Shown: positions 1-64,000, numbered from the stretch's first letter. The stretch: 64,000 nucleotides of DNA from Flavobacteriaceae bacterium YJPT1-3 (GCA_029866965.1 CP123444.1:785501-849500), one strand, 5' to 3'. Numbers and translations: made by a program. Notes: a model not told the origin generated them from the letters alone.

Positions 1-571
1 GGAATTGATCGATCTTACCATTTTTAAAAGTAGCAACGCCTCCAATACCCAGTTTCATGTTGAAGTCTAAGGCGCGTTTCGCTTGCGCGAAAGTCCCCGT
101 AAAGCAATGAAATATCCCGAAGAGCTGATCGTCCTTTTCCTGGGCCAACACTTCAAAAACTTCATCAAAAGCATCACGGCAATGAATAACGATGGGATAA
201 TTAAAGGCTTTCGCCCACTGGATCTGGGTGCGGAAAGCATCTTGCTGAATAGCCAGCGTACTTTGATCCCAATAGAGATCGATTCCGATCTCTCCTACGG
301 CATAAAAAGGACGTCGATCCAATTCTTGCTTGACCAATGTTAATTCTTCCTTATAATTTTCTTTGACATGGGTGGGATGCAGTCCCATCATTAAAAAGGC
401 GGCGTCGGGATAGTCTTTTTCCAGCGCATACATGCTTGCGTGGTAACTGCTGTCTATAGCCGGAATAAAAAAACGACGCACTCCCTGCTGTTGAGCTCTT
501 CGAATCATTTGCTTTCGATCGTCATCAAAAGCCTCACTGTATAAATGGGTATGCGTATCCGTCCAATTCAT
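1..571 (-). CDS. TatD family metal-dependent hydrolase (3' end beyond the window)
   Basis: The reverse strand gives about 190 residues from an ATG at 571 and runs off the left edge. The N-terminus has the metal-binding DTHTHL motif, followed by GLHPTH, GEIGIDLYW, VIHCRDA and FHCFTG, in the order expected for TatD-type TIM-barrel nucleases. Members of this family hydrolyse DNA 3' ends or act as D-aminoacyl-tRNA or quality-control hydrolases, so the exact substrate is not certain. Usual length is about 255 residues, so roughly the last quarter is missing. A one-mismatch variant of the window's iterated palindrome lies inside it at 80-93 and encodes part of TFAQAKR. The neighbouring gene is divergent. 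Confidence 0.9.
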   Translation of the reverse strand, partial: MNWTDTHTHLYSEAFDDDRKQMIRRAQQQGVRRFFIPAIDSSYHASMYALEKDYPDAAFLMMGLHPTHVKENYKEELTLVKQELDRRPFYAVGEIGIDLYWDQSTLAIQQDAFRTQIQWAKAFNYPIVIHCRDAFDEVFEVLAQEKDDQLFGIFHCFTGTFAQAKRALDFNMKLGIGGVATFKNGKIDQF

Positions 572-752
572 GCGGTAAAAGTAGGTGATTTTAAGCTATA
601 GAGATCCGGTCTCCTTCTTACTTAACATGATTTTTGTAGGTAAAGGGCTCAAATTCAATAATTAAAATACCAGCAAATGAACATTTTATCGATGTTTATA
701 TGTATTTCATCGAGTATATTAAATACCTATTATAGTAATTTTCAGTTACTTA

Positions 753-760
753 TATATTTG
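753..760 (+). promoter_or_regulatory. Bacteroidota -7 promoter element (TATATTTG)
   Basis: TATATTTG matches the TAnnTTTG -7 consensus and lies 20 bp upstream of the ATG at 781 in an AT-rich stretch. No clear -33 TTTG was picked out, so this is a half-supported promoter. Confidence 0.5.
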
Positions 761-780
761 TACCCCCAAATCATATACTT

Positions 781-2943
781 ATGAAACAAGTACTACTCTT
801 GAGTGGTTTACTTTTTACAACCTTGCTCTATGCCCAAGTGGGCATTCAAACCACCAATCCACAATCTCTTTTAGACCTTTCCACCCTGGATCCCTCCAAT
901 CCGGATGCCAGTGATGGTTTGCTCATTCCGCGTATGAGTACTTTTCCAAGTACCAATCCCACGGGTACGCAACACGGAATGCTGGTCTACCTCAACACAG
1001 ATCTAACTGACCATACGGTAGACACCACTCCACGTGATTATCCTGCTGGATTTTACTATTGGAATAGCTCGCTCACCGACTGGTCGGCGATCAGTGCAGA
1101 TGACGATGCCTGGAAACGTACCGGCAACGCCAACATCACCCCCGGCACCCATTTTCTAGGAACCACCAATGCTTCTGAGATTGAATTTCGAGTCAATAAT
1201 CGATCCCTGGGTAATCTTACAGAAAAAGGGCAGTTTACTCTGGATTCCGAAGGACAATCGGTATTTATCGGAGTTAATGCGGGAGCCAACGATGCTCCAG
1301 CGGATGCCTCTGATTTTCATCAAAGTGTGGCTATCGGATACGGCGCTTATGAAAATAATACCGATGGCCAAAATAATGTAGCTGTGGGTTACCTAGCGCT
1401 TGCGGCAAATACTACTGGAAATCTGAATACAGCTATTGGCCATGAAGCACTACGATCTAATACCACGGGTGTTTCTAATACGGCAGTTGGAAACGACGCA
1501 CTAGAAGTAAATACCACAGGAAGAAGAAATGTAGCGGTAGGTTTCGACGCCTTAGAAGAAAATACGACAGGCGATGAGAACACAGCCATAGGTTACGATG
1601 CATTAACTCTCAATACTACTGGTGGTTTTAATACAGCACTTGGCTTTGGAGCTCTTGGAAACAACACCACGGCCAATGACAATACTGCAGTTGGCTATAA
1701 CGCCTTAACTGCCAACACCACAGGGGATGCTAATGTGGCGGTAGGGCATGATGCTTTACTATCAAATACAACCGGCCGTGAAAACGTGGTGATGGGTGAA
1801 GATGGTGCTGAACTGCTCACCACGGGAAGCGGCAATACCGTGGTTGGATCAGATGCCTTTGATCTGGGTACTACGGGAAATAATAATGTGATCCTTGGTC
1901 GAGATGCGGGAAGTACGCTTACTACCGGCTCTTCTAATGTAGTCATTGGTGCTTATGCCAACAATACCGGAACTGCTGTAATTGAATCTACGGCGGTAGG
2001 CTACTCTTCCATTGCCTCTCAAAACAAATCATTGGCTTATGGAGCCTATGCTCAGGCTACCGGTGTAGAGGCTATCGCTTTAGGAGCCAATACCATTGCC
2101 TCGGGTGAGGACAGTGTGGCCATAGGTGATGATGCAGAAGCTCATTCTGAAGAGAGTATAGCGATTGGGAATAATGTGGTCGTAACAGGAGGTTCGGAAG
2201 AGTCTCAAGCTTTAGGACATACGACCAGAATTGAAAACAATTCAGACCTTGTTACACTCTTAGGTTCGTATTCTACGAGTAACAACGTTCAAAATGCGGT
2301 CTCATTAGGTCATAATGCGACCCTTCAAGGAGCTTCGACTAATGTTTTATCTGTGGGAAACAATAACGTCATTGATGGTGGGGTGTCTAATGTTGCTGCT
2401 TTAGGAAGTTCAATCACCATAAATAATAGCTATACCAACTCCACCGGAGTGGGTTATCAAGCCTCCCCTACGCAATCCAACCAAATCCGACTGGGAAATA
2501 CGAACATCACTAACATCATGGGTCAGGTGGCCATCACCACCACTTCCGATAAACGCTTTAAGAAAGAGGTAAAGAAAGATGTTGCCGGACTGGAATTTAT
2601 CACCCGATTGGAACCGGTAAGCTATGTTTTTGATAAGGTCAAACTGAGCCAACACCTCAATGAAGATCAACTTCCGGAAGCGACTCAGGAGCGAACCGTA
2701 GGTTTTATGGCACAGGATGTGGAACGCATTGCGAATGAAATCGGATTCGATTTCTCTGGGATTAAGACGCCTGACGCCGAAAACGACATCTACGGTTTAT
2801 CTTACGCCTCCTTTGTAGTACCCTTAGTCAAAGCCGTCCAGGAGCAGCAAACAGAACTAGAAATCCTACGTAAAAAAGTAGAAGAACTGGAAACGCTTAA
2901 AGCCGAATTCGCTGCGCTGAAAGCCCTGTTACTGGAAGAATAA
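781..2943 (+). CDS. Secreted head-repeat protein with C-terminal peptidase S74 (intramolecular chaperone) domain
   Basis: This 720-residue protein begins with a Sec signal peptide (MKQVLLLSGLLF, cut near YAQ). A flavobacterial N-domain carrying GLLIPRM follows. Residues about 199-385 are eleven 17-residue repeats of the type NTAvGydALxxNTTGxx, resembling YadA/trimeric-autotransporter head repeats. More degenerate AIGxxA repeats follow to about residue 560. The C-terminus has SDKRFKKEVK near residue 589, the Ser/Lys autocleavage motif of endosialidase-type chaperone domains, then FMAQDVE and YASFVVPLVKAVQEQ, and ends in a coiled coil. I infer a trimeric surface fibre whose chaperone domain trims itself. 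No T9SS sorting domain is visible. The gene stands alone between a promoter and a terminator. Confidence 0.85.
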   Translation: MKQVLLLSGLLFTTLLYAQVGIQTTNPQSLLDLSTLDPSNPDASDGLLIPRMSTFPSTNPTGTQHGMLVYLNTDLTDHTVDTTPRDYPAGFYYWNSSLTDWSAISADDDAWKRTGNANITPGTHFLGTTNASEIEFRVNNRSLGNLTEKGQFTLDSEGQSVFIGVNAGANDAPADASDFHQSVAIGYGAYENNTDGQNNVAVGYLALAANTTGNLNTAIGHEALRSNTTGVSNTAVGNDALEVNTTGRRNVAVGFDALEENTTGDENTAIGYDALTLNTTGGFNTALGFGALGNNTTANDNTAVGYNALTANTTGDANVAVGHDALLSNTTGRENVVMGEDGAELLTTGSGNTVVGSDAFDLGTTGNNNVILGRDAGSTLTTGSSNVVIGAYANNTGTAVIESTAVGYSSIASQNKSLAYGAYAQATGVEAIALGANTIASGEDSVAIGDDAEAHSEESIAIGNNVVVTGGSEESQALGHTTRIENNSDLVTLLGSYSTSNNVQNAVSLGHNATLQGASTNVLSVGNNNVIDGGVSNVAALGSSITINNSYTNSTGVGYQASPTQSNQIRLGNTNITNIMGQVAITTTSDKRFKKEVKKDVAGLEFITRLEPVSYVFDKVKLSQHLNEDQLPEATQERTVGFMAQDVERIANEIGFDFSGIKTPDAENDIYGLSYASFVVPLVKAVQEQQTELEILRKKVEELETLKAEFAALKALLLEE
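1375..1935 (+). repeat. Eleven 51-bp in-frame tandem repeats
   Basis: Units of exactly 51 bp run without indels from the codon at 1375 to 1935. Each encodes a 17-residue head repeat containing G-x-x-A-L and N-T-T-G. Copies have diverged at the DNA level, with synonymous and variable positions, so recent slippage is unlikely. Confidence 0.85.
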
Positions 2944-2965
2944 TTCAATCAACATTCAATTTTTA

Positions 2966-2993
2966 GAAGACCGGTAAGCCCGGTCTTTTTTTA
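2966..2993 (+). terminator. Rho-independent terminator
   Basis: The stem AGACCGG/CCGGTCT with a TAAGC loop is followed by a run of T, about 25 bp after the stop of the S74 protein gene. Confidence 0.85.
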
Positions 2994-3082
2994 TTTCACC
3001 CTACTCCTCTTATTTCAGCAGCACCAGAATATGTATCTTTAGTTCCCATACCACGATGTCTAATCTAACCCAATATATTCTT

Positions 3083-4861
3083 ATGAAACCAGCTGCTTTC
3101 TTTCTCTTCCTAAGCCTATTTTTTATTTCCTGCCAGGATCAGGAAACCACTCCAGACGATACCAGAGACAACTTTGATGCCCTGCTCGATGCTTACTATA
3201 AAGAAGGACTGCAACTCAATCCCTTAAACGCAACCATGGCGGGAGATGATCGGTTCAACGATCAATTCCCTAATCTATTGAGTGACGATTACAAGCAACG
3301 CCTAAAAGCTTATTACACCAAATATCAGGATACCTTATCCTCTTTCCCCGACGCCCAATTGAGCGATAGTCAACAAATGAGCAAGGCGATCTTGGAGTGG
3401 GATACTCAGGTCAATCTCGAACTGATGACCTACAACAAAGACCTTATGCCTATTGATCAAATGTGGTCGCCTCACCTCATGATTGGGCAACTGTCCAGCG
3501 GTGCCAGTGCACAACCGTTCAATTCCACCCAGGATTATCGCAACTGGCAAAATCGTGTGGACGAATACCTGATTTGGTTAGAGAGCGCTGAAGCCAAAAT
3601 GCGTCAGGGTATGGAAGAAGGCTATGTACTGCCTAAATCCTTGACCAAAAAAGTAATCCCTCAGATGGACGCGCTGACCAACATCAACGTAGAAGAGCAC
3701 TTGTTCTACGGTCCCATTAAAAATTTACCGGATAGTCTCTCGGAAGAAGACAAAGCAGCGATCAAAGCCGACTACGAGTTGATGATCTCCGAAAAAGTAG
3801 TTCCGGCTTACAGTAAAATGCGCGATTTTCTGCAGGAAGAGTACCTACCGACAGGACGCGAAACTTCGGGCTACGGCGATCTACCGGACGGATCGGATTA
3901 CTACAATTTTGCCATCAAATATTTTACGACGACCACCGTGAGCGCCGATTCTATCCATCAGCTCGGACTGAGTGAAGTGGCTCGCATTCGGGGGGAAATG
4001 GAAAAAGTGAAAGAGCAGGTAGGTTTCGAAGGTGATCTTCAATCCTTCTTCAATTACGTGCGTAACAATAAAGAGTTGATGCCCTACGATACTCCGGAGC
4101 AGATTATTGAACATTTTAACGCCATCCACGATCGCATGAAACCACAGATCGATCAATTGTTCAGTTTACAACCTAAGACCGCCTTCGAGGTACGGCGAAC
4201 GGAAGCCTTTAGAGAAAATTCGGCCAGCGCCGAGTACAATCCAGGGTCATTAGACGGAACCCGTCCCGGCATTTTCTATACGCCCATCCCTGATGCCTCT
4301 GCCTACAACATCTATTCGGATGAATCACTCTTTCTTCATGAAGCCATTCCAGGCCATCATTATCAAATCTCACTCACGCAGGAAAGTGAAGTACTTCCGG
4401 AGTTCAGAAAAACCTTATGGTACAGCGCTTATGGGGAAGGTTGGGCTCTGTACTCCGAATCCCTGGGTAAAGAATTGGGCTTATATACTGATCCCTATCA
4501 ATACTTTGGTATGCTTGGCGCGGAAATGCATCGTGCGGTGCGCCTGGTAGTCGATACCGGTATTCATTCTAAAGGCTGGACCCGTGAGCAGGCGATCCAA
4601 TATTGCCTGGAGAATGAAGCCGAAAGCGAGGCCAGCATCATCTCTGAAATCGAGCGTTATATGGCCATGCCCGGACAGGCCCTATCTTATAAAATCGGGC
4701 AGTTAAAAATTCGCGAACTGCGATCCAAGGCCAATGAAGCACTTGGCGATCAATTTGACATCAAAGAATTTCACAAAGAGGTTCTGGAAACCGGTTGTAT
4801 TCCCCTCGCGCTGCTTGAGGAAAAGATCAATGGGTGGATAGCTTCTAAACAAAGTAATTAA
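3083..4861 (+). CDS. DUF885 family lipoprotein, putative metallopeptidase
   Basis: The 592-residue product starts with a lipoprotein signal peptide ending in FFISC, so it is probably lipid-anchored in the envelope. The ATG at 3083 is chosen over an in-frame ATG at 3056 because it places a compact Lys/hydrophobic signal at the N-terminus. The C-terminal half contains FLHEAIPGHHYQ, a HExxxGH zinc-site motif, followed by the conserved YGEGWALYSE and a downstream EAESE segment. These are typical of DUF885, a family usually predicted to be zinc peptidases of about 550-600 residues. The substrate is unknown. It is followed after 30 bp by purT on the same strand. Confidence 0.85.
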   Translation: MKPAAFFLFLSLFFISCQDQETTPDDTRDNFDALLDAYYKEGLQLNPLNATMAGDDRFNDQFPNLLSDDYKQRLKAYYTKYQDTLSSFPDAQLSDSQQMSKAILEWDTQVNLELMTYNKDLMPIDQMWSPHLMIGQLSSGASAQPFNSTQDYRNWQNRVDEYLIWLESAEAKMRQGMEEGYVLPKSLTKKVIPQMDALTNINVEEHLFYGPIKNLPDSLSEEDKAAIKADYELMISEKVVPAYSKMRDFLQEEYLPTGRETSGYGDLPDGSDYYNFAIKYFTTTTVSADSIHQLGLSEVARIRGEMEKVKEQVGFEGDLQSFFNYVRNNKELMPYDTPEQIIEHFNAIHDRMKPQIDQLFSLQPKTAFEVRRTEAFRENSASAEYNPGSLDGTRPGIFYTPIPDASAYNIYSDESLFLHEAIPGHHYQISLTQESEVLPEFRKTLWYSAYGEGWALYSESLGKELGLYTDPYQYFGMLGAEMHRAVRLVVDTGIHSKGWTREQAIQYCLENEAESEASIISEIERYMAMPGQALSYKIGQLKIRELRSKANEALGDQFDIKEFHKEVLETGCIPLALLEEKINGWIASKQSN

Positions 4862-4891
4862 GACCGCCATACCTCAAACGCAACTCCAATC

Positions 4892-6055
4892 ATGCAAAAA
4901 AAGATCGTCCTGCTGGGAAGCGGTGAACTGGGAAAAGAATTTGTAATCGCTGCTCAACGCCTGGGGCAGACCGTCATCGCTGTAGATGCTTACCCCAACG
5001 CCCCGGCCATGCAGGTGGCTGATGGTTCAGAGGTGATCAATATGCTGGATGGGGCAGCCCTAGATGCCCTTATAGCAAAACACAATCCGGACTACATTGT
5101 TCCTGAAATTGAAGCCATCCGCACGGAGCGCCTCTACGACTACGAGAAAAAAGGAATCGTGGTCGTTCCCAGCGCCAAGGCCGTCAATTACACCATGAAC
5201 CGCAAGGCCATCCGCGACCTGGCTGCTCAAGACTTAGGGTTAAGGACCGCCGACTATCGCTATGCCCAGTCGGCCGAAGCACTGCATAAAGCCGTTCAGG
5301 AAATAGGGATGCCTTGCGTGGTCAAACCCCTCATGTCCTCCAGCGGAAAAGGACAAAGCACCATCCGGAAAGAGGAGGAGATCGAGACCGCCTGGAATTA
5401 TGCCCAATTAGGATCTCGCGGCGATGTCGCCGAGGTAATCGTGGAGGCCTTTGTACACTTTGACTACGAGATCACCCTGCTTACGCTTACCCAAAAGAAG
5501 GGCACGACTTTATTCTGTCCACCCATTGGGCATAGGCAAGAACGTGGTGATTACCAGGAAAGCTGGCAGCCAGCCCGTATGGAAGAAGCGCACCTCAAGG
5601 AAGCTCAACACATGGCCGATCAAGTGACCAGGGCCCTGGGAGGTGCGGGCATTTGGGGGGTTGAATTTTTTGTCGCCAAAGATGGGGTCTATTTTTCGGA
5701 ACTTTCTCCAAGACCTCACGATACAGGAATGGTCACCTTGGCCAATACCCAAAACTTCAATGAATTTGAATTGCATCTGCGGGCCATTTTGGGTCTTAAG
5801 GTAGCAGAGATTACGCAAGAACGGATTGGCGCCAGTGCGGTGCTTTTGGCCAATGATCATCTGGAACATCCCCGTTTTGAAGGCATTGAAGCCATCGCTA
5901 CTGCAGCACGTGCTGACTTTCGCCTGTTTGGCAAACCCAATGCACGACCCTATCGAAGAATGGGGGTGGTCGTTACCTATGACTCGCTTGAGGGGGATGT
6001 GATCTCCACAACACAACGCGCTAAAACATTGGCGGAAAAGGTTAAAATAGTTTGA
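4892..6055 (+). CDS. purT: Formate-dependent phosphoribosylglycinamide formyltransferase (GAR transformylase 2)
   Basis: This 387-residue ATP-grasp enzyme uses formate and ATP to formylate GAR in the third step of purine synthesis, without folate. The N-terminal GSGELGKEF loop binds GAR. The central ATP-grasp region carries [14 protein letters not shown], and the metal-ligand segment shows [24 protein letters not shown], all typical of PurT. Length matches the family (about 390). It sits 30 bp behind the DUF885 gene, and a GTG-start protease gene follows, possibly in one transcript. Nothing is missing from the motifs. Confidence 0.96.
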
Positions 6056-6092
6056 TCAACATAACCGTCGAAATCTAAAGTATACATCCTCC

Positions 6093-6530
6093 GTGGCTTC
6101 ACTCAGACAATTCTTACTGGATAAAGGCTATAAGCGTATCCGGCTGCACAGCACCAATACCAACCATCTGGAAATTAATGCGGTGTTGAATGGGGTACAC
6201 GGCACCTTTATCTTGGATACCGGCGCCTCAAGCACCTGTATCGACTTTACCGCCGCAGAACGCTATCACCTACTCGCCGAAGACAGTGAAGTGCGTGCTG
6301 CAGGGGCAGGAAACAGCAGTATGCACACCCAATTAGCACAAGGCAATCAGCTTAAAATTGGCCAATGGGAACGGAAAGACTGGTCTGTGGTCCTCTTTGA
6401 TCTTTCCCACGTCAACAATGCCCTTCGCGAACATCAAGCCAATGAAGTGGATGGGATCATTGGCGCAGATGTACTGGAAGCCGGAAAAGGGATTATTGAT
6501 TATAAGTATAAATGCCTGTATTTAAAATAG
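6093..6530 (+). CDS. Retropepsin-like aspartic protease domain protein
   Basis: This small 145-residue protein has the pepsin-clan motif FILDTGASSTCID near residue 40 and a second hydrophobic-glycine motif, DGIIGADVL, near residue 120. It has one catalytic Asp per chain, so it would work as a homodimer, like retropepsins. No signal peptide or membrane segment is seen, which suggests the cytoplasm. The start is a GTG at 6093; no upstream ATG in frame is convincing and no strong ribosome site is visible. The substrate is unknown. It is the last gene before a non-coding repeat patch. Confidence 0.8.
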   Translation: MASLRQFLLDKGYKRIRLHSTNTNHLEINAVLNGVHGTFILDTGASSTCIDFTAAERYHLLAEDSEVRAAGAGNSSMHTQLAQGNQLKIGQWERKDWSVVLFDLSHVNNALREHQANEVDGIIGADVLEAGKGIIDYKYKCLYLK

Positions 6531-6661
6531 AAACCGGCAAGCAGTTCCCTCAAGCGAAGTCGAGAAGTCATATCTCCGTTGAGAACGCTGTTGATTTGTT
6601 GAGCTGTTGAGTCATTAAACTGTTGAGTAGTCGTAAGACGGATATTTTAGGGTTTGGAACA

Positions 6662-6710
6662 CAGGTCACTTCGAGCGGAGTCAAGAAGGGCATACCAGTG
6701 GACTTAACAG
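6662..6710 (+). repeat. 49-bp intergenic direct repeat, copy 1
   Basis: It starts CAGGTCACTTCGAGCGG and is followed 110 bp later by a copy with 45 of 49 bases identical. The CTTCGAGCGGAGTC core can fold back on itself (GACTC/GAGTC-like complementarity). Confidence 0.85.
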
Positions 6711-6771
6711 GAAGAGATCGCTCACCTCTGTTCGAGATGGCTACGTATTTTTAAAATTAATACCAGGAATC

Positions 6772-6820
6772 CAGGTCACTTCGAGCGGAGTCGAGAAGCG
6801 CATACCAGTGGACCCAACAG
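6772..6820 (+). repeat. 49-bp intergenic direct repeat, copy 2
   Basis: Differs from copy 1 at four positions (two in the CGAGAAGCG segment, two in GACCCAACAG). A shorter relative, AAGCGAAGTCGAGAAG, is at about 6551-6566. Confidence 0.85.
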
Positions 6821-6886
6821 CATGTGGTTGCTACTTGCTCTCGAGATGACCACTAACTAGAAACTATTCGTAATCCTACCCCAAAT

Positions 6887-6917
6887 AAAAAAGGACCTCC
6901 ATTGAGGTCCTTTTTTA
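6887..6917. terminator. Bidirectional terminator between the protease gene and odhB
   Basis: The perfect stem AAGGACCTC/GAGGTCCTT (6891-6899 and 6904-6912) with a 4-base loop is flanked by A-run and T-run, so it can act on both strands. Confidence 0.9.
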
Positions 6918-6935
6918 TTTTTAAGAGGTCGTTTT

Positions 6936-8234
6936 CTAAAGCTCCAGAGCTCTCTCTATGTCTCCGTTCATCAAGTGCTCCTTAGGATTTTCTAAGGCTT
7001 CTTTAACCGCCACTAAGAATCCTACTGATTCCTTTCCATCGATGATACGGTGGTCGTACGATAAGGCGACATACATTACCGGTGCAATGGCGATGGCTCC
7101 ATCGCGAGCTACCGGACGCTCCACGATATTGTGCATCCCTAAAATAGCAGATTGCGGTGGGTTGATGATGGGTGTAGAAAGCATACTTCCAAAAACACCA
7201 CCATTAGTAATGGTAAAGGTACCTCCGGTCATTTCGTCTACGGTGATCTCCCCTTCGCGAGCTCGAATGGCCAGTCGCTTCACTTCACTTTCGATTCCGC
7301 GGAAGCTTAAATTTTCTGCATTGCGGATCACGGGCACCATCAATCCTTTAGGTCCGGAGACAGCGATCGAAATGTCCTTAAAGTCAAAGGTGACCATCTC
7401 TTTCCCATCGATCATGCTGTTTACGGCCGGAAACTCATCCAGGGCACGCACCACAGCTTTAGTAAAGAAAGACATAAAGCCCAGACTGACTCCGTGCTTT
7501 TCTTTAAAAGTCTCTTTGTACTCATTACGCAGTTCAAAAATAGCAGACATGTCCACCTCATTGAAGGTAGTCAGCATTGCGGTTTCATTCTTGACTGAAA
7601 CCAGGCGCTCGGCCACCTTGCGGCGCAACATGGAGAGCTTAGATCGCGATTCTCCACGACTGCCGGGACCCGGAGTACCCATACTGGGCTTAGCCTGAAC
7701 CGCATCGTCTTTGGTAATACGACCATCGCGTCCGGATCCTTGCACCGACTTGGAATCAATGCCTTTCTCGTCCAGGATCTTTTTAGCAGCGGGAGAAGCA
7801 GTTCCCGTAGCGTAATTGGTCTTATCTTGCTGTTGGTTCTGTGTAGAAGGTTTAGACGGCGTTTGGGTTTTTGCCTCCGCCTTTTCATTCGTATCCTTCG
7901 TTTTCGCGTCTTTTTTGCTCAATTCTTTCTCCGCATGACCTCCGCTGCCTTCATCTCCGGAATGCCCTTTCTTTTTGTCCGATCCGCCCGGTTTTGGGGC
8001 ATCCGTATCAATAAGACAAACCACCTCTCCTACGGCTACAGCATCGCCTTCTTCCGCTTTTAGGGTGATAATCCCACTAGCTTCCGCAGGCAATTCTAAG
8101 GTTGCTTTATCGCTATCTACTTCGGCTACCGCCTGGTCTTTCTCGACATAATCTCCGTCTTCAACCAGCCATTGGGCGATTTCTACTTCGGTGATGGATT
8201 CCCCCGGAGAGGGCACTTTCATTTCTAAAGGCAT
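6936..8234 (-). CDS. odhB: 2-oxoglutarate dehydrogenase E2, dihydrolipoamide succinyltransferase
   Basis: The 432-residue product has one lipoyl domain with the modified lysine at about 43 (DSDKATLE). A charged Lys/Glu/Gly-rich linker (about 80-145) follows, then a peripheral E3/E1-binding domain (SPAAKKILDEKG, about 150-180) and the catalytic domain ending in SYDHRIIDGKE, which carries the active His and Asp. It transfers succinyl groups to CoA in the TCA cycle. It lies 43 bp downstream of the E1 gene on the same strand, so the two form an operon. No E3 gene is adjacent. The disulfide reductase at 47025-48377 is not a convincing E3 (see its entry). Confidence 0.95.
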   Translation of the reverse strand: MPLEMKVPSPGESITEVEIAQWLVEDGDYVEKDQAVAEVDSDKATLELPAEASGIITLKAEEGDAVAVGEVVCLIDTDAPKPGGSDKKKGHSGDEGSGGHAEKELSKKDAKTKDTNEKAEAKTQTPSKPSTQNQQQDKTNYATGTASPAAKKILDEKGIDSKSVQGSGRDGRITKDDAVQAKPSMGTPGPGSRGESRSKLSMLRRKVAERLVSVKNETAMLTTFNEVDMSAIFELRNEYKETFKEKHGVSLGFMSFFTKAVVRALDEFPAVNSMIDGKEMVTFDFKDISIAVSGPKGLMVPVIRNAENLSFRGIESEVKRLAIRAREGEITVDEMTGGTFTITNGGVFGSMLSTPIINPPQSAILGMHNIVERPVARDGAIAIAPVMYVALSYDHRIIDGKESVGFLVAVKEALENPKEHLMNGDIERALEL

Positions 8235-8277
8235 AATTCTATCTATTAGTTGGGGATCCCGAAAGATCCTGCTATTT

Positions 8278-11061
8278 TTAGTCAGTTATTGTTTTATCAA
8301 ACACTTGATCAATGACCCGTTGATGACGGCGTTTTGAGCGGACTGCACTTCCCGCAGCCGGTGCCCCATAAAAGCGTCGACTGCAAATTCTGAATTTATG
8401 GGATTCTTCAAAATGCATGAGTAGATGGCCGTAAGCTCCCATATTGCGGGGTTCTTCCTGCGCCCAGACCATATCATCAGCCTGATCGTATTTCTTCATT
8501 ATGGATCGCATCTCTTCCTTAGGCAAGGGGAACAATTGCTCGACACGGACTAAAGCCATATCGTCGCGCCCATCTTCTTCCTTGCGTTCGAGCAGATCGT
8601 AATAAAATTTACCGGTGACAAAAACCAGGGTTTTTACTTTGTTCGCTTTCGCGGAAGCGTCATCGATCACCATCTGAAAACTCCCCTCGGCCAACTCTTC
8701 TTTGGTGCTGATCACTTTTGGATGGCGGAGCAAACTTTTAGGGGTAAAGACCACCAAAGGCTTGCGGAACGTGGCTTTCATTTGTCGGCGTAAGAGATGG
8801 AACAAATTGGCCGGTGTAGTGACATCGGCCACATACATATTGTCTTTGGCGCACAATTGAAGATAACGCTCCATGCGCGCACTGGAGTGCTCAGCTCCCT
8901 GCCCTTCATACCCATGGGGTAAGAATAGGGTCAGACCATTCTGGAGTTTCCACTTATCCTCAGCGGCAGATAAATATTGATCAAACATGATCTGGGCCCC
9001 ATTGCTGAAATCCCCAAACTGGGCTTCCCAGATGGTCAGTGTTCGCGGACTGGCCATGGCATACCCGTAATCAAATCCAACCACACCATATTCAGAGAGG
9101 AGGGAATTGTAGATCTGGAATTGCCCTTGTTCATCTGCAATATGATTATGCAATACAATCTCTTCTTCGCTGTCTTCTACTTTGACGACCGCATGGCGAT
9201 GCGAGAATGTACCGCGCTCGACATCCTGTCCGGTCATCCGAACATCGTAGCCTTCCTTAAGTAAAGAACCATAGGCCAGTAATTCTCCCATGCCCCAATC
9301 CAGCTTATTGTCCTCAAAGTACATCGTACGACGGGCTTCGATCAGCTTGGCGATTTTACGTAAGAATTTTTTATTCTCCGGCAATTGAGAGATGGCCTCA
9401 GCAATGGTATCCAATTCTTTTAACGGATAGGTCGTATCTATGGCTGCCATCATTTCGTCTTCCTGGGCAGGTTCAAAACCTTCCCATTCATCCTGCATAA
9501 TAGCCGTGATCTTGGTCTTATCCTCCTTACGGGACTCTTCAAGATTCTCTTCCAGTTTGTCTTTGTACTCCTGTTCGAGCTGCTTGACATAGCCCTCGTC
9601 AATCACTCCTTCTTCAATCAGTTTTTCTGCATAGATATCTCTTGGATTCTTATGCTTGGCGATGGCCTTGTACAACTTAGGCTGCGTAAAACGAGGTTCA
9701 TCCCCTTCGTTGTGACCGTATTTTCTATAGCCTAGCAGATCGATAAAGACATCGCGTCCAAACTCCATTCTGAAATCCAGGGCGAATAAAGCAGCATGAA
9801 CTACGGCTTCCGCATCATCTGCATTGACGTGTAGAACTGGAGAAAGCGTCACTTTACCGACATCCGTGCAATAGGTCGAGGATCGAGCGTCCAGATAATT
9901 GGTCGTAAACCCAATTTGATTATTGATCACAATGTGAATCGTACCCCCGGTTTTGTAAGCATCTAGTTGAGACATTTGAATGACCTCATACACCACTCCC
10001 TGTCCGGCGATAGCAGCATCTCCGTGCACCACGATGGGTAGCACACGAGAGCGTTTGGCATCGTGATGATGATCTTGTTTAGCCCGGGCAATCCCTTCTA
10101 CGACGGCGCCTACCGTCTCCAGGTGCGAAGGATTGGGCGCAATATTCAGATTGATCGCGGCCCCACTGTCAGTCACTCGCTTGGAAGTCCATCCCAGGTG
10201 GTATTTAACGTCTCCGTCAAAGACCTCCTGGTCGTAATCTTTACCGTCAAATTCTGAGAAAATGTCTTTTGGACTCTTGCCAAAGATGTTACTCAAGGTA
10301 CTCAGTCGACCCCGGTGGGCCATCCCCATGACAAAGTCTTCCACTCCTTTTTCTGCAGCATTTTCAATGATGGCATCCAAGGCGGGAATAAAGCTTTCCC
10401 CACCCTCTAGTGAGAATCGTTTTTGTCCCACATACTTGGTATGCAGGAAATTTTCAAAGGATACCGCTTCGTTTAACTTTCGAAGGATGTGTTTTTTCTG
10501 TTCTGCCGTAAAATCGGGCTGATTGTCGTTGACATTCAGCTTATTCTGGATCCACTGGATCTCATCCGGTTTCCGGATATACATGTATTCCACCCCGATC
10601 GAATCGCAATAGATGCGATTGAGATGGGATAAGATTTCGCGTAAGCTGGAAGAACCGATCCCTAGAATATCTCCCGCGTTGAAGACGGTGTCCAGATCCG
10701 ATTCATCCAAACCAAAATTTTCAATATCCAAGGTAGGGGTGTACTTTCGACGCTCCCGTACCGGATTGGTTTTCGTAAATAAATGACCACGAGTACGGTA
10801 TCCGTCGATCAGGCGAACGACCTGAAATTCCTTTTTCATGCCCTCAGTGACCCGGATCTGTCCGTTCTCAGAAAAGGCCGTATCCTGAATAGGTACGGGG
10901 ACATCGACGGCTTGATCTTGCTGGTTCTCCATTCCAAAATCGAAGCCCTGGAAGAACGCACGCCAACTAGGCTCTACGCTGTCCGGATTTTGAAGGTATT
11001 TATCGTACAATTCCGCATAAAAAGATGTCGATGCGGCATTCAGAAAAGAATATGGATCCAT
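8278..11061 (-). CDS. sucA: 2-oxoglutarate dehydrogenase E1 component (thiamine diphosphate-dependent)
   Basis: This 927-residue protein shows the E1o N-terminal tail (SFLNAASTSFYAELYDKY, needed for E2 docking in other species). It also has the ThDP/Mg site (HGDAAIAGQGVVYEV followed by INNQIGFTT), GHRGRLS-like MAHRGRLSTL, and the C-terminal transketolase-type domain with LPHGYEGQG. Length agrees with the family (about 930). It decarboxylates 2-oxoglutarate and passes the succinyl group to the lipoyl of the E2 encoded directly downstream. A TATTTTTG element lies 39-46 bp upstream. A near copy of the iterated palindrome (8644-8659) encodes ASAKA in a poorly conserved region. Confidence 0.96.
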   Translation of the reverse strand: MDPYSFLNAASTSFYAELYDKYLQNPDSVEPSWRAFFQGFDFGMENQQDQAVDVPVPIQDTAFSENGQIRVTEGMKKEFQVVRLIDGYRTRGHLFTKTNPVRERRKYTPTLDIENFGLDESDLDTVFNAGDILGIGSSSLREILSHLNRIYCDSIGVEYMYIRKPDEIQWIQNKLNVNDNQPDFTAEQKKHILRKLNEAVSFENFLHTKYVGQKRFSLEGGESFIPALDAIIENAAEKGVEDFVMGMAHRGRLSTLSNIFGKSPKDIFSEFDGKDYDQEVFDGDVKYHLGWTSKRVTDSGAAINLNIAPNPSHLETVGAVVEGIARAKQDHHHDAKRSRVLPIVVHGDAAIAGQGVVYEVIQMSQLDAYKTGGTIHIVINNQIGFTTNYLDARSSTYCTDVGKVTLSPVLHVNADDAEAVVHAALFALDFRMEFGRDVFIDLLGYRKYGHNEGDEPRFTQPKLYKAIAKHKNPRDIYAEKLIEEGVIDEGYVKQLEQEYKDKLEENLEESRKEDKTKITAIMQDEWEGFEPAQEDEMMAAIDTTYPLKELDTIAEAISQLPENKKFLRKIAKLIEARRTMYFEDNKLDWGMGELLAYGSLLKEGYDVRMTGQDVERGTFSHRHAVVKVEDSEEEIVLHNHIADEQGQFQIYNSLLSEYGVVGFDYGYAMASPRTLTIWEAQFGDFSNGAQIMFDQYLSAAEDKWKLQNGLTLFLPHGYEGQGAEHSSARMERYLQLCAKDNMYVADVTTPANLFHLLRRQMKATFRKPLVVFTPKSLLRHPKVISTKEELAEGSFQMVIDDASAKANKVKTLVFVTGKFYYDLLERKEEDGRDDMALVRVEQLFPLPKEEMRSIMKKYDQADDMVWAQEEPRNMGAYGHLLMHFEESHKFRICSRRFYGAPAAGSAVRSKRRHQRVIDQVFDKTITD

Positions 11062-11099
11062 TATGTGGTTTTCGCGGTCTGTTTGAGACTTTTGAAAGA

Positions 11100-11107
11100 C
11101 AAAAATA
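11100..11107 (-). promoter_or_regulatory. -7 element for the sucA-odhB operon (TATTTTTG)
   Basis: On the reverse strand TATTTTTG matches TAnnTTTG and would start a transcript about 30 bp before the sucA ATG at 11061. A -33 element was not identified with confidence. Confidence 0.55.
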
Positions 11108-11183
11108 CAATAATTAACATTTTGACCGAGGGCTTTTATTATATTTATAACAGTCCTTAGCCCGTATAAAATCAGCCGTAATC

Positions 11184-11705
11184 ATGCTTAAACTACACCT
11201 TCTGCTGTTTCTTTTTCTTTCCATACCCATAACCTCAATCGCACAATCAAGACCCACTACCTACGATGCCGCTAATTTTTGGAGTAAGGTGCGATTTGGC
11301 GGAGGTGTCGGATTAAATTTTGGGAATGGCTTCTTCAGCGGGACCTTGGCCCCTAGCGCGGTTTACGAGGTGAATCCCTATTTCGCGGTGGGACCCGGAC
11401 TTAATTTTTCCTACGTTTCAGACAATCAGTTCAAAAGCACCATCTACGGCGGGAGTGTGATCGCTTTGGCAAATCCCTTTCGCGAGGTACAGCTTTCAGC
11501 TGAGCTGGAGCAGCTGCGTGTTAATCAACGTATAGAGACTACACAAGGAGACTTCACCGATAATTTCTGGAACACAGCGCTTTTTCTTGGTGCGGGCTAC
11601 CGCACGAGTTTCGCCACAGTTGGCATCCGCTACAATGTGCTTTTTGAAGAAAATGAAGGCATTTATGCCAACGCCTGGCAGCCTTTTGTACGTTTTTATT
11701 TTTAA
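11184..11705 (+). CDS. Small secreted, outer-membrane beta-barrel-like protein
   Basis: The 173 residues begin with a signal peptide (LLLFLFLSIPITSIAQ). Alternating aromatic/glycine strands follow (FGGGVGLNFGNGFF, YFAVGPGLNFSYV, LFLGAGYRTSFATVGIRYNVLF), ending in a terminal Phe (VRFYF), as outer-membrane barrels do. Eight short strands are plausible. It is divergent from sucA and its stop directly abuts the stop of the prenyl synthase gene. Homologues beside sucA are, to my memory, sometimes named alpha-ketoglutarate decarboxylase; nothing in the sequence supports that name. Function unknown. Confidence 0.75.
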   Translation: MLKLHLLLFLFLSIPITSIAQSRPTTYDAANFWSKVRFGGGVGLNFGNGFFSGTLAPSAVYEVNPYFAVGPGLNFSYVSDNQFKSTIYGGSVIALANPFREVQLSAELEQLRVNQRIETTQGDFTDNFWNTALFLGAGYRTSFATVGIRYNVLFEENEGIYANAWQPFVRFYF

Positions 11706-12680
11706 TCAGACGTTTCTTTGCATCAACTGCTCCCCAAACGCACGTAATTGATCTTTACTCTCCTGGCTTATGTTGATCTCGTTGAGGACCGCAAATGCTT
11801 TCTCGGTGTATCGCTCTATTTCCTCCCGCGTGGCCTGTGCCGCTCCAGTACTTTCGAACTGCTGCTTGACCGTGGCGATCTTTTCCGTGGCATCGGCTGG
11901 ATTGATGGAGAATAGGTGACGAAGGGCTGCAGCATCTTCTTCATCGGCGCGCTCCAAAGCGGTCAGGTACAAAAAGGTTTTTTTATTCTCGATGATGTCC
12001 CCTCCTACTTGCTTGCCAAAAGTTTCCGGATCGCCAAAGGCATCCAGATAATCATCCTGCAATTGAAAGGCGATGCCTAGGTTGCGCCCAAATTCATAGA
12101 TGAGTTCGCAACAGCGCTTGGAGGCTCCCGCGACTATGCCACCCATCTGCAGGGCAGCGGCCACCAACACGGCCGTTTTAAACTCGATCATCTTCAGGTA
12201 TTCGGGCAGGGTCACATCTTCCCGGGTTTCAAAATCGATATCGTATTGTTGCCCTTCACACACCTCTAAGGCCGTCTTACTAAAGAGCATGGCCAACTGG
12301 CGAAAGGTTTCCCCCTCATAATTTTCAAACAACTGATACGCCTTGATCAGCATGGCGTCACCGGAAAGGATCCCCGTATTGATATCCCAGCGCTCATGTA
12401 CGGTACTGGAACCCCTCCGCAATGGAGCATCATCCATAATGTCGTCATGAATAAGACTGAAATTATGGAATACCTCAACGGCCAGGGCGGCGTCAAGGGC
12501 TTTCTGGTAAGGGCTGCCGAAGATCTCGCAAGCCATCAAGGTAAGTACCGGACGTAAACGCTTACCCCCCAAATGAAGTATATAGTGAATAGGTTCATAC
12601 AAATTAACCGGTTCCTGAGGTGGAAACCGATCTTTCATATAATCAGAGATCAGCGTTGAATAGGTAGCAACGTCACGCAT
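11706..12680 (-). CDS. Polyprenyl diphosphate synthase
   Basis: The 324 residues carry the first Asp-rich motif SLIHDDIMDDAPLRRG (about residue 75) and the second, QLQDDYLDAFGD (about residue 205). These bind Mg-diphosphate in trans-isoprenyl synthases. Around them are the expected GGKRLRP and GQQYDIDFE segments. It condenses isopentenyl units to a C15 or longer chain. The residues before the first motif (AVEVFHNFS) do not by themselves fix chain length, so no symbol is given. dxs, the first enzyme of the same pathway, is about 10 kb away. Its 3' end touches the convergent barrel gene without a gap. Confidence 0.92.
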   Translation of the reverse strand: MRDVATYSTLISDYMKDRFPPQEPVNLYEPIHYILHLGGKRLRPVLTLMACEIFGSPYQKALDAALAVEVFHNFSLIHDDIMDDAPLRRGSSTVHERWDINTGILSGDAMLIKAYQLFENYEGETFRQLAMLFSKTALEVCEGQQYDIDFETREDVTLPEYLKMIEFKTAVLVAAALQMGGIVAGASKRCCELIYEFGRNLGIAFQLQDDYLDAFGDPETFGKQVGGDIIENKKTFLYLTALERADEEDAAALRHLFSINPADATEKIATVKQQFESTGAAQATREEIERYTEKAFAVLNEINISQESKDQLRAFGEQLMQRNV

Positions 12681-12778
12681 AAAGCAGTTTTGAGGCTAAA
12701 ATAGGGCAAGTGATTAGAACTAAGAGGCAGGCGACCGCACTTTACCGCTCTAATAAATTGTTAAATTTTCGTAAAACT

Positions 12779-12810
12779 TAGGAAACTATTTTAGTTTTCA
12801 AAGTTTCCTA
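12779..12810. promoter_or_regulatory. Candidate TetR operator (inverted repeat)
   Basis: TAGGAAACT (12779-12787) and AGTTTCCTA (12802-12810) are perfect 9-bp arms separated by 14 bp. The right arm ends 3 bp before the -7 element of the TetR-efflux operon, so binding would block polymerase. The site suits an autorepressing TetR dimer pair; this is inference from position. Confidence 0.65.
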
Positions 12811-12813
12811 TGT

Positions 12814-12821
12814 TACATTTG
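12814..12821 (+). promoter_or_regulatory. -7 element of the efflux operon (TACATTTG)
   Basis: TACATTTG fits TAnnTTTG and ends 9 bp before the ATG at 12831. This also argues against the in-frame ATG at 12810, which would lie upstream of transcription. Confidence 0.7.
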
Positions 12822-12830
12822 CATTCGCTT

Positions 12831-13436
12831 ATGAAAGAACAAATACGAGAATCTGCAACTGAACTGTTTCTAAATCTGGGATTTAAAGCAGTGACCATGG
12901 ATGATATCGCCCAGCAGATGGCCATCAGTAAAAAAACTATCTACAGCCACTACTCCAATAAAACGGCTTTGGTGGAAGATTCGGTAGCCCATCTGTTTCA
13001 GGGCATCTGCTGCGGTATTGATCATATACTGGAGTACGAAAAGAACCCTATTGAAGAGCTGTACGACATCAAAAAGTACGTGATTCAGCATTTAAAAGGG
13101 GAAAAATCTTCACCCATCCAACAATTGCATAAGTACTATCCTCAGGTCCATGCCCAACTGCTGAAACGGCAATTTGAATACATGCAGGACTGCATGCTCA
13201 AGAACATCAATCGCGGGATCAAGGACGGCCTCTTCCGGGATAACCTCGATATAGAATTTGTTTCCCGCATCTATTTCATCGGAATGACCGGAATTAAGGA
13301 TCAAAACCTCTTTCCTACTGACAAGTTCCCCTCTGCTGAATTGCACGAACAGTACCTGGAATACCATCTACGCGGTATCGTAACCCCAAAAGGACGAAGC
13401 GTACTCAATCAAATCATTCACTCCAACCAAGAATAA
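12831..13436 (+). CDS. TetR/AcrR family transcriptional regulator of the efflux operon
   Basis: From the ATG at 12831 the product has 201 residues. The N-terminal helix-turn-helix is clear (ATELFLNLGFKAVTMDDIAQQ, then MAISKKTIYSHYSNKTALVED). The C-terminal region is a ligand-binding, all-helical domain with no obvious close relative. It is the first gene of a four-gene efflux operon: its TAA overlaps the ATG of the TolC gene (TAATG), giving translational coupling. A 32-bp inverted repeat at the promoter is the likely operator. I infer repression of the operon that is relieved by a pump substrate. Confidence 0.9.
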   Translation: MKEQIRESATELFLNLGFKAVTMDDIAQQMAISKKTIYSHYSNKTALVEDSVAHLFQGICCGIDHILEYEKNPIEELYDIKKYVIQHLKGEKSSPIQQLHKYYPQVHAQLLKRQFEYMQDCMLKNINRGIKDGLFRDNLDIEFVSRIYFIGMTGIKDQNLFPTDKFPSAELHEQYLEYHLRGIVTPKGRSVLNQIIHSNQE

Positions 13437-14809
13437 TGAAACATTTACTCTACCTACTGGTCGTTGTTCTCGCTTTCGCGAAAGCAGAAGCACAAGAACC
13501 CATGCCTCAACAGCGCTATAGCTTCAATCTGGAGGAAGCCATCGCTTTTGCCATTGATAGCAATTACACCGCCATCAATGCCCGACGCGACATCGCCAAG
13601 GCCCTAAAACAAAAATGGGAAACTACGGCGACCGGTTTGCCGCAGATCAATGCAAACATTGATTATCAAAATCAATTAAAACAGCCGGTGACCTTGATTC
13701 CCGGTGAGCTTACCGGCGGAGAACCGGGCACTTTTGTTCCGGTGGTCTTTGGCGTACAACAAAGCGCTAACCTGACCGCTACCCTTTCTCAGCTCATCTT
13801 TGATGGATCGTATCTGGTCGCCTTACAGGCTTCAGCCGCCTTTCTTCGCTTTTCCGACAATGCCGCTGAAAAAACGGCGCTGGAAGTGCGCAAAGGAGTG
13901 ATCAATGCTTACGGAGGTGTACTATTGACCCAAGAAAACATTCGGATCCTTGAAAAGAACATCGAGACCCTAGAGAAAAATCTATTCGAAACCCGAAAGA
14001 TCTATGAAAATGGTCTGGCCGAAGAAGAAGATGTTGAACAACTGCAAATCACTTCGAGTCAACTCCAAAATCAACTCAACAATGCGAGACGACAGGAGGA
14101 GATCGCCAAGCAAATGCTCAACTTAGCCTTGGGTATCCCTGTAGAGACCCTCGTGCTCCTAGAGGATGATTTGGAAGCCTTAGCGATGGAGAACATCACT
14201 CTTTCCTTAATGGATCAGAATCTCAATTACGAAGAGAATATCGATTATAAAATCGCCTACAATCTGACCGAGCAACGGGAGCTCGAGGCCAAATTGGAAA
14301 AAAGCAAGGCCTTGCCAACCCTCAGCGGCTTTATCAATTACGGCACCTCTGCTTTTGACGATGAGTTCGTCTTTTTCGACAGCGACACACGTTGGTTTCA
14401 ATCGTCCATCGTTGGGGTCAACATGAGCATTCCTATTTTCAGCTCCCTGCAACGCACTGCACGAACCCAACGTGCTGAAATCGCTCTGGATCAGGCACAG
14501 ACCGATTTGGAACAAACCATTCAGGAGATCAACCTGAGTCTGAATACCGCCCGCAGTGACTATCGTTTTGCGATTGAAAATTATGAAACCAGCAAGCGCA
14601 ATCTGCAATTGGCAGAGCGTATAGAGAATAAAAATCAGATCAAATTTACCGAAGGGATTGGCTCCAGCTTTGACCTTCGCCAGGCTCAGGTACAATTGTA
14701 TACCGCACAGCAAGAATTGCTTCAAGCGATGCTGAATGTCATTCAGGCTAAGGCAGAACTGGAAACCATTTTAAATCTACCCAACCTCAACATCACGATT
14801 CAAAACTAA
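13436..14809 (+). CDS. TolC family outer-membrane efflux protein
   Basis: The 457 residues have a signal peptide ending LAFAKAEAQ. In it an exact copy of the window's 14-bp palindrome encodes AFAKA. Two copies of a long helical hairpin rich in Asn, Gln and Glu follow, with the conserved start NLEEAIAFAIDSNYTAINA and repeated AxADY/SDYRFAIENYE-type helices. That is the trimeric channel fold of TolC. It would form the outer-membrane exit duct for the adaptor and RND pump encoded directly downstream (4 bp to the next gene). Confidence 0.92.
   Translation: MKHLLYLLVVVLAFAKAEAQEPMPQQRYSFNLEEAIAFAIDSNYTAINARRDIAKALKQKWETTATGLPQINANIDYQNQLKQPVTLIPGELTGGEPGTFVPVVFGVQQSANLTATLSQLIFDGSYLVALQASAAFLRFSDNAAEKTALEVRKGVINAYGGVLLTQENIRILEKNIETLEKNLFETRKIYENGLAEEEDVEQLQITSSQLQNQLNNARRQEEIAKQMLNLALGIPVETLVLLEDDLEALAMENITLSLMDQNLNYEENIDYKIAYNLTEQRELEAKLEKSKALPTLSGFINYGTSAFDDEFVFFDSDTRWFQSSIVGVNMSIPIFSSLQRTARTQRAEIALDQAQTDLEQTIQEINLSLNTARSDYRFAIENYETSKRNLQLAERIENKNQIKFTEGIGSSFDLRQAQVQLYTAQQELLQAMLNVIQAKAELETILNLPNLNITIQN
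13472..13485. repeat. Exact iterated palindrome in the TolC signal peptide
   Basis: GCTTTCGCGAAAGC, read as AFAKA near the signal cleavage region. Confidence 0.95.
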
Positions 14810-14813
14810 GACC

Positions 14814-15995
14814 ATGAAAAAATACTTTCTCCTTTTCCTTTTAACCGCAGGCCTCTTCGCATGTGGTGACGATAAAAAGAACGCTACGGAAACCGTCATT
14901 GAAAACGGTGATCTCTCGGCCATGCGAACCAAACGCAGCGAGGTGGTTGCACAGCGGGAAGCACTCAACGAAGAGATCGCAATGTTAGACCAGGCCATTG
15001 CCGCCAAGGACACCAACAAAAAATTACCCCTGGTCAACACCATCACGGTACACGACACGTTGTTTAAACACTACGTAGAAATTCAGGGAAGCGTGACCAC
15101 CAAGCAAAACGTGATCGTTTATCCGGAATTCGCCGGAACCCTGACGCGGGTGTATGTCAAGGAAGGACAACGCGTCAGCAAGGGGCAGATCCTTGCTAAA
15201 ATAGATGATGGAGGCCTAAGTAGTCAATTGGCCCAACTCGAGGTTCAGGCCGCGCTGGCCAAAACCACGTTTGAGCGCCAGCAGCGTCTTTGGGAGCAGC
15301 AGATTGGCTCTGAAATTCAGTATTTACAAGCCAAGGCCAATTACGAAGCTCAGCAAAATGCAGTCGCTCAGCTGAAAAGTCAAATCGCCAAGACCACGGT
15401 CACGGCTCCCTTCTCCGGGATCGTTGATGATGTGATCACCGAGCAAGGTACGGTAGTGACCCCAGGTGCCAATCAATTATTTCGGATCGTGAATCTACAG
15501 GACATGTACCTGGAAGCGGAAGTTCCGGAAACTTACATCGCTCGTGTGGACGAAGGCAGCGAAGTTGAAGTCTATTTTCCGGTCTTGAACAAGACCATTG
15601 CCAGTACCGTTCGCGAAACCGGGAATTTCATCAATCCCAGTAATCGTGCGTTCGGTATTGAGGTGGCGGTCCCCAATAACGATCAGCAGATCAAACCGAA
15701 TTTGACCGCTCAATTACGGATCAACGACTACACCAACACCAATGCCATATTAGTACCGCAAAGCGTGATCTCTGAAAATGCCGAGGGGGAACAGTACGTG
15801 TTCCTCGCTGAAGAAAAAGAAAGTGCAGCAGGTGATCAAACCTTAGCGGTGGCCCGACGGGTCACGGTGACTACGGGGAAGACACAGGGAGACTTTGTAG
15901 AGATCTTAACGGGCATCCCAACCGGTGCACGGGTCATCAAAGAAGGAGCGCGAAGTGTTAAAGACGGACAAGAGGTAGAAATCTCAAACCAATAA
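14814..15995 (+). CDS. RND efflux periplasmic adaptor lipoprotein (HlyD/AcrA family)
   Basis: The 393-residue protein starts with a lipoprotein signal (LLTAGLFAC). A short coiled region (MRTKRSEVVAQREALNEEI) precedes the barrel-sandwich half motif GTLTRVYVKEGQRVSKGQILAKID. A helical hairpin (about 135-185) comes next, and then the second half-motif TTVTAPFSGIVDDV. Beta-barrel and membrane-proximal domains complete it (EGEQYVFLAEE, VTTGKTQGDFVEI). It bridges the inner-membrane pump to the TolC-type channel. It is 4 bp from each neighbour, so all are co-translated. Confidence 0.93.
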   Translation: MKKYFLLFLLTAGLFACGDDKKNATETVIENGDLSAMRTKRSEVVAQREALNEEIAMLDQAIAAKDTNKKLPLVNTITVHDTLFKHYVEIQGSVTTKQNVIVYPEFAGTLTRVYVKEGQRVSKGQILAKIDDGGLSSQLAQLEVQAALAKTTFERQQRLWEQQIGSEIQYLQAKANYEAQQNAVAQLKSQIAKTTVTAPFSGIVDDVITEQGTVVTPGANQLFRIVNLQDMYLEAEVPETYIARVDEGSEVEVYFPVLNKTIASTVRETGNFINPSNRAFGIEVAVPNNDQQIKPNLTAQLRINDYTNTNAILVPQSVISENAEGEQYVFLAEEKESAAGDQTLAVARRVTVTTGKTQGDFVEILTGIPTGARVIKEGARSVKDGQEVEISNQ

Positions 15996-15998
15996 ATC

Positions 15999-18900
15999 AT
16001 GGGAGCAAAGAACAAAAAACAAGTCGATAAAGAATTCTGGCTCTCTTCCTGGGCCATTGATAATCCAACGGTCATCTATGTGATGATGGGATTGTTCCTG
16101 ATCTTCGGGCTCTCCGCCTATTTCAGCATGCCCCGGGAAAATTTTCCGGAGATCAACGAAACCAAGATCTACATCAGTGCCCCCTATCCCGGAAATACTG
16201 CGGAAGATATTGAACGACTGATCACTGATCCCCTGGAAGTTCGCTTAAAGAACCTCAGCGGAGTAGTCGAGATCCTTTCCACTTCGCAAGAAGACTATGC
16301 CATCATCACCGTAGAATTTGATGAGGACATGGAGGTGGAAAATGCCAAGCAGAAGGTCAAAGACGAGGTCGATACGGAGAAAGCCAATGAGGACTGGCCC
16401 ACGTTTAACGGGGCCAAAGTGGAACCCAATGTGTTCGATCTGAGTATTTCGGAAGAAACGCCTATTCTGAACATCAATATCACCGGCGACTATCCGGTGG
16501 ATAAGCTTAAAGACTTCGCCGAATACCTGGAAGACGAGATCGAAGATTTACCGGAGATCAAGCAGGTGGACATCCGTGGAGCGCAGGAAAAAGAAGTGGA
16601 AGTAGCGGTCGATATTTATAAAATGACCGCGGCCAAAGTCAGTTTTGACGATATTCTTAACGCGATTCGCGGAGGCAATATGACCATGTCTGCGGGCAAC
16701 CTGATCCAGTCCGGCCAGCGCCGAACCATCCGTATCCTGGGGGAAGTGGAAGACCCCGGCCAACTCAATAATTTTGTGGTCAAATCGCAAGATGGCGCTG
16801 TCTATCTCAGGGATATTGCAGAAGTGCGTTTTAAGGAAGAAGACAAAACCACTTACGCCCGTGAATATGGAGAGAGCGTAGTGATGCTCGACGTCAAGAA
16901 ACGCTCGGGTAAGAACATGGTGGCCGCTGTTGAAAAAATCGATCTGATTCTGGCTGAAGCCGAAGCCACCGGTGTGTTCCCACCGGATGTGCAGATCACC
17001 AAAGCCAACGATCAGAGCGCCAAGACCATCAACCAGGTGAACGATCTGGTCAACAACATCATCTTCGGGATCATACTCGTAGTCACCGTACTCATGTTCT
17101 TTTTGGGCTTCCGCAACGCCCTGTTCGTAGGGTTTGCGATCCCCATGTCGATGTTCATGTCTTTTATGATCTTGCAGTTACTGGGTTATACCATGAACAC
17201 CATGATCCTGTTTGCCCTGATCATGGGATTGGGAATGATGGTAGACAACGGGATCGTTGTGGTCGAGAACGTGTACCGTCTTATGGACGAAGAAGGCATG
17301 TCACGAATTCAGGCCGCCAAAAAAGGGATTGGGGAGATCGCCTTCCCCATCATCATCTCTACAGCGACTACCGTGGCCGCCTTTGTGCCTCTGGGTCTCT
17401 GGCCGGGGATCATGGGAGAATTCATGATCTACTTCCCGATTACCCTATCGGTCGTATTGGGCTCCTCCCTGTTTGTAGCCATCTTTTTCAACTCTCTGCT
17501 CGTTTCTCGATTCATGAAGGTGGAAGAGGAAGAGCTTTCGCGAAAGCGACTCCTTCGAATTACCGCGATCATGGCCGGTCTGGGTGTGTTCATTCTCTTG
17601 GTTGGAGGCCCGGTACGCGGTTTGGGCACCTTGCTTATATTCTCAGCGGGCTTAATGTGGGCCTACAAATACTTCATTCGAGGGGCCGCAGAGCGTTTCC
17701 AAAAGAAAACCCTGGTACGTCTGGAAAACCGATACCGCAGCTTTCTGGCCTGGGCACTCAGAGGATGGAGGCCTACCCTGTTCGTCAGCGGTACTTTTGT
17801 CCTCCTATTCGTAGTATTTGGACTTTTTGGCTGGTCTATTGAATCCAAACGAACCAGTATTGAATTTTTTCCGGACAATAAGCCCAATCAGATCATTGTC
17901 TATATCGAATATCCGGAAGGTACAGCCATTGACAAGACCAATCAGCTGACCAAAGACATTGAGCGTCGGGTGTATGACATCATCAGTCAGGATATGTACA
18001 TGGAAGACGGCGAGAATATTTTGGTCGAGTCGGCTGTATCTCAGGTGGGCGAAGGTGCAGGAAATCCCCAGACGGATGGAGGAAGTGCAGCAGAAATGCC
18101 TCATCGAGCCAAGATCACCGCTTCCATGCGGGAATACAAATACCGGGATGGCCTGGATTCGGAAAAGTTGCGCGCTAAAGTGCAACAGGCGCTTAAAGGC
18201 ATTTATCCCGGAGTCGCTATTTCTGTAGAGAAAGATCCTGTAGGTCCGCCGGCCGGTGCGCCCATCAATATCGAGTTGGAAGGAAGAGATTATGACGAAC
18301 TTATCGCTACCGCCGAGGCTATGCGCAACTACATCAGTGCGAAGAATATCCCAGGCATCGATGAGTTGAAACTGGACGTCAATAAGGGAAAACCGGCCAT
18401 GCAGGTGGTGGTTGATCGGGAAAAAGCCGGTGAACTCGGGGTTTCCGCGGGGCAGGTGGGTACTCAATTGCGCCGCGCACTCTTTGGAGAAAAAGCGGGT
18501 ATCTATAAGAAAGATGGGGATGATTACGACATCTACGTACGCTTCAACGAAGACGATCGCTACAACACCAGTTTATTATTCAATCAGAACATTACATTTC
18601 GCGATCCTGCTACCGGCCAATTGAAAGAAATTCCGGTATCAGCGGTCGCTTCTCAGCGCAATACTTCCGGATTTAGCGCCATCAAACACCGCGACACCAA
18701 GCGGGTGGTCACCGTGTACTCTGCGTTGGCTCCTGGCTTTGTGGACGCCGGTGCTGTAGTCGCTCAGATCCAAAATGAGATGAAGAGTTTTGATGGGGTT
18801 CCCAATGACATTTCCATTGATTATACGGGACAAATTGAAGAACAAAACAAGCAGCAGGAATTCTTAAACGGAGCCTTTTTGGCCGGTTTGGGTCTGATCA

Positions 18901-19508
18901 TGCTTATCCTGATCTTCCAATTCAGTTCCATCTCCAAGCCTACCATCATCATGATCGCCATCTTTTTGAGTTTTATTGGCGTCTTTGGGGGGATCCTGAT
19001 CACAGGAGCATCCTTTGTGATCATGATGACCATGATGGGAATCATATCGCTGGCAGGGATTGTGGTGAACAACGGAGTCGTACTCTTAGACTACACCCAG
19101 CTGCTCATTGACCGTAAATTAGCGGAACAGGACCTACCCGACGATGCCTTGTTGCCCAAAGAGGATGTTCGTGATATCATCGTACAGGGTGGACGGGCGC
19201 GATTGCGACCGGTACTTCTGACCGCCATCACTACGGTCCTCGGATTGATTCCCCTGGCTATCGGATTGAACATCGACTTCTTCTCCTTGTTCACTGAGCT
19301 CGATCCTAAAATCTATATGGGAGGAGATAATGTGATCTTTTGGGGTCCTTTAGCCTGGGCTGTGATCTACGGGTTGATCATTGCCACCTTCCTGACCCTG
19401 ATCATTGTCCCGCTCTTATTCTATATCGTGTATAAGATCAAGATTCGCTTTCGCGGAAGCGGACAGCAAGACCAAGAAGAAGAAAAAGGCTTATCGGATG
19501 CCGCATAA
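15999..19508 (+). CDS. RND efflux permease (AcrB/HAE-type)
   Basis: This 1169-residue inner-membrane pump has the RND arrangement: TM1 near the N-terminus, a large periplasmic loop, TM2-6, an extra soluble stretch, a second loop and the C-terminal helix bundle. The TM4 proton-relay motif reads GLGMMVDNGIVVVENVYR. The AcrB Asp-Asp pair is therefore Asp-Asn here, a common variant in environmental HAE pumps. It is longer than AcrB (1049), mainly around two additional hydrophobic helices at about 520-560 and in the C-terminal half. Substrates are not predictable. The last gene of the operon, followed by a strong terminator. Exact (17534-17547, encoding LSRK) and variant (19446-19461, encoding RFRGS) palindromes are inside it. 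Confidence 0.92.
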   Translation: MGAKNKKQVDKEFWLSSWAIDNPTVIYVMMGLFLIFGLSAYFSMPRENFPEINETKIYISAPYPGNTAEDIERLITDPLEVRLKNLSGVVEILSTSQEDYAIITVEFDEDMEVENAKQKVKDEVDTEKANEDWPTFNGAKVEPNVFDLSISEETPILNINITGDYPVDKLKDFAEYLEDEIEDLPEIKQVDIRGAQEKEVEVAVDIYKMTAAKVSFDDILNAIRGGNMTMSAGNLIQSGQRRTIRILGEVEDPGQLNNFVVKSQDGAVYLRDIAEVRFKEEDKTTYAREYGESVVMLDVKKRSGKNMVAAVEKIDLILAEAEATGVFPPDVQITKANDQSAKTINQVNDLVNNIIFGIILVVTVLMFFLGFRNALFVGFAIPMSMFMSFMILQLLGYTMNTMILFALIMGLGMMVDNGIVVVENVYRLMDEEGMSRIQAAKKGIGEIAFPIIISTATTVAAFVPLGLWPGIMGEFMIYFPITLSVVLGSSLFVAIFFNSLLVSRFMKVEEEELSRKRLLRITAIMAGLGVFILLVGGPVRGLGTLLIFSAGLMWAYKYFIRGAAERFQKKTLVRLENRYRSFLAWALRGWRPTLFVSGTFVLLFVVFGLFGWSIESKRTSIEFFPDNKPNQIIVYIEYPEGTAIDKTNQLTKDIERRVYDIISQDMYMEDGENILVESAVSQVGEGAGNPQTDGGSAAEMPHRAKITASMREYKYRDGLDSEKLRAKVQQALKGIYPGVAISVEKDPVGPPAGAPINIELEGRDYDELIATAEAMRNYISAKNIPGIDELKLDVNKGKPAMQVVVDREKAGELGVSAGQVGTQLRRALFGEKAGIYKKDGDDYDIYVRFNEDDRYNTSLLFNQNITFRDPATGQLKEIPVSAVASQRNTSGFSAIKHRDTKRVVTVYSALAPGFVDAGAVVAQIQNEMKSFDGVPNDISIDYTGQIEEQNKQQEFLNGAFLAGLGLIMLILIFQFSSISKPTIIMIAIFLSFIGVFGGILITGASFVIMMTMMGIISLAGIVVNNGVVLLDYTQLLIDRKLAEQDLPDDALLPKEDVRDIIVQGGRARLRPVLLTAITTVLGLIPLAIGLNIDFFSLFTELDPKIYMGGDNVIFWGPLAWAVIYGLIIATFLTLIIVPLLFYIVYKIKIRFRGSGQQDQEEEKGLSDAA
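17534..17547. repeat. Exact iterated palindrome in the RND permease
   Basis: Read in another frame as LSRKR between membrane helices. Confidence 0.95.
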
Positions 19509-19540
19509 AAAAAGCCCGCTTCAGGCGGGCTTCTTATTTA
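19508..19540. terminator. Terminator after the efflux operon
   Basis: GCCCGC-TTCAG-GCGGGC stem-loop with A-run before and T-rich sequence after. It separates the convergent efflux operon and the broken lipoprotein gene. Confidence 0.88.
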
Positions 19541-19550
19541 TAACACGTGT

Positions 19551-20116
19551 TTATTGAACCCGTTCGAGTACCACCACTGCGGTACCGTCAAAATCAAAAT
19601 CAAGACCGAATCCGGGATCTACATCACCAGCCAAAATAGCCTCTTCCAAGGCAGGCTCAAGAACCATTCGGTTTGCACTGAGCGCTGTAATTCGGGCGGT
19701 AGAAACATCTCCATTGGCATTAGTAACCGTGATTAAATCTCCCGAAACCCCGTAAGTGCCGGATAAGAATTCATCATCAAAATCTGCACTGGAAACCAAC
19801 TCTTCGGTGGTTTGGGTTTCTCCAAAGGCGGTGACCGTAGTGACCTGTAAATACGAGCCCTCGCCAAAGACGGTGTTGTCAGCCGTAAAGACTACCGTAT
19901 AGTCGAAGTCTTTTCCTGTGGTCTGTGTTTCCGCAGTGAGTTCCTGGCCTTCAAATTCATAGATCAGCACATAATCAGAATCAAAACGGGTCATTTCCAG
20001 GTTCCAACAAGATCTGAGGCCTCGGCAGAAACCGTTCCGCCATCATCATCACTGCTGCAGGCAGCCAGGGTTAGGCTTACCATCAGTAAGACCGTAATTT
20101 TTTTTAAATAGTTCAT
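19551..20116 (-). pseudogene. Frameshifted lipocalin-like lipoprotein gene
   Basis: Reading leftward from the ATG at 20116, 41 residues form a lipoprotein signal (LMVSLTLAAC, then SSDDDGG) and the start of a domain, ASDLVGTWK. They hit TGA at 19991-19993. The next frame opens at once (ATGA overlap) with 147 residues, MTRFDSDYVLIYEFEGQ to the end, which read as the continuation of an LVGTWK-type lipocalin-like lipoprotein. The junction is the run AAA (TTT at 19994-19996 on the plus strand); one more A would join the frames as WKMTRFDSDY. It is either a real inactivating 1-bp deletion or a sequence error. The combined length would be about 188 residues, usual for these flavobacterial lipoproteins. 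Confidence 0.7.
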
Positions 20117-20286
20117 AGTAGTGTACTTGTAGGTTAATAAGTTGACCAATATAGCCCATTCCCAATAATAAACCAATCAGACAACCGATACGGCGTCCTT
20201 CTGGCTAATACTCTTTTCGAGCGAGCTTAGGACCATCGACCGAAATATTCAAGTTAGGTTGTCTGAATTATTCAAGCCTTGGCGCC

Positions 20287-20315
20287 TTGTTGCTGGATAG
20301 TTCTTCTTAAATTTG
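20287..20315 (+). promoter_or_regulatory. aspS promoter (TTG-N18-TAAATTTG)
   Basis: TTG at 20287-20289 and TAAATTTG at 20308-20315 with an 18-bp spacer fit the Bacteroidota sigma-factor consensus. Predicted leader to the ATG at 20333 is only about 10 nt. Confidence 0.7.
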
Positions 20316-20332
20316 CCGCCTAATTCGTTTGC

Positions 20333-22081
20333 ATGTACAGAACACACAACAATGGCGCTCTACGCGCGAGCCACATCGGTGAAACCGTCACCTTGTCCGG
20401 ATGGGTGCAGAAAGTGAGGGACAAAGGATTCTTGATTTGGATCGATCTGCGCGATCGCTACGGAATCACGCAGCTCATTTTTGACGAATCCCGTACGGAT
20501 AAGCAGGTGATGGAGCAAGCCCAGCAACTGGGACGCGAATTCGTGATTCAGGTCAGCGGCGAGGTCATCGAACGTGAATCTAAGAATGACGACATGCCCA
20601 CCGGCGCTATTGAGATCCTGGTTAAAGAGCTGCGCATACTGAACGAAGCTTTACTGCCTCCCTTTACCATTGAAGACGAGACCGATGGGGGCGAAGATTT
20701 GCGCATGAAATACCGGTATTTGGACATTCGGCGTAATCCGGTAAAGAACAAATTGATCTTCCGATCGAAAGTCGCCATGGAAGTCAGGAAATACCTGAGT
20801 AATCAGGATTTTGTCGAAGTAGAAACTCCCTACCTCATCAAATCTACGCCTGAAGGCGCTCGTGACTTTGTGGTCCCTTCCCGTATGAATGCCGGTCAAT
20901 TCTACGCCTTGCCTCAGTCTCCACAGACTTTTAAGCAACTGCTGATGGTTGGTGGTATGGATAAGTATTTCCAAATTGTCAAGTGTTTTCGGGATGAAGA
21001 CCTGCGCGCCGATCGACAGCCTGAATTTACACAGATCGACTGCGAAATGGCCTTTGTGGAGCAGGAGGATGTGCTGCGCACTTTTGAAGGGCTTACCCGT
21101 CATCTGCTTCAGGAGATCAACGGAGTTGAAGTGGACACCTTCCCACGGATGACCTATGACGAGGCCATGAAACGCTACGGGAATGACAAACCGGATATTC
21201 GCTTTGGGATGGAGTTTGCCGAACTCAATGCTGTAGCCCAACATAAAGATTTTAAGATTTTCAATGAGGCCGAACTGGTGGTGGGTATCGCGGTACCCGG
21301 CGGAAACAGCTATTCCCGAAAAGAGATCGATGCCTTAATCGATTGGGTCAAACGACCCCAGGTGGGTGCTCTGGGCATGGTCTATGTACGCTGCAATGAT
21401 GATGGTAGTTTCAAATCATCGGTAGATAAATTTTACGATCAGGAAGATCTGGAGCAGTGGGCAGATTTAGCTTCCGCGAAAGCGGGCGACCTCATCTGTG
21501 TACTCTCTGGTCCAGCCGCTAAGACTAGAACTCAACTGAGTGCGCTGCGGATGGAACTCGCCCAACGATTGGGTCTACGGAAAGCGAATGAATTCGCTCC
21601 GCTCTGGGTGGTTGATTTCCCGCTGCTGGAGTGGGATGAAGAAACCCAGCGTTATCACGCCATGCACCATCCCTTTACCTCTCCAAAACCGGGACAAATG
21701 GAATTGCTGGCTACTGATCCGGGTGCCGTAAAGGCAAATGCGTACGATCTGGTGCTTAACGGAAACGAGATTGGAGGAGGTTCCATTCGTATTCATGACA
21801 AGGAAATTCAAGCCAAGATGTTCGATTATTTGGGCTTCAGTCCTGAAGAAGCCAAAGCACAGTTCGGGTTTTTAATGGATGCTTTCCAATATGGAGCCCC
21901 TCCCCACGGCGGTATTGCTTTTGGCTTGGACCGACTGGTAGCCATACTGGGCGGACAGGAAACTATCCGTGATTTTATTGCCTTCCCAAAAAACAACAAT
22001 GGAAGGGATGTGATGATCGATGCTCCGGCTCCTATTGATCAAGAACAACTTAAAGAATTACAACTAAAACTGGATGCATAA
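20333..22081 (+). CDS. aspS: Aspartate--tRNA ligase
   Basis: This 582-residue class II synthetase has an N-terminal OB anticodon-binding domain ([26 protein letters not shown]). Motif 2 reads [19 protein letters not shown] bacterial GAD insertion lies at about 290-410 ([17 protein letters not shown]), and motif 3 is [17 protein letters not shown]. It attaches Asp to tRNA-Asp. Length is typical for the bacterial type. A variant of the iterated palindrome (GCTTCCGCGAAAGC, 21470-21483) encodes ASAKA inside the GAD domain. The stop overlaps the start of a small membrane-protein gene by 8 bp. Confidence 0.97.
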
Positions 22082-22331
22082 GTTCAGACGCTACCTCATC
22101 ATCGTTCTTTTCCTGGGGTTTACAGCCCTACTGGCCTACGGCTTTTATTTGAAAAGTAACGGAGATCTGCAGTCTGGAGATCGCTGTATTGGTCTGGGAA
22201 TCATGGGAGGGGTCTTTATTGTCATGCCCTTATTTATCTATCACCGGTGGAAGGATCGCAAGGTAAAAGACTATATGATCACTCCGGAAAGTATGGAGCG
22301 TATGCGGGAATTCAACGACAAAAAGGACTGA
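22074..22331 (+). CDS. Small two-helix membrane protein
   Basis: The 85 residues contain two transmembrane helices ([20 protein letters not shown] and [18 protein letters not shown]) and a charged C-terminal tail ([12 protein letters not shown] to the end) expected in the cytoplasm. The start ATG overlaps the last codons of aspS in another frame, pointing to coupled translation. I do not recognise a named family. Composition and codon use look like the neighbouring genes, so it is probably real. Confidence 0.75.
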
Positions 22332-22390
22332 TGGTTAGTTGCTTAGCTAAAAAAATTAAGGCCTTTTGTAGCAACTTTCGATAATAACAG

Positions 22391-22398
22391 TACCTTTG
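22391..22398 (+). promoter_or_regulatory. -7 element of the cold-shock gene (TACCTTTG)
   Basis: TACCTTTG with an upstream TTTTG at 22364-22368 (22-bp spacer) forms a plausible promoter. The predicted leader is a very AT-rich stretch of about 25 nt before the ATG at 22429, suited to translation in the cold. Confidence 0.65.
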
Positions 22399-22428
22399 GA
22401 CCTTTATTAATTATTATTATTTTTTATA

Positions 22429-22626
22429 ATGGAAGGAACAGTTAAGTTTTTCAACGAATCAAAAGGTTATGGCTTCATCACTAGCGAAGAGACCGGAAAG
22501 GACATCTTTGTACACGTGACCGGTCTTAACGGCGAATCTCTTCGTGAAGGAGATCGTGTAGAGTATGTAGAAGAAGAAGGAAGAAAAGGAATGGTCGCTG
22601 CGCAAGTTCGCGTTATCCACGACTAA
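22429..22626 (+). CDS. Cold-shock protein (CspA family)
   Basis: The 65-residue single cold-shock domain carries both RNA-binding motifs, KGYGFIT (RNP1) and DIFVHVTGL (RNP2-like). It starts METVKFF-like (MEGTVKFFNESKG). It is a single-stranded nucleic-acid-binding RNA chaperone in the cytoplasm. It has its own promoter and terminator, and so is monocistronic. Which paralogue it is cannot be told from the sequence. Confidence 0.95.
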   Translation: MEGTVKFFNESKGYGFITSEETGKDIFVHVTGLNGESLREGDRVEYVEEEGRKGMVAAQVRVIHD

Positions 22627-22645
22627 TAGACATATATCTTGATTA

Positions 22646-22675
22646 GTAAAGCCCGCACTTAGCGGGCTTTTTTTA
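22646..22675. terminator. Terminator between csp and tadA
   Basis: GCCCGC-ACTTA-GCGGGC followed by seven T. It lies directly beside the tadA stop at 22676, so it probably serves both convergent genes. Confidence 0.88.
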
Positions 22676-23125
22676 TTAGTTTAAGTTTCGTTTTTGAATG
22701 AAAAACTGTTTGAGCAGTCGGGAGGCTTCCCGCTCCATCACCCCGCGGGTGACCAGCGTCTTAGGATGCAGCAGTTTGTCTTTGGTCTCAAAGCCGCGTT
22801 TCTCATCAGCAGCCCCAAAGACCACCCGGTCCAATTGGCTCCAGTACAAGGCTCCAGCACACATGACGCAGGGTTCGAGCGTCACATAGAGGGTACATCC
22901 TTTGAGGTACTTCCCGCCTAAGAATCCGGCTGCAGCAGTGATGGCCTGCATTTCTGCATGTGCAGTAACGTCATTAAGCCGTTCGGTCAGGTTGTGAGCC
23001 CGGGCAATGATGCGGTCTTGAATGACAATCACGGCACCTACCGGAATTTCACCCAGTTCAAAGGCTGCTTCGGCTTCCTGCAAGGCCTTTTTCATAAAAT
23101 ACTCGTCTGAAAATGGAGCTAACAT
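22676..23125 (-). CDS. tadA: tRNA adenosine(34) deaminase / nucleoside deaminase
   Basis: From the ATG at 23125 the protein has 149 residues, the normal length. The longer reading frame to 23212 would cross the promoters and start with an unrelated extension. The zinc site is complete: AHAEMQAI supplies His and the catalytic Glu, and PCVMCAG the two Cys. EIPVGAVIV and FGAADEKRG are also typical. It converts A34 to inosine in tRNA-Arg(ACG); a related nucleobase deaminase cannot be fully excluded. It is divergent from dxs, and a TATTTTTG element (plus-strand 23144-23151) precedes it by about 20 bp. Confidence 0.9.
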   Translation of the reverse strand: MLAPFSDEYFMKKALQEAEAAFELGEIPVGAVIVIQDRIIARAHNLTERLNDVTAHAEMQAITAAAGFLGGKYLKGCTLYVTLEPCVMCAGALYWSQLDRVVFGAADEKRGFETKDKLLHPKTLVTRGVMEREASRLLKQFFIQKRNLN

Positions 23126-23143
23126 GGGGATTCGTTTGGAATT

Positions 23144-23151
23144 CAAAAATA
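23144..23151 (-). promoter_or_regulatory. -7 element of tadA (TATTTTTG)
   Basis: Reverse-strand TATTTTTG, 18 bp before the chosen tadA ATG (23125). It supports the shorter start. Confidence 0.55.
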
Positions 23152-23164
23152 CATCATCAAAGAG

Positions 23165-23172
23165 TACCTTTG
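23165..23172 (+). promoter_or_regulatory. -7 element of dxs (TACCTTTG)
   Basis: TACCTTTG ends just 6 bp before the dxs ATG, so a transcript starting at the usual distance would be leaderless or nearly so. Confidence 0.6.
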
Positions 23173-23178
23173 TGAGGC

Positions 23179-24972
23179 ATGAAGACCAAACTACTTCAAC
23201 AGATCCAATCACCGGAAGACCTGCGCTTCCTATCCCTGGAAGAATTGCAGCAATTGGCTCAGGAAGCCCGGGAATTTATCATTCAAATCGTGGCAGCCAA
23301 AGAAGGGCATCTTGGAGCATCCCTGGGAGTAACGGAGCTGACGCTAGCTCTGCATTATGTGTTTCAAACCCCTCAAGATTTTTTGCTGTGGGATGTGGGT
23401 CATCAAGCTTACATTCACAAAATCCTGACCGGTAGAAGGGATCAATTTGGGACCAACCGTCAGTATGGCGGACTCAGTGGTTTTCCCAAACGCTCCGAAA
23501 GTGAATATGACCCTTTTGGCACCGGACATAGCAGTACTTCTATTTCAGCGGCCCTAGGTATGGCCATGGCTGCCCAAATGGACGGTAATCAGGACCGCCA
23601 GCATATTGCAGTTATTGGAGACGCTTCTATCGCCAGTGGAATGGCCTTCGAAGGCTTAAATCACGCAGGAGTCACTAATGCTAATCTATTAATTGTTCTC
23701 AACGATAATGCGATTGGAATAGATCCTAGCGTGGGCGCTTTAAAAAAGTACCTGACCAACGTTAAAAAGGGAACGGCACGGGAAGAGAATCTCTTTGAAG
23801 CCCTCCATTTGCATTACGAAGGCCCCATTGATGGTCACGACTTACCCCTGCTCGTAGAGACACTTCAAAAACTGAGCAAGCTGAAGGGCCCTAGATTACT
23901 CCATGTGGTGACTACCAAAGGCAAGGGGTTGGCTCAGGCTGAAGCCGATCAGGTGCGTTATCATGCCCCCGGAAAATTCAATGCGCAAACCGGTGATCTG
24001 GAAGTGCAGGAAGCCAAAGTACAGCCCCCAAAATTTCAGGATGTGTTTGGTTTAAGTTTGGTAGAATTAGCCCGCGATAATCAAAACATCGTCGGGATCA
24101 CCCCCGCCATGCCCACCGGAAGTTCGCTTAAATACATGATGGAAGCCTTTCCCGAAAGGGCTTTTGATGTGGGCATTGCAGAACAACACGCCGTCACCTT
24201 CGCGGCGGGTTTGGCCACTCAGGGGAAGATCGTCTTTTGTGCGATCTATTCCACCTTTTTACAGCGGGCCTACGATCAACTCATTCACGATGTCGGTTTG
24301 CAGGAGCTCCCGGTAATCTTCTGTATCGATCGCGCCGGATTGGTGGGCCAGGACGGCCCCACCCATCACGGTGCCTTCGATCTGGCCTATTTGAACTGCA
24401 TCCCCAACCTGAGTATAGCGGTCCCGCAGGATGAAATGGAGTTGAGGAATCTCATGTTTACGGCGAGTCTCCAGCTCAAGGGACCGTTAGCCATTCGATA
24501 TCCTCGCGGTCGGGGACAGCAGATCGACTGGCAACTTCCCTTTGAAAAAATTTCCATGCAAGGTGGCCGTCAACTGCGGAAGGGAGAAAAAATCGCCGTC
24601 CTGGGGCTAGGTCCGCTTCTGCACTCGGCTGCTCAGGCTATTGAGCGCACTCAAGTGAACGCCGGACTTTATGACTTTCGCTTCTTAAAGCCGCTGGACA
24701 CGGCATTGTTGGATCAACTTTTTGAACAGTATGATCACCTGATCACCCTGGAAGATGGATGTAAGCTAGGCGGCTTTGGACAGCAGGTTCGTGATTACGC
24801 ATTCGCGCCAAGCCTAGCGGCAGGCAGGAAGGCATATTCCGGATCGATCACCGTGCTTGGCCTACCGGATCAGTTTATTGAACACGGCACCATTGCTGAA
24901 CTTCATGAGGCTTACGGTCTCTCCGTCGATCACATTGCCGGGCATTTAAAACGCTTGTCTCGAGACCTATAG
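23179..24972 (+). CDS. dxs: 1-deoxy-D-xylulose-5-phosphate synthase
   Basis: This 597-residue thiamine-diphosphate enzyme joins pyruvate and glyceraldehyde-3-phosphate in the first step of the MEP isoprenoid pathway. Visible motifs are KEGHLGASLG, WDVGHQAYIHKILTGR, the ThDP-binding VIGDASIASGMAFEGLN, NDNAIGID, FDVGIAEQHAVTFAAG and DGPTHHGAFDLAYL. It is somewhat shorter than the E. coli enzyme (620) through a reduced mid-region linker. The 3' end overlaps the convergent dgt gene by 6 bp. A polyprenyl synthase of the same pathway lies at 11.7-12.7 kb but is not in the same operon. Confidence 0.95.
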   Translation: MKTKLLQQIQSPEDLRFLSLEELQQLAQEAREFIIQIVAAKEGHLGASLGVTELTLALHYVFQTPQDFLLWDVGHQAYIHKILTGRRDQFGTNRQYGGLSGFPKRSESEYDPFGTGHSSTSISAALGMAMAAQMDGNQDRQHIAVIGDASIASGMAFEGLNHAGVTNANLLIVLNDNAIGIDPSVGALKKYLTNVKKGTAREENLFEALHLHYEGPIDGHDLPLLVETLQKLSKLKGPRLLHVVTTKGKGLAQAEADQVRYHAPGKFNAQTGDLEVQEAKVQPPKFQDVFGLSLVELARDNQNIVGITPAMPTGSSLKYMMEAFPERAFDVGIAEQHAVTFAAGLATQGKIVFCAIYSTFLQRAYDQLIHDVGLQELPVIFCIDRAGLVGQDGPTHHGAFDLAYLNCIPNLSIAVPQDEMELRNLMFTASLQLKGPLAIRYPRGRGQQIDWQLPFEKISMQGGRQLRKGEKIAVLGLGPLLHSAAQAIERTQVNAGLYDFRFLKPLDTALLDQLFEQYDHLITLEDGCKLGGFGQQVRDYAFAPSLAAGRKAYSGSITVLGLPDQFIEHGTIAELHEAYGLSVDHIAGHLKRLSRDL

Positions 24973-26295
24973 GGAACTGCCTTTGATCTTTTGAAAGGTG
25001 CGCAGGGCATTTCCATCGGTCATGGTTGCGACTAAAGAACAGATGGCCATCAATTGCTCGTAAGTAGCAGATTCTTCTGAAGCAGCCGCAGTTGGCAGCA
25101 TTTTAGCTAAAAGTTTTGCATAATTGGAATCCGGTTGAGTCAGGACTCCGCAGCGTGCTTCCAACAAACTGGCCAATATGCCGTAGCCGGCTACCTCTTT
25201 TTCGATCACTTCCCGACTTTGATAAATGCGTTGCACACTGATCTTGATGATGTCTTCTATCTGCGCTTTATACTGACTTTTGTCCAGAAGTGCCGTATGG
25301 AACTCCCCGGCGAGCATGGCCTCCTCATGCTTCATGAATAAGTCCACCGCTTCGTCAATCAAAGTGCCAATACTCAATGCGCGCAGATACCCAACACGCT
25401 CGGCCGTAGTGCCCAATTGTTGATACTTGGACCGATCGATATTAGGCACCAATTTGATCAAATATTCCAGGGCATATTCTTCCGGAATCAAGCCTAAGTT
25501 GATCCCATCCTCAAAGTCAATGATGGTATAGCAGATGTCATCTGCAGCCTCCACCAAAAAGGTGAGCGGATGTCTGCAATAGGAAATCGTTTCGCCAGAC
25601 CGGGTGGGTTTCAGGCCTAATTCTTCAGCCACGTCCCTAAATACTTCTTTGTCGCTTTGAAAAAATCCAAATTTCTTATCGGCGATTTTTTTACTGGGCT
25701 TGTGCGGAAGCGATTCTTTGGGGTACTTCATAAAGGCCCCGAGGGTGGCATAGGACAGGCGTAATCCTCCGGGTGCTCCGGCACGGGATTCTGTAAGGAT
25801 CTTAAACCCATTGGCATTGCCTTCAAAATGGGTCAGGTCCTGATATTCTTTATCAGTCAGTGCGGTCTTAAACGAGTGGCCTGCACCATGAGAGAAAAAA
25901 TCACCAATGGCCTTCTCGCCGGAATGTCCAAAAGGCGGGTTGCCTATATCATGTGCCAGGGCTGCGGCTGCGACGATCGCCCCAAAATCATTGAACTGAT
26001 AGCCTAGTGTTTGCTGCAAATGTGGATGTTTCTTCAACAGGCGTTCGCCCACCCGTCTGCCCAGGCTTCTGCCTACCACAGAGACCTCCAAGCTGTGGGT
26101 GAGTCGGGTATGGACAAAATCGGTTTTGGAAAGCGGGATGACTTGCGTTTTATCCTGCAGGCTTCTAAAGGCCGATGAAAAAATGATACGGTCGTAATCG
26201 ACCTCAAAGCCGAGTCGGGTTTCATCCTGCTCGATGCGTAGGCGTTTTCTACGATCTCCGTAGCGTTTTAGCGATAAAAGTCGCTCCCATTCCAT
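24967..26295 (-). CDS. dgt: Deoxyguanosinetriphosphate triphosphohydrolase (dGTPase, HD domain)
   Basis: Starting at 26295 the product is MEWERLLSLKRYG..., 442 residues. Longer in-frame starts to 26370 would run into the Pho-box-like repeat of the divergent receptor gene and add a non-conserved tail. The HD-superfamily metal site is present: FVHTRLTHSLEV, ALAHDIGNPPFGHSGE, and the downstream ADDICYTIIDFEDG. The family splits dGTP (or other dNTPs) to the nucleoside and triphosphate, controlling dNTP pools. It converges on dxs with a 6-bp overlap of the stops. Confidence 0.92.
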   Translation of the reverse strand: MEWERLLSLKRYGDRRKRLRIEQDETRLGFEVDYDRIIFSSAFRSLQDKTQVIPLSKTDFVHTRLTHSLEVSVVGRSLGRRVGERLLKKHPHLQQTLGYQFNDFGAIVAAAALAHDIGNPPFGHSGEKAIGDFFSHGAGHSFKTALTDKEYQDLTHFEGNANGFKILTESRAGAPGGLRLSYATLGAFMKYPKESLPHKPSKKIADKKFGFFQSDKEVFRDVAEELGLKPTRSGETISYCRHPLTFLVEAADDICYTIIDFEDGINLGLIPEEYALEYLIKLVPNIDRSKYQQLGTTAERVGYLRALSIGTLIDEAVDLFMKHEEAMLAGEFHTALLDKSQYKAQIEDIIKISVQRIYQSREVIEKEVAGYGILASLLEARCGVLTQPDSNYAKLLAKMLPTAAASEESATYEQLMAICSLVATMTDGNALRTFQKIKGSSL

Positions 26296-26363
26296 AGGTC
26301 TGTGATTTGCCGCAAGATACAGGTTTTGCCCAATTCTCGGGGCATTCGGGGCTATGAAAGGAC

Positions 26364-26380
26364 TTAACATTAAGTTAACC
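26364..26380 (+). promoter_or_regulatory. Pho-box-like direct repeat, site A
   Basis: TTAACAT (26364-26370), spacer TAAG, TTAACC (26375-26380): hexamer starts are 11 bp apart, the period of PhoB/PhoP binding sites. It shares 15 bases, TAACATTAAGTTAAC, with site B in front of the PiT gene. Confidence 0.5.
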
Positions 26381-26407
26381 AGATGATGAAGCTTCTTTAA
26401 TACTGAG

Positions 26408-26425
26408 GTAACTCAACCTTTACAT
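26408..26425 (+). promoter_or_regulatory. Degenerate second Pho-box-like repeat by the TonB receptor promoter
   Basis: GTAACTC-AACC-TTTACAT again has an 11-bp period. It falls where the -33 element would be relative to the TTATTTTG (-7-like) at 26434-26441, as expected of an activator site that replaces the -33 contact. Confidence 0.35.
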
Positions 26426-26463
26426 GCACTCCGTTATTTTGCCCTCGATAAATAAAGTATCAC

Positions 26464-29262
26464 ATGAAATATTCTTTACTACTGCTCTGCACGCTTTTCT
26501 TCTCCCTTTCCGGGCTTGCCCAGGACACCGGGAGTATTGTAGGTGTACTCAGTGATAAAGAGGCCAATAATGCCCCTTTACCTTTTGCTACGGTTCAAAT
26601 AAAAGATACCTCTAAAGGAAGTACAACAGATTTCGATGGTTTATATGAATTAGCCAATATAGACCCGGGTACCTACACCCTGATTTTTAGCTTCGTGGGT
26701 TACGAAACCCTGGAAGTACCTGATGTGGTGGTAGAATCTGGAAAAGTGACTACCGTAAACACCGGACTCAGCGCCAGTGCTGCTGCTTTGGATGAAGTGA
26801 TCATCAAGACGACCGTTTCCAGAGAATCGGAAGTGGCCCTGCTTTTGGAACAGAAGAAAGCCGTATCCATTCAACAAAGCATTGGTGCTGACGAACTCGC
26901 CCGTAAAGGAGTGAGCGATGCCGCAGCAGCGATCGCTAAAATTTCCGGAGTATCTCAGCAACAAGGTGGGGGTAATGTCTACGTACGCGGATTGGGAGAT
27001 CGTTACCTGAATACCACCTACAATGGTCTCTCCCTCCCTTCGAACGATATCGAAAATAAGAACATTGACCTGGATCTGTTCCCGTCCGACATCATCCAAA
27101 ATGTCAATGTGAGCAAAGCCTACGCTACTAATTTTTACGGAGACTTTGCCGCAGGTAACATCAACGTAGTGTCTAAAGATTACAAAGGACGCGGCTTCCT
27201 GACTGCCGATCTGGGTACGGGATTCAATACCAATGCCTTAGGCCTCGATCAAAATTTACGTTCCGAAGGGACCGGCTATTTTGGATTCTACAACCGCTAT
27301 CACAACAATCCTTTCGCGATAATCTTATCGCACGGTCCTGATCCGGTGGATGCCGGAGCACCCATCAACGTGTCCGGTAGCCTTGCTGGAGGGACTTCTT
27401 TTGATTTCGGTGAAGACGGAGGTCGTTTAAGTGCCTTTGGGACGGTCAGCTTTGCCAATGATTTTGGCTATCGTCGAGGGCAAGCGTCTGATTATACCAC
27501 TGTATTCGAACAAGAATTCAGTGATGTGGAGTGGTACGATTACAACACCACGACCACCGCCATGGCCAATTTGATCTATCGTAATGGGGATCATCAGTTG
27601 CAATTCAACTCCTTATTTCTCAATAGCACTTCTGACGAGATCAGCAATTTTGGTATTGACGGACAAGGACGTAACCGGGATGCGATTGTCAACACCGATG
27701 GTGGATTCTTTGTAAAGAATATCCAATTTCAGCAGGATATGATTTTTGTCAATCAACTCTCCGGACTGCATCAATTTGATGAAAACTTAGAGCTGAGTTG
27801 GGGGGTTGGATTCAATACGGCCTTATCCCGCCAACCGGACCGAAAGCGATTTACCCTGGAGCAATACGATCTGGAACTGGACAATGATCCTGTTACGGCG
27901 CCGACCTTCTTTAGCAATACCGATTTTGACAATCAACGGTATTTCCAGGACATCCGAGATGAAGAGCTCAACAGTCGGGTCAATTTGGAGTACACGGCCT
28001 CCGAAACCGTAAAGTACAACTTCGGGTACAACGGACGAACTAAAGAACGAAACTTTGAGAACATTCGCTATGGATACGACCTTTTAGCGCGAAATACTCC
28101 GGTGCCCAACATCAATAATCTCAATGACATTTTCACTGTAGAGAATTTAGGGGTCATTTACGAAACTTCGGTCATTCGGCCCATTGCGCCTGAATTGGGA
28201 ATTGGAACTACTAACTTTCCCGGACTTCCAGAGAATACCTATACCGGTAATTTGGACATTCACGGGATCTATGCCAATGCCGAGTTGACTGCCGGGAAAT
28301 GGTTATTCGTACCCGGGATGCGGGTTGAATTCTTTGAACAGTCCATCAACTATGACGTGATCAACCTGGTCAACGGGATTGGAGATGTTGCTGTTTATGA
28401 TAATTTCTACCTCCCCAGCTTGAATATCAAGTACGCCCTGAATGACGATCAGAATTTGCGATTGTCCGCTTCCAAGACAGTTTCCATTCCTGAATTTAAA
28501 GAAGTGGCTCCCTTTGTCTATGAGAACGTGGTCACCCGTGTAGGAGGAAACCCCAATGTACTCTCTGAGACCTCTACTTCTGACATCTTTAATTTAGACT
28601 TGAAGTACGAGTGGTTTATGGAGGGAGGTCAACTTTTGTCTTTGGCCGCTTTCGCGAAAGAGATCAAAGACCCCATCAACAAAGTAATCGCCAATGACGC
28701 CACAGGCACCCAGCGCTATTTCCGAACCGGAGAGAAAGCCAATGTGTATGGATTGGAATTGGAAGTGCGGAAAAACCTGCTAACCGATGAAAATGGAGAC
28801 GCCAACCTGGCCTTCGGATTGAATGCAACCTACATGCATACCGAGCAGGATCTGAATAGTGAATTTGCCAATCAGGGCCCTGTTTCCATTACCACCACGA
28901 TCAACAGAACGGATGAGCTGCAAGGGGCTTCACCCTTTTTGATCAACGCAGACCTGAACTACAGTCCAACCCAATTTGAGAACTACAAACCCGTAGCCAA
29001 CCTGATCTTCTCCTACTTTGGTGATCGCATTGATGTCATTGGACCGGATCAATTGGGCAATATAGTAGAGAAAAGTGTAGCGACCCTTGACTTTGTGCTT
29101 CGCAATTCCATAGGAGAACACTGGGAGGTAAACTTCAGCGCAAAGAACCTTTTGAACCCGGATATAGAATTCCTGAGAGAGAATACGCCTGACGGAGATG
29201 TACCCATTATAAAATTCCAACGCGGGGTGAACTTTGGCCTTAGCGCGAAATATAAATTTTAA
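26464..29262 (+). CDS. TonB-dependent outer-membrane receptor with carboxypeptidase-regulatory-like N-domain
   Basis: The 932 residues include a signal peptide (LLLCTLFFSLSGLAQ). A CarboxypepD_reg-like domain follows (GSIVGVLSDKE... STTDFDGLYELANIDPGTYTLIFSFVGYE). The plug domain carries GGGNVYVRGLGDRY and LPSNDIENKNIDLDLFPSDII, and the large beta-barrel ends in a terminal Phe (LSAKYKF). It would import a ligand across the outer membrane using TonB energy. The next gene encodes a lipoprotein 32 bp downstream, the usual receptor/surface-lipoprotein arrangement, though the lipoprotein is not SusD-like. Pho-box-like repeats upstream suggest phosphate-starvation control. A near palindrome (28647-28660) encodes AFAKE. 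Confidence 0.88.
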   Translation: MKYSLLLLCTLFFSLSGLAQDTGSIVGVLSDKEANNAPLPFATVQIKDTSKGSTTDFDGLYELANIDPGTYTLIFSFVGYETLEVPDVVVESGKVTTVNTGLSASAAALDEVIIKTTVSRESEVALLLEQKKAVSIQQSIGADELARKGVSDAAAAIAKISGVSQQQGGGNVYVRGLGDRYLNTTYNGLSLPSNDIENKNIDLDLFPSDIIQNVNVSKAYATNFYGDFAAGNINVVSKDYKGRGFLTADLGTGFNTNALGLDQNLRSEGTGYFGFYNRYHNNPFAIILSHGPDPVDAGAPINVSGSLAGGTSFDFGEDGGRLSAFGTVSFANDFGYRRGQASDYTTVFEQEFSDVEWYDYNTTTTAMANLIYRNGDHQLQFNSLFLNSTSDEISNFGIDGQGRNRDAIVNTDGGFFVKNIQFQQDMIFVNQLSGLHQFDENLELSWGVGFNTALSRQPDRKRFTLEQYDLELDNDPVTAPTFFSNTDFDNQRYFQDIRDEELNSRVNLEYTASETVKYNFGYNGRTKERNFENIRYGYDLLARNTPVPNINNLNDIFTVENLGVIYETSVIRPIAPELGIGTTNFPGLPENTYTGNLDIHGIYANAELTAGKWLFVPGMRVEFFEQSINYDVINLVNGIGDVAVYDNFYLPSLNIKYALNDDQNLRLSASKTVSIPEFKEVAPFVYENVVTRVGGNPNVLSETSTSDIFNLDLKYEWFMEGGQLLSLAAFAKEIKDPINKVIANDATGTQRYFRTGEKANVYGLELEVRKNLLTDENGDANLAFGLNATYMHTEQDLNSEFANQGPVSITTTINRTDELQGASPFLINADLNYSPTQFENYKPVANLIFSYFGDRIDVIGPDQLGNIVEKSVATLDFVLRNSIGEHWEVNFSAKNLLNPDIEFLRENTPDGDVPIIKFQRGVNFGLSAKYKF

Positions 29263-29294
29263 CTAAAGACTACAATTAATCTAATTTTTTGACA

Positions 29295-30530
29295 ATGATG
29301 AAAAACAAGTATGTATTAACCGGTTTAGCAGTAGTGGCGCTTCTATTAGGCTCCTGTGCCGCAGACGACACTGCAGATATTGTGATCAACAATACCGACA
29401 ATAGTGTAACCAACATTGATAACAGCACTGACGGTGATGGTGACAATGGTGGTGATACCACAGGTCAGGATATCAACCTGGAAGGGACTTTTGCCAATGA
29501 CCTTACTTTAGAAATGGGTAATAACTATACGATCACCGGACCGGTAGTCATGGCACCCGGAACACGCCTAACCATTCCGGCTGGAATGACGATCGAGGCT
29601 GACGCTAGCGGAGGCGCCGACGTATATATCGCGATTTCTCAAGGCGCGGAAATTATCGCTCAAGGGACAGCTTCTCAGCCCATAGTGATCACTTCGAATG
29701 CTACTGCTCCTGCCGCAGGTGACTGGGGAGGTCTTATCATCTTGGGGCGCGCTCCTATCAATTCAACTTCTGGGGGTGCGACAGCCACCTCTGAAATTGG
29801 TGGTCTTCCTTACGGAGGGGCCGATGCTTCTGATTACTCGGGGGTTATTCAATACGTACGCTTAGAGTATACCGGTGGAAAAGCAGACGGTCAGTCTGAA
29901 AACAACGGATTCTCCTTCTACGGCGTTGGTAATGCAACTGTAGTCGATCACATTCAAGCTTACATAGGCGCTGACGATGGTGTGGAATTCTTTGGCGGTA
30001 CCGTTAATGCACGTTTTGTGTCGGTAATTGGATCACAAGATGACTCTATTGACTGGACCGAAGGTTATACGGGAACCCTTACCGATGTCTATGTAGAGCA
30101 TCTGGGATCTGCAGAATTCGATAAAGGAATTGAAGCCGATGGATTCAATACCGATATTGGAAACAACTCTGATCCTTTGTATTTCTCCTTTCCAACGATC
30201 AACAATCTGACCATCATTGGAACCGGTTCTACCAATGGCAACGAAGCCATTCGCCTTCGCGCCGGTACCCGAGTGGAAATGAACAATGTACTTCTTCAAG
30301 GTTTTGATGAAGGTATCGACATGGACGGTGATATGGGGAATAGCCCTACCGGACAAGGCGTTGTCGATGGTGAAACCCAAGTGAACGACATTACCTTTAC
30401 AGACGTAATAGTACGTCTTAAGAATGACACCGGATTCACCTTTGGTGAAGCCGAACTATTCACCGGGATCGGTAATGGAACAGGAACAGATTATGCGACT
30501 TGGGGCGCGGGCTGGACGGCTTCTAACTAA
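29295..30530 (+). CDS. Beta-helix-like lipoprotein partnered with the TonB receptor
   Basis: The 411-residue product has a lipoprotein signal (VALLLGSC) followed by a low-complexity Asp/Asn/Gly linker (about 25-60). The rest alternates short hydrophobic strands and Gly/Asn/Asp turns (LTLEMGNNYTITGPVVMAPG, LTIPAGMTIEADASGG, VVIT-type, DWGGLIILGRAPIN). This pattern resembles a right-handed parallel beta-helix. DDGVEFFGG and QDDSIDW give acidic pairs that may bind metal. ATG at 29295 is preferred over an in-frame TTG at 29289. Co-transcription with the receptor is likely. The ligand is unknown, and the possible Pho control makes a phosphorus-containing or calcium-bound substrate an attractive guess only. 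Confidence 0.8.
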   Translation: MMKNKYVLTGLAVVALLLGSCAADDTADIVINNTDNSVTNIDNSTDGDGDNGGDTTGQDINLEGTFANDLTLEMGNNYTITGPVVMAPGTRLTIPAGMTIEADASGGADVYIAISQGAEIIAQGTASQPIVITSNATAPAAGDWGGLIILGRAPINSTSGGATATSEIGGLPYGGADASDYSGVIQYVRLEYTGGKADGQSENNGFSFYGVGNATVVDHIQAYIGADDGVEFFGGTVNARFVSVIGSQDDSIDWTEGYTGTLTDVYVEHLGSAEFDKGIEADGFNTDIGNNSDPLYFSFPTINNLTIIGTGSTNGNEAIRLRAGTRVEMNNVLLQGFDEGIDMDGDMGNSPTGQGVVDGETQVNDITFTDVIVRLKNDTGFTFGEAELFTGIGNGTGTDYATWGAGWTASN

Positions 30531-30550
30531 TTGAATAATTAGCCTTAATG

Positions 30551-30582
30551 AAAAAAGCCCTTGCATGTGCAAGGGCTTTTAT
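30551..30582. terminator. Bidirectional terminator
   Basis: AAAAGCCCTTGCA-TG-TGCAAGGGCTTTT is a near-perfect palindrome flanked by A and T runs, between the convergent lipoprotein and MORN-type genes. Confidence 0.92.
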
Positions 30583-30601
30583 TTTTTTATAGACATTGGC
30601 G

Positions 30602-30964
30602 TTAATCAATACTCACGATACGCTGATTGACGGTCTCATAGGTTGTGACCTCAGCAATTCTGGAATCCTGATAATCGACTTCCCGTAAGATATTCCCGGT
30701 CCAAAAGAACCACTTGCCAACTTTTTCTCCATTATCGTATTGAGCGACGGCTGTTTTTACACCCTCTCGATCAAAACTGGTCCATTGACCTTGTAATTTT
30801 CCTTTTTTGGTGTAGTATCCCGTCTGACTCACAAGTCCATTATCATGATATAAGGTGGCCTTGATCAGATCCCCTTCCAAAACATAGTCATTCTTTACGG
30901 TATCCTGTGCATAAACGCCCATTCCTAGGAGCGCAACTGCAATAATCATCATGTATTTTTTCAT
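30602..30964 (-). CDS. Small secreted MORN/YwqK-like repeat protein
   Basis: The 120 residues begin with a signal peptide (MMIIAVALLGMGVYAQ). Three repeats of the MORN-like type follow: ATLYHDNGLVSQTGYYTKKG, LQGQWTSFDREGVKTAVAQY and KVGKWFFWTGNILREVDYQ, as in proteins annotated YwqK-family antitoxins. A toxin partner is not seen, so that name should not be taken literally. It is divergent from the PiT phosphate transporter gene and shares its upstream region, including Pho-box-like site B. Co-regulation with phosphate uptake is possible. Function unknown. Confidence 0.8.
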   Translation of the reverse strand: MKKYMMIIAVALLGMGVYAQDTVKNDYVLEGDLIKATLYHDNGLVSQTGYYTKKGKLQGQWTSFDREGVKTAVAQYDNGEKVGKWFFWTGNILREVDYQDSRIAEVTTYETVNQRIVSID

Positions 30965-30994
30965 AATATGGAGCTTTTGTTAATACTAACGTTA

Positions 30995-31002
30995 CAAAGA
31001 TA
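30995..31002 (-). promoter_or_regulatory. -7 element of the MORN-type gene (TATCTTTG)
   Basis: Reverse-strand TATCTTTG, 30 bp upstream of the ATG at 30964. Pho-box-like site B starts 31 bp further upstream. Confidence 0.6.
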
Positions 31003-31032
31003 GCACTTATTTTACATTCAAGCAATATTTAG

Positions 31033-31050
31033 GTAACATTAAGTTAACAT
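31033..31050. promoter_or_regulatory. Pho-box-like direct repeat, site B
   Basis: GTAACAT-TAAG-TTAACAT with an 11-bp period. It is nearly identical to site A, 4.7 kb away, and lies in the divergent region between the MORN-type gene and the PiT gene. Confidence 0.5.
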
Positions 31051-31137
31051 TGAATGCTTTATACACTTGTTTTCAGAGGTTTACGTCTGTTATTATTCTA
31101 AATAAGGTCGTTCTTCGCTTTATTTTCTGAGGATTAC

Positions 31138-31151
31138 GCTTTCGCGAAAGC
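31138..31151. repeat. Exact iterated palindrome in the pit upstream region
   Basis: GCTTTCGCGAAAGC in non-coding DNA between Pho-box-like sites B and C. Confidence 0.9.
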
Positions 31152-31167
31152 TCCTACTCACCGTACT

Positions 31168-31213
31168 CATAACCTTAACTTAACATCCACATTTAAAATA
31201 AAGCACAACTTTG
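31168..31213 (+). promoter_or_regulatory. PiT gene promoter with Pho-box-like site C
   Basis: CATAACC-TTAA-CTTAACA (31168-31185, 11-bp period) lies just where the -33 contact would be for the -7-like CAACTTTG at 31206-31213. The ATG follows at 31236. The arrangement matches an activator-dependent phosphate promoter; the regulator gene itself is not in this window. Confidence 0.45.
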
Positions 31214-31235
31214 CACCACTTATTCTTTTCCCCTT

Positions 31236-33479
31236 ATGGATAATATCTACATCATCATGCTTGTCGCTTTGGCCATCTTAGCCGTTGCTGATTTAGTCGT
31301 GGGTGTCAGTAATGACGCAGTCAATTTCCTCAATTCAGCCATTGGTTCTAAAGCGGTCACCTTTAAAACCCTGATGATCGTGGCCAGCGTAGGTATTGCG
31401 TTTGGCGCCTTATCCAGTAGTGGGATGATGGAAGTAGCGCGTAAAGGCATTTTTGTGCCTGGAGAATTCTATTTCAATGAAATTATGGTCATTTTTATGG
31501 CCGTGATGGTCACGGACATCCTCTTACTTGATTTTTTCAATACCCTGGGCCTCCCTACTTCGACCACCGTATCCATTGTCTTTGAACTGCTGGGTGCGGC
31601 CGTGTGTATGGCCCTGATCAAAATAGCCGATAATGACGATACCTTCCTGCAGTTAGGGAAGTACATCAATAACGATAAGGCGATTGAAATCATTTTGGGC
31701 ATCCTGCTTTCGGTAGCCATTGCCTTTACCGTAGGAGCGGTCATTCAGTTTTTCACGCGCCTGCTGCTCACTTTCAATTTTGAAGAAAAACCCCAGTGGA
31801 TGGCTGCGGTCTTTGGCGGACTGGCCATCGCCTCCATTGGATACTTTATCATCATTAAGGGCCTTAAAGGAACCAGCTTTAGCTCGGGCAGCTTTTTCGA
31901 ATGGGCCAATACGCATACCTGGTCCTTTATCGGGGCAAGTTTTGTGGTATGGTCGATTATCGCTTACCTCTTTGGAGCACTCTTCAAGGTGAATGTTTAT
32001 AAAATGATCATCGTGCTGGGCACATTCGCTCTGGCCATGGCCTTTGCCGGCAATGACCTGGTGAATTTTATTGGGGTGCCTATTGCGGCGTATCAGGCCT
32101 ATGACTTCTGGCTGGCCAGCGGCATCCCGGCGGAGGAGTTTACCATGGAAATCTTAGCGGCTAAAGTGGCCACCCCAGAACTTTTACTACTGATCGCCGG
32201 AGTCGTCATGGTGCTTACCCTATGGTTCTCTAAGAAAGCACGACGGGTCGTTAAAACCTCAGTTGATCTGGCTCGCCAGGATGAAGGAACCGAACGCTTC
32301 GCTCCCAATTCGCTATCTCGCGGGCTCGTTCGTGCGTTTATGGGGCTCAATAAAGGCTTTTACGCCATACTTCCGCAAAGCGGTAAAAACTTCATCGCTT
32401 CCCGCTTTGTCAAGGCCCGTCCAAAAAATAAATTACTGGCGATCGACATGCCCGCTTTTGATATGGTGCGGGCTGCAGTAAATCTCATGGTGGCTAGTGT
32501 ACTGATCTCCTTAGCGACCTCTATGAAATTACCCCTATCCACCACCTATGTCACCTTTATGGTGACCATGGGTACTTCTCTGGCTGATCGGGCCTGGGGG
32601 AGCGAAAGTGCGGTGTATCGTGTGGCTGGAGTACTCAACGTCATTGGAGGTTGGTTCTTTACGGCTATCAGTGCCTTTGTTGCGGCCGCGGTCATGGCCT
32701 TTTTACTCTATCACGGTGGATTGATCGCCTTGTTTGCCCTTTTTGCATTGGCTGTTTTCCTTTTGGTGCGTAACTACATCAATCATAAAAAGCGGGAAAA
32801 AGTAGAAGAAGAGGAAGGCCGACTGCTGCGAGCGGTGAGTTCTTCTGTACAAGGCATCATTAACGAGAGTACCTCCAATGTGGCCTCGGTATTTAAGCGC
32901 GGAAGCGGAGTGTACAGCAGCACGATTAACGGCTTGGCTCGTGTGGATCTTTCTACGCTGAAAAAGAGCAAGAAGGGTATCAGCAAACTGAATAAGGAGG
33001 TAGAAGAACTACGGAATAACCTTTACTATTTCATTAAGAACCTGGACGAATCCCACGTGGAGGCCAGTCGATTCTATATTGATGTACTGGGTTATTTACA
33101 AGATGTCACCCAATCGATAGAGTACATCAGTACGTCCAGCTACAATCACATCAACAACAATCACAAAGGACTGACCTTCATCCAGATCAAAGATCTGAAA
33201 GAAGTGGAGCAATTGATCAACAAACTGTTTGAAGATATCAAAGAGGTCTTTAAGGCTAAAGATTTTGAACGTTTGGTACCCATCATTAATGATAAGAGTT
33301 CGCTAGAGTCGCGTATTTCCAAAAAGATCGAAAGTCAGGTGGAGCGCACACGCAATACCGAATCCAGTCCAAAGAATACCATGCTCTACATCAGTCTGCT
33401 TCAGGAATCCAAAGACATGGTTTCAGCGACCATGAGTCTCTTAGAACATTACTACGTAGAATATAAAACGCATCTGTAG
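31236..33479 (+). CDS. PiT-family inorganic phosphate transporter with C-terminal PhoU-like domain
   Basis: The 747-residue protein has about twelve hydrophobic helices with both PiT signatures: VGVSNDAVNFLNSAIGSKA near residue 25 and FAGNDLVNFIGVPIAA near residue 270. Residues about 520-747 are a charged, helical, soluble extension (LNKEVEELRNNLYYFIKN, DLKEVEQLINKLFEDIKE) resembling PhoU/DUF47 helix bundles, which often sit in a separate gene beside PiT. It would take up phosphate with H+ or Na+ at the inner membrane, and the fused domain may gate it. Three Pho-box-like repeats are in the region, one at its promoter. Confidence 0.92.
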   Translation: MDNIYIIMLVALAILAVADLVVGVSNDAVNFLNSAIGSKAVTFKTLMIVASVGIAFGALSSSGMMEVARKGIFVPGEFYFNEIMVIFMAVMVTDILLLDFFNTLGLPTSTTVSIVFELLGAAVCMALIKIADNDDTFLQLGKYINNDKAIEIILGILLSVAIAFTVGAVIQFFTRLLLTFNFEEKPQWMAAVFGGLAIASIGYFIIIKGLKGTSFSSGSFFEWANTHTWSFIGASFVVWSIIAYLFGALFKVNVYKMIIVLGTFALAMAFAGNDLVNFIGVPIAAYQAYDFWLASGIPAEEFTMEILAAKVATPELLLLIAGVVMVLTLWFSKKARRVVKTSVDLARQDEGTERFAPNSLSRGLVRAFMGLNKGFYAILPQSGKNFIASRFVKARPKNKLLAIDMPAFDMVRAAVNLMVASVLISLATSMKLPLSTTYVTFMVTMGTSLADRAWGSESAVYRVAGVLNVIGGWFFTAISAFVAAAVMAFLLYHGGLIALFALFALAVFLLVRNYINHKKREKVEEEEGRLLRAVSSSVQGIINESTSNVASVFKRGSGVYSSTINGLARVDLSTLKKSKKGISKLNKEVEELRNNLYYFIKNLDESHVEASRFYIDVLGYLQDVTQSIEYISTSSYNHINNNHKGLTFIQIKDLKEVEQLINKLFEDIKEVFKAKDFERLVPIINDKSSLESRISKKIESQVERTRNTESSPKNTMLYISLLQESKDMVSATMSLLEHYYVEYKTHL

Positions 33480-33642
33480 CGATTAACGGATAAGCAATAT
33501 ATAAGGCTTGGCCTACTTGAATCCAACGCAGGAGTCCTTAACTACCAGTCATTCGCGATTTGTAAAGCATTCGCTTATGCATATACGTTTCTTCCAATCA
33601 TCCGTATAATCAGATTCAAGTCCATTCTACCTAAAACAAAAA

Positions 33643-33672
33643 ATAAACGGCGCCCTCAGGGGCGCCGTTTGT
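33643..33672. terminator. Bidirectional terminator between pit and nrdA
   Basis: AAACGGCGCCC-TCAG-GGGCGCCGTTT, perfect 11-bp arms, flanked by A-rich and T-rich sequence. Confidence 0.92.
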
Positions 33673-33694
33673 TGTAGGAACTAGATGTTAGTGG

Positions 33695-36238
33695 TTACGA
33701 ACCACACATCAAGCAATCATCATCACCTTCTGCCGCTTTGGCTCTGGCAATAATTTCTTTCATTTCGTCAGCACTCATGGGGGTCGTGTCGACCTCCTTA
33801 GCTTTTGCCTTCGATTGTTCCTGTTGTAAGACCTGCATTTGTTCTACGGCCTGCATTTCTACAGGCTGTGCGGGTTCTTCCACAGGTTGCGGCTTGGCTT
33901 GCGCCGCGGTCATTTTCTGAGCTGCCCTTGCGGCCACTTGCTGCTCGCTGGCTGTAGGCTGTGCCTTCTTTTTGTTGTCCAGCGTGAACTTGATCGCATC
34001 TACCGCCGACTTGGTTCTCAGGTAATACATTCCCGTTTTTAAGCCACTCTGCCAAGCGTAGAAATGCATGGAGGTAAGCTTCGCAAAATTGGCGTTCTCC
34101 ATAAACAAGTTGAGCGATTGGGACTGATCGATAAAGTATCCGCGATGACGGGACATATCGATGATGTCTTTCATACTCAATTCCCACACCGTTTTGTACA
34201 GCTCTTTCAATTCCTGAGGAATGATATCAATGTGTTGGATGGAACCATTAGCCCGCATGATCGCCTGCTTCAACTCATCACTCCACAGATTGAGTTCAAC
34301 TAAGTCTTCCAATAGATGCTTATTAACTACAATAAACTCTCCGGAGAGTACACGACGGGTGTAAATATTAGAGGTATACGGCTCAAAAGCTTCGTTATTT
34401 CCAAGGATCTGTGAGGTAGAAGCCGTGGGCATAGGCGCTACCAACAACGAGTTGCGCACACCGTTCTTTTTGATTTCCTTGCGTAATTTCGCCCAATCCC
34501 AACGTCCACTGAGCTCTTCGTCCTTGATGTTCCACAAGTTGTGCTGGAACTCTCCTCGGGAAATGGGAGATCCTTCATAGGATTCGTAAGGCCCTTCTTC
34601 TTGCGCCAACTCCATTGAAGCGGTTACAGCGGCATAATAGAGGGTTTCAAAAATGTCCTGATTCAGCTTTTTCGCTTCGTCACTGGTGAATGGAAGGCGT
34701 AACTTGATAAAAGTATCTGCCAACCCCTGAACACCAAGTCCGATAGGCCGATGGCGCATATTCGAATTACGAGCCTCCTTGATCGGATAATAGTTACGAT
34801 CGATCACCTTGTTCAGGTTGCGGGTAACGCGTTTGGTAATGCGGAACAATTCCTTATGATCAAACTCCCCGTCTTTTACAAACATAGGTAGCGCGATAGA
34901 AGCCAGGTTACATACGGCTACTTCATCTTTACTGGTGTACTCCAGAATTTCCGTACAGAGGTTGGACGAACGGATCGTTCCTAAATTCTGCTGATTGGAC
35001 TTACGGTTGGCTGCATCTTTATAAAGCATGTACGGAGTTCCGGTCTCAATCTGAGATTCGAGTATTTTCTCCCACAACTCACGCGCCTTGATCGTCTTTC
35101 TTCCCTTTCCGGCTGCTTCATACTCGGTGTAGAGCTTCTCGAACTCTTCACTGTGACAATCGTATAAGCCAGGACACTCATTAGGACACATCAAAGTCCA
35201 TTCTCCATCCTCCTGTACCCGTTTCATAAACAGATCAGAGATCCACATGGCGTAAAAAAGATCGCGAGCGCGCATCTCCTCTTTTCCATGGTTCTTTTTG
35301 AGGTCTAGAAATTCAAAAATATCAGCATGCCAAGGTTCCATGTAAATGGCAAAAGACCCTTTACGCTTTCCGCCTCCTTGGTCTACATAACGAGCTGTGT
35401 CATTGTAGACGCGAAGCATGGGTACGATCCCATTGGAAGTACCGTTGGTACCACCAATGTATGATCCGGTAGCTCGAATGTTGTGAATAGAAAGGCCGAT
35501 TCCCCCCGCACTTTGAGAGATCTTGGCAGTTTGCTTTAAGGTGTCGTAAATGCCATCAATGCTATCATCCTGCATGGTCAATAAGAAACAGGACGACATT
35601 TGTGGCTTGGGTGTTCCAGAGTTGAAGAGCGTAGGCGTTGCATGCGTAAAGAATTTCTTCGACATCAACTCATAGGTCTCCTTAACGGCGTCCAGATCAT
35701 CGAGATGAATTCCTAAAGAAACACGCATCAGCATGTGCTGTGGGCGTTCGGCTATGTTCCCGTTGATCTTAAGCAGGTAAGAACGCTCCAGCGTTTTAAA
35801 TCCAAAATAATCGTATCCAAAATCACGATTGTAGATGATCATGGAGTCCAATTTATCCTTGTGCTCCTGGATAACCGCATATACGTCATCAGCGATCAGG
35901 GGTGCTTTTTTACCCGTACGTGGATTGACGTACTCGTACAGGTCAGTCATGACCTCACTGAATGTTTTCTTGGTGTTTTTGTGTAGGTTCGACACCGAGA
36001 TCCGAGCGGCCAGTTTTGCATAATCCGGGTGGGTGGTCGTCATGGTCGCTGCCGTTTCAGCAGCCAGCGTATCCAGCTCAGAGGTCGTCACATTGTCATA
36101 GAGTCCTTCGATCACACGCATAGAAATACGTACGGGATCTACTAACTCGTTCAGACCATAACACAATTTTCGCACCCGTGCAGTGATCTTGTCAAACATT
36201 ACGGGTTCTCTGCGCCCATCCCTTTTTAATACATACAT
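33695..36238 (-). CDS. nrdA: Ribonucleoside-diphosphate reductase, large (alpha) subunit, class I
   Basis: The 847 residues include an N-terminal ATP-cone ([22 protein letters not shown]). The active-site Cys is at [12 protein letters not shown], and the Asn/Cys/Glu radical motif reads [12 protein letters not shown] followed by VAVCNLASI. The C-terminal redox tail is DDDCLMCGS. It reduces ribonucleoside diphosphates with the beta subunit encoded upstream. Between the barrel and the Cys tail is an unusually long Ala/Gln/Pro/Glu-rich linker of about 85 residues ([17 protein letters not shown] and beyond), probably flexible. nrdB lies 192 bp upstream on the same strand, so an nrdB-nrdA transcript is likely. 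Confidence 0.95.
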
Positions 36239-36430
36239 AGCCTTATAAAATTTAATTTTTTCTAACGGTTCCCATTAGAAAAAGGGGTTTTAGTAGCTGA
36301 TGATACACCACGCATCTCCAGCCTGTTTTAATGAAATGATTTGTCCTTTGTTGTTGAAAAACACGGGTTATCCCCATCCAGCTTGGGTAGGCCAGATCAA
36401 ACCCACAGTGTTCTTCCTTGCTAACTCCGG

Positions 36431-37420
36431 TTAGAAATTGGCGTCAAAACTGATCTCTTGACCCTCTTTTCCTCCACTATTACCGGCAACACCGGCCTTC
36501 TGATATTCACTCACTCGCTTTTCAAAGAAATTAGTCTTCCCTTGTAGGGAGATCATCTCCATAAAATCGAATGGATTGGCCGTGTTGTATTCTTTTTCAC
36601 ATCCCAATTCGACCAATAAGCGATCGGTTACGAATTCCAGATACTGAGCCATCAGTTTGGCATTCATCCCAATCAAACTCACGGGTAGGGATTCTGTGAT
36701 GAATTCGCGTTCGATGTTCAAGGCATCCACTAAGATCTCGCGGATACGCTCTTTGGGTACTTTGTTCACCAGATGATTGTTGTGGAGATGCACCGCAAAA
36801 TCACAGTGTACTCCTTCATCTCTGGAGATCAACTCATTGGAGAAAGTCAATCCGGGCATGAGACCACGCTTCTTCAGCCAGAAAATAGAGCAGAAAGCTC
36901 CTGAAAAGAAGATTCCCTCCACCGCAGCAAAAGCGATCAAACGCTCCGCAAAACTGGGGCTGTCGATCCATTTCAGGGCCCAGTCAGCTTTTTTCTTAAT
37001 GGCTGGGAAGTTCTCGATGGCCTTGAATAATTTATCTTTTTCTTCTTCATCTTTCACGTAGGTATCGATCAAGAGAGAATAGGTTTCTGAATGGATATTT
37101 TCCATCATGATCTGGAAACCATAGAAGAATTTAGCTTCAGAATACTGCACCTCATTGACGAAATTCTCCGCCAGGTTTTCATTGACGATACCGTCAGAGG
37201 CTGCAAAAAAGGCAAGTATGTGTTTGATGAAATAGCGCTCGTCTTTAGTCAACTTCTCCTTCCAGTCCGGTAAGTCAGAACTTAAGTCGATTTCTTCCGC
37301 CGTCCAAAAGCTCGCTTCCGACTTTTTGTACCATTCCCAAATGTCTTTGTGTTGGATCGGGAAGATCACAAATCGATTCTCATTCTCTTGTAGGATTGGT
37401 TCTACCGCTTCGCTCATCAT
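36431..37420 (-). CDS. nrdB: Ribonucleoside-diphosphate reductase, small (beta) subunit
   Basis: The 329-residue ferritin-like protein provides the diiron-tyrosyl radical site: [41 protein letters not shown] and [13 protein letters not shown] supply the Glu/His/Asp ligands. A Tyr follows in YSLLIDTYV, consistent with a radical site, but which residue holds the radical is not proven here. It starts with tandem Met (37420 or 37417). The C-terminal Phe-rich tail (ISFDANF) matches the peptide that docks in NrdA. Upstream is a -7-like CATATTTG and a nested inverted repeat. Confidence 0.95.
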
Positions 37421-37525
37421 TCAATGTTTTTGGAGTAATTAATTACTTGTCTTTATGGACTAACAAATATGACAAAAAAAGAAGGGGAAGAATGAGGAAT
37501 TGGGGTGGGGTTTTCAACAAAGTTT

Positions 37526-37566
37526 TTAACACAGCCATTCACCGAGAAATGTTGTGAAAGTGTTAA
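37526..37566. promoter_or_regulatory. Nested inverted repeat upstream of nrdB
   Basis: Outer arms TTAACAC (37526-37532) and GTGTTAA (37560-37566) enclose inner arms TTCAC (37538-37542) and GTGAA (37554-37558). It lies about 55-95 bp upstream of the putative -7 element, so it is a candidate operator for nrd control. It does not clearly match the 16-bp NrdR palindrome. Confidence 0.35.
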
Positions 37567-37764
37567 TGTTGATTTCTATATTTTTGGTTTTCAATGGGTT
37601 AAGACTATTAAAAATTTTCCGAAAATTTCAGAAAATAAGCGTCTAAAATAGCGGTCATCAAGTCTGAATATGGGGGTTCCGCCCGATTTTTCATAACGTT
37701 TTGATAACATTGCCGCAATCAAAAAATGAGCGCTCAAAACGGATGATAATAAGATTTTTCGCAC

Positions 37765-37797
37765 AAAAAAATCCTTCCAATCATTGGAAGGATTTTG
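37765..37797. terminator. Terminator of the sdh operon
   Basis: AAAATCCTTCCAA-TCA-TTGGAAGGATTTT stem-loop on the downstream side of sdhB, with A/T runs on both sides. Confidence 0.9.
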
Positions 37798-37819
37798 CGT
37801 TTATTCAATTCGGTGATTT

Positions 37820-38566
37820 TTACTCTTTCACACTTGCGGTCAAATACTCGCGATTCATCCGGGCAATGTTCTCCAGAGAGATCCCTTTAGGACATTCCAG
37901 CTCACAAGCTCCCGTGTTACTGCAGTGTCCAAATCCTTCCAAATCCATTTGACGTACCATGGCGCGCACACGCTCTGTGGCCTCTACTCTTCCTTGTGGA
38001 AGTAAGGCGAACTGGGAAACTTTAGCAGAAGTAAAGAGCATGGCACTGGCGTTCTTACAGGCCGCCACACAAGCTCCACAACCAATGCAGGTCGCTGCAT
38101 AGAAAGAATCGTCTGCATTGTCCTTTTCGATCGGGATGGCATTAGCATCTACCGTATTCCCAGAGGTATTTACCGAGATGTACCCACCTGCCTGCTGAAT
38201 ACGGTCGAAAGCGCTGCGATCAACGATCAAGTCTTTGATCACCGGAAATGCTTTGGCTCTAAACGGCTCGATGGTGATGGTATCTCCATCGTTAAACTTT
38301 CGCATGTGCAATTGACAGGTCGTGGTCATGTGCTCGGGACCGTGGGGCTCGCCATTGATCTGAAGCGAACAGCTCCCGCAAATTCCCTCACGACAATCGT
38401 GATCAAATTCGACCGGCTCTTCGCCTTTAGTGATCAATTCTTCATTGAGAATATCCAACATCTCTAAGAACGACATATCGCCTTCCACACCGTCGAGGGT
38501 ATAGTTCTGAATTCCGCCTTTCGCAGAATTACTTTGCTGTCGCCAAATTTTTAGATTCAATTTCAT
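37820..38566 (-). CDS. sdhB: Succinate dehydrogenase/fumarate reductase iron-sulfur subunit
   Basis: The 248 residues hold all three cluster sites: CREGICGSC plus a later Cys in TTCQL for [2Fe-2S], [11 protein letters not shown] for [4Fe-4S], and [15 protein letters not shown] for the third cluster. It carries electrons from SdhA to the membrane cytochrome subunit. It is the last gene of sdhCAB, 5 bp after sdhA, followed by a terminator. Length and Cys spacing resemble the B-type enzymes of Bacteroidota and Wolinella, which use menaquinone. Confidence 0.95.
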
Positions 38567-38571
38567 AGCGC

Positions 38572-40575
38572 TTATTTATAGCTTCTTGTTTTCAACTCAA
38601 TATTTTCATAGGTCAGTTCCTCCTTATGCAATACCGCATCTTTAGGCTCTCCCTTATACTCCCAGGCGGACACGAACTTAAAGTTCTCGTCATCACGTAG
38701 GGCCTCTCCTTCGGGGGTTTGGTATTCCTCTCTAAAGTGACCGCCACAGGATTCATTTCGCGTCAGTGCATCCTTGGCAAATAACTCGCCCAGTTCGAGG
38801 AAGTCGGCGACACGTCCTGCTTTCTCCAATTCCTGATTTTTAGTATCTGCAGATCCGGTCACGCGTACATTGGCCCAGAAATCGTTACGCAGGGCAGCGA
38901 TCTCATCAATGGCCTCCTGCAATTCCTTGGCGTTACGCGACATTCCGCATTTGTTCCACATGATCTTTCCGAGCTTCTTGTGGTAATAGTCTACGGAGTG
39001 TTCTCCACTTCCACTCATCAATTTCTCGATACGCTCGCGTACATCTTGTTCCGCTTTCGCGAAAGCTTCCGACTCGGTCGAAATAGGGCCGGTACGAATA
39101 TCGTCGGCCAGGTAGTCCCCAATGGTGTAGGGCAGTACAAAATAACCGTCAGCCAGACCCTGCATCAGGGCCGAAGCTCCCAGTCGGTTAGCCCCGTGGT
39201 CAGAGAAGTTGGCTTCTCCGGCCGCATAACAGCCCGGAATGGTGGTCATGAGGTTGTAATCTACCCAAAGACCGCCCATGGTGTAGTGCACCGCAGGATA
39301 GATCATCATTGGGGTTTCATACGGATTCTCATCTACGATCTTCTCGTACATTTCGAAAAGGTTCCCGTACTTAGATTCGATCACCTCGTCGCCTAATTTT
39401 TTGATCTCTTCGTCCGTAGGATTTTTGATCCCCGAAGTCAGTGCTTTTTCTTTTCCGTAGCGCTTGATCGCAGAAGCGAAATCCAGATATACGGCTTCGC
39501 CGGTCTTGTTGACCCCATAACCAGCATCGCAACGCTCTTTGGCAGCACGGGAGGCAACGTCTCGTGGCACCAGGTTACCGAAGGCCGGGTAGCGACGCTC
39601 CAGGTAGTAATCCCGGTCTTCTTCTTTCAATTGCGTAGGACGCAACTTGCCAGCACGTATGGCCTCGGCATCTTCTTTCTTCTTCGGTACCCAGATACGC
39701 CCGTCATTACGTAGCGATTCTGACATCAAGGTTAATTTACTTTGATGCTCTCCGGAAACCGGAATACAGGTAGGGTGGATTTGCGTAAAGCAAGGGTTAG
39801 CAAAATAAGCTCCTCTTCGGTGCGCTCTCCAGGCGGCCATGACATTACTCCCCATGGCATTGGTGGAGAGATAAAATACGTTTCCATACCCTCCGGAAGC
39901 CAATACCACCGCATGGGCACTGTGTCTTTCGATCTCCCCAGTTACCAAATTACGAGCAATGATCCCTCGGGCTTTGCCGTCGACCAAAACCAGGTCGAGC
40001 ATTTCGTGACGGTTGAAGGGTTTGATCTTTCCGCGATTGATCTGACGGTTCATCGCTGAATAGGCACCTAGCAGCAATTGCTGTCCGGTTTGACCCTTGG
40101 CGTAGAAGGTTCGCGAAACCAACACCCCTCCAAAGGAACGGTTGTCGAGCAATCCTCCGTATTCCCGGGCGAAAGGCACGCCTTGTGCCACACACTGGTC
40201 AATGATGTTGCTGGATACTTCAGCCAGGCGGTAGACGTTCGCTTCCCGCGAGCGGTAATCGCCTCCTTTAACGGTGTCGTAAAACAGGCGGTAGTTGGAA
40301 TCTCCGTCCCCCTGGTAGTTCTTAGCAGCATTGATCCCGCCCTGAGCAGCGATGGAATGCGCCCGACGTGGTGAGTCCTGATAACAGAAGGTCTTTACGT
40401 TGTAGCCCAGCTCCGCCAGCGTAGCTGCTGCTGATCCTCCGGCCAGTCCGGTACCTACCACAATGACGTCGATATTACGCTTGTTGGCCGGATTGACCAG
40501 GTCAATTTCGTTTTTATGTTTGGTCCACTTATCTGCCAGTGGTCCTGAAGGTACTTTTGAATCTAAAATAGCCAT
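38572..40575 (-). CDS. sdhA: Succinate dehydrogenase/fumarate reductase flavoprotein subunit
   Basis: The 667-residue flavoprotein has the FAD site [21 protein letters not shown] and the flavinylation segment [13 protein letters not shown] preceded by RRAHS. The active-site region is [12 protein letters not shown], followed by [19 protein letters not shown]. It oxidises succinate to fumarate, feeding electrons to SdhB. The long form (667 against about 590) is usual for the B-type. An exact copy of the iterated palindrome (39053-39066) encodes AFAKA in a surface helix. Confidence 0.95.
39053..39066. repeat. Exact iterated palindrome in sdhA
   Basis: Read on the reverse strand as AFAKA. Confidence 0.95.
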
Positions 40576-40587
40576 AGTACTGAAGTA

Positions 40588-41253
40588 TTAGTGAGGTAGC
40601 TGATTGAAATGATGATACAGGGCAATAAAAATAAAGCCTGCCGGAATCGCTACCGCATAGATTTTGGTGAAGGCTTTAATACCTCCGCTGAATTTATTGT
40701 TGACCCCCATGGTTTGAAAAGAGGACGCAAAGCCGTGCCACAGGTGCATTGCCAGAAGTACAAAGGAAAATACATAAATGCCTACACGAATGGGATCTTC
40801 AAACTTGTGCACGGTTTCCTCCAGGTATCTTGTGGGATCCTCCGGATTATTTTCCACGTATTTGTAGATCATTTCCGGGATCCAGAAGTCATAAAAATGG
40901 AGTCCGAGAAAGGCCAGTACGACGGCTCCACTGAGGATCATGTTTCGAGATACCCAACTCGAATTACGATTCCCTTTGTATTCCACATAACTTACGGAAC
41001 GGGCTTTCTTACTGCGTAATTCCAAAATAATCCCCATCACAAAATGGAAGATCACTCCTGCGATCAAAATGGGCTGGAGTACGCCTTGCACTAAAAAATT
41101 AGTCCCCATAAAATGAGACCATTCATTAAAGGTTTCCGGGGCGATGACCGAAGTAAAATTGATCGTAAAATGCTGGGCAAGAAAAACGACTAAAAATAGT
41201 CCTGATAAGGCCATCGCTACTTTACGAGCAATGGTAGAGGAAAGTATTCCCAT
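40588..41253 (-). CDS. sdhC: Succinate dehydrogenase cytochrome b subunit (fused membrane anchor)
   Basis: The 221 residues have five hydrophobic helices (KVAMALSGLFLVVFLAQHF, LQPILIAGVIFHFVMGIIL, NMILSGAVVLAFLGLHFYDF, VYVFSFVLLAMHLWHGF-type, AVAIPAGFIFIALYH). Several conserved His (QHF, FHF, LHF, LHLWHG) are suited to di-haem ligation. This is the single-chain anchor of B-type succinate:menaquinone reductases, so no separate sdhD is expected. First gene of the sdhCAB operon, 12 bp from sdhA, with a well-formed promoter. Confidence 0.93.
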   Translation of the reverse strand: MGILSSTIARKVAMALSGLFLVVFLAQHFTINFTSVIAPETFNEWSHFMGTNFLVQGVLQPILIAGVIFHFVMGIILELRSKKARSVSYVEYKGNRNSSWVSRNMILSGAVVLAFLGLHFYDFWIPEMIYKYVENNPEDPTRYLEETVHKFEDPIRVGIYVFSFVLLAMHLWHGFASSFQTMGVNNKFSGGIKAFTKIYAVAIPAGFIFIALYHHFNQLPH

Positions 41254-41281
41254 GGATTCAAGTTTTCAATTTTTGGTCCTA

Positions 41282-41313
41282 CAAAATTACGCGCTGGCGT
41301 ACGTTCTGACAAA
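41282..41313 (-). promoter_or_regulatory. sdhCAB promoter (TTTG-N20-TAATTTTG)
   Basis: On the reverse strand TTTG (plus 41310-41313) and TAATTTTG (plus 41282-41289) are 20 bp apart, an excellent match to the Bacteroidota consensus. Predicted leader is about 22-25 nt before the ATG at 41253. Confidence 0.8.
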
Positions 41314-41547
41314 CTTTCCCGCGTTATTCAATGGCAAAGCCGGAATTGTTCAAGAATCTTTACGAAATCGTTGGATTAGCCCCCTTCTTTCTTAAACAAA
41401 TCACAGCCAATTTAATCAAATGCTACAGCATCAGAGCGGGCAATACCCGCTTACAAAAGCATCATGATCTCAAAAATTAACAAAATGGGCCAGCCCTGGT
41501 GTTAACCATTAGGGGGCAAGATCATCAATAAGAAACAAAAATACTTA

Positions 41548-42225
41548 ATGATGAAAACACCCGCTTATTTAGTACTTATCCTCATGATTTTTACCGGACT
41601 TGGATGTTCCAGTGATGACGCTGTGGAGTCGCAAGTGCAGGTCCCAAACATTCAATTCGCCCAAAGCAGTTTTACCACCACCTTTCGCACCGCAGGAGCT
41701 ACACTCGCTCCTAATATCGATTGGAATGGAGAACAAGGAACTCTCACTTTAGCTACGCCGGTTTCAGGAGTGAGTCTGAATCAAAGTACCGGAGTGATCA
41801 GTTGGTCTAAGCTATTGCCCATCGGTACCACTACCGTGCAGCTTATTGCGAGCAACTCGGCCGGGCAATCTCAAGTCACGCTAAACCTAGAAAATGACTT
41901 TGAAGGAAGCTTTGTTGGAGCGTACGGCAGTGATCCGGACAGCCAAGATACTTCTAACTATTTTCAAGTCAATTTTTCCGCTGACGGCTCCGTGGAAGTC
42001 ATCGCCAATGATTCCAGGGATGTTGCGACAGGTACCTATGGGCTAGTAGGTTCCACGCTAACTGCCTTTTATTCGTATGATTTCGAAGACCTTAACGAAT
42101 ACACCTTCCAAGCTGAACTCGTCAATACGGCCGCTCAGGCCACTGTCGATGGCTTGTGGTATATCGGTGATTCTACCGATCCTGCGGATGCCGGCGGTTA
42201 TTTTGAAGTATCCACTTCCGATTAG
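41548..42225 (+). CDS. Putative lipoprotein with Ig-like/cadherin-like N-domain
   Basis: The 225 residues start with tandem Met and a lipoprotein signal (LMIFTGLGC, then SSDD). The first half has a motif found in Ig-like/putative-Ig repeats (LATPVSGVSLNQSTGVISWS followed by VQLIASNSAGQS). The second half reads as a lipocalin-like beta sandwich (FVGAYGSDPDSQD, GTYGLVGSTLTAFYSYD, DGLWYIGDSTD). It resembles the broken lipoprotein gene at 19.5-20.1 kb in general type. No function can be assigned. It converges on the sortilin-like gene with a strong terminator between. Confidence 0.7.
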   Translation: MMKTPAYLVLILMIFTGLGCSSDDAVESQVQVPNIQFAQSSFTTTFRTAGATLAPNIDWNGEQGTLTLATPVSGVSLNQSTGVISWSKLLPIGTTTVQLIASNSAGQSQVTLNLENDFEGSFVGAYGSDPDSQDTSNYFQVNFSADGSVEVIANDSRDVATGTYGLVGSTLTAFYSYDFEDLNEYTFQAELVNTAAQATVDGLWYIGDSTDPADAGGYFEVSTSD

Positions 42226-42239
42226 TACAGATGCTACAA

Positions 42240-42285
42240 AATAAAAACCTCCTCCCGACAATAGTGTCAGGAGGAGGTTTTTTAC
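42240..42285. terminator. Bidirectional terminator
   Basis: AAAACCTCCTCC and GGAGGAGGTTTT arms, with an additional GACA/TGTC pair near the loop (one weak pairing between them), lie between the convergent genes. Confidence 0.92.
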
Positions 42286-42298
42286 ATTGTCCTGGGTA

Positions 42299-45157
42299 CT
42301 ACTCCACCACCAAAGCCATAGTCGCTGTAGCCGCTCCCCGCGTGATTTTAACCGTGTAATCACCTTCAGGGATATACAACAGATCATTCTGTTTGGGTTC
42401 TAAGACCACACCGTAAGCTTTTTCTACTTTGCGTTTCTGCTTTTTGTCGACGACCAAGGGATAGGCAATAAAGTTCATTCCCCGATCTACATCCAAGGTA
42501 TGCTCATGAATAACCACCTGATCTTTCCCCACTATTTGAAGGGTCAGACTACCCGAAGCATTGGAATATACAGGAATGGTCACTTCCGGCTCATAAGGCT
42601 CCCCCCAGCTGCCCCAGGACGTTCCCCAACGGACTGAATAACGCACTTTGTCCAGGTCAAAGAGCTGAAGCTCTTTTTTAGTATCTAGTTGCTGTAGAGC
42701 CTCCAGATCGGCTTTATAAATACTCCGGCCATGGGTGCCCACAAGCAGGTCGGCTTCCCGCTGCTGTACGACCAGGTCATGCACGGCTACTGCTGGCAAG
42801 CCATTGTCAAATACCTGCCAGCTATCCCCTCGATCGAGCGATACGTAAGCGCCATTGTCGGTGCCCAAATAAAGCAACTCCGCATTCTCCGGATCTTCCC
42901 GAATTACGTTTACCGGTGACACCGGCAGATTGGCCGAAATATCCTTCCAGGAGTTTCCGTAATCCTCACTCACATAAACATAGGGTTTAAAGTCATCCCA
43001 ACGGTATCCATTCAGGGTTACATAAACGCGCCCTTCTTCATGCTGGGAAGCGATCACCCTGCTCACCCAAAGATCTTTAGGGAAACTGGCACTCACATTT
43101 TGCCAATTACCTCCGGCATTGCGGGTCACATGCACCAGACCGTCATCACTTCCGGTATAGATCAAGCCAAATTGAAATGGAGATTCGCTAATGGTCGTCA
43201 ACGTACCATAAGCCACATTTCCTTTTTTACCTCCTTGAGTCAGATCACCGGAGATGGCCGTCCAATCGTCACCCTGATTCATACTCCGCATCAGCTTATT
43301 ACCTCCCAAATAGAGGATGTCTTGATTGTGCGGACTCAATAAAATAGGCGTTTGCCAATTGAAGCGGTAGGGCGCTTCTCCCAGTTCGTGCTTGGGTTGA
43401 ATATAGGCTCGCTCCCCGGTCGCCCGGTTCAATCGGAAATAGTTCCCAAACTGAAACCCGGTGTAGACGATATCCGCATTGCGATTATCTACCTGCACCT
43501 GCATGCCGTCACCACCCATGATGCTCTCCCAGGGATACTGCCCGCTGGAATGCCAGCCTTCATCTTCAGGGGCATTGTGTGCACCTACCCAGACCCCGTT
43601 GTCTTGTAGACCTCCATACACATTATAGGGCTCTTCCTGATCTACGGCTATAGCGTAAAATTGGCCTACCGAAGGCTGATTGGCTTTGATCCAATGGGCC
43701 CCATCGTCGTAGGTGATATTAACTCCACCATCATTCCCGTTGATCAAATGATCCGGATTCTTGGGATTGATCCATAGCGAATGATGATCCGAATGCACAT
43801 TGCGTGCAGAAATATTTTCAAAGGTCTGCCCGCCGTCTTTGGACTTCAAGATGGGAACCCCGGAAATATAAATATGATCCGCATTATTGGGGTTGACTTG
43901 AATTTGTCCAAAGTAATAGCCGTAGCTGTAGTAAATATCATCCAAATAGCCTTCGTGAGTTTTCGCCCAGCTTTGACCCCCATCATCCGATCGATACACC
44001 TCAGCGCCTATAACCGGTGTGTCAAAAAGAAGCGCGTTGGCATCCTCCAAATACTTGGCCAGATCAACAGGCAATACGCCACCCTTTCGCACCATATTCT
44101 TTACATTCTCCGCACGGTACTTTTCCTGAAAATTGTTCTCTTTTAAAAAGGCATTTAATTTTTTATTATCCAGCGCCAGAAAGGCTTCAATGCTCATGTT
44201 CTTGAAGTCTTCTTTGACCAGTCCCATCTTATCGCTCTGTGGTTCGCCTTCTTCTCTTCTGAATTGACTGTCGTGCACTACGTAGACCGTATTTTCGTCA
44301 TAGACGGCCAAACCAATACGTCCTACACCCTCTCCTTGTGGAAAATTACTGAGGCGATTCCAGGTTTTCCCGGCATCGGTACTTTTATACACTCCTGAGC
44401 CTTCCCCGCTCCCTTCAAAGTTCCAGGCTTTACGGTCCTTCTCCCAGGCGGCTGCATACTGAATATTGAAATTCCCGGGCACATAGGCCATGTCAATGAT
44501 CCCGGTGTCTTCATTCACGAAAAGCGTGCGTTCCCAGGTATCACCCCCATCCATAGAGCGATAGACGCCCCGCTCTGAATTTGGAGAGTACAGATGTCCG
44601 GTCACGCCTACTACAACTTCATTGGGATTGTTGGGATTGAGTAGAATACGTCCAATATGATGGGAATCGGGTAAGCCTTTAAATTCCCAGTGCTCTCCTC
44701 CATCGGTGGACTTCAGCATGCCGATACCGGCGTAGGACGAACGCGAACTGTTATTCTCGCCGGTTCCTACCCAAATGATGTTATTTTTCCAATCGACCGC
44801 AATGTCGCCCACATTCTGCGTGGCCGCGGCATCCAAAACAGGTTCGAAAGTAGTTCCGTTGTTGTTGGTGTACCAGAGTCCGCCGCTGGCGTAACCCACG
44901 TAAAATTCAGAGGTCATCTCCGGATTCACGTCTATATCGACCACCCGGCCACTCATGACACTGGGGCCGATATTTTCTAAGGGCAAATGCTTGACCAGCG
45001 AGGCTTCGACCATGGCGGCTTTTTGCTCTAATCCGGCCTGAACCTGACTAGCGGAAGTTGCCGGTTGCTGGGCGTATGCTTTCGCGAAAGGCGCACCGGA
45101 AAAGAGTACGGCACAAGAGAAAAATAGAAGGCTGGTGAGGGAGTAGAATCGTTGCAT
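42299..45157 (-). CDS. Large secreted sortilin/BNR-repeat (VPS10-like) protein
   Basis: The 952 residues begin with a signal peptide (SLLFFSCAVLFSGAPFAKAYAQ). They contain many Asp-box motifs of the SxDGGxTW type: STDGGEHWE, SMDGGDTWER, STDAGKTWNR, SDDGGQSWAK, SKDGGQTFE, RNAGGNWQ and SEDYGNSWK. These form a large beta-propeller like sortilin or BNR sialidases. There is no T9SS tail, and the C-terminal 150 residues look like a beta-sandwich (VTIPVYSNASGSLTLQIVGKD). Relatives are usually labelled glycosyl hydrolase without proof. A near copy of the palindrome (45078-45091) encodes FAKA in the signal peptide. It is divergent from pepP. Confidence 0.85.
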   Translation of the reverse strand: MQRFYSLTSLLFFSCAVLFSGAPFAKAYAQQPATSASQVQAGLEQKAAMVEASLVKHLPLENIGPSVMSGRVVDIDVNPEMTSEFYVGYASGGLWYTNNNGTTFEPVLDAAATQNVGDIAVDWKNNIIWVGTGENNSSRSSYAGIGMLKSTDGGEHWEFKGLPDSHHIGRILLNPNNPNEVVVGVTGHLYSPNSERGVYRSMDGGDTWERTLFVNEDTGIIDMAYVPGNFNIQYAAAWEKDRKAWNFEGSGEGSGVYKSTDAGKTWNRLSNFPQGEGVGRIGLAVYDENTVYVVHDSQFRREEGEPQSDKMGLVKEDFKNMSIEAFLALDNKKLNAFLKENNFQEKYRAENVKNMVRKGGVLPVDLAKYLEDANALLFDTPVIGAEVYRSDDGGQSWAKTHEGYLDDIYYSYGYYFGQIQVNPNNADHIYISGVPILKSKDGGQTFENISARNVHSDHHSLWINPKNPDHLINGNDGGVNITYDDGAHWIKANQPSVGQFYAIAVDQEEPYNVYGGLQDNGVWVGAHNAPEDEGWHSSGQYPWESIMGGDGMQVQVDNRNADIVYTGFQFGNYFRLNRATGERAYIQPKHELGEAPYRFNWQTPILLSPHNQDILYLGGNKLMRSMNQGDDWTAISGDLTQGGKKGNVAYGTLTTISESPFQFGLIYTGSDDGLVHVTRNAGGNWQNVSASFPKDLWVSRVIASQHEEGRVYVTLNGYRWDDFKPYVYVSEDYGNSWKDISANLPVSPVNVIREDPENAELLYLGTDNGAYVSLDRGDSWQVFDNGLPAVAVHDLVVQQREADLLVGTHGRSIYKADLEALQQLDTKKELQLFDLDKVRYSVRWGTSWGSWGEPYEPEVTIPVYSNASGSLTLQIVGKDQVVIHEHTLDVDRGMNFIAYPLVVDKKQKRKVEKAYGVVLEPKQNDLLYIPEGDYTVKITRGAATATMALVVE

Positions 45158-45252
45158 ACATTGGTTTTCTTAAAATCGTTAACAAAATAGGGATTTCGCC
45201 TGCTGGGTGTTCCTTTTTTACGATAGTTTAACAACTTTTCTCGGTAGACTTG

Positions 45253-45260
45253 TATTTTTG
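45253..45260 (+). promoter_or_regulatory. -7 element of pepP (TATTTTTG)
   Basis: TATTTTTG, 17 bp before the ATG at 45278. The -33 partner is weak. Confidence 0.55.
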
Positions 45261-45277
45261 AAGAAACAAAAACATTC

Positions 45278-46570
45278 ATGAAGTACGACCCAATCGATTC
45301 CGCCCTATTCATTAAAAATCGCAAGCATTTTATGGCTCAAATGGAGCCGAGAAGCCTGGCTATTTTTAATAGTAATGACATCTATCCCGTTTCGGCAGAT
45401 TCGACCATGCCCTTTGAACAGCACCGGGATATCTTTTACTTAAGCGGAGTGGATCAGGAAGAAAGCGTACTCGTGCTCTTCCCACATGCCCCCAAGGCCA
45501 AGCACCGGGAGATTCTTTTTTTGAAAGAGACCAACGAACACATTGCGGTATGGGAAGGAGCCAAGTTGACCAAAGAAGCCGCATTGGAGACCAGCGGGAT
45601 AAAAACAGTCTACTGGCTAAAAGACATGGACAAGGTACTCTTTGAACTGATGAGTCAGTGCGATACGGTCTACCTCAATACCAATGAACATTACCGGGCC
45701 TCGGTAGAAACCGAAACCCGGGAAGCCCGTTTTATCAAAAAGCTTAAGGAGCAATACCCGGCACACCGAGTCGCTAAAAGCAATCCTATTTTACAGCGCT
45801 TGCGCTCGGTGAAAGATCCCATCGAACTCGAACTCATGCAAAAGGCCTGTAACATTACCGAGAAAGGGATTCGAAGGGTACTTGAGTTTGTCAAGCCCGG
45901 TGTTTGGGAATACAATATTGAAGCCGAACTGCTGCACGAATTTCTAAACAACCGCTCCAAAGGCTTTGCCTATACGCCCATCATCGCCTCCGGGAATAAC
46001 GCCAATGTACTGCATTATGTAGAGAACAATCAGCAGTGCAAAGCCGGCGATCTTATTCTGATGGATGTGGGCGCCGAGTATGCTAATTATTCCAGTGACC
46101 TGACGCGTACCATCCCCGTTTCCGGACGCTATAGTGCCCGTCAGAAGGAGGTCTACAATGCCGTTTTACGCGTCAAAGACGAAGCCACCCAAATGCTGGT
46201 ACCGGGCACCTATTGGGAAGCCTACCATAAAGAGGTGGGCAAAATCATGACTTCTGAATTAATGGGACTCGGTCTTCTGGACAAAGCCGATGTACAAAAC
46301 GAAGATCCGGATTGGCCCGCTTATAAAAAGTACTTTATGCACGGTACTTCCCACCACATTGGGCTGGATACCCACGACTACGGCCTCTTACACGAACCCA
46401 TGCAGGCAAACAATGTTTTTACCGTAGAACCCGGAATTTACCTGCCTGAGGAAGGCTTTGGTATTCGCCTGGAAGATGACGTGGTCATTCAGGAAAGCGG
46501 AGCGCCAAAGAATTTGATGGCCTCCATCCCGATCACAGTAGAAGAGATTGAAGAGGTAATGAACAGCTAA
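45278..46570 (+). CDS. pepP: Xaa-Pro aminopeptidase P (M24B)
   Basis: The 430 residues have an N-terminal AMP_N domain (FIKNRKHFMAQMEPRSLAIFNSND) and a creatinase-fold catalytic domain. The dimetal ligands are DVGAEYANYSSDLTRT (two Asp), HGTSHHIGLDTHD (His), EPGIYLP (Glu) and GIRLEDDVV (Glu). It cleaves the N-terminal residue before proline. No signal peptide is seen, so it is cytoplasmic. Its stop overlaps the 3' end of the convergent small secreted protein by 4 bp. Confidence 0.93.
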   Translation: MKYDPIDSALFIKNRKHFMAQMEPRSLAIFNSNDIYPVSADSTMPFEQHRDIFYLSGVDQEESVLVLFPHAPKAKHREILFLKETNEHIAVWEGAKLTKEAALETSGIKTVYWLKDMDKVLFELMSQCDTVYLNTNEHYRASVETETREARFIKKLKEQYPAHRVAKSNPILQRLRSVKDPIELELMQKACNITEKGIRRVLEFVKPGVWEYNIEAELLHEFLNNRSKGFAYTPIIASGNNANVLHYVENNQQCKAGDLILMDVGAEYANYSSDLTRTIPVSGRYSARQKEVYNAVLRVKDEATQMLVPGTYWEAYHKEVGKIMTSELMGLGLLDKADVQNEDPDWPAYKKYFMHGTSHHIGLDTHDYGLLHEPMQANNVFTVEPGIYLPEEGFGIRLEDDVVIQESGAPKNLMASIPITVEEIEEVMNS

Positions 46571-46953
46571 CGGGATTCGCGAACGCCTGCTTTGTTGATC
46601 CAACGGCTGCAACTTAACTGCGGACAGGAATAGGACAATTCCTTCCAGGCCGTACCGTTGATCCCTTCTAGAACGACCTTGTCACTGCGATAAGTTACTA
46701 CAAAGGCAAAATCAGCCAATTGCGGATCATACATGGTATTGCTATCCTTCTGGCTACTCATTCCAAATTCATCTACGGCCTGACTGGTATCCTGACTAAG
46801 ATCAAACGATAAAGTCTTCCAGGCACAGCCTTGGGTGCATGTTAACGAGATCTTCTGATTCTGGAGGTTCATCTCAATTTCAAAATCACGATCAGATTCG
46901 ACCGTTGATCCATTGATCAAGAAGGGCATCATAAAGAGGAGAAAGTACTTCAT
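46567..46953 (-). CDS. Small secreted protein of unknown function
   Basis: The 128 residues start with a signal peptide (YFLLFMMPFLINGSTVES). They contain two pairs of Cys (CTQGCAWKTL and CPQLSCSRWIN) in matching contexts: each is close to a W-K-x-L-S segment, suggesting two half-domains or disulfides. I do not recognise the family. Convergent with pepP (4-bp overlap of the ends) and upstream of nothing obvious on its own strand. Confidence 0.7.
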   Translation of the reverse strand: MKYFLLFMMPFLINGSTVESDRDFEIEMNLQNQKISLTCTQGCAWKTLSFDLSQDTSQAVDEFGMSSQKDSNTMYDPQLADFAFVVTYRSDKVVLEGINGTAWKELSYSCPQLSCSRWINKAGVRESR

Positions 46954-47024
46954 AGGATGTATTTAAGCTTTTTTATAAAATACGCAGCAATTACTACATC
47001 AACAAAATTTAACTTTAATCCTCA

Positions 47025-48377
47025 CTAAATCATCGACTGGGCATCACTTCCAAAGGTGGGATAGGCAAAAATGGCCGATCGGAATTGTTCGCAAGTCATT
47101 TCCATTTGAATGGCCAACGAGAACAAATTGATCATTTCTGAAGCCTCCGGCGCCAGTAACTCCACGCCCAGTATACGCTCTTCCTCTTTGCTGACCAGGG
47201 TTTTATAGCAGTAATCCTCTGTATTCAAACGCTTTACACTAAACCAATCGGGCACGTGTTCTTCTTTGATGGTGTATTCGATCTTTTGGGCCTTGGCCTG
47301 AGCTTCGGAAAGCCCCACACTGGCCAATTGCGGTTGGGTATACACACTGGTGGGTATAGGTGGATAATGAATAGCGCTGTGCTTTTTGGAGAGGATTTGC
47401 TTGGCCACATGATTGCCCTCTAAACCACTGAGCGGGGTCAGGGGCAAGGCCTGGGTATCGGCCACGTCACCACAGGCATAAACACTGGGATTGGACACGC
47501 TTTGCAGGTATGAATTCACCGTGACCCCTCGCGGACTGGATTTTACCTTCCCTTTTTCCAGGTCCAGGGCCTCCGTAGCGGGCACGCGTCCTGAAGTATT
47601 GTACACTTGTTCCGCTTTCGCAAAACCTGTCTCGCCCGCCTGTTCGTACTGTACCCGTATATTCTTGCGCAATTCTTCGGCTCCGCTTACCTGGGCATTG
47701 AATAAAAACTTGATTCCGATCTCCTCAGAAACTTTTTGCAAGTGGCTGGCTATGCTTTCGTCAAACAGTTTCAGGATGCGGTCGCCCCGCTCGATGACGG
47801 TCACTTCCACGCCACAGCGTGCGGCAATATGGGCAAACTCCATGGCCACATAGCCCGCTCCAATAAAGATCATGCTGTCCGGTAGCTCCTTCAGATTCAG
47901 GAAATCATCCGAATCCAGTAAATATTGAGCCCCTTCGAAATGAAGCGGTCGCGGAATGCGCCCGGTGGCGATCACGATCTTGTCGGCAGTCACCTTTTTC
48001 CCTTCCACGATAAGCAGGTTCTCTTCCAAAAATTGCGGGGACTGATGATAGAGTTTGATGCCGAGGTCTTTTAATTTTTCTTCCGTTTTGATGGGTACGG
48101 CAGATACGAACTTCTTTTTGAACTCCTGCAAGGCCGCCCAGTTGATGGAAGACACCTCGGTAATCCCCGCTTGGTGCAGGTCTGTCGTTCTGGCAATGAG
48201 TTCACTGGCATTGACCAAAACCTTTTTCGGATCACAACCGCGATTGGGGCAGGTGCCGCCGTATTCGCGATGATCAGCAATAGCTACTTTCAGGCCCTCC
48301 CGGGCGCATTGCGTAGCCACTTGTTTCCCTGCGGTTCCGGTACCGATAACAAAGACATCAAAGTGTTCGTAAGACAT
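47025..48377 (-). CDS. FAD/NAD(P)-dependent disulfide oxidoreductase, class I-like, lacking the C-terminal His-Glu pair
   Basis: The 450 residues have an FAD site (VFVIGTGTAGKQVATQC), a redox disulfide in GGTCPNRGCDPKK and an NAD(P) site (IFIGAGYVAMEFAHIAA). A second FAD segment (VYACGDVADT) and a C-terminal dimer domain follow. In lipoamide dehydrogenase and glutathione reductase the dimer domain ends in HPTxxE, where His and Glu activate thiols. Here the region reads IFAYPTFGSDAQSM: His is Tyr and Glu is Asp or missing. The protein is therefore unlikely to be the E3 of the 2-oxoglutarate dehydrogenase encoded at 7-11 kb. Substrate unknown. No neighbour hints. Confidence 0.85.
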   Translation of the reverse strand: MSYEHFDVFVIGTGTAGKQVATQCAREGLKVAIADHREYGGTCPNRGCDPKKVLVNASELIARTTDLHQAGITEVSSINWAALQEFKKKFVSAVPIKTEEKLKDLGIKLYHQSPQFLEENLLIVEGKKVTADKIVIATGRIPRPLHFEGAQYLLDSDDFLNLKELPDSMIFIGAGYVAMEFAHIAARCGVEVTVIERGDRILKLFDESIASHLQKVSEEIGIKFLFNAQVSGAEELRKNIRVQYEQAGETGFAKAEQVYNTSGRVPATEALDLEKGKVKSSPRGVTVNSYLQSVSNPSVYACGDVADTQALPLTPLSGLEGNHVAKQILSKKHSAIHYPPIPTSVYTQPQLASVGLSEAQAKAQKIEYTIKEEHVPDWFSVKRLNTEDYCYKTLVSKEEERILGVELLAPEASEMINLFSLAIQMEMTCEQFRSAIFAYPTFGSDAQSMI

Positions 48378-48455
48378 AGTTTGGATTTAAGTGCTCTCTA
48401 AAGTAAAGAATAGAAGGGCCCCGGCCTGTTAGGAAAATGATAAAAACCGTATTCC

Positions 48456-48469
48456 GCTTTCGCGAAAGC
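48456..48469. repeat. Exact iterated palindrome in the mfd promoter region
   Basis: GCTTTCGCGAAAGC covers the position where the -33 element of the mfd promoter would be (-7 TATCTTTG at 48482-48489). Confidence 0.9.
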
Positions 48470-48481
48470 GCACGACCTGCC

Positions 48482-48489
48482 TATCTTTG
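48482..48489 (+). promoter_or_regulatory. -7 element of mfd (TATCTTTG)
   Basis: TATCTTTG ends 7 bp before the proposed TTG start and 16 bp before an alternative GTG, implying a leaderless or very short leader. Confidence 0.6.
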
Positions 48490-48496
48490 CTAAAAA

Positions 48497-51400
48497 TTGC
48501 AACGCGTGGGGTACCCTGAAATCTCCCAAAAGCTATCCCAGTCGGCGGAATTCGCCAGACTGCGGGAGGCTATTGGTCATGAGCAACAAAAAACACATCT
48601 CCAAGGGCTGACCGGTAGCGCTCTTTCTTTCGTTTTGGCTTCCTTGTTTAAGTCCGGAGACCAGCCGCTGCTGGTCATCCTTAACGACAAGGAAGAAGCC
48701 GCTTACTACCTCAACGATCTGGAACAGCTGATCAACGACGATGATGTGCTCTTCTACCCCGGCAGCTACCGCCGGCCCTACCAAATCGAAGAAACCGATA
48801 ATGCGAATGTGTTGCTCAGAGCAGAGGTGTTGAACCGCATCAATTCCCGCAAGAAACCGGCCCTGATCGTGACTTATCCGGACGCCCTCTTCGAACAGGT
48901 GGTGACCCGCAAAGAATTGGATAAGAATACCCTCAAGGTCAAAACCGGTGATCAACTGTCGCTGGATTTTGTGAACGAACTGCTCTTTGAGTACCGCTTT
49001 AAGCGGGTGGATTTTGTCACCGAGCCCGGTGAATTTTCGGTGCGTGGCGGGATCGTGGATGTATTCTCCTTCAGTCACGACGAACCTTATCGCATCGAAT
49101 TTTTTGGAGATGAAGTGGAAAGCATGCGCACCTTTGACGTAGAGACCCAATTGTCTACGGGTAATGTCAAGAAGCTGCAGATCATGCCCAATGTAGAGAA
49201 CAAGACCATTGAGGAGGTTCGCGACAGCTTTTTGAAGTACATCGCTTCTAAAACAGTGGTGTTTTTGAAGAATATGGATCTGTTGGCCGGACGGATCGAT
49301 AAGAACTACACCCTGGCCAAGGAAGCTTTCGCGAAACTAGACAGCGCCATCAAACACCAACCGCCGGAAGAATTGTTTCTGAGCGGCGAACAGGTCAAGA
49401 AGCAATTGTTGGAGTTCAGCCTGGTCGAACTGGGCACCACGGCCTTTGCCAATCCCTCTACGACTATCACTTTTCAAACGCGTCCGCAACCCTCTTTCAA
49501 TAAACAGTTTAATCTGCTCATTGAAAATCTGAACGAAAATCACGAGTCGGGCTACAAGAACATCTTATTCTGTGTAAGTGAACAGCAGGCCAAGCGCTTT
49601 CATGACATTTTTGATGACGCAGAACTGACGGTAGCCCCCTATGAGACCGTAGTATTAAGCATGTACCAGGGATTCATTGACGATGCGGCCAAGCTGGTCT
49701 GTTATACGGACCATCAGATCTTTGAACGCTACCACAAGTTCAATTTGAAGAACGGCTACGCCAAGAAGCAAGCGATCACGCTTAAGGAATTGACCAAGCT
49801 GGAAGTGGGCGACTATGTGACCCATATCGATCACGGGATCGGGAAGTTTGGAGGACTCCAAAAAATAGAGGTGGAAGGGAAAAAGCAAGAGGCCATTAAA
49901 TTGATCTACGGCGAGCGGGACATCCTCTACTTGAGTATCCACTCCCTGCACAAGATCTCTAAATACAACGGTAAGGACGGAAAAGCACCCCAAATTTATA
50001 AATTGGGCAGTCAGGCCTGGAAAAAACTAAAGCAGAAGACCAAGAAAAAGGTCAAGGAGATCGCCTTTAATTTGATCAAATTGTATGCGAAACGCCGACT
50101 GCAAAAAGGCTTTGCTTTCGGGCCGGATACGCACATGCAGCACGAACTGGAGGCCAGCTTTATTTACGAAGACACTCCTGATCAAAGCACAGCGACCGAA
50201 GCCGTCAAACGGGATATGGAGAGCGATCGCCCTATGGACCGCCTGGTCTGCGGCGATGTGGGCTTTGGGAAAACCGAAGTGGCCATTCGGGCGGCTTTTA
50301 AAGCGGTAGACAATGGCAAGCAGGTGGCCGTGCTCGTACCCACCACCATCCTGGCCTTTCAGCATGCCCGTACATTTCGCGAACGCTTAGAAGGATTTCC
50401 GGTGACAGTCAGCTACCTCAATCGCTTCCGCACGGCCAAGCAGAAACGGGAGATCCTGGAAGAACTGGCCAACGGAAAGATCGACATTATCATTGGCACC
50501 CACCAATTGGTCAACAAGAACGTCAAGTTTAAAGATCTGGGCTTATTGGTCATTGATGAGGAACAGAAATTTGGTGTGGCTGTAAAAGACAAGCTCAAGA
50601 CCATTAAAGAGAATGTGGATACCTTGACCCTGACTGCGACGCCCATTCCGCGGACGCTCCAATTCAGCCTCATGGCTGCCCGCGATCTGAGTACGATCAC
50701 CACACCCCCGCCCAACCGCTATCCCATTGAGAGTCGGGTGGTGCGTTTTCAGGAAGACACCATTCGGGATGCCATCCAGTATGAAATTCAACGGGGCGGA
50801 CAGGTGTTCTTTATCCACAACCGCATCGAGAATATCAAAGAGGTGGCCGGTATGATCCAACGTCTGGTTCCCGATGCTAAGGTAGCGGTGGGTCACGGAC
50901 AAATGGAAGGGAAAAAGCTTGAAGAATTGATGCTGGCTTTTATGAACGGGGAATTTGATGTGCTGGTCTCGACCACCATTGTCGAAAGCGGTCTGGATGT
51001 GCCCAATGCCAATACTATGTTTATCAACAACGCCAATAACTTCGGCCTGTCAGACCTGCACCAAATGCGCGGTCGTGTGGGACGAAGTAATAAAAAAGCC
51101 TTCTGTTATTTCATCACTCCGCCTTACAGTGCCATGACCGATGATGCCCGAAAACGCATCCAGGCCCTGGAACAGTTCTCCGTCCTGGGAAGCGGTTTCA
51201 ATATCGCCATGAAAGACCTGGAAATCCGCGGTGCCGGTGATCTGCTGGGCGGAGAGCAAAGCGGCTTTATCAATGAAATCGGCTTTGATACCTATCAAAA
51301 GATCCTCAACGAGGCCATAGACGAATTAAAAGAGGAAGAATTCAAAGAGGTGTATGCCGAAGAGAACGCTTTCGCGAAAGCGGATAAAGTATACGTTAAA

Positions 51401-51883
51401 GACACCGTGATCGACACCGACTTCAGTCTGCTCTTCCCGGACGATTACGTCAACAACATTTCCGAACGCCTCAATCTCTACACTCAATTGAACAACGTTC
51501 AGAATGAAGAAGCCCTGGCCCAATTCGAAAAGGAACTTGTCGATCGCTTTGGACCCCTGCCGCCACAGGCGGAGGACTTGCTGAATTCGGTGCGCATCAA
51601 GTGGGTGGCCACCCGCATGGGCTTGGAGAAGGTCGTTTTGAAAAATGGAAAATTCATCGGCTTTTTTATCTCCGATCAACAAAGTCCGTTTTATCAGAGC
51701 GAAGGCTTCAACAAGGTCTTGCAGTACGTACAATTGCAAGCCGGTAAGGTGGAATTGAAGGAGAAAAAATCGCGTAATGGTCTCCGACTCCTCTTAAAAT
51801 TTGATCAGGCCAAGACCATCGATCAGGTGGTGGAGCGCTTGTCGCCTTTGATGCCGGAATCGGTACAAGAAGAAGTGGTCTGA
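48497..51883 (+). CDS. mfd: Transcription-repair coupling factor
   Basis: The 1128-residue helicase has a UvrB-like N-terminus (FYPGSYRRPYQIEETDNANVLLR) and a CarD-like polymerase-binding domain (LEVGDYVTHIDHGIGKFGGL). The motor has Walker A CGDVGFGKTEVAIRAAFK, DEEQKFGV, TLTATPIPRTL and GRVGRSNKKAFCYF, and a C-terminal TRCF domain follows. It removes stalled RNA polymerase from lesions and recruits UvrA. The start is TTG at 48497 or GTG at 48506; the sequence does not decide between them. Exact (51368-51381) and partial (49325-49338) palindromes encode AFAKA and AFAKL. It couples to the next small gene by TGATG. Confidence 0.95.
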   Translation: MQRVGYPEISQKLSQSAEFARLREAIGHEQQKTHLQGLTGSALSFVLASLFKSGDQPLLVILNDKEEAAYYLNDLEQLINDDDVLFYPGSYRRPYQIEETDNANVLLRAEVLNRINSRKKPALIVTYPDALFEQVVTRKELDKNTLKVKTGDQLSLDFVNELLFEYRFKRVDFVTEPGEFSVRGGIVDVFSFSHDEPYRIEFFGDEVESMRTFDVETQLSTGNVKKLQIMPNVENKTIEEVRDSFLKYIASKTVVFLKNMDLLAGRIDKNYTLAKEAFAKLDSAIKHQPPEELFLSGEQVKKQLLEFSLVELGTTAFANPSTTITFQTRPQPSFNKQFNLLIENLNENHESGYKNILFCVSEQQAKRFHDIFDDAELTVAPYETVVLSMYQGFIDDAAKLVCYTDHQIFERYHKFNLKNGYAKKQAITLKELTKLEVGDYVTHIDHGIGKFGGLQKIEVEGKKQEAIKLIYGERDILYLSIHSLHKISKYNGKDGKAPQIYKLGSQAWKKLKQKTKKKVKEIAFNLIKLYAKRRLQKGFAFGPDTHMQHELEASFIYEDTPDQSTATEAVKRDMESDRPMDRLVCGDVGFGKTEVAIRAAFKAVDNGKQVAVLVPTTILAFQHARTFRERLEGFPVTVSYLNRFRTAKQKREILEELANGKIDIIIGTHQLVNKNVKFKDLGLLVIDEEQKFGVAVKDKLKTIKENVDTLTLTATPIPRTLQFSLMAARDLSTITTPPPNRYPIESRVVRFQEDTIRDAIQYEIQRGGQVFFIHNRIENIKEVAGMIQRLVPDAKVAVGHGQMEGKKLEELMLAFMNGEFDVLVSTTIVESGLDVPNANTMFINNANNFGLSDLHQMRGRVGRSNKKAFCYFITPPYSAMTDDARKRIQALEQFSVLGSGFNIAMKDLEIRGAGDLLGGEQSGFINEIGFDTYQKILNEAIDELKEEEFKEVYAEENAFAKADKVYVKDTVIDTDFSLLFPDDYVNNISERLNLYTQLNNVQNEEALAQFEKELVDRFGPLPPQAEDLLNSVRIKWVATRMGLEKVVLKNGKFIGFFISDQQSPFYQSEGFNKVLQYVQLQAGKVELKEKKSRNGLRLLLKFDQAKTIDQVVERLSPLMPESVQEEVV
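51368..51381. repeat. Exact iterated palindrome in mfd
   Basis: Read as AFAKA in the linker before the C-terminal TRCF domain. Confidence 0.95.
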
Positions 51884-52029
51884 TGTCAAGTTCGTGGAAA
51901 ATAGGCCTGGCCGTGGTGGCCGCGATCATCACCATCATCGGACTGGTGACCGGAAAGTTTCTGTTCTTCGTAGTCTGGCTGCCCCTGGGATGGCTTTTCA
52001 ATTCGCGAAAGCAGAATAACAACGAATAG
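51883..52029 (+). CDS. Small single-helix membrane protein
   Basis: ATG overlaps the mfd stop (TGATG) and a 48-residue product follows: MSSSWKIGLAVVAAIITII, then a hydrophobic stretch with LFFVVWLPLGW, and a polar tail NSRKQNNNE. One long or two short transmembrane helices are likely. Overlap with mfd suggests translational coupling. No family is recognised and it is too short to compare reliably. Part of the iterated palindrome (TTCGCGAAAGC) is within it. Confidence 0.55.
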   Translation: MSSSWKIGLAVVAAIITIIGLVTGKFLFFVVWLPLGWLFNSRKQNNNE

Positions 52030-52033
52030 GATT

Positions 52034-52609
52034 ATGAAAAAAACAATAGAAAGACTCCTTTGCGGACTACTCTTGGTTGGTGGCTTATTCCATAGCACTG
52101 CTCAGGTCAAGATCGAACAGGAGTTTCGAATGGATCCCAAGGAAGTGCCCGCCAAAGCAATCACCTACCTGGAACTGATGCAAGCGGGACATAAGGTGAA
52201 ATGGTACAAAGAACAAGGGGCAGACCGCAGCACCATTGAAGGCAAGTTTAAAAAAGAAGGCCGAAAATTCAGCGTAGAGTTTGATGAACAAGGGCAGTTG
52301 GAAGATGTGGAGGTAGAAATTCGCTGGAGACAGGTGCCTGAAGCCTTGAGAAAAGTCATCGGAACGCAGTTAGGTCAGCAATTCAAGCGTTTTCGGGTAA
52401 AACGCGTACAGGAACATTATCCCCAGGATGCTGGGCGTATCTTAGACTGGCATCTCAAGCAGCAACCCTTCCCGCCATATTTTGAGATCGAGTTGAAAGG
52501 GGTCAATGATGAAGGGTCCAAACTTTATGAATTTCTTTTCGATCCGGATGGAAAAGAAGTACGCCAATCCATCATTCTTTTACGCAATACCGATAATCTG
52601 GAATTTTGA
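52034..52609 (+). CDS. Secreted protein, PepSY-like
   Basis: The 191 residues have a signal peptide (LLCGLLLVGGLFHSTAQ) and then a mixed helix/strand domain. The pattern is KAITYLELMQAGHKVKWYKEQ, IEGKFKKEGRKFSVEFDEQGQLEDVEV, then a helix PEALRKVIGTQLGQQF and a second strand set. This pattern resembles PepSY-type or BLIP-like periplasmic folds. The stop overlaps the start of the next gene (TGATG), so both are co-translated. Function unknown. Confidence 0.65.
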   Translation: MKKTIERLLCGLLLVGGLFHSTAQVKIEQEFRMDPKEVPAKAITYLELMQAGHKVKWYKEQGADRSTIEGKFKKEGRKFSVEFDEQGQLEDVEVEIRWRQVPEALRKVIGTQLGQQFKRFRVKRVQEHYPQDAGRILDWHLKQQPFPPYFEIELKGVNDEGSKLYEFLFDPDGKEVRQSIILLRNTDNLEF

Positions 52610-53295
52610 TGGGATTTCGATGCGCCACCTTCTTTTTTTGTAGTCTGTTATTTGCTGGTTGTGTATGGGCGCAAACGACCGTCAATACGGGTTTGCTTCC
52701 CGCTTTGAATATCAATAAAAAGTTAGCGCAAGGTTGGGCCATAAATTTCAAAGTTGAAAGTCGGTTTAATAACGGAGAAGCCCGTTTTTCAAAAGTAAGG
52801 GTAACTGACTTTACCTACGATAAGACGGATGTTTCGGCTATACTTTCCAAACAGTTGGACATCAACCACAAGGTGGCGGCCGGTTATCTTGCACGACTGG
52901 AAGGCAATCAATACATCCATCGTTTTATCCAGCAATACACCCTTATTCAGCGCAGTGGAGGCTTTCGTCTGGCCCACAGGATCGCTTCTGACCAGACCCT
53001 GGAAGAAGGAGAAGCTGTCGCGGTGCGATTGCGCTATCGACTGTCTTCCGATTTCGCTTTACGAGGCCGGGAAGTCGACCCCGGAGAGGTCTACCTCAAG
53101 ATCAACAACGAATACCTGATCGAACAACAGAGCAGCAGCACCGATTTTGAATTACGCCTGGTTCCGGTACTTGGCTATTACCTCAACGACAAGAACAAAG
53201 TGGAACTGGGTCCCGATTATCGTATAGGAGCCCTTTTCAAGGAAGAAACCCGTCAACGCCTGTGGTTGAGTCTGACCTATTATTGGGTGCTTTAA
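52609..53295 (+). CDS. DUF2490-like outer-membrane protein
   Basis: ATG at 52609 (overlapping the preceding stop) gives 228 residues; a TTG at 52606 is less likely. After a signal peptide (FFFCSLLFAGCVWAQ), alternating aromatic strands suggest a beta-barrel that ends in LSLTYYWVL. Examples are NFKVESRFNNGEARF, SAILSKQLDINHKVAAGYL, VRLRYRLSSDFALRG and LRLVPVLGYYLNDKNKVELGPDYR. DUF2490 proteins of Bacteroidota have this pattern and length. With the preceding secreted protein it forms a two-gene envelope pair of unknown function, placed behind mfd. Confidence 0.7.
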   Translation: MGFRCATFFFCSLLFAGCVWAQTTVNTGLLPALNINKKLAQGWAINFKVESRFNNGEARFSKVRVTDFTYDKTDVSAILSKQLDINHKVAAGYLARLEGNQYIHRFIQQYTLIQRSGGFRLAHRIASDQTLEEGEAVAVRLRYRLSSDFALRGREVDPGEVYLKINNEYLIEQQSSSTDFELRLVPVLGYYLNDKNKVELGPDYRIGALFKEETRQRLWLSLTYYWVL

Positions 53296-53499
53296 GGCCT
53301 CTTCAATCCACTACTTTTACTCTTTCATTGTATAAAAGTCTCTTTACCCTAAGCGCTCAAGGCCCATGAACCCTGGAATGACAGGTGAATGTCGGGTCAA
53401 TGACCGCCTCCTTTCACGTCTTTTTTAAAAGTTACTCCCTAGTATTGTCTCGTCTAACATTCTTGTATTTTAGATGCGCATCTGGACAAGAGCAACTTT

Positions 53500-54330
53500 A
53501 TGTCACTCATGAAACAACCCGAATTAGGGCGTAAAATTTTAGCATTACGCCAACAAAAAGGCTTTACCCAGGAAGAATTGGTCGAGCAATGCAATATCTC
53601 TGTCAGAACCATTCAGCGGATAGAAGCCGGAGAGGTCACTCCCCGGGTGTATACAGTCAAAAATATCCTCGCCGCGCTCGATCGTGATCTGGATGATCTG
53701 CAGGAGTCTCCATTGGAGAGCAAAATGAAGCAGGCTTTTCTGCTGAAGATCGACGAGACGAAGAATGTATCCTTTCTCTTTACCCAACTCCACCTGGGCT
53801 GGATCGCCGGTATTCTGAGCATGATCGCCTTTATCTTTCAGCTTATTGAAGATGCTACCTATATGGCGACCGGGGATTTCTATTTTGGGTCCCTGTTTTA
53901 CGTCAATCTCGGCATTGTATCCATCCTCTTTTTCGCCTTTCATATGCGGGCCTTTGTACTTATTGGCGAATTGTTCAAGAGTGTCATGCTCAAAACCGTG
54001 GCCATTCTTTTTATTGTGGTCAATACCCTGCTGGCCCTGTACAACATCATCGATCTGCATTTTGAATACCTACCTGTAGAGGCCTACAGTGTGTTGTATG
54101 CCGTGTTGTACGGTTTGATGTATCTGTTATTTGGGGTTGCCTTGTTACGGCTCAAAGGCCTGGGACCGCTTCCTCCGGTGACCGGCATCATTCAGATGGT
54201 GATCGGATTTATGTTCATCACCATATTACTGGCCATAGTCGCCGCTCCGGCCAGTATACTGGTTCAGGTGCTGAATGTACTTATCATCCTTAAAGCCTAC
54301 GAAACCCTAAAGAAACAAGTGGAGGATTAA
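53500..54330 (+). CDS. XRE-type regulator fused to a membrane domain
   Basis: The 276 residues start with a helix-turn-helix DNA-binding domain (ALRQQKGFTQEELVEQCNISVRTIQRIEAGEVTPR). Six or so hydrophobic helices follow, from about residue 95 (GWIAGILSMIAFIFQLI, YVNLGIVSILFFAFHM, VAILFIVVNTLLALYNII, YAVLYGLMYLLFGVALL, MVIGFMFITILLAIVAAP and the C-terminal segment). A membrane-tethered transcription regulator is implied. Whether it senses the membrane or releases its N-domain is unknown. ATG at 53500 or 53509 is possible. The end overlaps the convergent yraN by 4 bp. Confidence 0.8.
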   Translation: MSLMKQPELGRKILALRQQKGFTQEELVEQCNISVRTIQRIEAGEVTPRVYTVKNILAALDRDLDDLQESPLESKMKQAFLLKIDETKNVSFLFTQLHLGWIAGILSMIAFIFQLIEDATYMATGDFYFGSLFYVNLGIVSILFFAFHMRAFVLIGELFKSVMLKTVAILFIVVNTLLALYNIIDLHFEYLPVEAYSVLYAVLYGLMYLLFGVALLRLKGLGPLPPVTGIIQMVIGFMFITILLAIVAAPASILVQVLNVLIILKAYETLKKQVED

Positions 54331-54683
54331 AAATGATAAAAGGCATCCGGGAAGTGCTCCAGACGCTCTTCCCGTTTGTTTTTGAGGATGGCGATGATGT
54401 CAAAACGCACTTCCAGATCCAGGGCATTCTGGCGGATGAATTCATCGGCGGCTTTGACCAGGTGTTTGATCTGGGTGGGGGTGACGAACGATTGCGGATC
54501 ACCAAAAAAGTCGGAGTTGCGCGTTTTCACCTCGCAAATGACCAGAAGTTCCTCCTGTTGAGCGATGATGTCGATCTCCGTTCTTTTAAAGCGCCAATTC
54601 CGCTCCAAAATGTCATATTGCTTTCCCAATAGGTAATTCACTGCTCGTTGCTCGCCCCAAAGACCGAGTTCGTGCGGATTCAC
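54327..54683 (-). CDS. YraN family (UPF0102) endonuclease-like protein
   Basis: The 118-residue protein starts with GTG at 54683, which overlaps the ldcA stop (GTGA). The PD-(D/E)xK-type core is present: LGLWGEQRAVNYLLGKQ, then EIDIIAQQEELLVICEVKTR. The family is thought to be related to Holliday-junction resolvases; its biological role is not settled. It is cytoplasmic. Overlapping ends on both sides indicate compact arrangement with ldcA. Confidence 0.9.
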   Translation of the reverse strand: MNPHELGLWGEQRAVNYLLGKQYDILERNWRFKRTEIDIIAQQEELLVICEVKTRNSDFFGDPQSFVTPTQIKHLVKAADEFIRQNALDLEVRFDIIAILKNKREERLEHFPDAFYHF

Positions 54684-55579
54684 CGGAAATTCAATTGAGT
54701 CCCTTGAGGATCGACGGTCAATTGGACCTCCGCCCCAAGTATCAAGGCGCGATTATCGTCTATATGCCCGGCGGGAAAGTCAAAGCAGACCGGATAATCA
54801 CAACCGCTTGCGGCTTCGGCGATGATCTCTGCGGCCGTCTTTCCAAAAGGCACCGAATTGTCGTGCATCTTGGTGAGTCCGCCAACGATCAAACCTTTCA
54901 ACTGATTGAGCATGCCGTTCCGTTTGAGGTTGAGCATCATCCGATCTACGTGATAGAGGTACTCATCCAGATCTTCCAGAAATAGAATTTTCTCGCGGGT
55001 ATCGATGGCTGAGGGGCTGCCGCAGAGGGAGTACAAAATGGAAATGTTCCCCCCTACCAGTTGTCCCTGACCGGTTCCGGCCCGGTTGAGTGGTGCTCCG
55101 TCAATAGTGTACTTCAAGGCTTCTCCAAACAGGGCTTGCTTGAGGCTCGCTTTCGCGAAAGCGGAATTATCCTCCAGACTGAGCGGCATGGTGGCATGCA
55201 GGGTCTTGAATCCGATCTTATGCAGATGGCTGTGCAAGACGGTGACATCGGAGAAACCCACGATCCACTTGGGAGCCTTGATGAATTTATAGAAATCAAG
55301 GCCATCTACGATACGTACCGTCCCATAGCCTCCCTTAGCGCACCAAATGGCCCGGATTTCCGGATTATCCAGCATGGCTTGCAGATCGGCCAGGCGCTCT
55401 GCATCCGTACCCGCATATTGATCATCGGCCAGGCTCAGAGTCTTACCCAATACCGGCTGTAATCCCCAGGATTTCAACAGATTGATCGCTAAATCCAGAT
55501 CGGAGGGAGCGGGGACTTTACGGGCGGTCGCCACGATCGCCACCTGATCTCCCGATTTCAGGGCTGGAGGAGTCACCAT
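54680..55579 (-). CDS. ldcA: LD-carboxypeptidase (peptidase S66, muramoyltetrapeptide carboxypeptidase)
   Basis: From the ATG at 55579 (MVTPPALKSGDQVAIVATARKV) the protein has 299 residues, the normal size. A longer frame to 55645 adds a non-conserved tail. The S66 features are the nucleophile elbow VGFSDVTVLH (Ser), an acidic segment near LFLEDLDEYLYHVDRM and the terminal FPAGHIDDNRAL with the catalytic His. It removes the terminal D-Ala from murein tetrapeptides during cell-wall recycling. Its stop overlaps the start of yraN. An exact palindrome (55149-55162) encodes AFAKAS. Confidence 0.92.
   Translation of the reverse strand: MVTPPALKSGDQVAIVATARKVPAPSDLDLAINLLKSWGLQPVLGKTLSLADDQYAGTDAERLADLQAMLDNPEIRAIWCAKGGYGTVRIVDGLDFYKFIKAPKWIVGFSDVTVLHSHLHKIGFKTLHATMPLSLEDNSAFAKASLKQALFGEALKYTIDGAPLNRAGTGQGQLVGGNISILYSLCGSPSAIDTREKILFLEDLDEYLYHVDRMMLNLKRNGMLNQLKGLIVGGLTKMHDNSVPFGKTAAEIIAEAASGCDYPVCFDFPAGHIDDNRALILGAEVQLTVDPQGTQLNFR
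55149..55162. repeat. Exact iterated palindrome in ldcA
   Basis: Read on the reverse strand as AFAKA. Confidence 0.95.
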
Positions 55580-55705
55580 AGTGTTAAAATTGATGGGATA
55601 AAGTACTAAAAATAAAAATTTGCGGTTACCTTTAGGTAAGCTCATTTATCAATTGCCTGTATTTCAGGGGATTTTGAAGGGCTTAATAACCCAAATACAC
55701 TAACC

Positions 55706-57163
55706 ATGACGATGATGACCTCTTGTAATATAGCGGGAACCAGCGCCTACACCCCCACTACCGAAAACCCATGGAACGCCGCTAAGGTGCGCCATGTGTA
55801 TCGGCGTTTGGGTTATGGTGCGACTCCGGCCACTGTCAATCTAGCCTTAGCTGGCACCCCTCAAGAACTTATAGACCAATTACTTAGCGAAGCGATCAGC
55901 ATGCCCAATACCGAGGCTCCGGCCTGGGCCAATTGGACCATTGACAACTTTACCAATTTTGATGAGGAGAATGAAGACTACATCCGGGACTGGAAATTTC
56001 AGGCCGCGCGGGATATTTTCTCTAAAGGCCTTAAAGCCCGTATGGCCTTCTTTTGGAGTAACCATTTCGTAACCCAGCTCGACACCTATTTTTACGCACC
56101 TTACCTCTATCAGTATTGGGATGTCTTGCAAACTTATGCGCTGGGCAACTTTAGAGAATTTGTGCGCGTGATCGGGATCAACAATGCCATGTTGATCTTC
56201 CTCAATGGCTTTGAAAATACCGAGGCAGAACCTAATGAAAACTACGCCCGAGAATTATTCGAATTGTTTACCCTGGGCGCCGACAATGGCTACACCCAGG
56301 AAGATATTGAAGAAGCCTCCCGTGCACTTACGGGCTATAATCACTGGGAGAGCTTTGGAAGTCCCATCACCTTTGAAGCGTCCACCTTTGACGCTACTGA
56401 CAAGACTATTTTTGGTCAGACCGGGCCCTGGGGCTATGATGATCTGATCAACATTCTCTTTGAGCAGCGTGGGGATCTTATCGCGCCCTACATCTGTACC
56501 AAACTTTACACCTATTTCGTCAGTCCCGACGTCAATGAAGACATCATTGCGATCATGGCCCAGACCTTTATCGACAACGATTTTGAGATCGCTCCGGTAT
56601 TGGATCAATTGTTCAAAAGCGAACACTTTTTCGATCCGGATGCCGAGGGTGGTATCATCAAAAGTCCCTACGATCTGGTCTCCACCTACCTGACCGAAAG
56701 TGGTTTTCAATACAACGATGCCGAAGACGAGGTCACCGGCCTGATCGTCTATATCACCGATACCCTGGGTCAGGATCTATTTCAGCCCATTGATGTAGCC
56801 GGATGGCAGCGCAATCAGGATTGGATCAACAGCAGTACCCTGACCGGCCGCTGGCTGGGTATGGAGTACGTATCCTGGAATATGTGGGACTTCAGCAAGG
56901 ACCAGTTTAGACAGTTTGCTAAAGACCTGACCGGAGACAGCAATGATCCAGCTTTCATCACCCGGACGATCGTCGACTATTTTATCTCCAAGCCGCTGTA
57001 TACCGAAAGCGACTACGAGGTGGCGACCTCGATTTTTCGTTGGGAAGTCCCCGAAAACTACTTTGACGATGGAACCTGGGACCTCGACTGGAGCTCTGCC
57101 GATTATCAGACCTTACTTCTGATCTTCCACATCTTCAAAATGCCAGAGTTTCAACTTAAATAA
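55706..57163 (+). CDS. DUF1800 family protein
   Basis: The 485 residues open with WNAAKVRHVYRRLGYGATPATVN and contain ARMAFFWSNHFVTQ, NYARELFELFTLGADNGYTQEDIEEASRALTG and KSPYDLVSTYL, hallmarks of DUF1800. No signal peptide or membrane helix is seen. It is followed 9 bp later by a DUF1501 gene, the pairing known from many bacteria. The DUF1501 protein has a Tat-like signal, so co-export as a complex is possible but unproven. Biochemical function is unknown. Confidence 0.85.
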   Translation: MTMMTSCNIAGTSAYTPTTENPWNAAKVRHVYRRLGYGATPATVNLALAGTPQELIDQLLSEAISMPNTEAPAWANWTIDNFTNFDEENEDYIRDWKFQAARDIFSKGLKARMAFFWSNHFVTQLDTYFYAPYLYQYWDVLQTYALGNFREFVRVIGINNAMLIFLNGFENTEAEPNENYARELFELFTLGADNGYTQEDIEEASRALTGYNHWESFGSPITFEASTFDATDKTIFGQTGPWGYDDLINILFEQRGDLIAPYICTKLYTYFVSPDVNEDIIAIMAQTFIDNDFEIAPVLDQLFKSEHFFDPDAEGGIIKSPYDLVSTYLTESGFQYNDAEDEVTGLIVYITDTLGQDLFQPIDVAGWQRNQDWINSSTLTGRWLGMEYVSWNMWDFSKDQFRQFAKDLTGDSNDPAFITRTIVDYFISKPLYTESDYEVATSIFRWEVPENYFDDGTWDLDWSSADYQTLLLIFHIFKMPEFQLK

Positions 57164-57171
57164 TCCTCCCC

Positions 57172-58827
57172 ATGTGCAATCACGATATACCTCATAACCA
57201 TCCGCTCTCTAACCGTAACAAGAAAGAGAAGCAACCTACTAAACAACCTTATCACAAGACTGCTGCTCACCACGAAGAGCACGAGCGCTGGAGCAGACGT
57301 ACCTTTATGCAGGCCCTGGGTCTGGCCGGTACCGGCACCATGATGCTGGGAGGCACCCATTTGATGGCTTCGCAGCCTTCCAAGCTCAATATGGCGCTCA
57401 CCCAGAGCGACAATGACAACATTCTGGTCTTGGTCCGCCTCAAAGGAGGAAACGACGGACTGAATACCATTGTTCCGGTCTACGACTACGACTATTATTC
57501 GCAGCAGCGGCCGGGCATCCGTATTTCTGATCGCGACTTTTTACCCTTGAATGCTGATTTCGCCATCCCTCCTTCTATGGAAGATGCTTACGGCATGTGG
57601 GGAGAGGGCGCCATGAAAGTGGTGCATGGGGTAGGCTACTCCGTGCAAAATTTGTCGCATTTTACCAGTTCTGATATTTGGGCGACCGCTGATCACGAGC
57701 AAGAAGTTCCTACCGGGGTCTTTGGCCGTTATTTTGATCAGCTCTACCCCGATTTTCTGGTCAACCCGCCTGAAGAACCGGCTGCCGTGCAAATTGGGAG
57801 TATTGGAAATCTCATCTTTGAAGGCGAAGACAGCAATTTTGCGTTTACCGTGTCCAATCCCGACCAGCTGGCTGAAATCGCCACCACCGGAGTGCTGCAT
57901 GATGTGCTGAATGTGCCCGATTGTACCTACGGGGAACAGTTGGCGTTTATGCGAGGGATGATCAACACCACCTTTAAGTACGCCGGAGTGATCAATGAAG
58001 CGTACGAAGCCAGTACTAATGCGGTAGAATATTCCAATGATCAATTGGGAAAACAATTGGCCATTGTCGCCCGGATGATCAAGGGCGGTTTGGGCACCAA
58101 GGTGATCTTAGTCACCCTGGGTGGTTTTGATACGCACGCCAATCAGACATTAAGACATCAGGAGTTGTTAACCGAGCTCTCCTCGCAGATCAAATTATTC
58201 TATGACGACCTTACTGCCTCCGGCATGCAGGAGCGGGTACTTACTATGACCTTCTCTGAATTTGGCCGCAGGATTTTTGAAAACGGATCCGACGGTACCG
58301 ACCACGGGGCCGCCTCACCGGTACTCTTTTTCGGGCCGGCCTTGCAGGGCAATGGTTTTTTTGGCACCCATCCCGATCTACGGGATCCCGAAGGCCCCGG
58401 AAACCTCAAGCACTCCACCGATTTTCGATCGGTGTACGCTACGGTATTGAAAGAATGGCTCTGTATAGACGGAGCTTTGGTCGATAGTGTACTCCTCAAC
58501 AATTATGAGAATATCCCGTTGGGCTTTGCCTGTGGATCCTTGGGATTGGGCGACAACCCGCTGGTCAACAGCTTCTTTCATGTACCCGTTTATCAGGGCA
58601 AGGAGGTCTTTATCGAATTTAAACTCCCCGCCTCCGGCCGTGTGGTGGTCAAGCTCTATAACATGCTGGGACAGGAAGTGAGTACTTTAGCCGATTCAAT
58701 GATGTTTGACGGACAGCAAAAAATCAATGTGCGCCAGCAAGTACAGGGGCGCCTGGCGATCGGTCAGTACATCTATCGGATCTCGACCGGCGGTCAGAAC
58801 TACAGTAAATCCATAGTGATCAGTTAA
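57172..58827 (+). CDS. DUF1501 family secreted protein with Tat-like signal and T9SS sorting domain
   Basis: The 551 residues have a long charged N-region and SRRTFMQALGLAGTGTMMLGG at about residues 41-61, a twin-arginine-type signal. The DUF1501 core shows LVRLKGGNDGLNTIVP, TLGGFDTHANQTLRHQ and SEFGRRIFENGSDGTDHG, an alkaline-phosphatase-like (sulfatase) fold. About 85 C-terminal residues (VVVKLYNMLGQEVSTLAD, then GQYIYRISTGGQ) are a T9SS type-A sorting domain. The combination Tat plus T9SS is unusual: most T9SS cargo uses Sec. It lies in an operon with DUF1800. Confidence 0.87.
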   Translation: MCNHDIPHNHPLSNRNKKEKQPTKQPYHKTAAHHEEHERWSRRTFMQALGLAGTGTMMLGGTHLMASQPSKLNMALTQSDNDNILVLVRLKGGNDGLNTIVPVYDYDYYSQQRPGIRISDRDFLPLNADFAIPPSMEDAYGMWGEGAMKVVHGVGYSVQNLSHFTSSDIWATADHEQEVPTGVFGRYFDQLYPDFLVNPPEEPAAVQIGSIGNLIFEGEDSNFAFTVSNPDQLAEIATTGVLHDVLNVPDCTYGEQLAFMRGMINTTFKYAGVINEAYEASTNAVEYSNDQLGKQLAIVARMIKGGLGTKVILVTLGGFDTHANQTLRHQELLTELSSQIKLFYDDLTASGMQERVLTMTFSEFGRRIFENGSDGTDHGAASPVLFFGPALQGNGFFGTHPDLRDPEGPGNLKHSTDFRSVYATVLKEWLCIDGALVDSVLLNNYENIPLGFACGSLGLGDNPLVNSFFHVPVYQGKEVFIEFKLPASGRVVVKLYNMLGQEVSTLADSMMFDGQQKINVRQQVQGRLAIGQYIYRISTGGQNYSKSIVIS

Positions 58828-58846
58828 ACCCAAAAGCCAAATGATC

Positions 58847-58864
58847 CGGGAGCTTAAGCTCCCG
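58847..58864. terminator. Perfect 18-bp palindrome, possible terminator
   Basis: CGGGAGCTTAAGCTCCCG after the DUF1501 gene and before metG. It folds as a hairpin but lacks an immediate T-run, so its terminator role is tentative. Confidence 0.5.
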
Positions 58865-58896
58865 TTCAAAAGGCCTGTTTTCGATGGGATTTTGTC

Positions 58897-58904
58897 TATT
58901 TTTG
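58897..58904 (+). promoter_or_regulatory. -7 element of metG (TATTTTTG)
   Basis: TATTTTTG, 19 bp before the ATG at 58924. A convincing -33 was not found. Confidence 0.55.
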
Positions 58905-58923
58905 TGCCTTCAAAAGCACATTC

Positions 58924-61008
58924 ATGGCAGCACGCTATACCCTTACCGCAGCACTTCCCTATACGAACGGTCCCATCCACATCGGACATTTAGCCGGTGT
59001 TTATGTTCCGGCCGATATTTACGCCCGCTACCTGCGCTTGCAGGGAGAAGACGTACTTTTTGTATGCGGGAGTGATGAGCATGGGGTACCCATTACGATC
59101 AAGGCCAAAAAAGAAGGGGTGAGTCCGCAGGATGTGGTGGATAAATACCACGGCATCATCAAACAGTCCTTTGAAGACTTTGGGATCGCTTTTGACAACT
59201 ATTCGCGCACCTCCGCGAAAATCCATCATGAAACGGCCTCCGACTTTTTTAAAAAGCTCTACGAGGACGGTAAATTTATAGAAGAAACCAATCAGCAACT
59301 CTACGACGCCGAAGCGGAACAGTTCCTGGCCGATCGCTTTGTGGTGGGCACCTGCCCCAAATGCGGCTACGAAGAAGCCTATGGTGATCAGTGCGAAAAT
59401 TGCGGAACCTCCCACAACGCCACCGACCTGATCCATCCCCGTTCGGCCATCACCGGAGCCAAGCCCAGCCTGAAGGAAACCAAGCACTGGTTCCTGCCGC
59501 TGGATCAGTACGAAGATTTTTTAAAGGAATGGATCCTCAAAGGCCATAAAGACGATTGGAAGACCAATGTGTACGGGCAGTGCAAAAGCTGGATCGACGA
59601 TGGCTTGCGGCCCCGTGCGGTGACCCGCGATCTGGACTGGGGGATTCCGGTGCCGGTAGACGGCGCCGAGGGCAAAGTGCTTTACGTCTGGTTTGATGCC
59701 CCCATCGGCTACATCTCCTCCACCAAAGAATGGGCGGAGCGCGAAGGCAAAGCCTGGGAACCCTACTGGAAAGATAAAGACACCAAGTTGGTGCACTTTA
59801 TCGGGAAAGACAATATTGTATTCCATTGCATCATCTTCCCCAGCATGCTCCAGGCCGAAGGCAGCTATATACTTCCTGAAAATGTACCCGCCAATGAGTT
59901 TTTAAATCTGGAAGGCCGCAAATTGTCGACCTCCAAGAACTGGGCGGTCTGGCTGCACGAATACCTGGAGGATTTCCCCGGGCAGCAGGATGTACTGCGC
60001 TATGTGCTTACCGCCAATGCGCCCGAGACCAAGGACAACGACTTTACCTGGAAGGATTTTCAGGCCCGCAACAACAATGAATTGGTGGCCGTTTTTGGCA
60101 ACTTCATCAACCGGGTTATGGTGCTTACTCAGAAATATTATGAGGGTGAAGTGCCCGAACCGGGCGACTACAGCCCCGTAGACGAAGCCACTTTGCAAGA
60201 ATTGCAGGCCTATCCGGCCGTGATCGCCTCTTCCCTGGAGCGGTATCGCTTTCGCGAAAGCCAAAACGAACTCATGAACGTAGCCCGACTGGGGAACAAA
60301 TACCTGGCCGACGAAGAGCCCTGGAAGAGCATCAAGACCGATACCGAGCGCACCAAGACCGTCATGTTTGTGGCCCTGCAGATCGCTGCGGCCCTGGCGG
60401 TGCTTAGCGAACCCTTTTTGCCGCATACCTCTGCCAAGTTGAAGGCCATGCTGCACCTGGATCCCGATCCGGCGGCACGTTTGAGAACCAGCCTGGTAAA
60501 ACTGAACTGGCAGGACCTGGAGGAAGGCTTGCCTTACTTAAAATCAGGATACCGTGTAGAAAAAGGCGAACTGCTTTTCAGCAAGATCGAAGACGAACAG
60601 ATACAGCACCAACTCGAAAAATTAGAAGCGACCAAAATGACGAATGAAGCAGCACAGGCGGCAGTAGCACCGCAAAAAGAGACCATACAATTTGATGATT
60701 TTACCAAGATGGACCTGCGTGTAGGTACCATCCTGGAGGCCGAAAAAATGCCCAAGACCAAAAAACTGATGGTGTTGAAGGTAGATACCGGCATCGATCA
60801 ACGGACCATCGTTTCGGGGATCGCGGAGCATTTTAAGGCCGAAGCATTGATCGGCAAGCAGGTTACCGTACTCGCCAATCTGGCTCCCCGACCCCTACGC
60901 GGGGTGGAAAGTCAGGGCATGATCCTGATGACCGAGAATGCCGAAGGAAAACTGGTCTTTGTACATCCGGCTGAGGCGGGAGTCCCTAACGGAGCCACGA
61001 TCAACTAG
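58924..61008 (+). CDS. metG: Methionine--tRNA ligase with C-terminal tRNA-binding domain
   Basis: The 694-residue class I synthetase has the HIGH motif [17 protein letters not shown]. The zinc-binding knuckle is [18 protein letters not shown], and the KMSKS position reads [11 protein letters not shown], a known variant. The C-terminal OB fold (about 585-694) starts [20 protein letters not shown] and is the EMAP/Arc1p-like tRNA-binding domain that dimerises the enzyme. It makes Met-tRNA for initiation and elongation. An exact palindrome (60248-60261) encodes RFRES. The following deacetylase gene starts 16 bp later. Confidence 0.97.
60248..60261. repeat. Exact iterated palindrome in metG
   Basis: Read in the third frame as RFRES. 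Confidence 0.95.
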
Positions 61009-61024
61009 CAAGCCCGTTCCTTCC

Positions 61025-61930
61025 ATGCTCCATATTGCCCATGCTCCCATCTATGCGCATCCCTTGCCGGAAGGGCATCGGTTTCCCATGGAAAAGTACG
61101 ATCTGTTACCCCGCCAGTTGCTGCATGAGGGCACGTGCAACGAGGCCAATTTTTTTGCCCCTGTCCAATTGGAGGATTATGAGCCGGTGCTGGCTGTACA
61201 CACCCCGGAGTATCTGCAGCAGCTGCTCGATCTTTCCTTAGAACGCCGGGCCGCGAGAAAACTGGGGTTTCCGCTTTCGCGAAAGCTGGTCGATCGCGAA
61301 CTCACCATTACTCAGGGTACCTTAGACAACTGCCTGCAGGCTTTGGAGCACGGTATCGCCATGAATATTGCCGGGGGTACGCATCACGCCTATTCCGATC
61401 ACGGGGAGGCCTTTTGCCTGCTGAACGATCAGGCCATCGCGGCCCAATGGCTATTGGATCAGGGGAAAGCCAAAAGAATTCTTATCGTCGATCTGGATGT
61501 GCATCAGGGCAATGGTACTGCGGAGATCTTTCAGGAAGAAGAACGGGTGTTTACTTTTTCCATGCATGGGGCTGGCAATTATCCTTTTAAAAAGGAGACC
61601 TCTAATCTGGATATCGCCCTGCCCGACGGCACCGGAGATGCCGAGTACCTAAAAAAACTAACAGATACCCTCCCCCGACTGTTGGAGGAACAGCAACCCG
61701 ATTTTGTGTTTTATCTGTGCGGAGTGGATATTCTCTCTACCGACAAGCTGGGCCGACTGGGCTGCAGTGTGGAGGGCTGTAAAGCCCGCGATCGCTACGT
61801 GCTGGAACAACTAAAAACCAAAAGCATCCCCGTGCAGTGTAGTATGGGCGGGGGTTATTCGCCGGACATCAAGGTGATCGTAGACGCCCATGCCAATACC
61901 TTCCGACTGGCACAAGAACTCTACTTCTGA
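61025..61930 (+). CDS. Histone-deacetylase-family (AcuC/arginase-deacetylase fold) hydrolase
   Basis: From ATG at 61025 there are 301 residues; longer in-frame starts would lie inside metG. Zinc-site motifs are GGTHHAYSDHGEAFCLLNDQAIAA, DLDVHQGNGTAEIF and LCGVDILSTDKLG. In bacteria such enzymes act on acetylated proteins, polyamines or acetoin-related substrates. The target cannot be read here. The stop overlaps the start of a small Cys-rich gene (TGATG). An exact palindrome (61273-61286) encodes LSRKL. Confidence 0.88.
   Translation: MLHIAHAPIYAHPLPEGHRFPMEKYDLLPRQLLHEGTCNEANFFAPVQLEDYEPVLAVHTPEYLQQLLDLSLERRAARKLGFPLSRKLVDRELTITQGTLDNCLQALEHGIAMNIAGGTHHAYSDHGEAFCLLNDQAIAAQWLLDQGKAKRILIVDLDVHQGNGTAEIFQEEERVFTFSMHGAGNYPFKKETSNLDIALPDGTGDAEYLKKLTDTLPRLLEEQQPDFVFYLCGVDILSTDKLGRLGCSVEGCKARDRYVLEQLKTKSIPVQCSMGGGYSPDIKVIVDAHANTFRLAQELYF
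61273..61286. repeat. Exact iterated palindrome in the deacetylase gene
   Basis: Read as LSRKL. Confidence 0.95.
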
Positions 61931-62106
61931 TGGGGAAAGACAAAAAGAACAAGAAAGAAAAGAAGGAGCAAAAGGGCCTAAAGAAAAAGTGCTGCGAGAA
62001 GTACCTGAAAAAGGGGGAGCACAAGCGGTGCAAGCGCTGTCCGTGTTTTGATCTGCCACCAGAAGTGCGTCAGGCCAGATTGAAAAAGCTTTTGGAAAAG
62101 GCTTAG
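61930..62106 (+). CDS. Small basic Cys-rich protein
   Basis: The 58-residue product begins with the deacetylase overlap (TGATG): MGKDKKNKKEKKEQ, then KKKCCEKYLKKGEHKRCKRCPCFDLPPEV. Five Cys with a CC and CxxCxC arrangement and more than 30% Lys/Arg suggest a metal-binding, possibly nucleic-acid-binding protein. I recall similar short proteins beside other genes in flavobacteria, but no function is known to me. Coupling with the deacetylase is suggested by the overlap. Its length lies below common gene-calling cut-offs. Confidence 0.65.
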   Translation: MGKDKKNKKEKKEQKGLKKKCCEKYLKKGEHKRCKRCPCFDLPPEVRQARLKKLLEKA

Positions 62107-62252
62107 ACCTTATTCTATTTTTTTGTTGAATTCAAGACGTTCTCGAAGAACAAGAGCGTGCTAGCTTCACACGAACCACCGCCAGTAGTGAGAGCAAGTC
62201 ACAGGAGTGCCTGCATGTCGGTAGGCAGGGAATACAGTACTGCACTTTTTCC

Positions 62253-62450
62253 TAGATGAAACTGCCTCCGATGAACCGCCTACGGCGGTGAAAGGAAGGC
62301 ATTGCTAATACCTTGACTCGTGTTCTGTTCTATTACTTTTTTCTAGATAACTTGCTTCCGACGAGTCTGAGAATTCAGGCGAGAGGAAAGCGTTTTAATC
62401 ATTTGTCTTATGTTTCTTCTTTCTTGCTTTTTCTAGATAAAAAGCAAGCC
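62253..62450 (+). repeat. Degenerate tandem repeat of about 90 bp (two full copies plus partial third)
   Basis: The anchor word CTTTTTTCTAGATAA (variants) recurs with TAGAT starting at 62253, 62344 and 62434, 91 and 90 bp apart. The copies also share TCCGANGA, GAGAGGAAAGC-like and TTTTTTC ends. The third copy is truncated after about 20 bp. Confidence 0.65.
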
Positions 62451-62796
62451 AAAAATCACGGCTGCATTTCAGCAGTGGAGTCTGTCTTTTCCGTAGCGGG
62501 AGAAAATAAAAGCTTCTATTTCCTTGACATCTTTGAGAACTTTTAGGAGCAATAGCAGCTCTTAAATACATACGAGTAACCGACAAATTTTCTCCTGATC
62601 ACCACTCCAAAGCCAGCCTTGTATCCACTGCTTCACTGATGCCGGTTTAGTTTCATAATTCGTGAAATCCTGTGTCTAATTAAACAATGTATTTCAACGG
62701 CCTAAGAAGATGGCCGGATCAGGGATGCCGAGCGCGTGGCGCCTGCCTGCCGGAGGCAGGATCAGGGAAAAATTCTTCGTGCCTAGCTATTTCTTG

Positions 62797-62830
62797 AAGT
62801 TATACCTCGCTATGGATTGAGGTATAACTT
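62797..62830. repeat. Perfect 12-bp inverted repeat
   Basis: AAGTTATACCTC and GAGGTATAACTT with a 10-base loop. It lacks a T-run, so it is not a standard terminator, and no gene is within 130 bp on the right. Confidence 0.85.
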
Positions 62831-62962
62831 ACGAGTATAGTCGCTTCATTTTTACCCGCTAGCGCGACCGCAGACCCCGGCCAGTTTCTTAAGCCTGGAT
62901 TTTTTTGTTTCTTTTTTCATCCAAGGAAAAAAGAAAAAGAGTCAAGAAAAAAAGGGAAAAGA

Positions 62963-64000
62963 TCAATGTTCCGACGCTTGACCCGCTCCGGAGGGAATAC
63001 GGATGCGCTCTACGATTTCCTGGACTTCCTCGGGCGGTGCAGGGGTGAGTCGGCTGACGATCAGAGAGACGCTGACGTTGACCAACATGGCTATCGTGCC
63101 AAAACCTTCGGGGGAGGTGCCCCACCACCATGCGCTGCTGGGTTGGGCTTTAAAGACGCCCACCAAACCGGTTTTATAGACGATCATGTACCCCAGCATC
63201 AAGACGATGCCCACCACCATCCCGCTGATGGCGCCTTCCTTATTCATGCGCTTGTCGAAAATACCCAGGATGATGGCCGGGAAAAAGGAAGCTGCAGCCA
63301 AGCCAAAAGCCAGGGCCACCACCGCCGCCACAAAACCGGGCGGGTAGATGCCAAAGAGTCCGGCGATGATCACGGCGATCAGAATGCTGATACGGGCGGC
63401 CACCAGTTCTCCCTTATCCGAAATGTTGGGGCGTAGCTGTTTTTTGATCAGGTCGTGGGAGACCGAAGTGGAAATGACCAGCAAGAGGCCAGCGGCCGTG
63501 GATAAGGCGGCAGCCAATCCACCGGCAGCTACCAACGCGATCACCCAGGCAGGGAGATTAGCGATCTCCGGATTGGCCAAGACCATGATGTCGCGGTCCA
63601 CATAGAGCTCGTTGGGGGCTGCAGTGGCGTTCGCCACCAGCCGCTGGCCGTGCGCTCCGCGTTGTTCGAGGTACTCCGGTTTCCCCGAAAGGGCGTCTCC
63701 GGCGACGTATTGGATCTGGCCATCTTCGTTTTTATCGGTCCAGGCAATGAGTCCGCTGTCTTCCCAAGTCTTAAACCATTCCGGGAGTTGGGCGTAGGAT
63801 TGGTTGCTTACGGTTTCGATCAGATTGGTACGCGCAAAGACCGCCACTGCCGGAGCCGTGGTGTAGAGGATGGCGATAAAGAGTAGGGCCAGTCCCGCCG
63901 ATTTCCGCGCGTCTTTGACTTTGGGCACGGTAAAGAAACGAACGATCACATGCGGTAATCCGGCCGTGCCCGCCATGAGCGCCAAGGTGATGGCAAAGAC
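62963..64000 (-). CDS. Sodium:solute symporter, acetate-permease type (5' end beyond the window)
   Basis: Running off the right edge, about 345 C-terminal residues are present. They contain at least seven hydrophobic helices with SSS-family motifs: MAGTAGLPHVIVRFFTVPKVKDARKSAG, LVAAGGLAAALSTAAGLLLVISTSVSHDL and ALAFGLAAASFFPAIILGIFDKR. This matches ActP-like cation/acetate symporters, usually about 550 residues. A periplasmic insert (FKTWEDSGLIAWTDKNEDG to about NELYVD) is characteristic of the larger VC_2705-like subgroup. It would import a small monocarboxylate with Na+. No terminator is obvious at its 3' end. Confidence 0.87.
   Translation of the reverse strand, partial: VFAITLALMAGTAGLPHVIVRFFTVPKVKDARKSAGLALLFIAILYTTAPAVAVFARTNLIETVSNQSYAQLPEWFKTWEDSGLIAWTDKNEDGQIQYVAGDALSGKPEYLEQRGAHGQRLVANATAAPNELYVDRDIMVLANPEIANLPAWVIALVAAGGLAAALSTAAGLLLVISTSVSHDLIKKQLRPNISDKGELVAARISILIAVIIAGLFGIYPPGFVAAVVALAFGLAAASFFPAIILGIFDKRMNKEGAISGMVVGIVLMLGYMIVYKTGLVGVFKAQPSSAWWWGTSPEGFGTIAMLVNVSVSLIVSRLTPAPPEEVQEIVERIRIPSGAGQASEH

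Follow-up and report, generated by a model that had tools for sequence, protein, structure and literature searches.

The window, a 64,000-nucleotide stretch of the genome of Flavobacteriaceae bacterium YJPT1-3, contains genes for a TonB-dependent receptor and an outer-membrane lipoprotein, followed by a small gene on the opposite strand and a PiT-family phosphate transporter (Table 1). Receptor orthologs in other genera are 51-71% identical, and the lipoprotein accompanies the receptor in 39 of the 40 loci that were retrieved. The lipoprotein had no match in Pfam and no sequence match in the PDB; a Foldseek search with its model returned weak matches to pectate-lyase-type beta-helices. The position and orientation of the small MORN-variant gene are the same in 31 relatives, and PiT is present in 147 of 150 Flavobacteriaceae genera. 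The order that recurs across genera is dgt - receptor - lipoprotein - small gene - (OprP) - PiT - nrdA; OprP precedes PiT in many relatives, and none was found in the present genome. Some relatives encode two or three tandem lipoprotein copies joined in one protein of about 740 to 1070 aa (for example, G135:C5:32385-35495 and G144:C1:2695545-2697719). The lipoprotein and small genes converge on a hairpin followed by a T-run (window 30555-30590), likely a terminator.

Table 1. Genes, boxes, and promoter elements of the locus, with positions counted from the first nucleotide of the window.
Feature	Position	Strand	Description
Site A	26364..26379	+	TTAACATTAAGTTAAC; half-sites at 26365 and 26376; distal box of the TonB-receptor promoter
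Receptor-proximal box	26397..26424	+	TAAT at 26398, TAAC at 26409, TTAC at 26420, 11 bp apart
-7 element, receptor gene	26434..26441	+	TTATTTTG, of TANNTTTG type; distance to box fixed across genera
TonB-dependent receptor	26464..29262	+	932 aa; CarboxypepD_reg-like domain, plug, and barrel; Pfam PF00593, PF13715, PF07715
Outer-membrane lipoprotein, parallel beta-helix fold	29298..30530	+	410 aa; AlphaFold pLDDT 84.6
Small secreted MORN-variant protein	30602..30964	-	120 aa; divergent from PiT
-7 element, small gene	30995..31002	-	TATCTTTG; conserved in relatives
Site B	31012..31049	-	Array TGTTA-N6-TGTTA-(degenerate)-TGTAA, four 11-bp positions, before the small gene (30602-30964)
Site C	31169..31185	+	Box ATAACCTTAACTTAACA in the PiT promoter; half-sites at 31170 and 31181
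-7 element, PiT gene	31206..31213	+	CAACTTTG; TTTG at 31210
PiT-family inorganic phosphate transporter	31236..33479	+	747 aa; Pfam PHO4 PF01384, 9.7e-29
C-terminal PhoU-fold domain of PiT	32748..33476	+	Residues 505-747; AlphaFold pLDDT 87.7

A preliminary description of this DNA had placed three direct repeats with an 11-bp period, A, B, and C, around these genes, and all three lie where it put them; each is a pair of TAAC half-sites with an 11-bp period (core repeats of B, 31033-31048, GTAACATTAAGTTAAC, and of C, 31169-31184, ATAACCTTAACTTAAC). The sequence that it reported A and B to share is likewise real, a common 15-mer, TAACATTAAGTTAAC, and its degenerate site by the receptor exists as three half-sites in 11-bp steps, which relatives keep as TTTAAC-N5-TTAAC-N6-TTTACA. 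Exactly three periods (3 x 11 = 33 bp) separate this receptor-proximal box from site A, which lies upstream of it. The further proposal that site C and the proximal site occupy the -33 position also holds, as the second TAAC precedes the TTTG of the -7 element by 29 bp at both (31181 to 31210 and 26409 to 26438); for site A, this distance is exactly 62 bp. Because site C, the proximal site, and site A stand at exactly 29, 29, and 62 bp, the array covers the -33 region at a fixed helical phase, the arrangement expected of an activator that contacts RNA polymerase. The longest reading frame of dgt, a dGTP triphosphohydrolase gene (window 24967-26370, minus strand), begins within site A. As the alignment to most relatives sets in only at about residue 15-26, the gene probably starts further in, which would leave site A intergenic.

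Site B differs in orientation. As a -33 site of PiT it was rejected, being out of register with the PiT promoter; it is a reverse array belonging to the divergent small gene, and this placement is conserved in 25 of 31 loci. In 20 relatives, the second GTTA of such an array lies exactly 35 bp above TA..TTTG. Counted from TTTG, the half-sites of B share their register with the forward arrays, so arrays of either orientation appear to be in use at identical positions.

Loci of other genera were retrieved via the lipoprotein and PiT proteins, and the regions upstream of their genes were analysed. TAAC-N7-TAAC, in one orientation, precedes the receptor gene in 34 of 39 cases and PiT in 26 of 27, compared with a mean of about 0.45 sequences and a maximum of 3 in shuffled controls. 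Among spacings from 7 to 19, those other than period 11 are near the shuffled mean; the one exception is period 19, present in 6 sequences at the receptor. Among receptor promoters of the named genomes, 58 of 79 have the pair; TAAC pairs 19 bp apart are seen in 22 of the 79, mainly those with a divergent phoB, where they probably reflect the overlap of two arrays. Overall, 95 of 192 promoters of target genes (dgt included) carry the TAAC pair versus 9 of 594 other promoters at the same loci. The geometry is fixed: the second TAAC precedes TTTG by 29 bp in all 23 PiT promoters in which this could be measured, and at the receptor by either 29 bp (18 promoters) or 62 bp, that is, 29+33 (14 promoters). 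In OprP promoters of relatives, read by eye, the pair lies one period nearer, 18 bp from TTTG. Beyond the TAAC pair, a weaker third half-site is present 11 bp further downstream.

Pattern searches over the 3.16-Mb genome gave a different picture for the motif as originally written. The preliminary description expected TTAAC-N6-TTAAC to mark Pho genes and to be rarer at random intergenic sites. In the whole genome, there are 15 perfect matches and 229 with at most one mismatch, where composition predicts 7.6 and 230, and the 64-kb window holds 40 matches at up to two mismatches versus 54 in shuffles. We therefore rejected this matrix as a genome-wide criterion; its count is at background, although the motif is conserved far beyond chance across genomes. 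It is this conservation that supports the boxes, the counts in a single genome being unremarkable. The family consensus derived from other genera, TAACATTNAGNTAACA, performs better: at 0-1 mismatches it occurs in the whole genome only at site B (the sole match without mismatch), site A (one mismatch), and the phoB promoter. About 1.35 matches are expected by chance at this threshold, so the weight of these matches lies in their locations and not in their number. Site C is the only exact TAAC-N7-TAAC-N25-TTTG in the genome. With two mismatches, the genome-wide count of TAACATTNAGNTAACA equals that of a reversed-pattern control, and we claim no further members from this class. One such consensus-like repeat, TAACGTTTTGATAACA, lies in an intergenic part of the window (37694-37709, plus strand), 274 bp before nrdB and oriented opposite to that gene; with its two mismatches it may be due to chance. 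The sequences TTAACAAATATTTAAC and TTAACAAATAATTAAC occur at several places in the genome, partly as close pairs (G000:C1:2241214, 2365309, 2514926, and 2599370), and resemble a dispersed repeat more than PhoB boxes.

The best PhoB-like gene in the genome (G000:C1:1395404-1396084) encodes an OmpR-family regulator and is directly followed by a gene for a PhoR-like kinase. Its product is the best of 24 matches in the genome to the equivalog model TIGR02154, at 221 bits, below the cut-off of 296.2; the name PhoB accordingly rests on context. This cut-off is passed by only 2 of 14 control genomes. Within the phoB promoter lies GTTACCTAAATGTTA, which is TAACATTTAGGTAAC in reverse complement, and a box in this orientation precedes phoB in 25 of 29 other genomes (26 of 30 with the present one); from this box, phoBR is predicted to be autoregulated through the same type of site. 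phoBR is also physically linked to other targets. In 24 named loci, phoB is divergent from the receptor/lipoprotein pair (genera with this arrangement opposite the receptor include Kordia, Flagellimonas/Allomuricauda, Flavobacterium, Chryseobacterium, and Empedobacter, and in the last two the PhoB adjoining the receptor is 58-60% identical), and in 7 named loci, mostly of Aquimarina, PiT is directly before phoB.

An exact search of ten relatives for the box with its 29-bp spacing gave recurrent matches at three genes only: the receptor gene, PiT, and moxR, an AAA_3 ATPase gene that has it in 8 of the 10; in the present genome, the promoters of the same three genes match the composite pattern at 0-1 mismatches. 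The moxR boxes are forward-oriented and, by analogy with the activation of moxR in Riemerella, forward orientation would be the activating one. The targets include genes of phosphate acquisition, namely PiT, the phosphate porin Porin_O_P in relatives, and the receptor/lipoprotein pair, whose counterparts are induced by phosphate (Pi) depletion (PMC8115612). The expectation that the motif would mark Pho genes stands for phoB, through TAACATTNAGNTAACA, but not for phoA, which we rejected as a member for want of a proper box. The gene for a PhoA-type alkaline phosphatase lipoprotein (G000:C1:1591541-1592521) has a degenerate pair, TTAAA-N6-TTGAC, 18 bp above TTTA.

The boxes, their conservation, their fixed geometry, the set of genes they precede, and the linkage of these genes to phoBR are all observed in the genomes. 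Combined with the binding, activation, and phosphate control published for relatives, they lead us to consider it highly probable that the repeats A, B, and C serve as PhoB boxes in a small phosphate regulon of the Flavobacteriaceae, with a TANNTTTG promoter layout. The earlier suggestion of PhoB/PhoP-type boxes that define a phosphate regulon is therefore supported, both by the box before phoB and by the linkage of phoBR to its targets in 31 named loci; very probably, these are the DNA sites of the Flavobacteriaceae response to phosphate shortage. Phosphorylated PhoB would bind head-to-tail to TAACA half-sites every 11 bp and, with its array overlapping the -33 region of TANNTTTG promoters, would recruit RNA polymerase. 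Its predicted targets are the receptor-lipoprotein operon (site A and the proximal box), PiT (site C), the small gene (site B, reverse), phoBR, and the moxR/bat operon. Under low phosphate, outer-membrane capture by the receptor and beta-helix lipoprotein and inner-membrane uptake by PiT would then rise together.

The alternative that survives best, though we consider it improbable, is that a different OmpR-family regulator, responding to envelope or redox stress, binds the boxes and that the link to phosphate is incidental. Half-sites of this kind are common to OmpR-family regulators and moxR is a conserved target here too; the targets confirmed for Riemerella PhoP, whose motif resembles that of ArcA, comprise bat, cytochromes, and GLPGLI proteins (PMC9603813). 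Against this, a box lies in the phoB promoter itself in those 26 of 30 genomes, the 31 loci have phoBR adjoining target genes, and the targets include an inner-membrane phosphate transporter and, in relatives, the Porin_O_P porin. Still less credible is that the repeats serve strong promoters simply as a -33 element, in the form of an A+T-rich core with no dedicated regulator. They do lie over the -33 region with a constant distance to -7, and TTAAC-N6-TTAAC is at background frequency in the genome, but such a pair is found in only 9 of 594 other promoters of the same loci, periods other than exactly 11 are at background, and neither distal copies 33 bp further up nor reverse-oriented arrays can be -33 elements. 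That the repeats arose by chance in the present genome, as its matching counts could suggest, is contradicted already by their position-exact conservation across dozens of genera, and we give it almost no weight.

Assignment of the boxes to a PhoB regulon agrees with experimental work in two relatives. In Flavobacterium johnsoniae, Fjoh_0545 (receptor) and Fjoh_0546 (beta-helix lipoprotein), beside PhoBR, rise by 8-10 log2 on Pi depletion, whereas OprP of the PhoBR operon is not Pi-induced (PMC8115612). This PhoBR operon, or PUSIV cluster, has the same receptor and beta-helix lipoprotein pair, the genes being matched by context; the lipoprotein is about 40% identical in other Flavobacterium. 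The pair is beside phoBR there, whereas in the present genome it is away from phoBR and adjoins PiT, and the F. johnsoniae study does not describe a binding site (PMC8115612). For the PhoP (PhoPR) regulon of Riemerella anatipestifer, the published results are TTTAACA as the most conserved bases of the motif, EMSA binding of PhoP to its own promoter and to moxR, and lower moxR, batA, and batC in a phoP mutant, with direct activation of moxR/batA/batC (PMC9603813). Motif, autoregulation, and the moxR target are as proposed here, with regulators matched by context. The text consulted of that paper, on a member of the family Weeksellaceae, describes a single ArcA-like motif without an 11-bp array or fixed -7 spacing, and stresses virulence and oxygen rather than phosphate uptake (PMC9603813). 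Riemerella PhoP binds 583 places, mostly at non-phosphate genes, and pstS is raised in the mutant (PMC5399024). Because Riemerella targets are mostly unrelated to phosphate, pstS is up in the mutant, and F. johnsoniae OprP is not Pi-induced, the regulator may serve more than phosphate.

More distant systems share the architecture. The E. coli PHO box likewise consists of head-to-tail 11-nt repeats over a promoter upstream element, with autoregulated phoBR and control of phosphate uptake (PMC4415409). The half-site differs, being TAACA/TGTTA here and CTGTCAT in E. coli, a sequence that the present boxes do not match. Unlike in E. coli, the arrays here are in both orientations, a PiT with a PhoU-like tail replaces Pst plus PhoU, the sigma element is TANNTTTG, and the members include a TonB receptor, a beta-helix lipoprotein, and moxR. 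The PhoP box of Bacillus subtilis is made of TTAACA-type repeats, and thus has nearly the same half-site and the same 11-bp period; the promoters here are of the Bacteroidota kind and the gene set is another, and the two regulators are compared at the level of the OmpR family. The Flavobacteriaceae are central to the cycling of phosphorus in sea and soil, and in a literature search we found no PHO box defined for them. With TAACATTNAGNTAACA and its fixed distance to TANNTTTG, the regulon becomes readable from genomes, and an uncharacterised receptor/beta-helix lipoprotein pair is tied to phosphate.

The C-terminal domain of PiT could have a part in sensing. In a Foldseek search with residues 505-747, the top matches were all PhoU (4q25, TM 0.71/0.81), and in genome G099, PF01895 scores inside the PiT reading frame. 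A search of the present genome for PhoU (PF01895) found none; a Pst/PhoU operon was discarded as a candidate on this ground and, because there is no PhoU gene, the Pst system is very probably absent. PF01895 is found in only 12 of 150 genera. In Staphylococcus aureus, the phosphate two-component system is under the control of PhoU-like proteins that partner PitA and NptA (PMC13170248). Given the PhoU fold on PiT, the scarcity of PhoU, and these partners, it is plausible that the PiT tail informs PhoR here. In the PitR/NptA system, PhoU-like regulators are likewise paired with a non-Pst transporter to control the two-component system, but PitR is a protein of its own and NptA a Na/Pi transporter, while in the present case PiT and the PhoU-like domain form one fusion protein. 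The tail would report phosphate to PhoR in place of Pst and PhoU, and the fusion offers a testable, Pst-independent route of sensing. Extending this to most Flavobacteriaceae is more tentative, and we put it somewhat below an even chance: sensing would be free of Pst and PhoU, with the PhoU-fold tail of PiT signaling the state of transport to PhoR, the boxes would close the loop on PiT, phoBR, and the receptor/lipoprotein pair, and arrays would work in either orientation in the same 11-bp register. Where separate PhoU genes do occur in the family, they are mostly directly upstream of PiT (for example, G032:C1:1371422 and G130:C5:133707).
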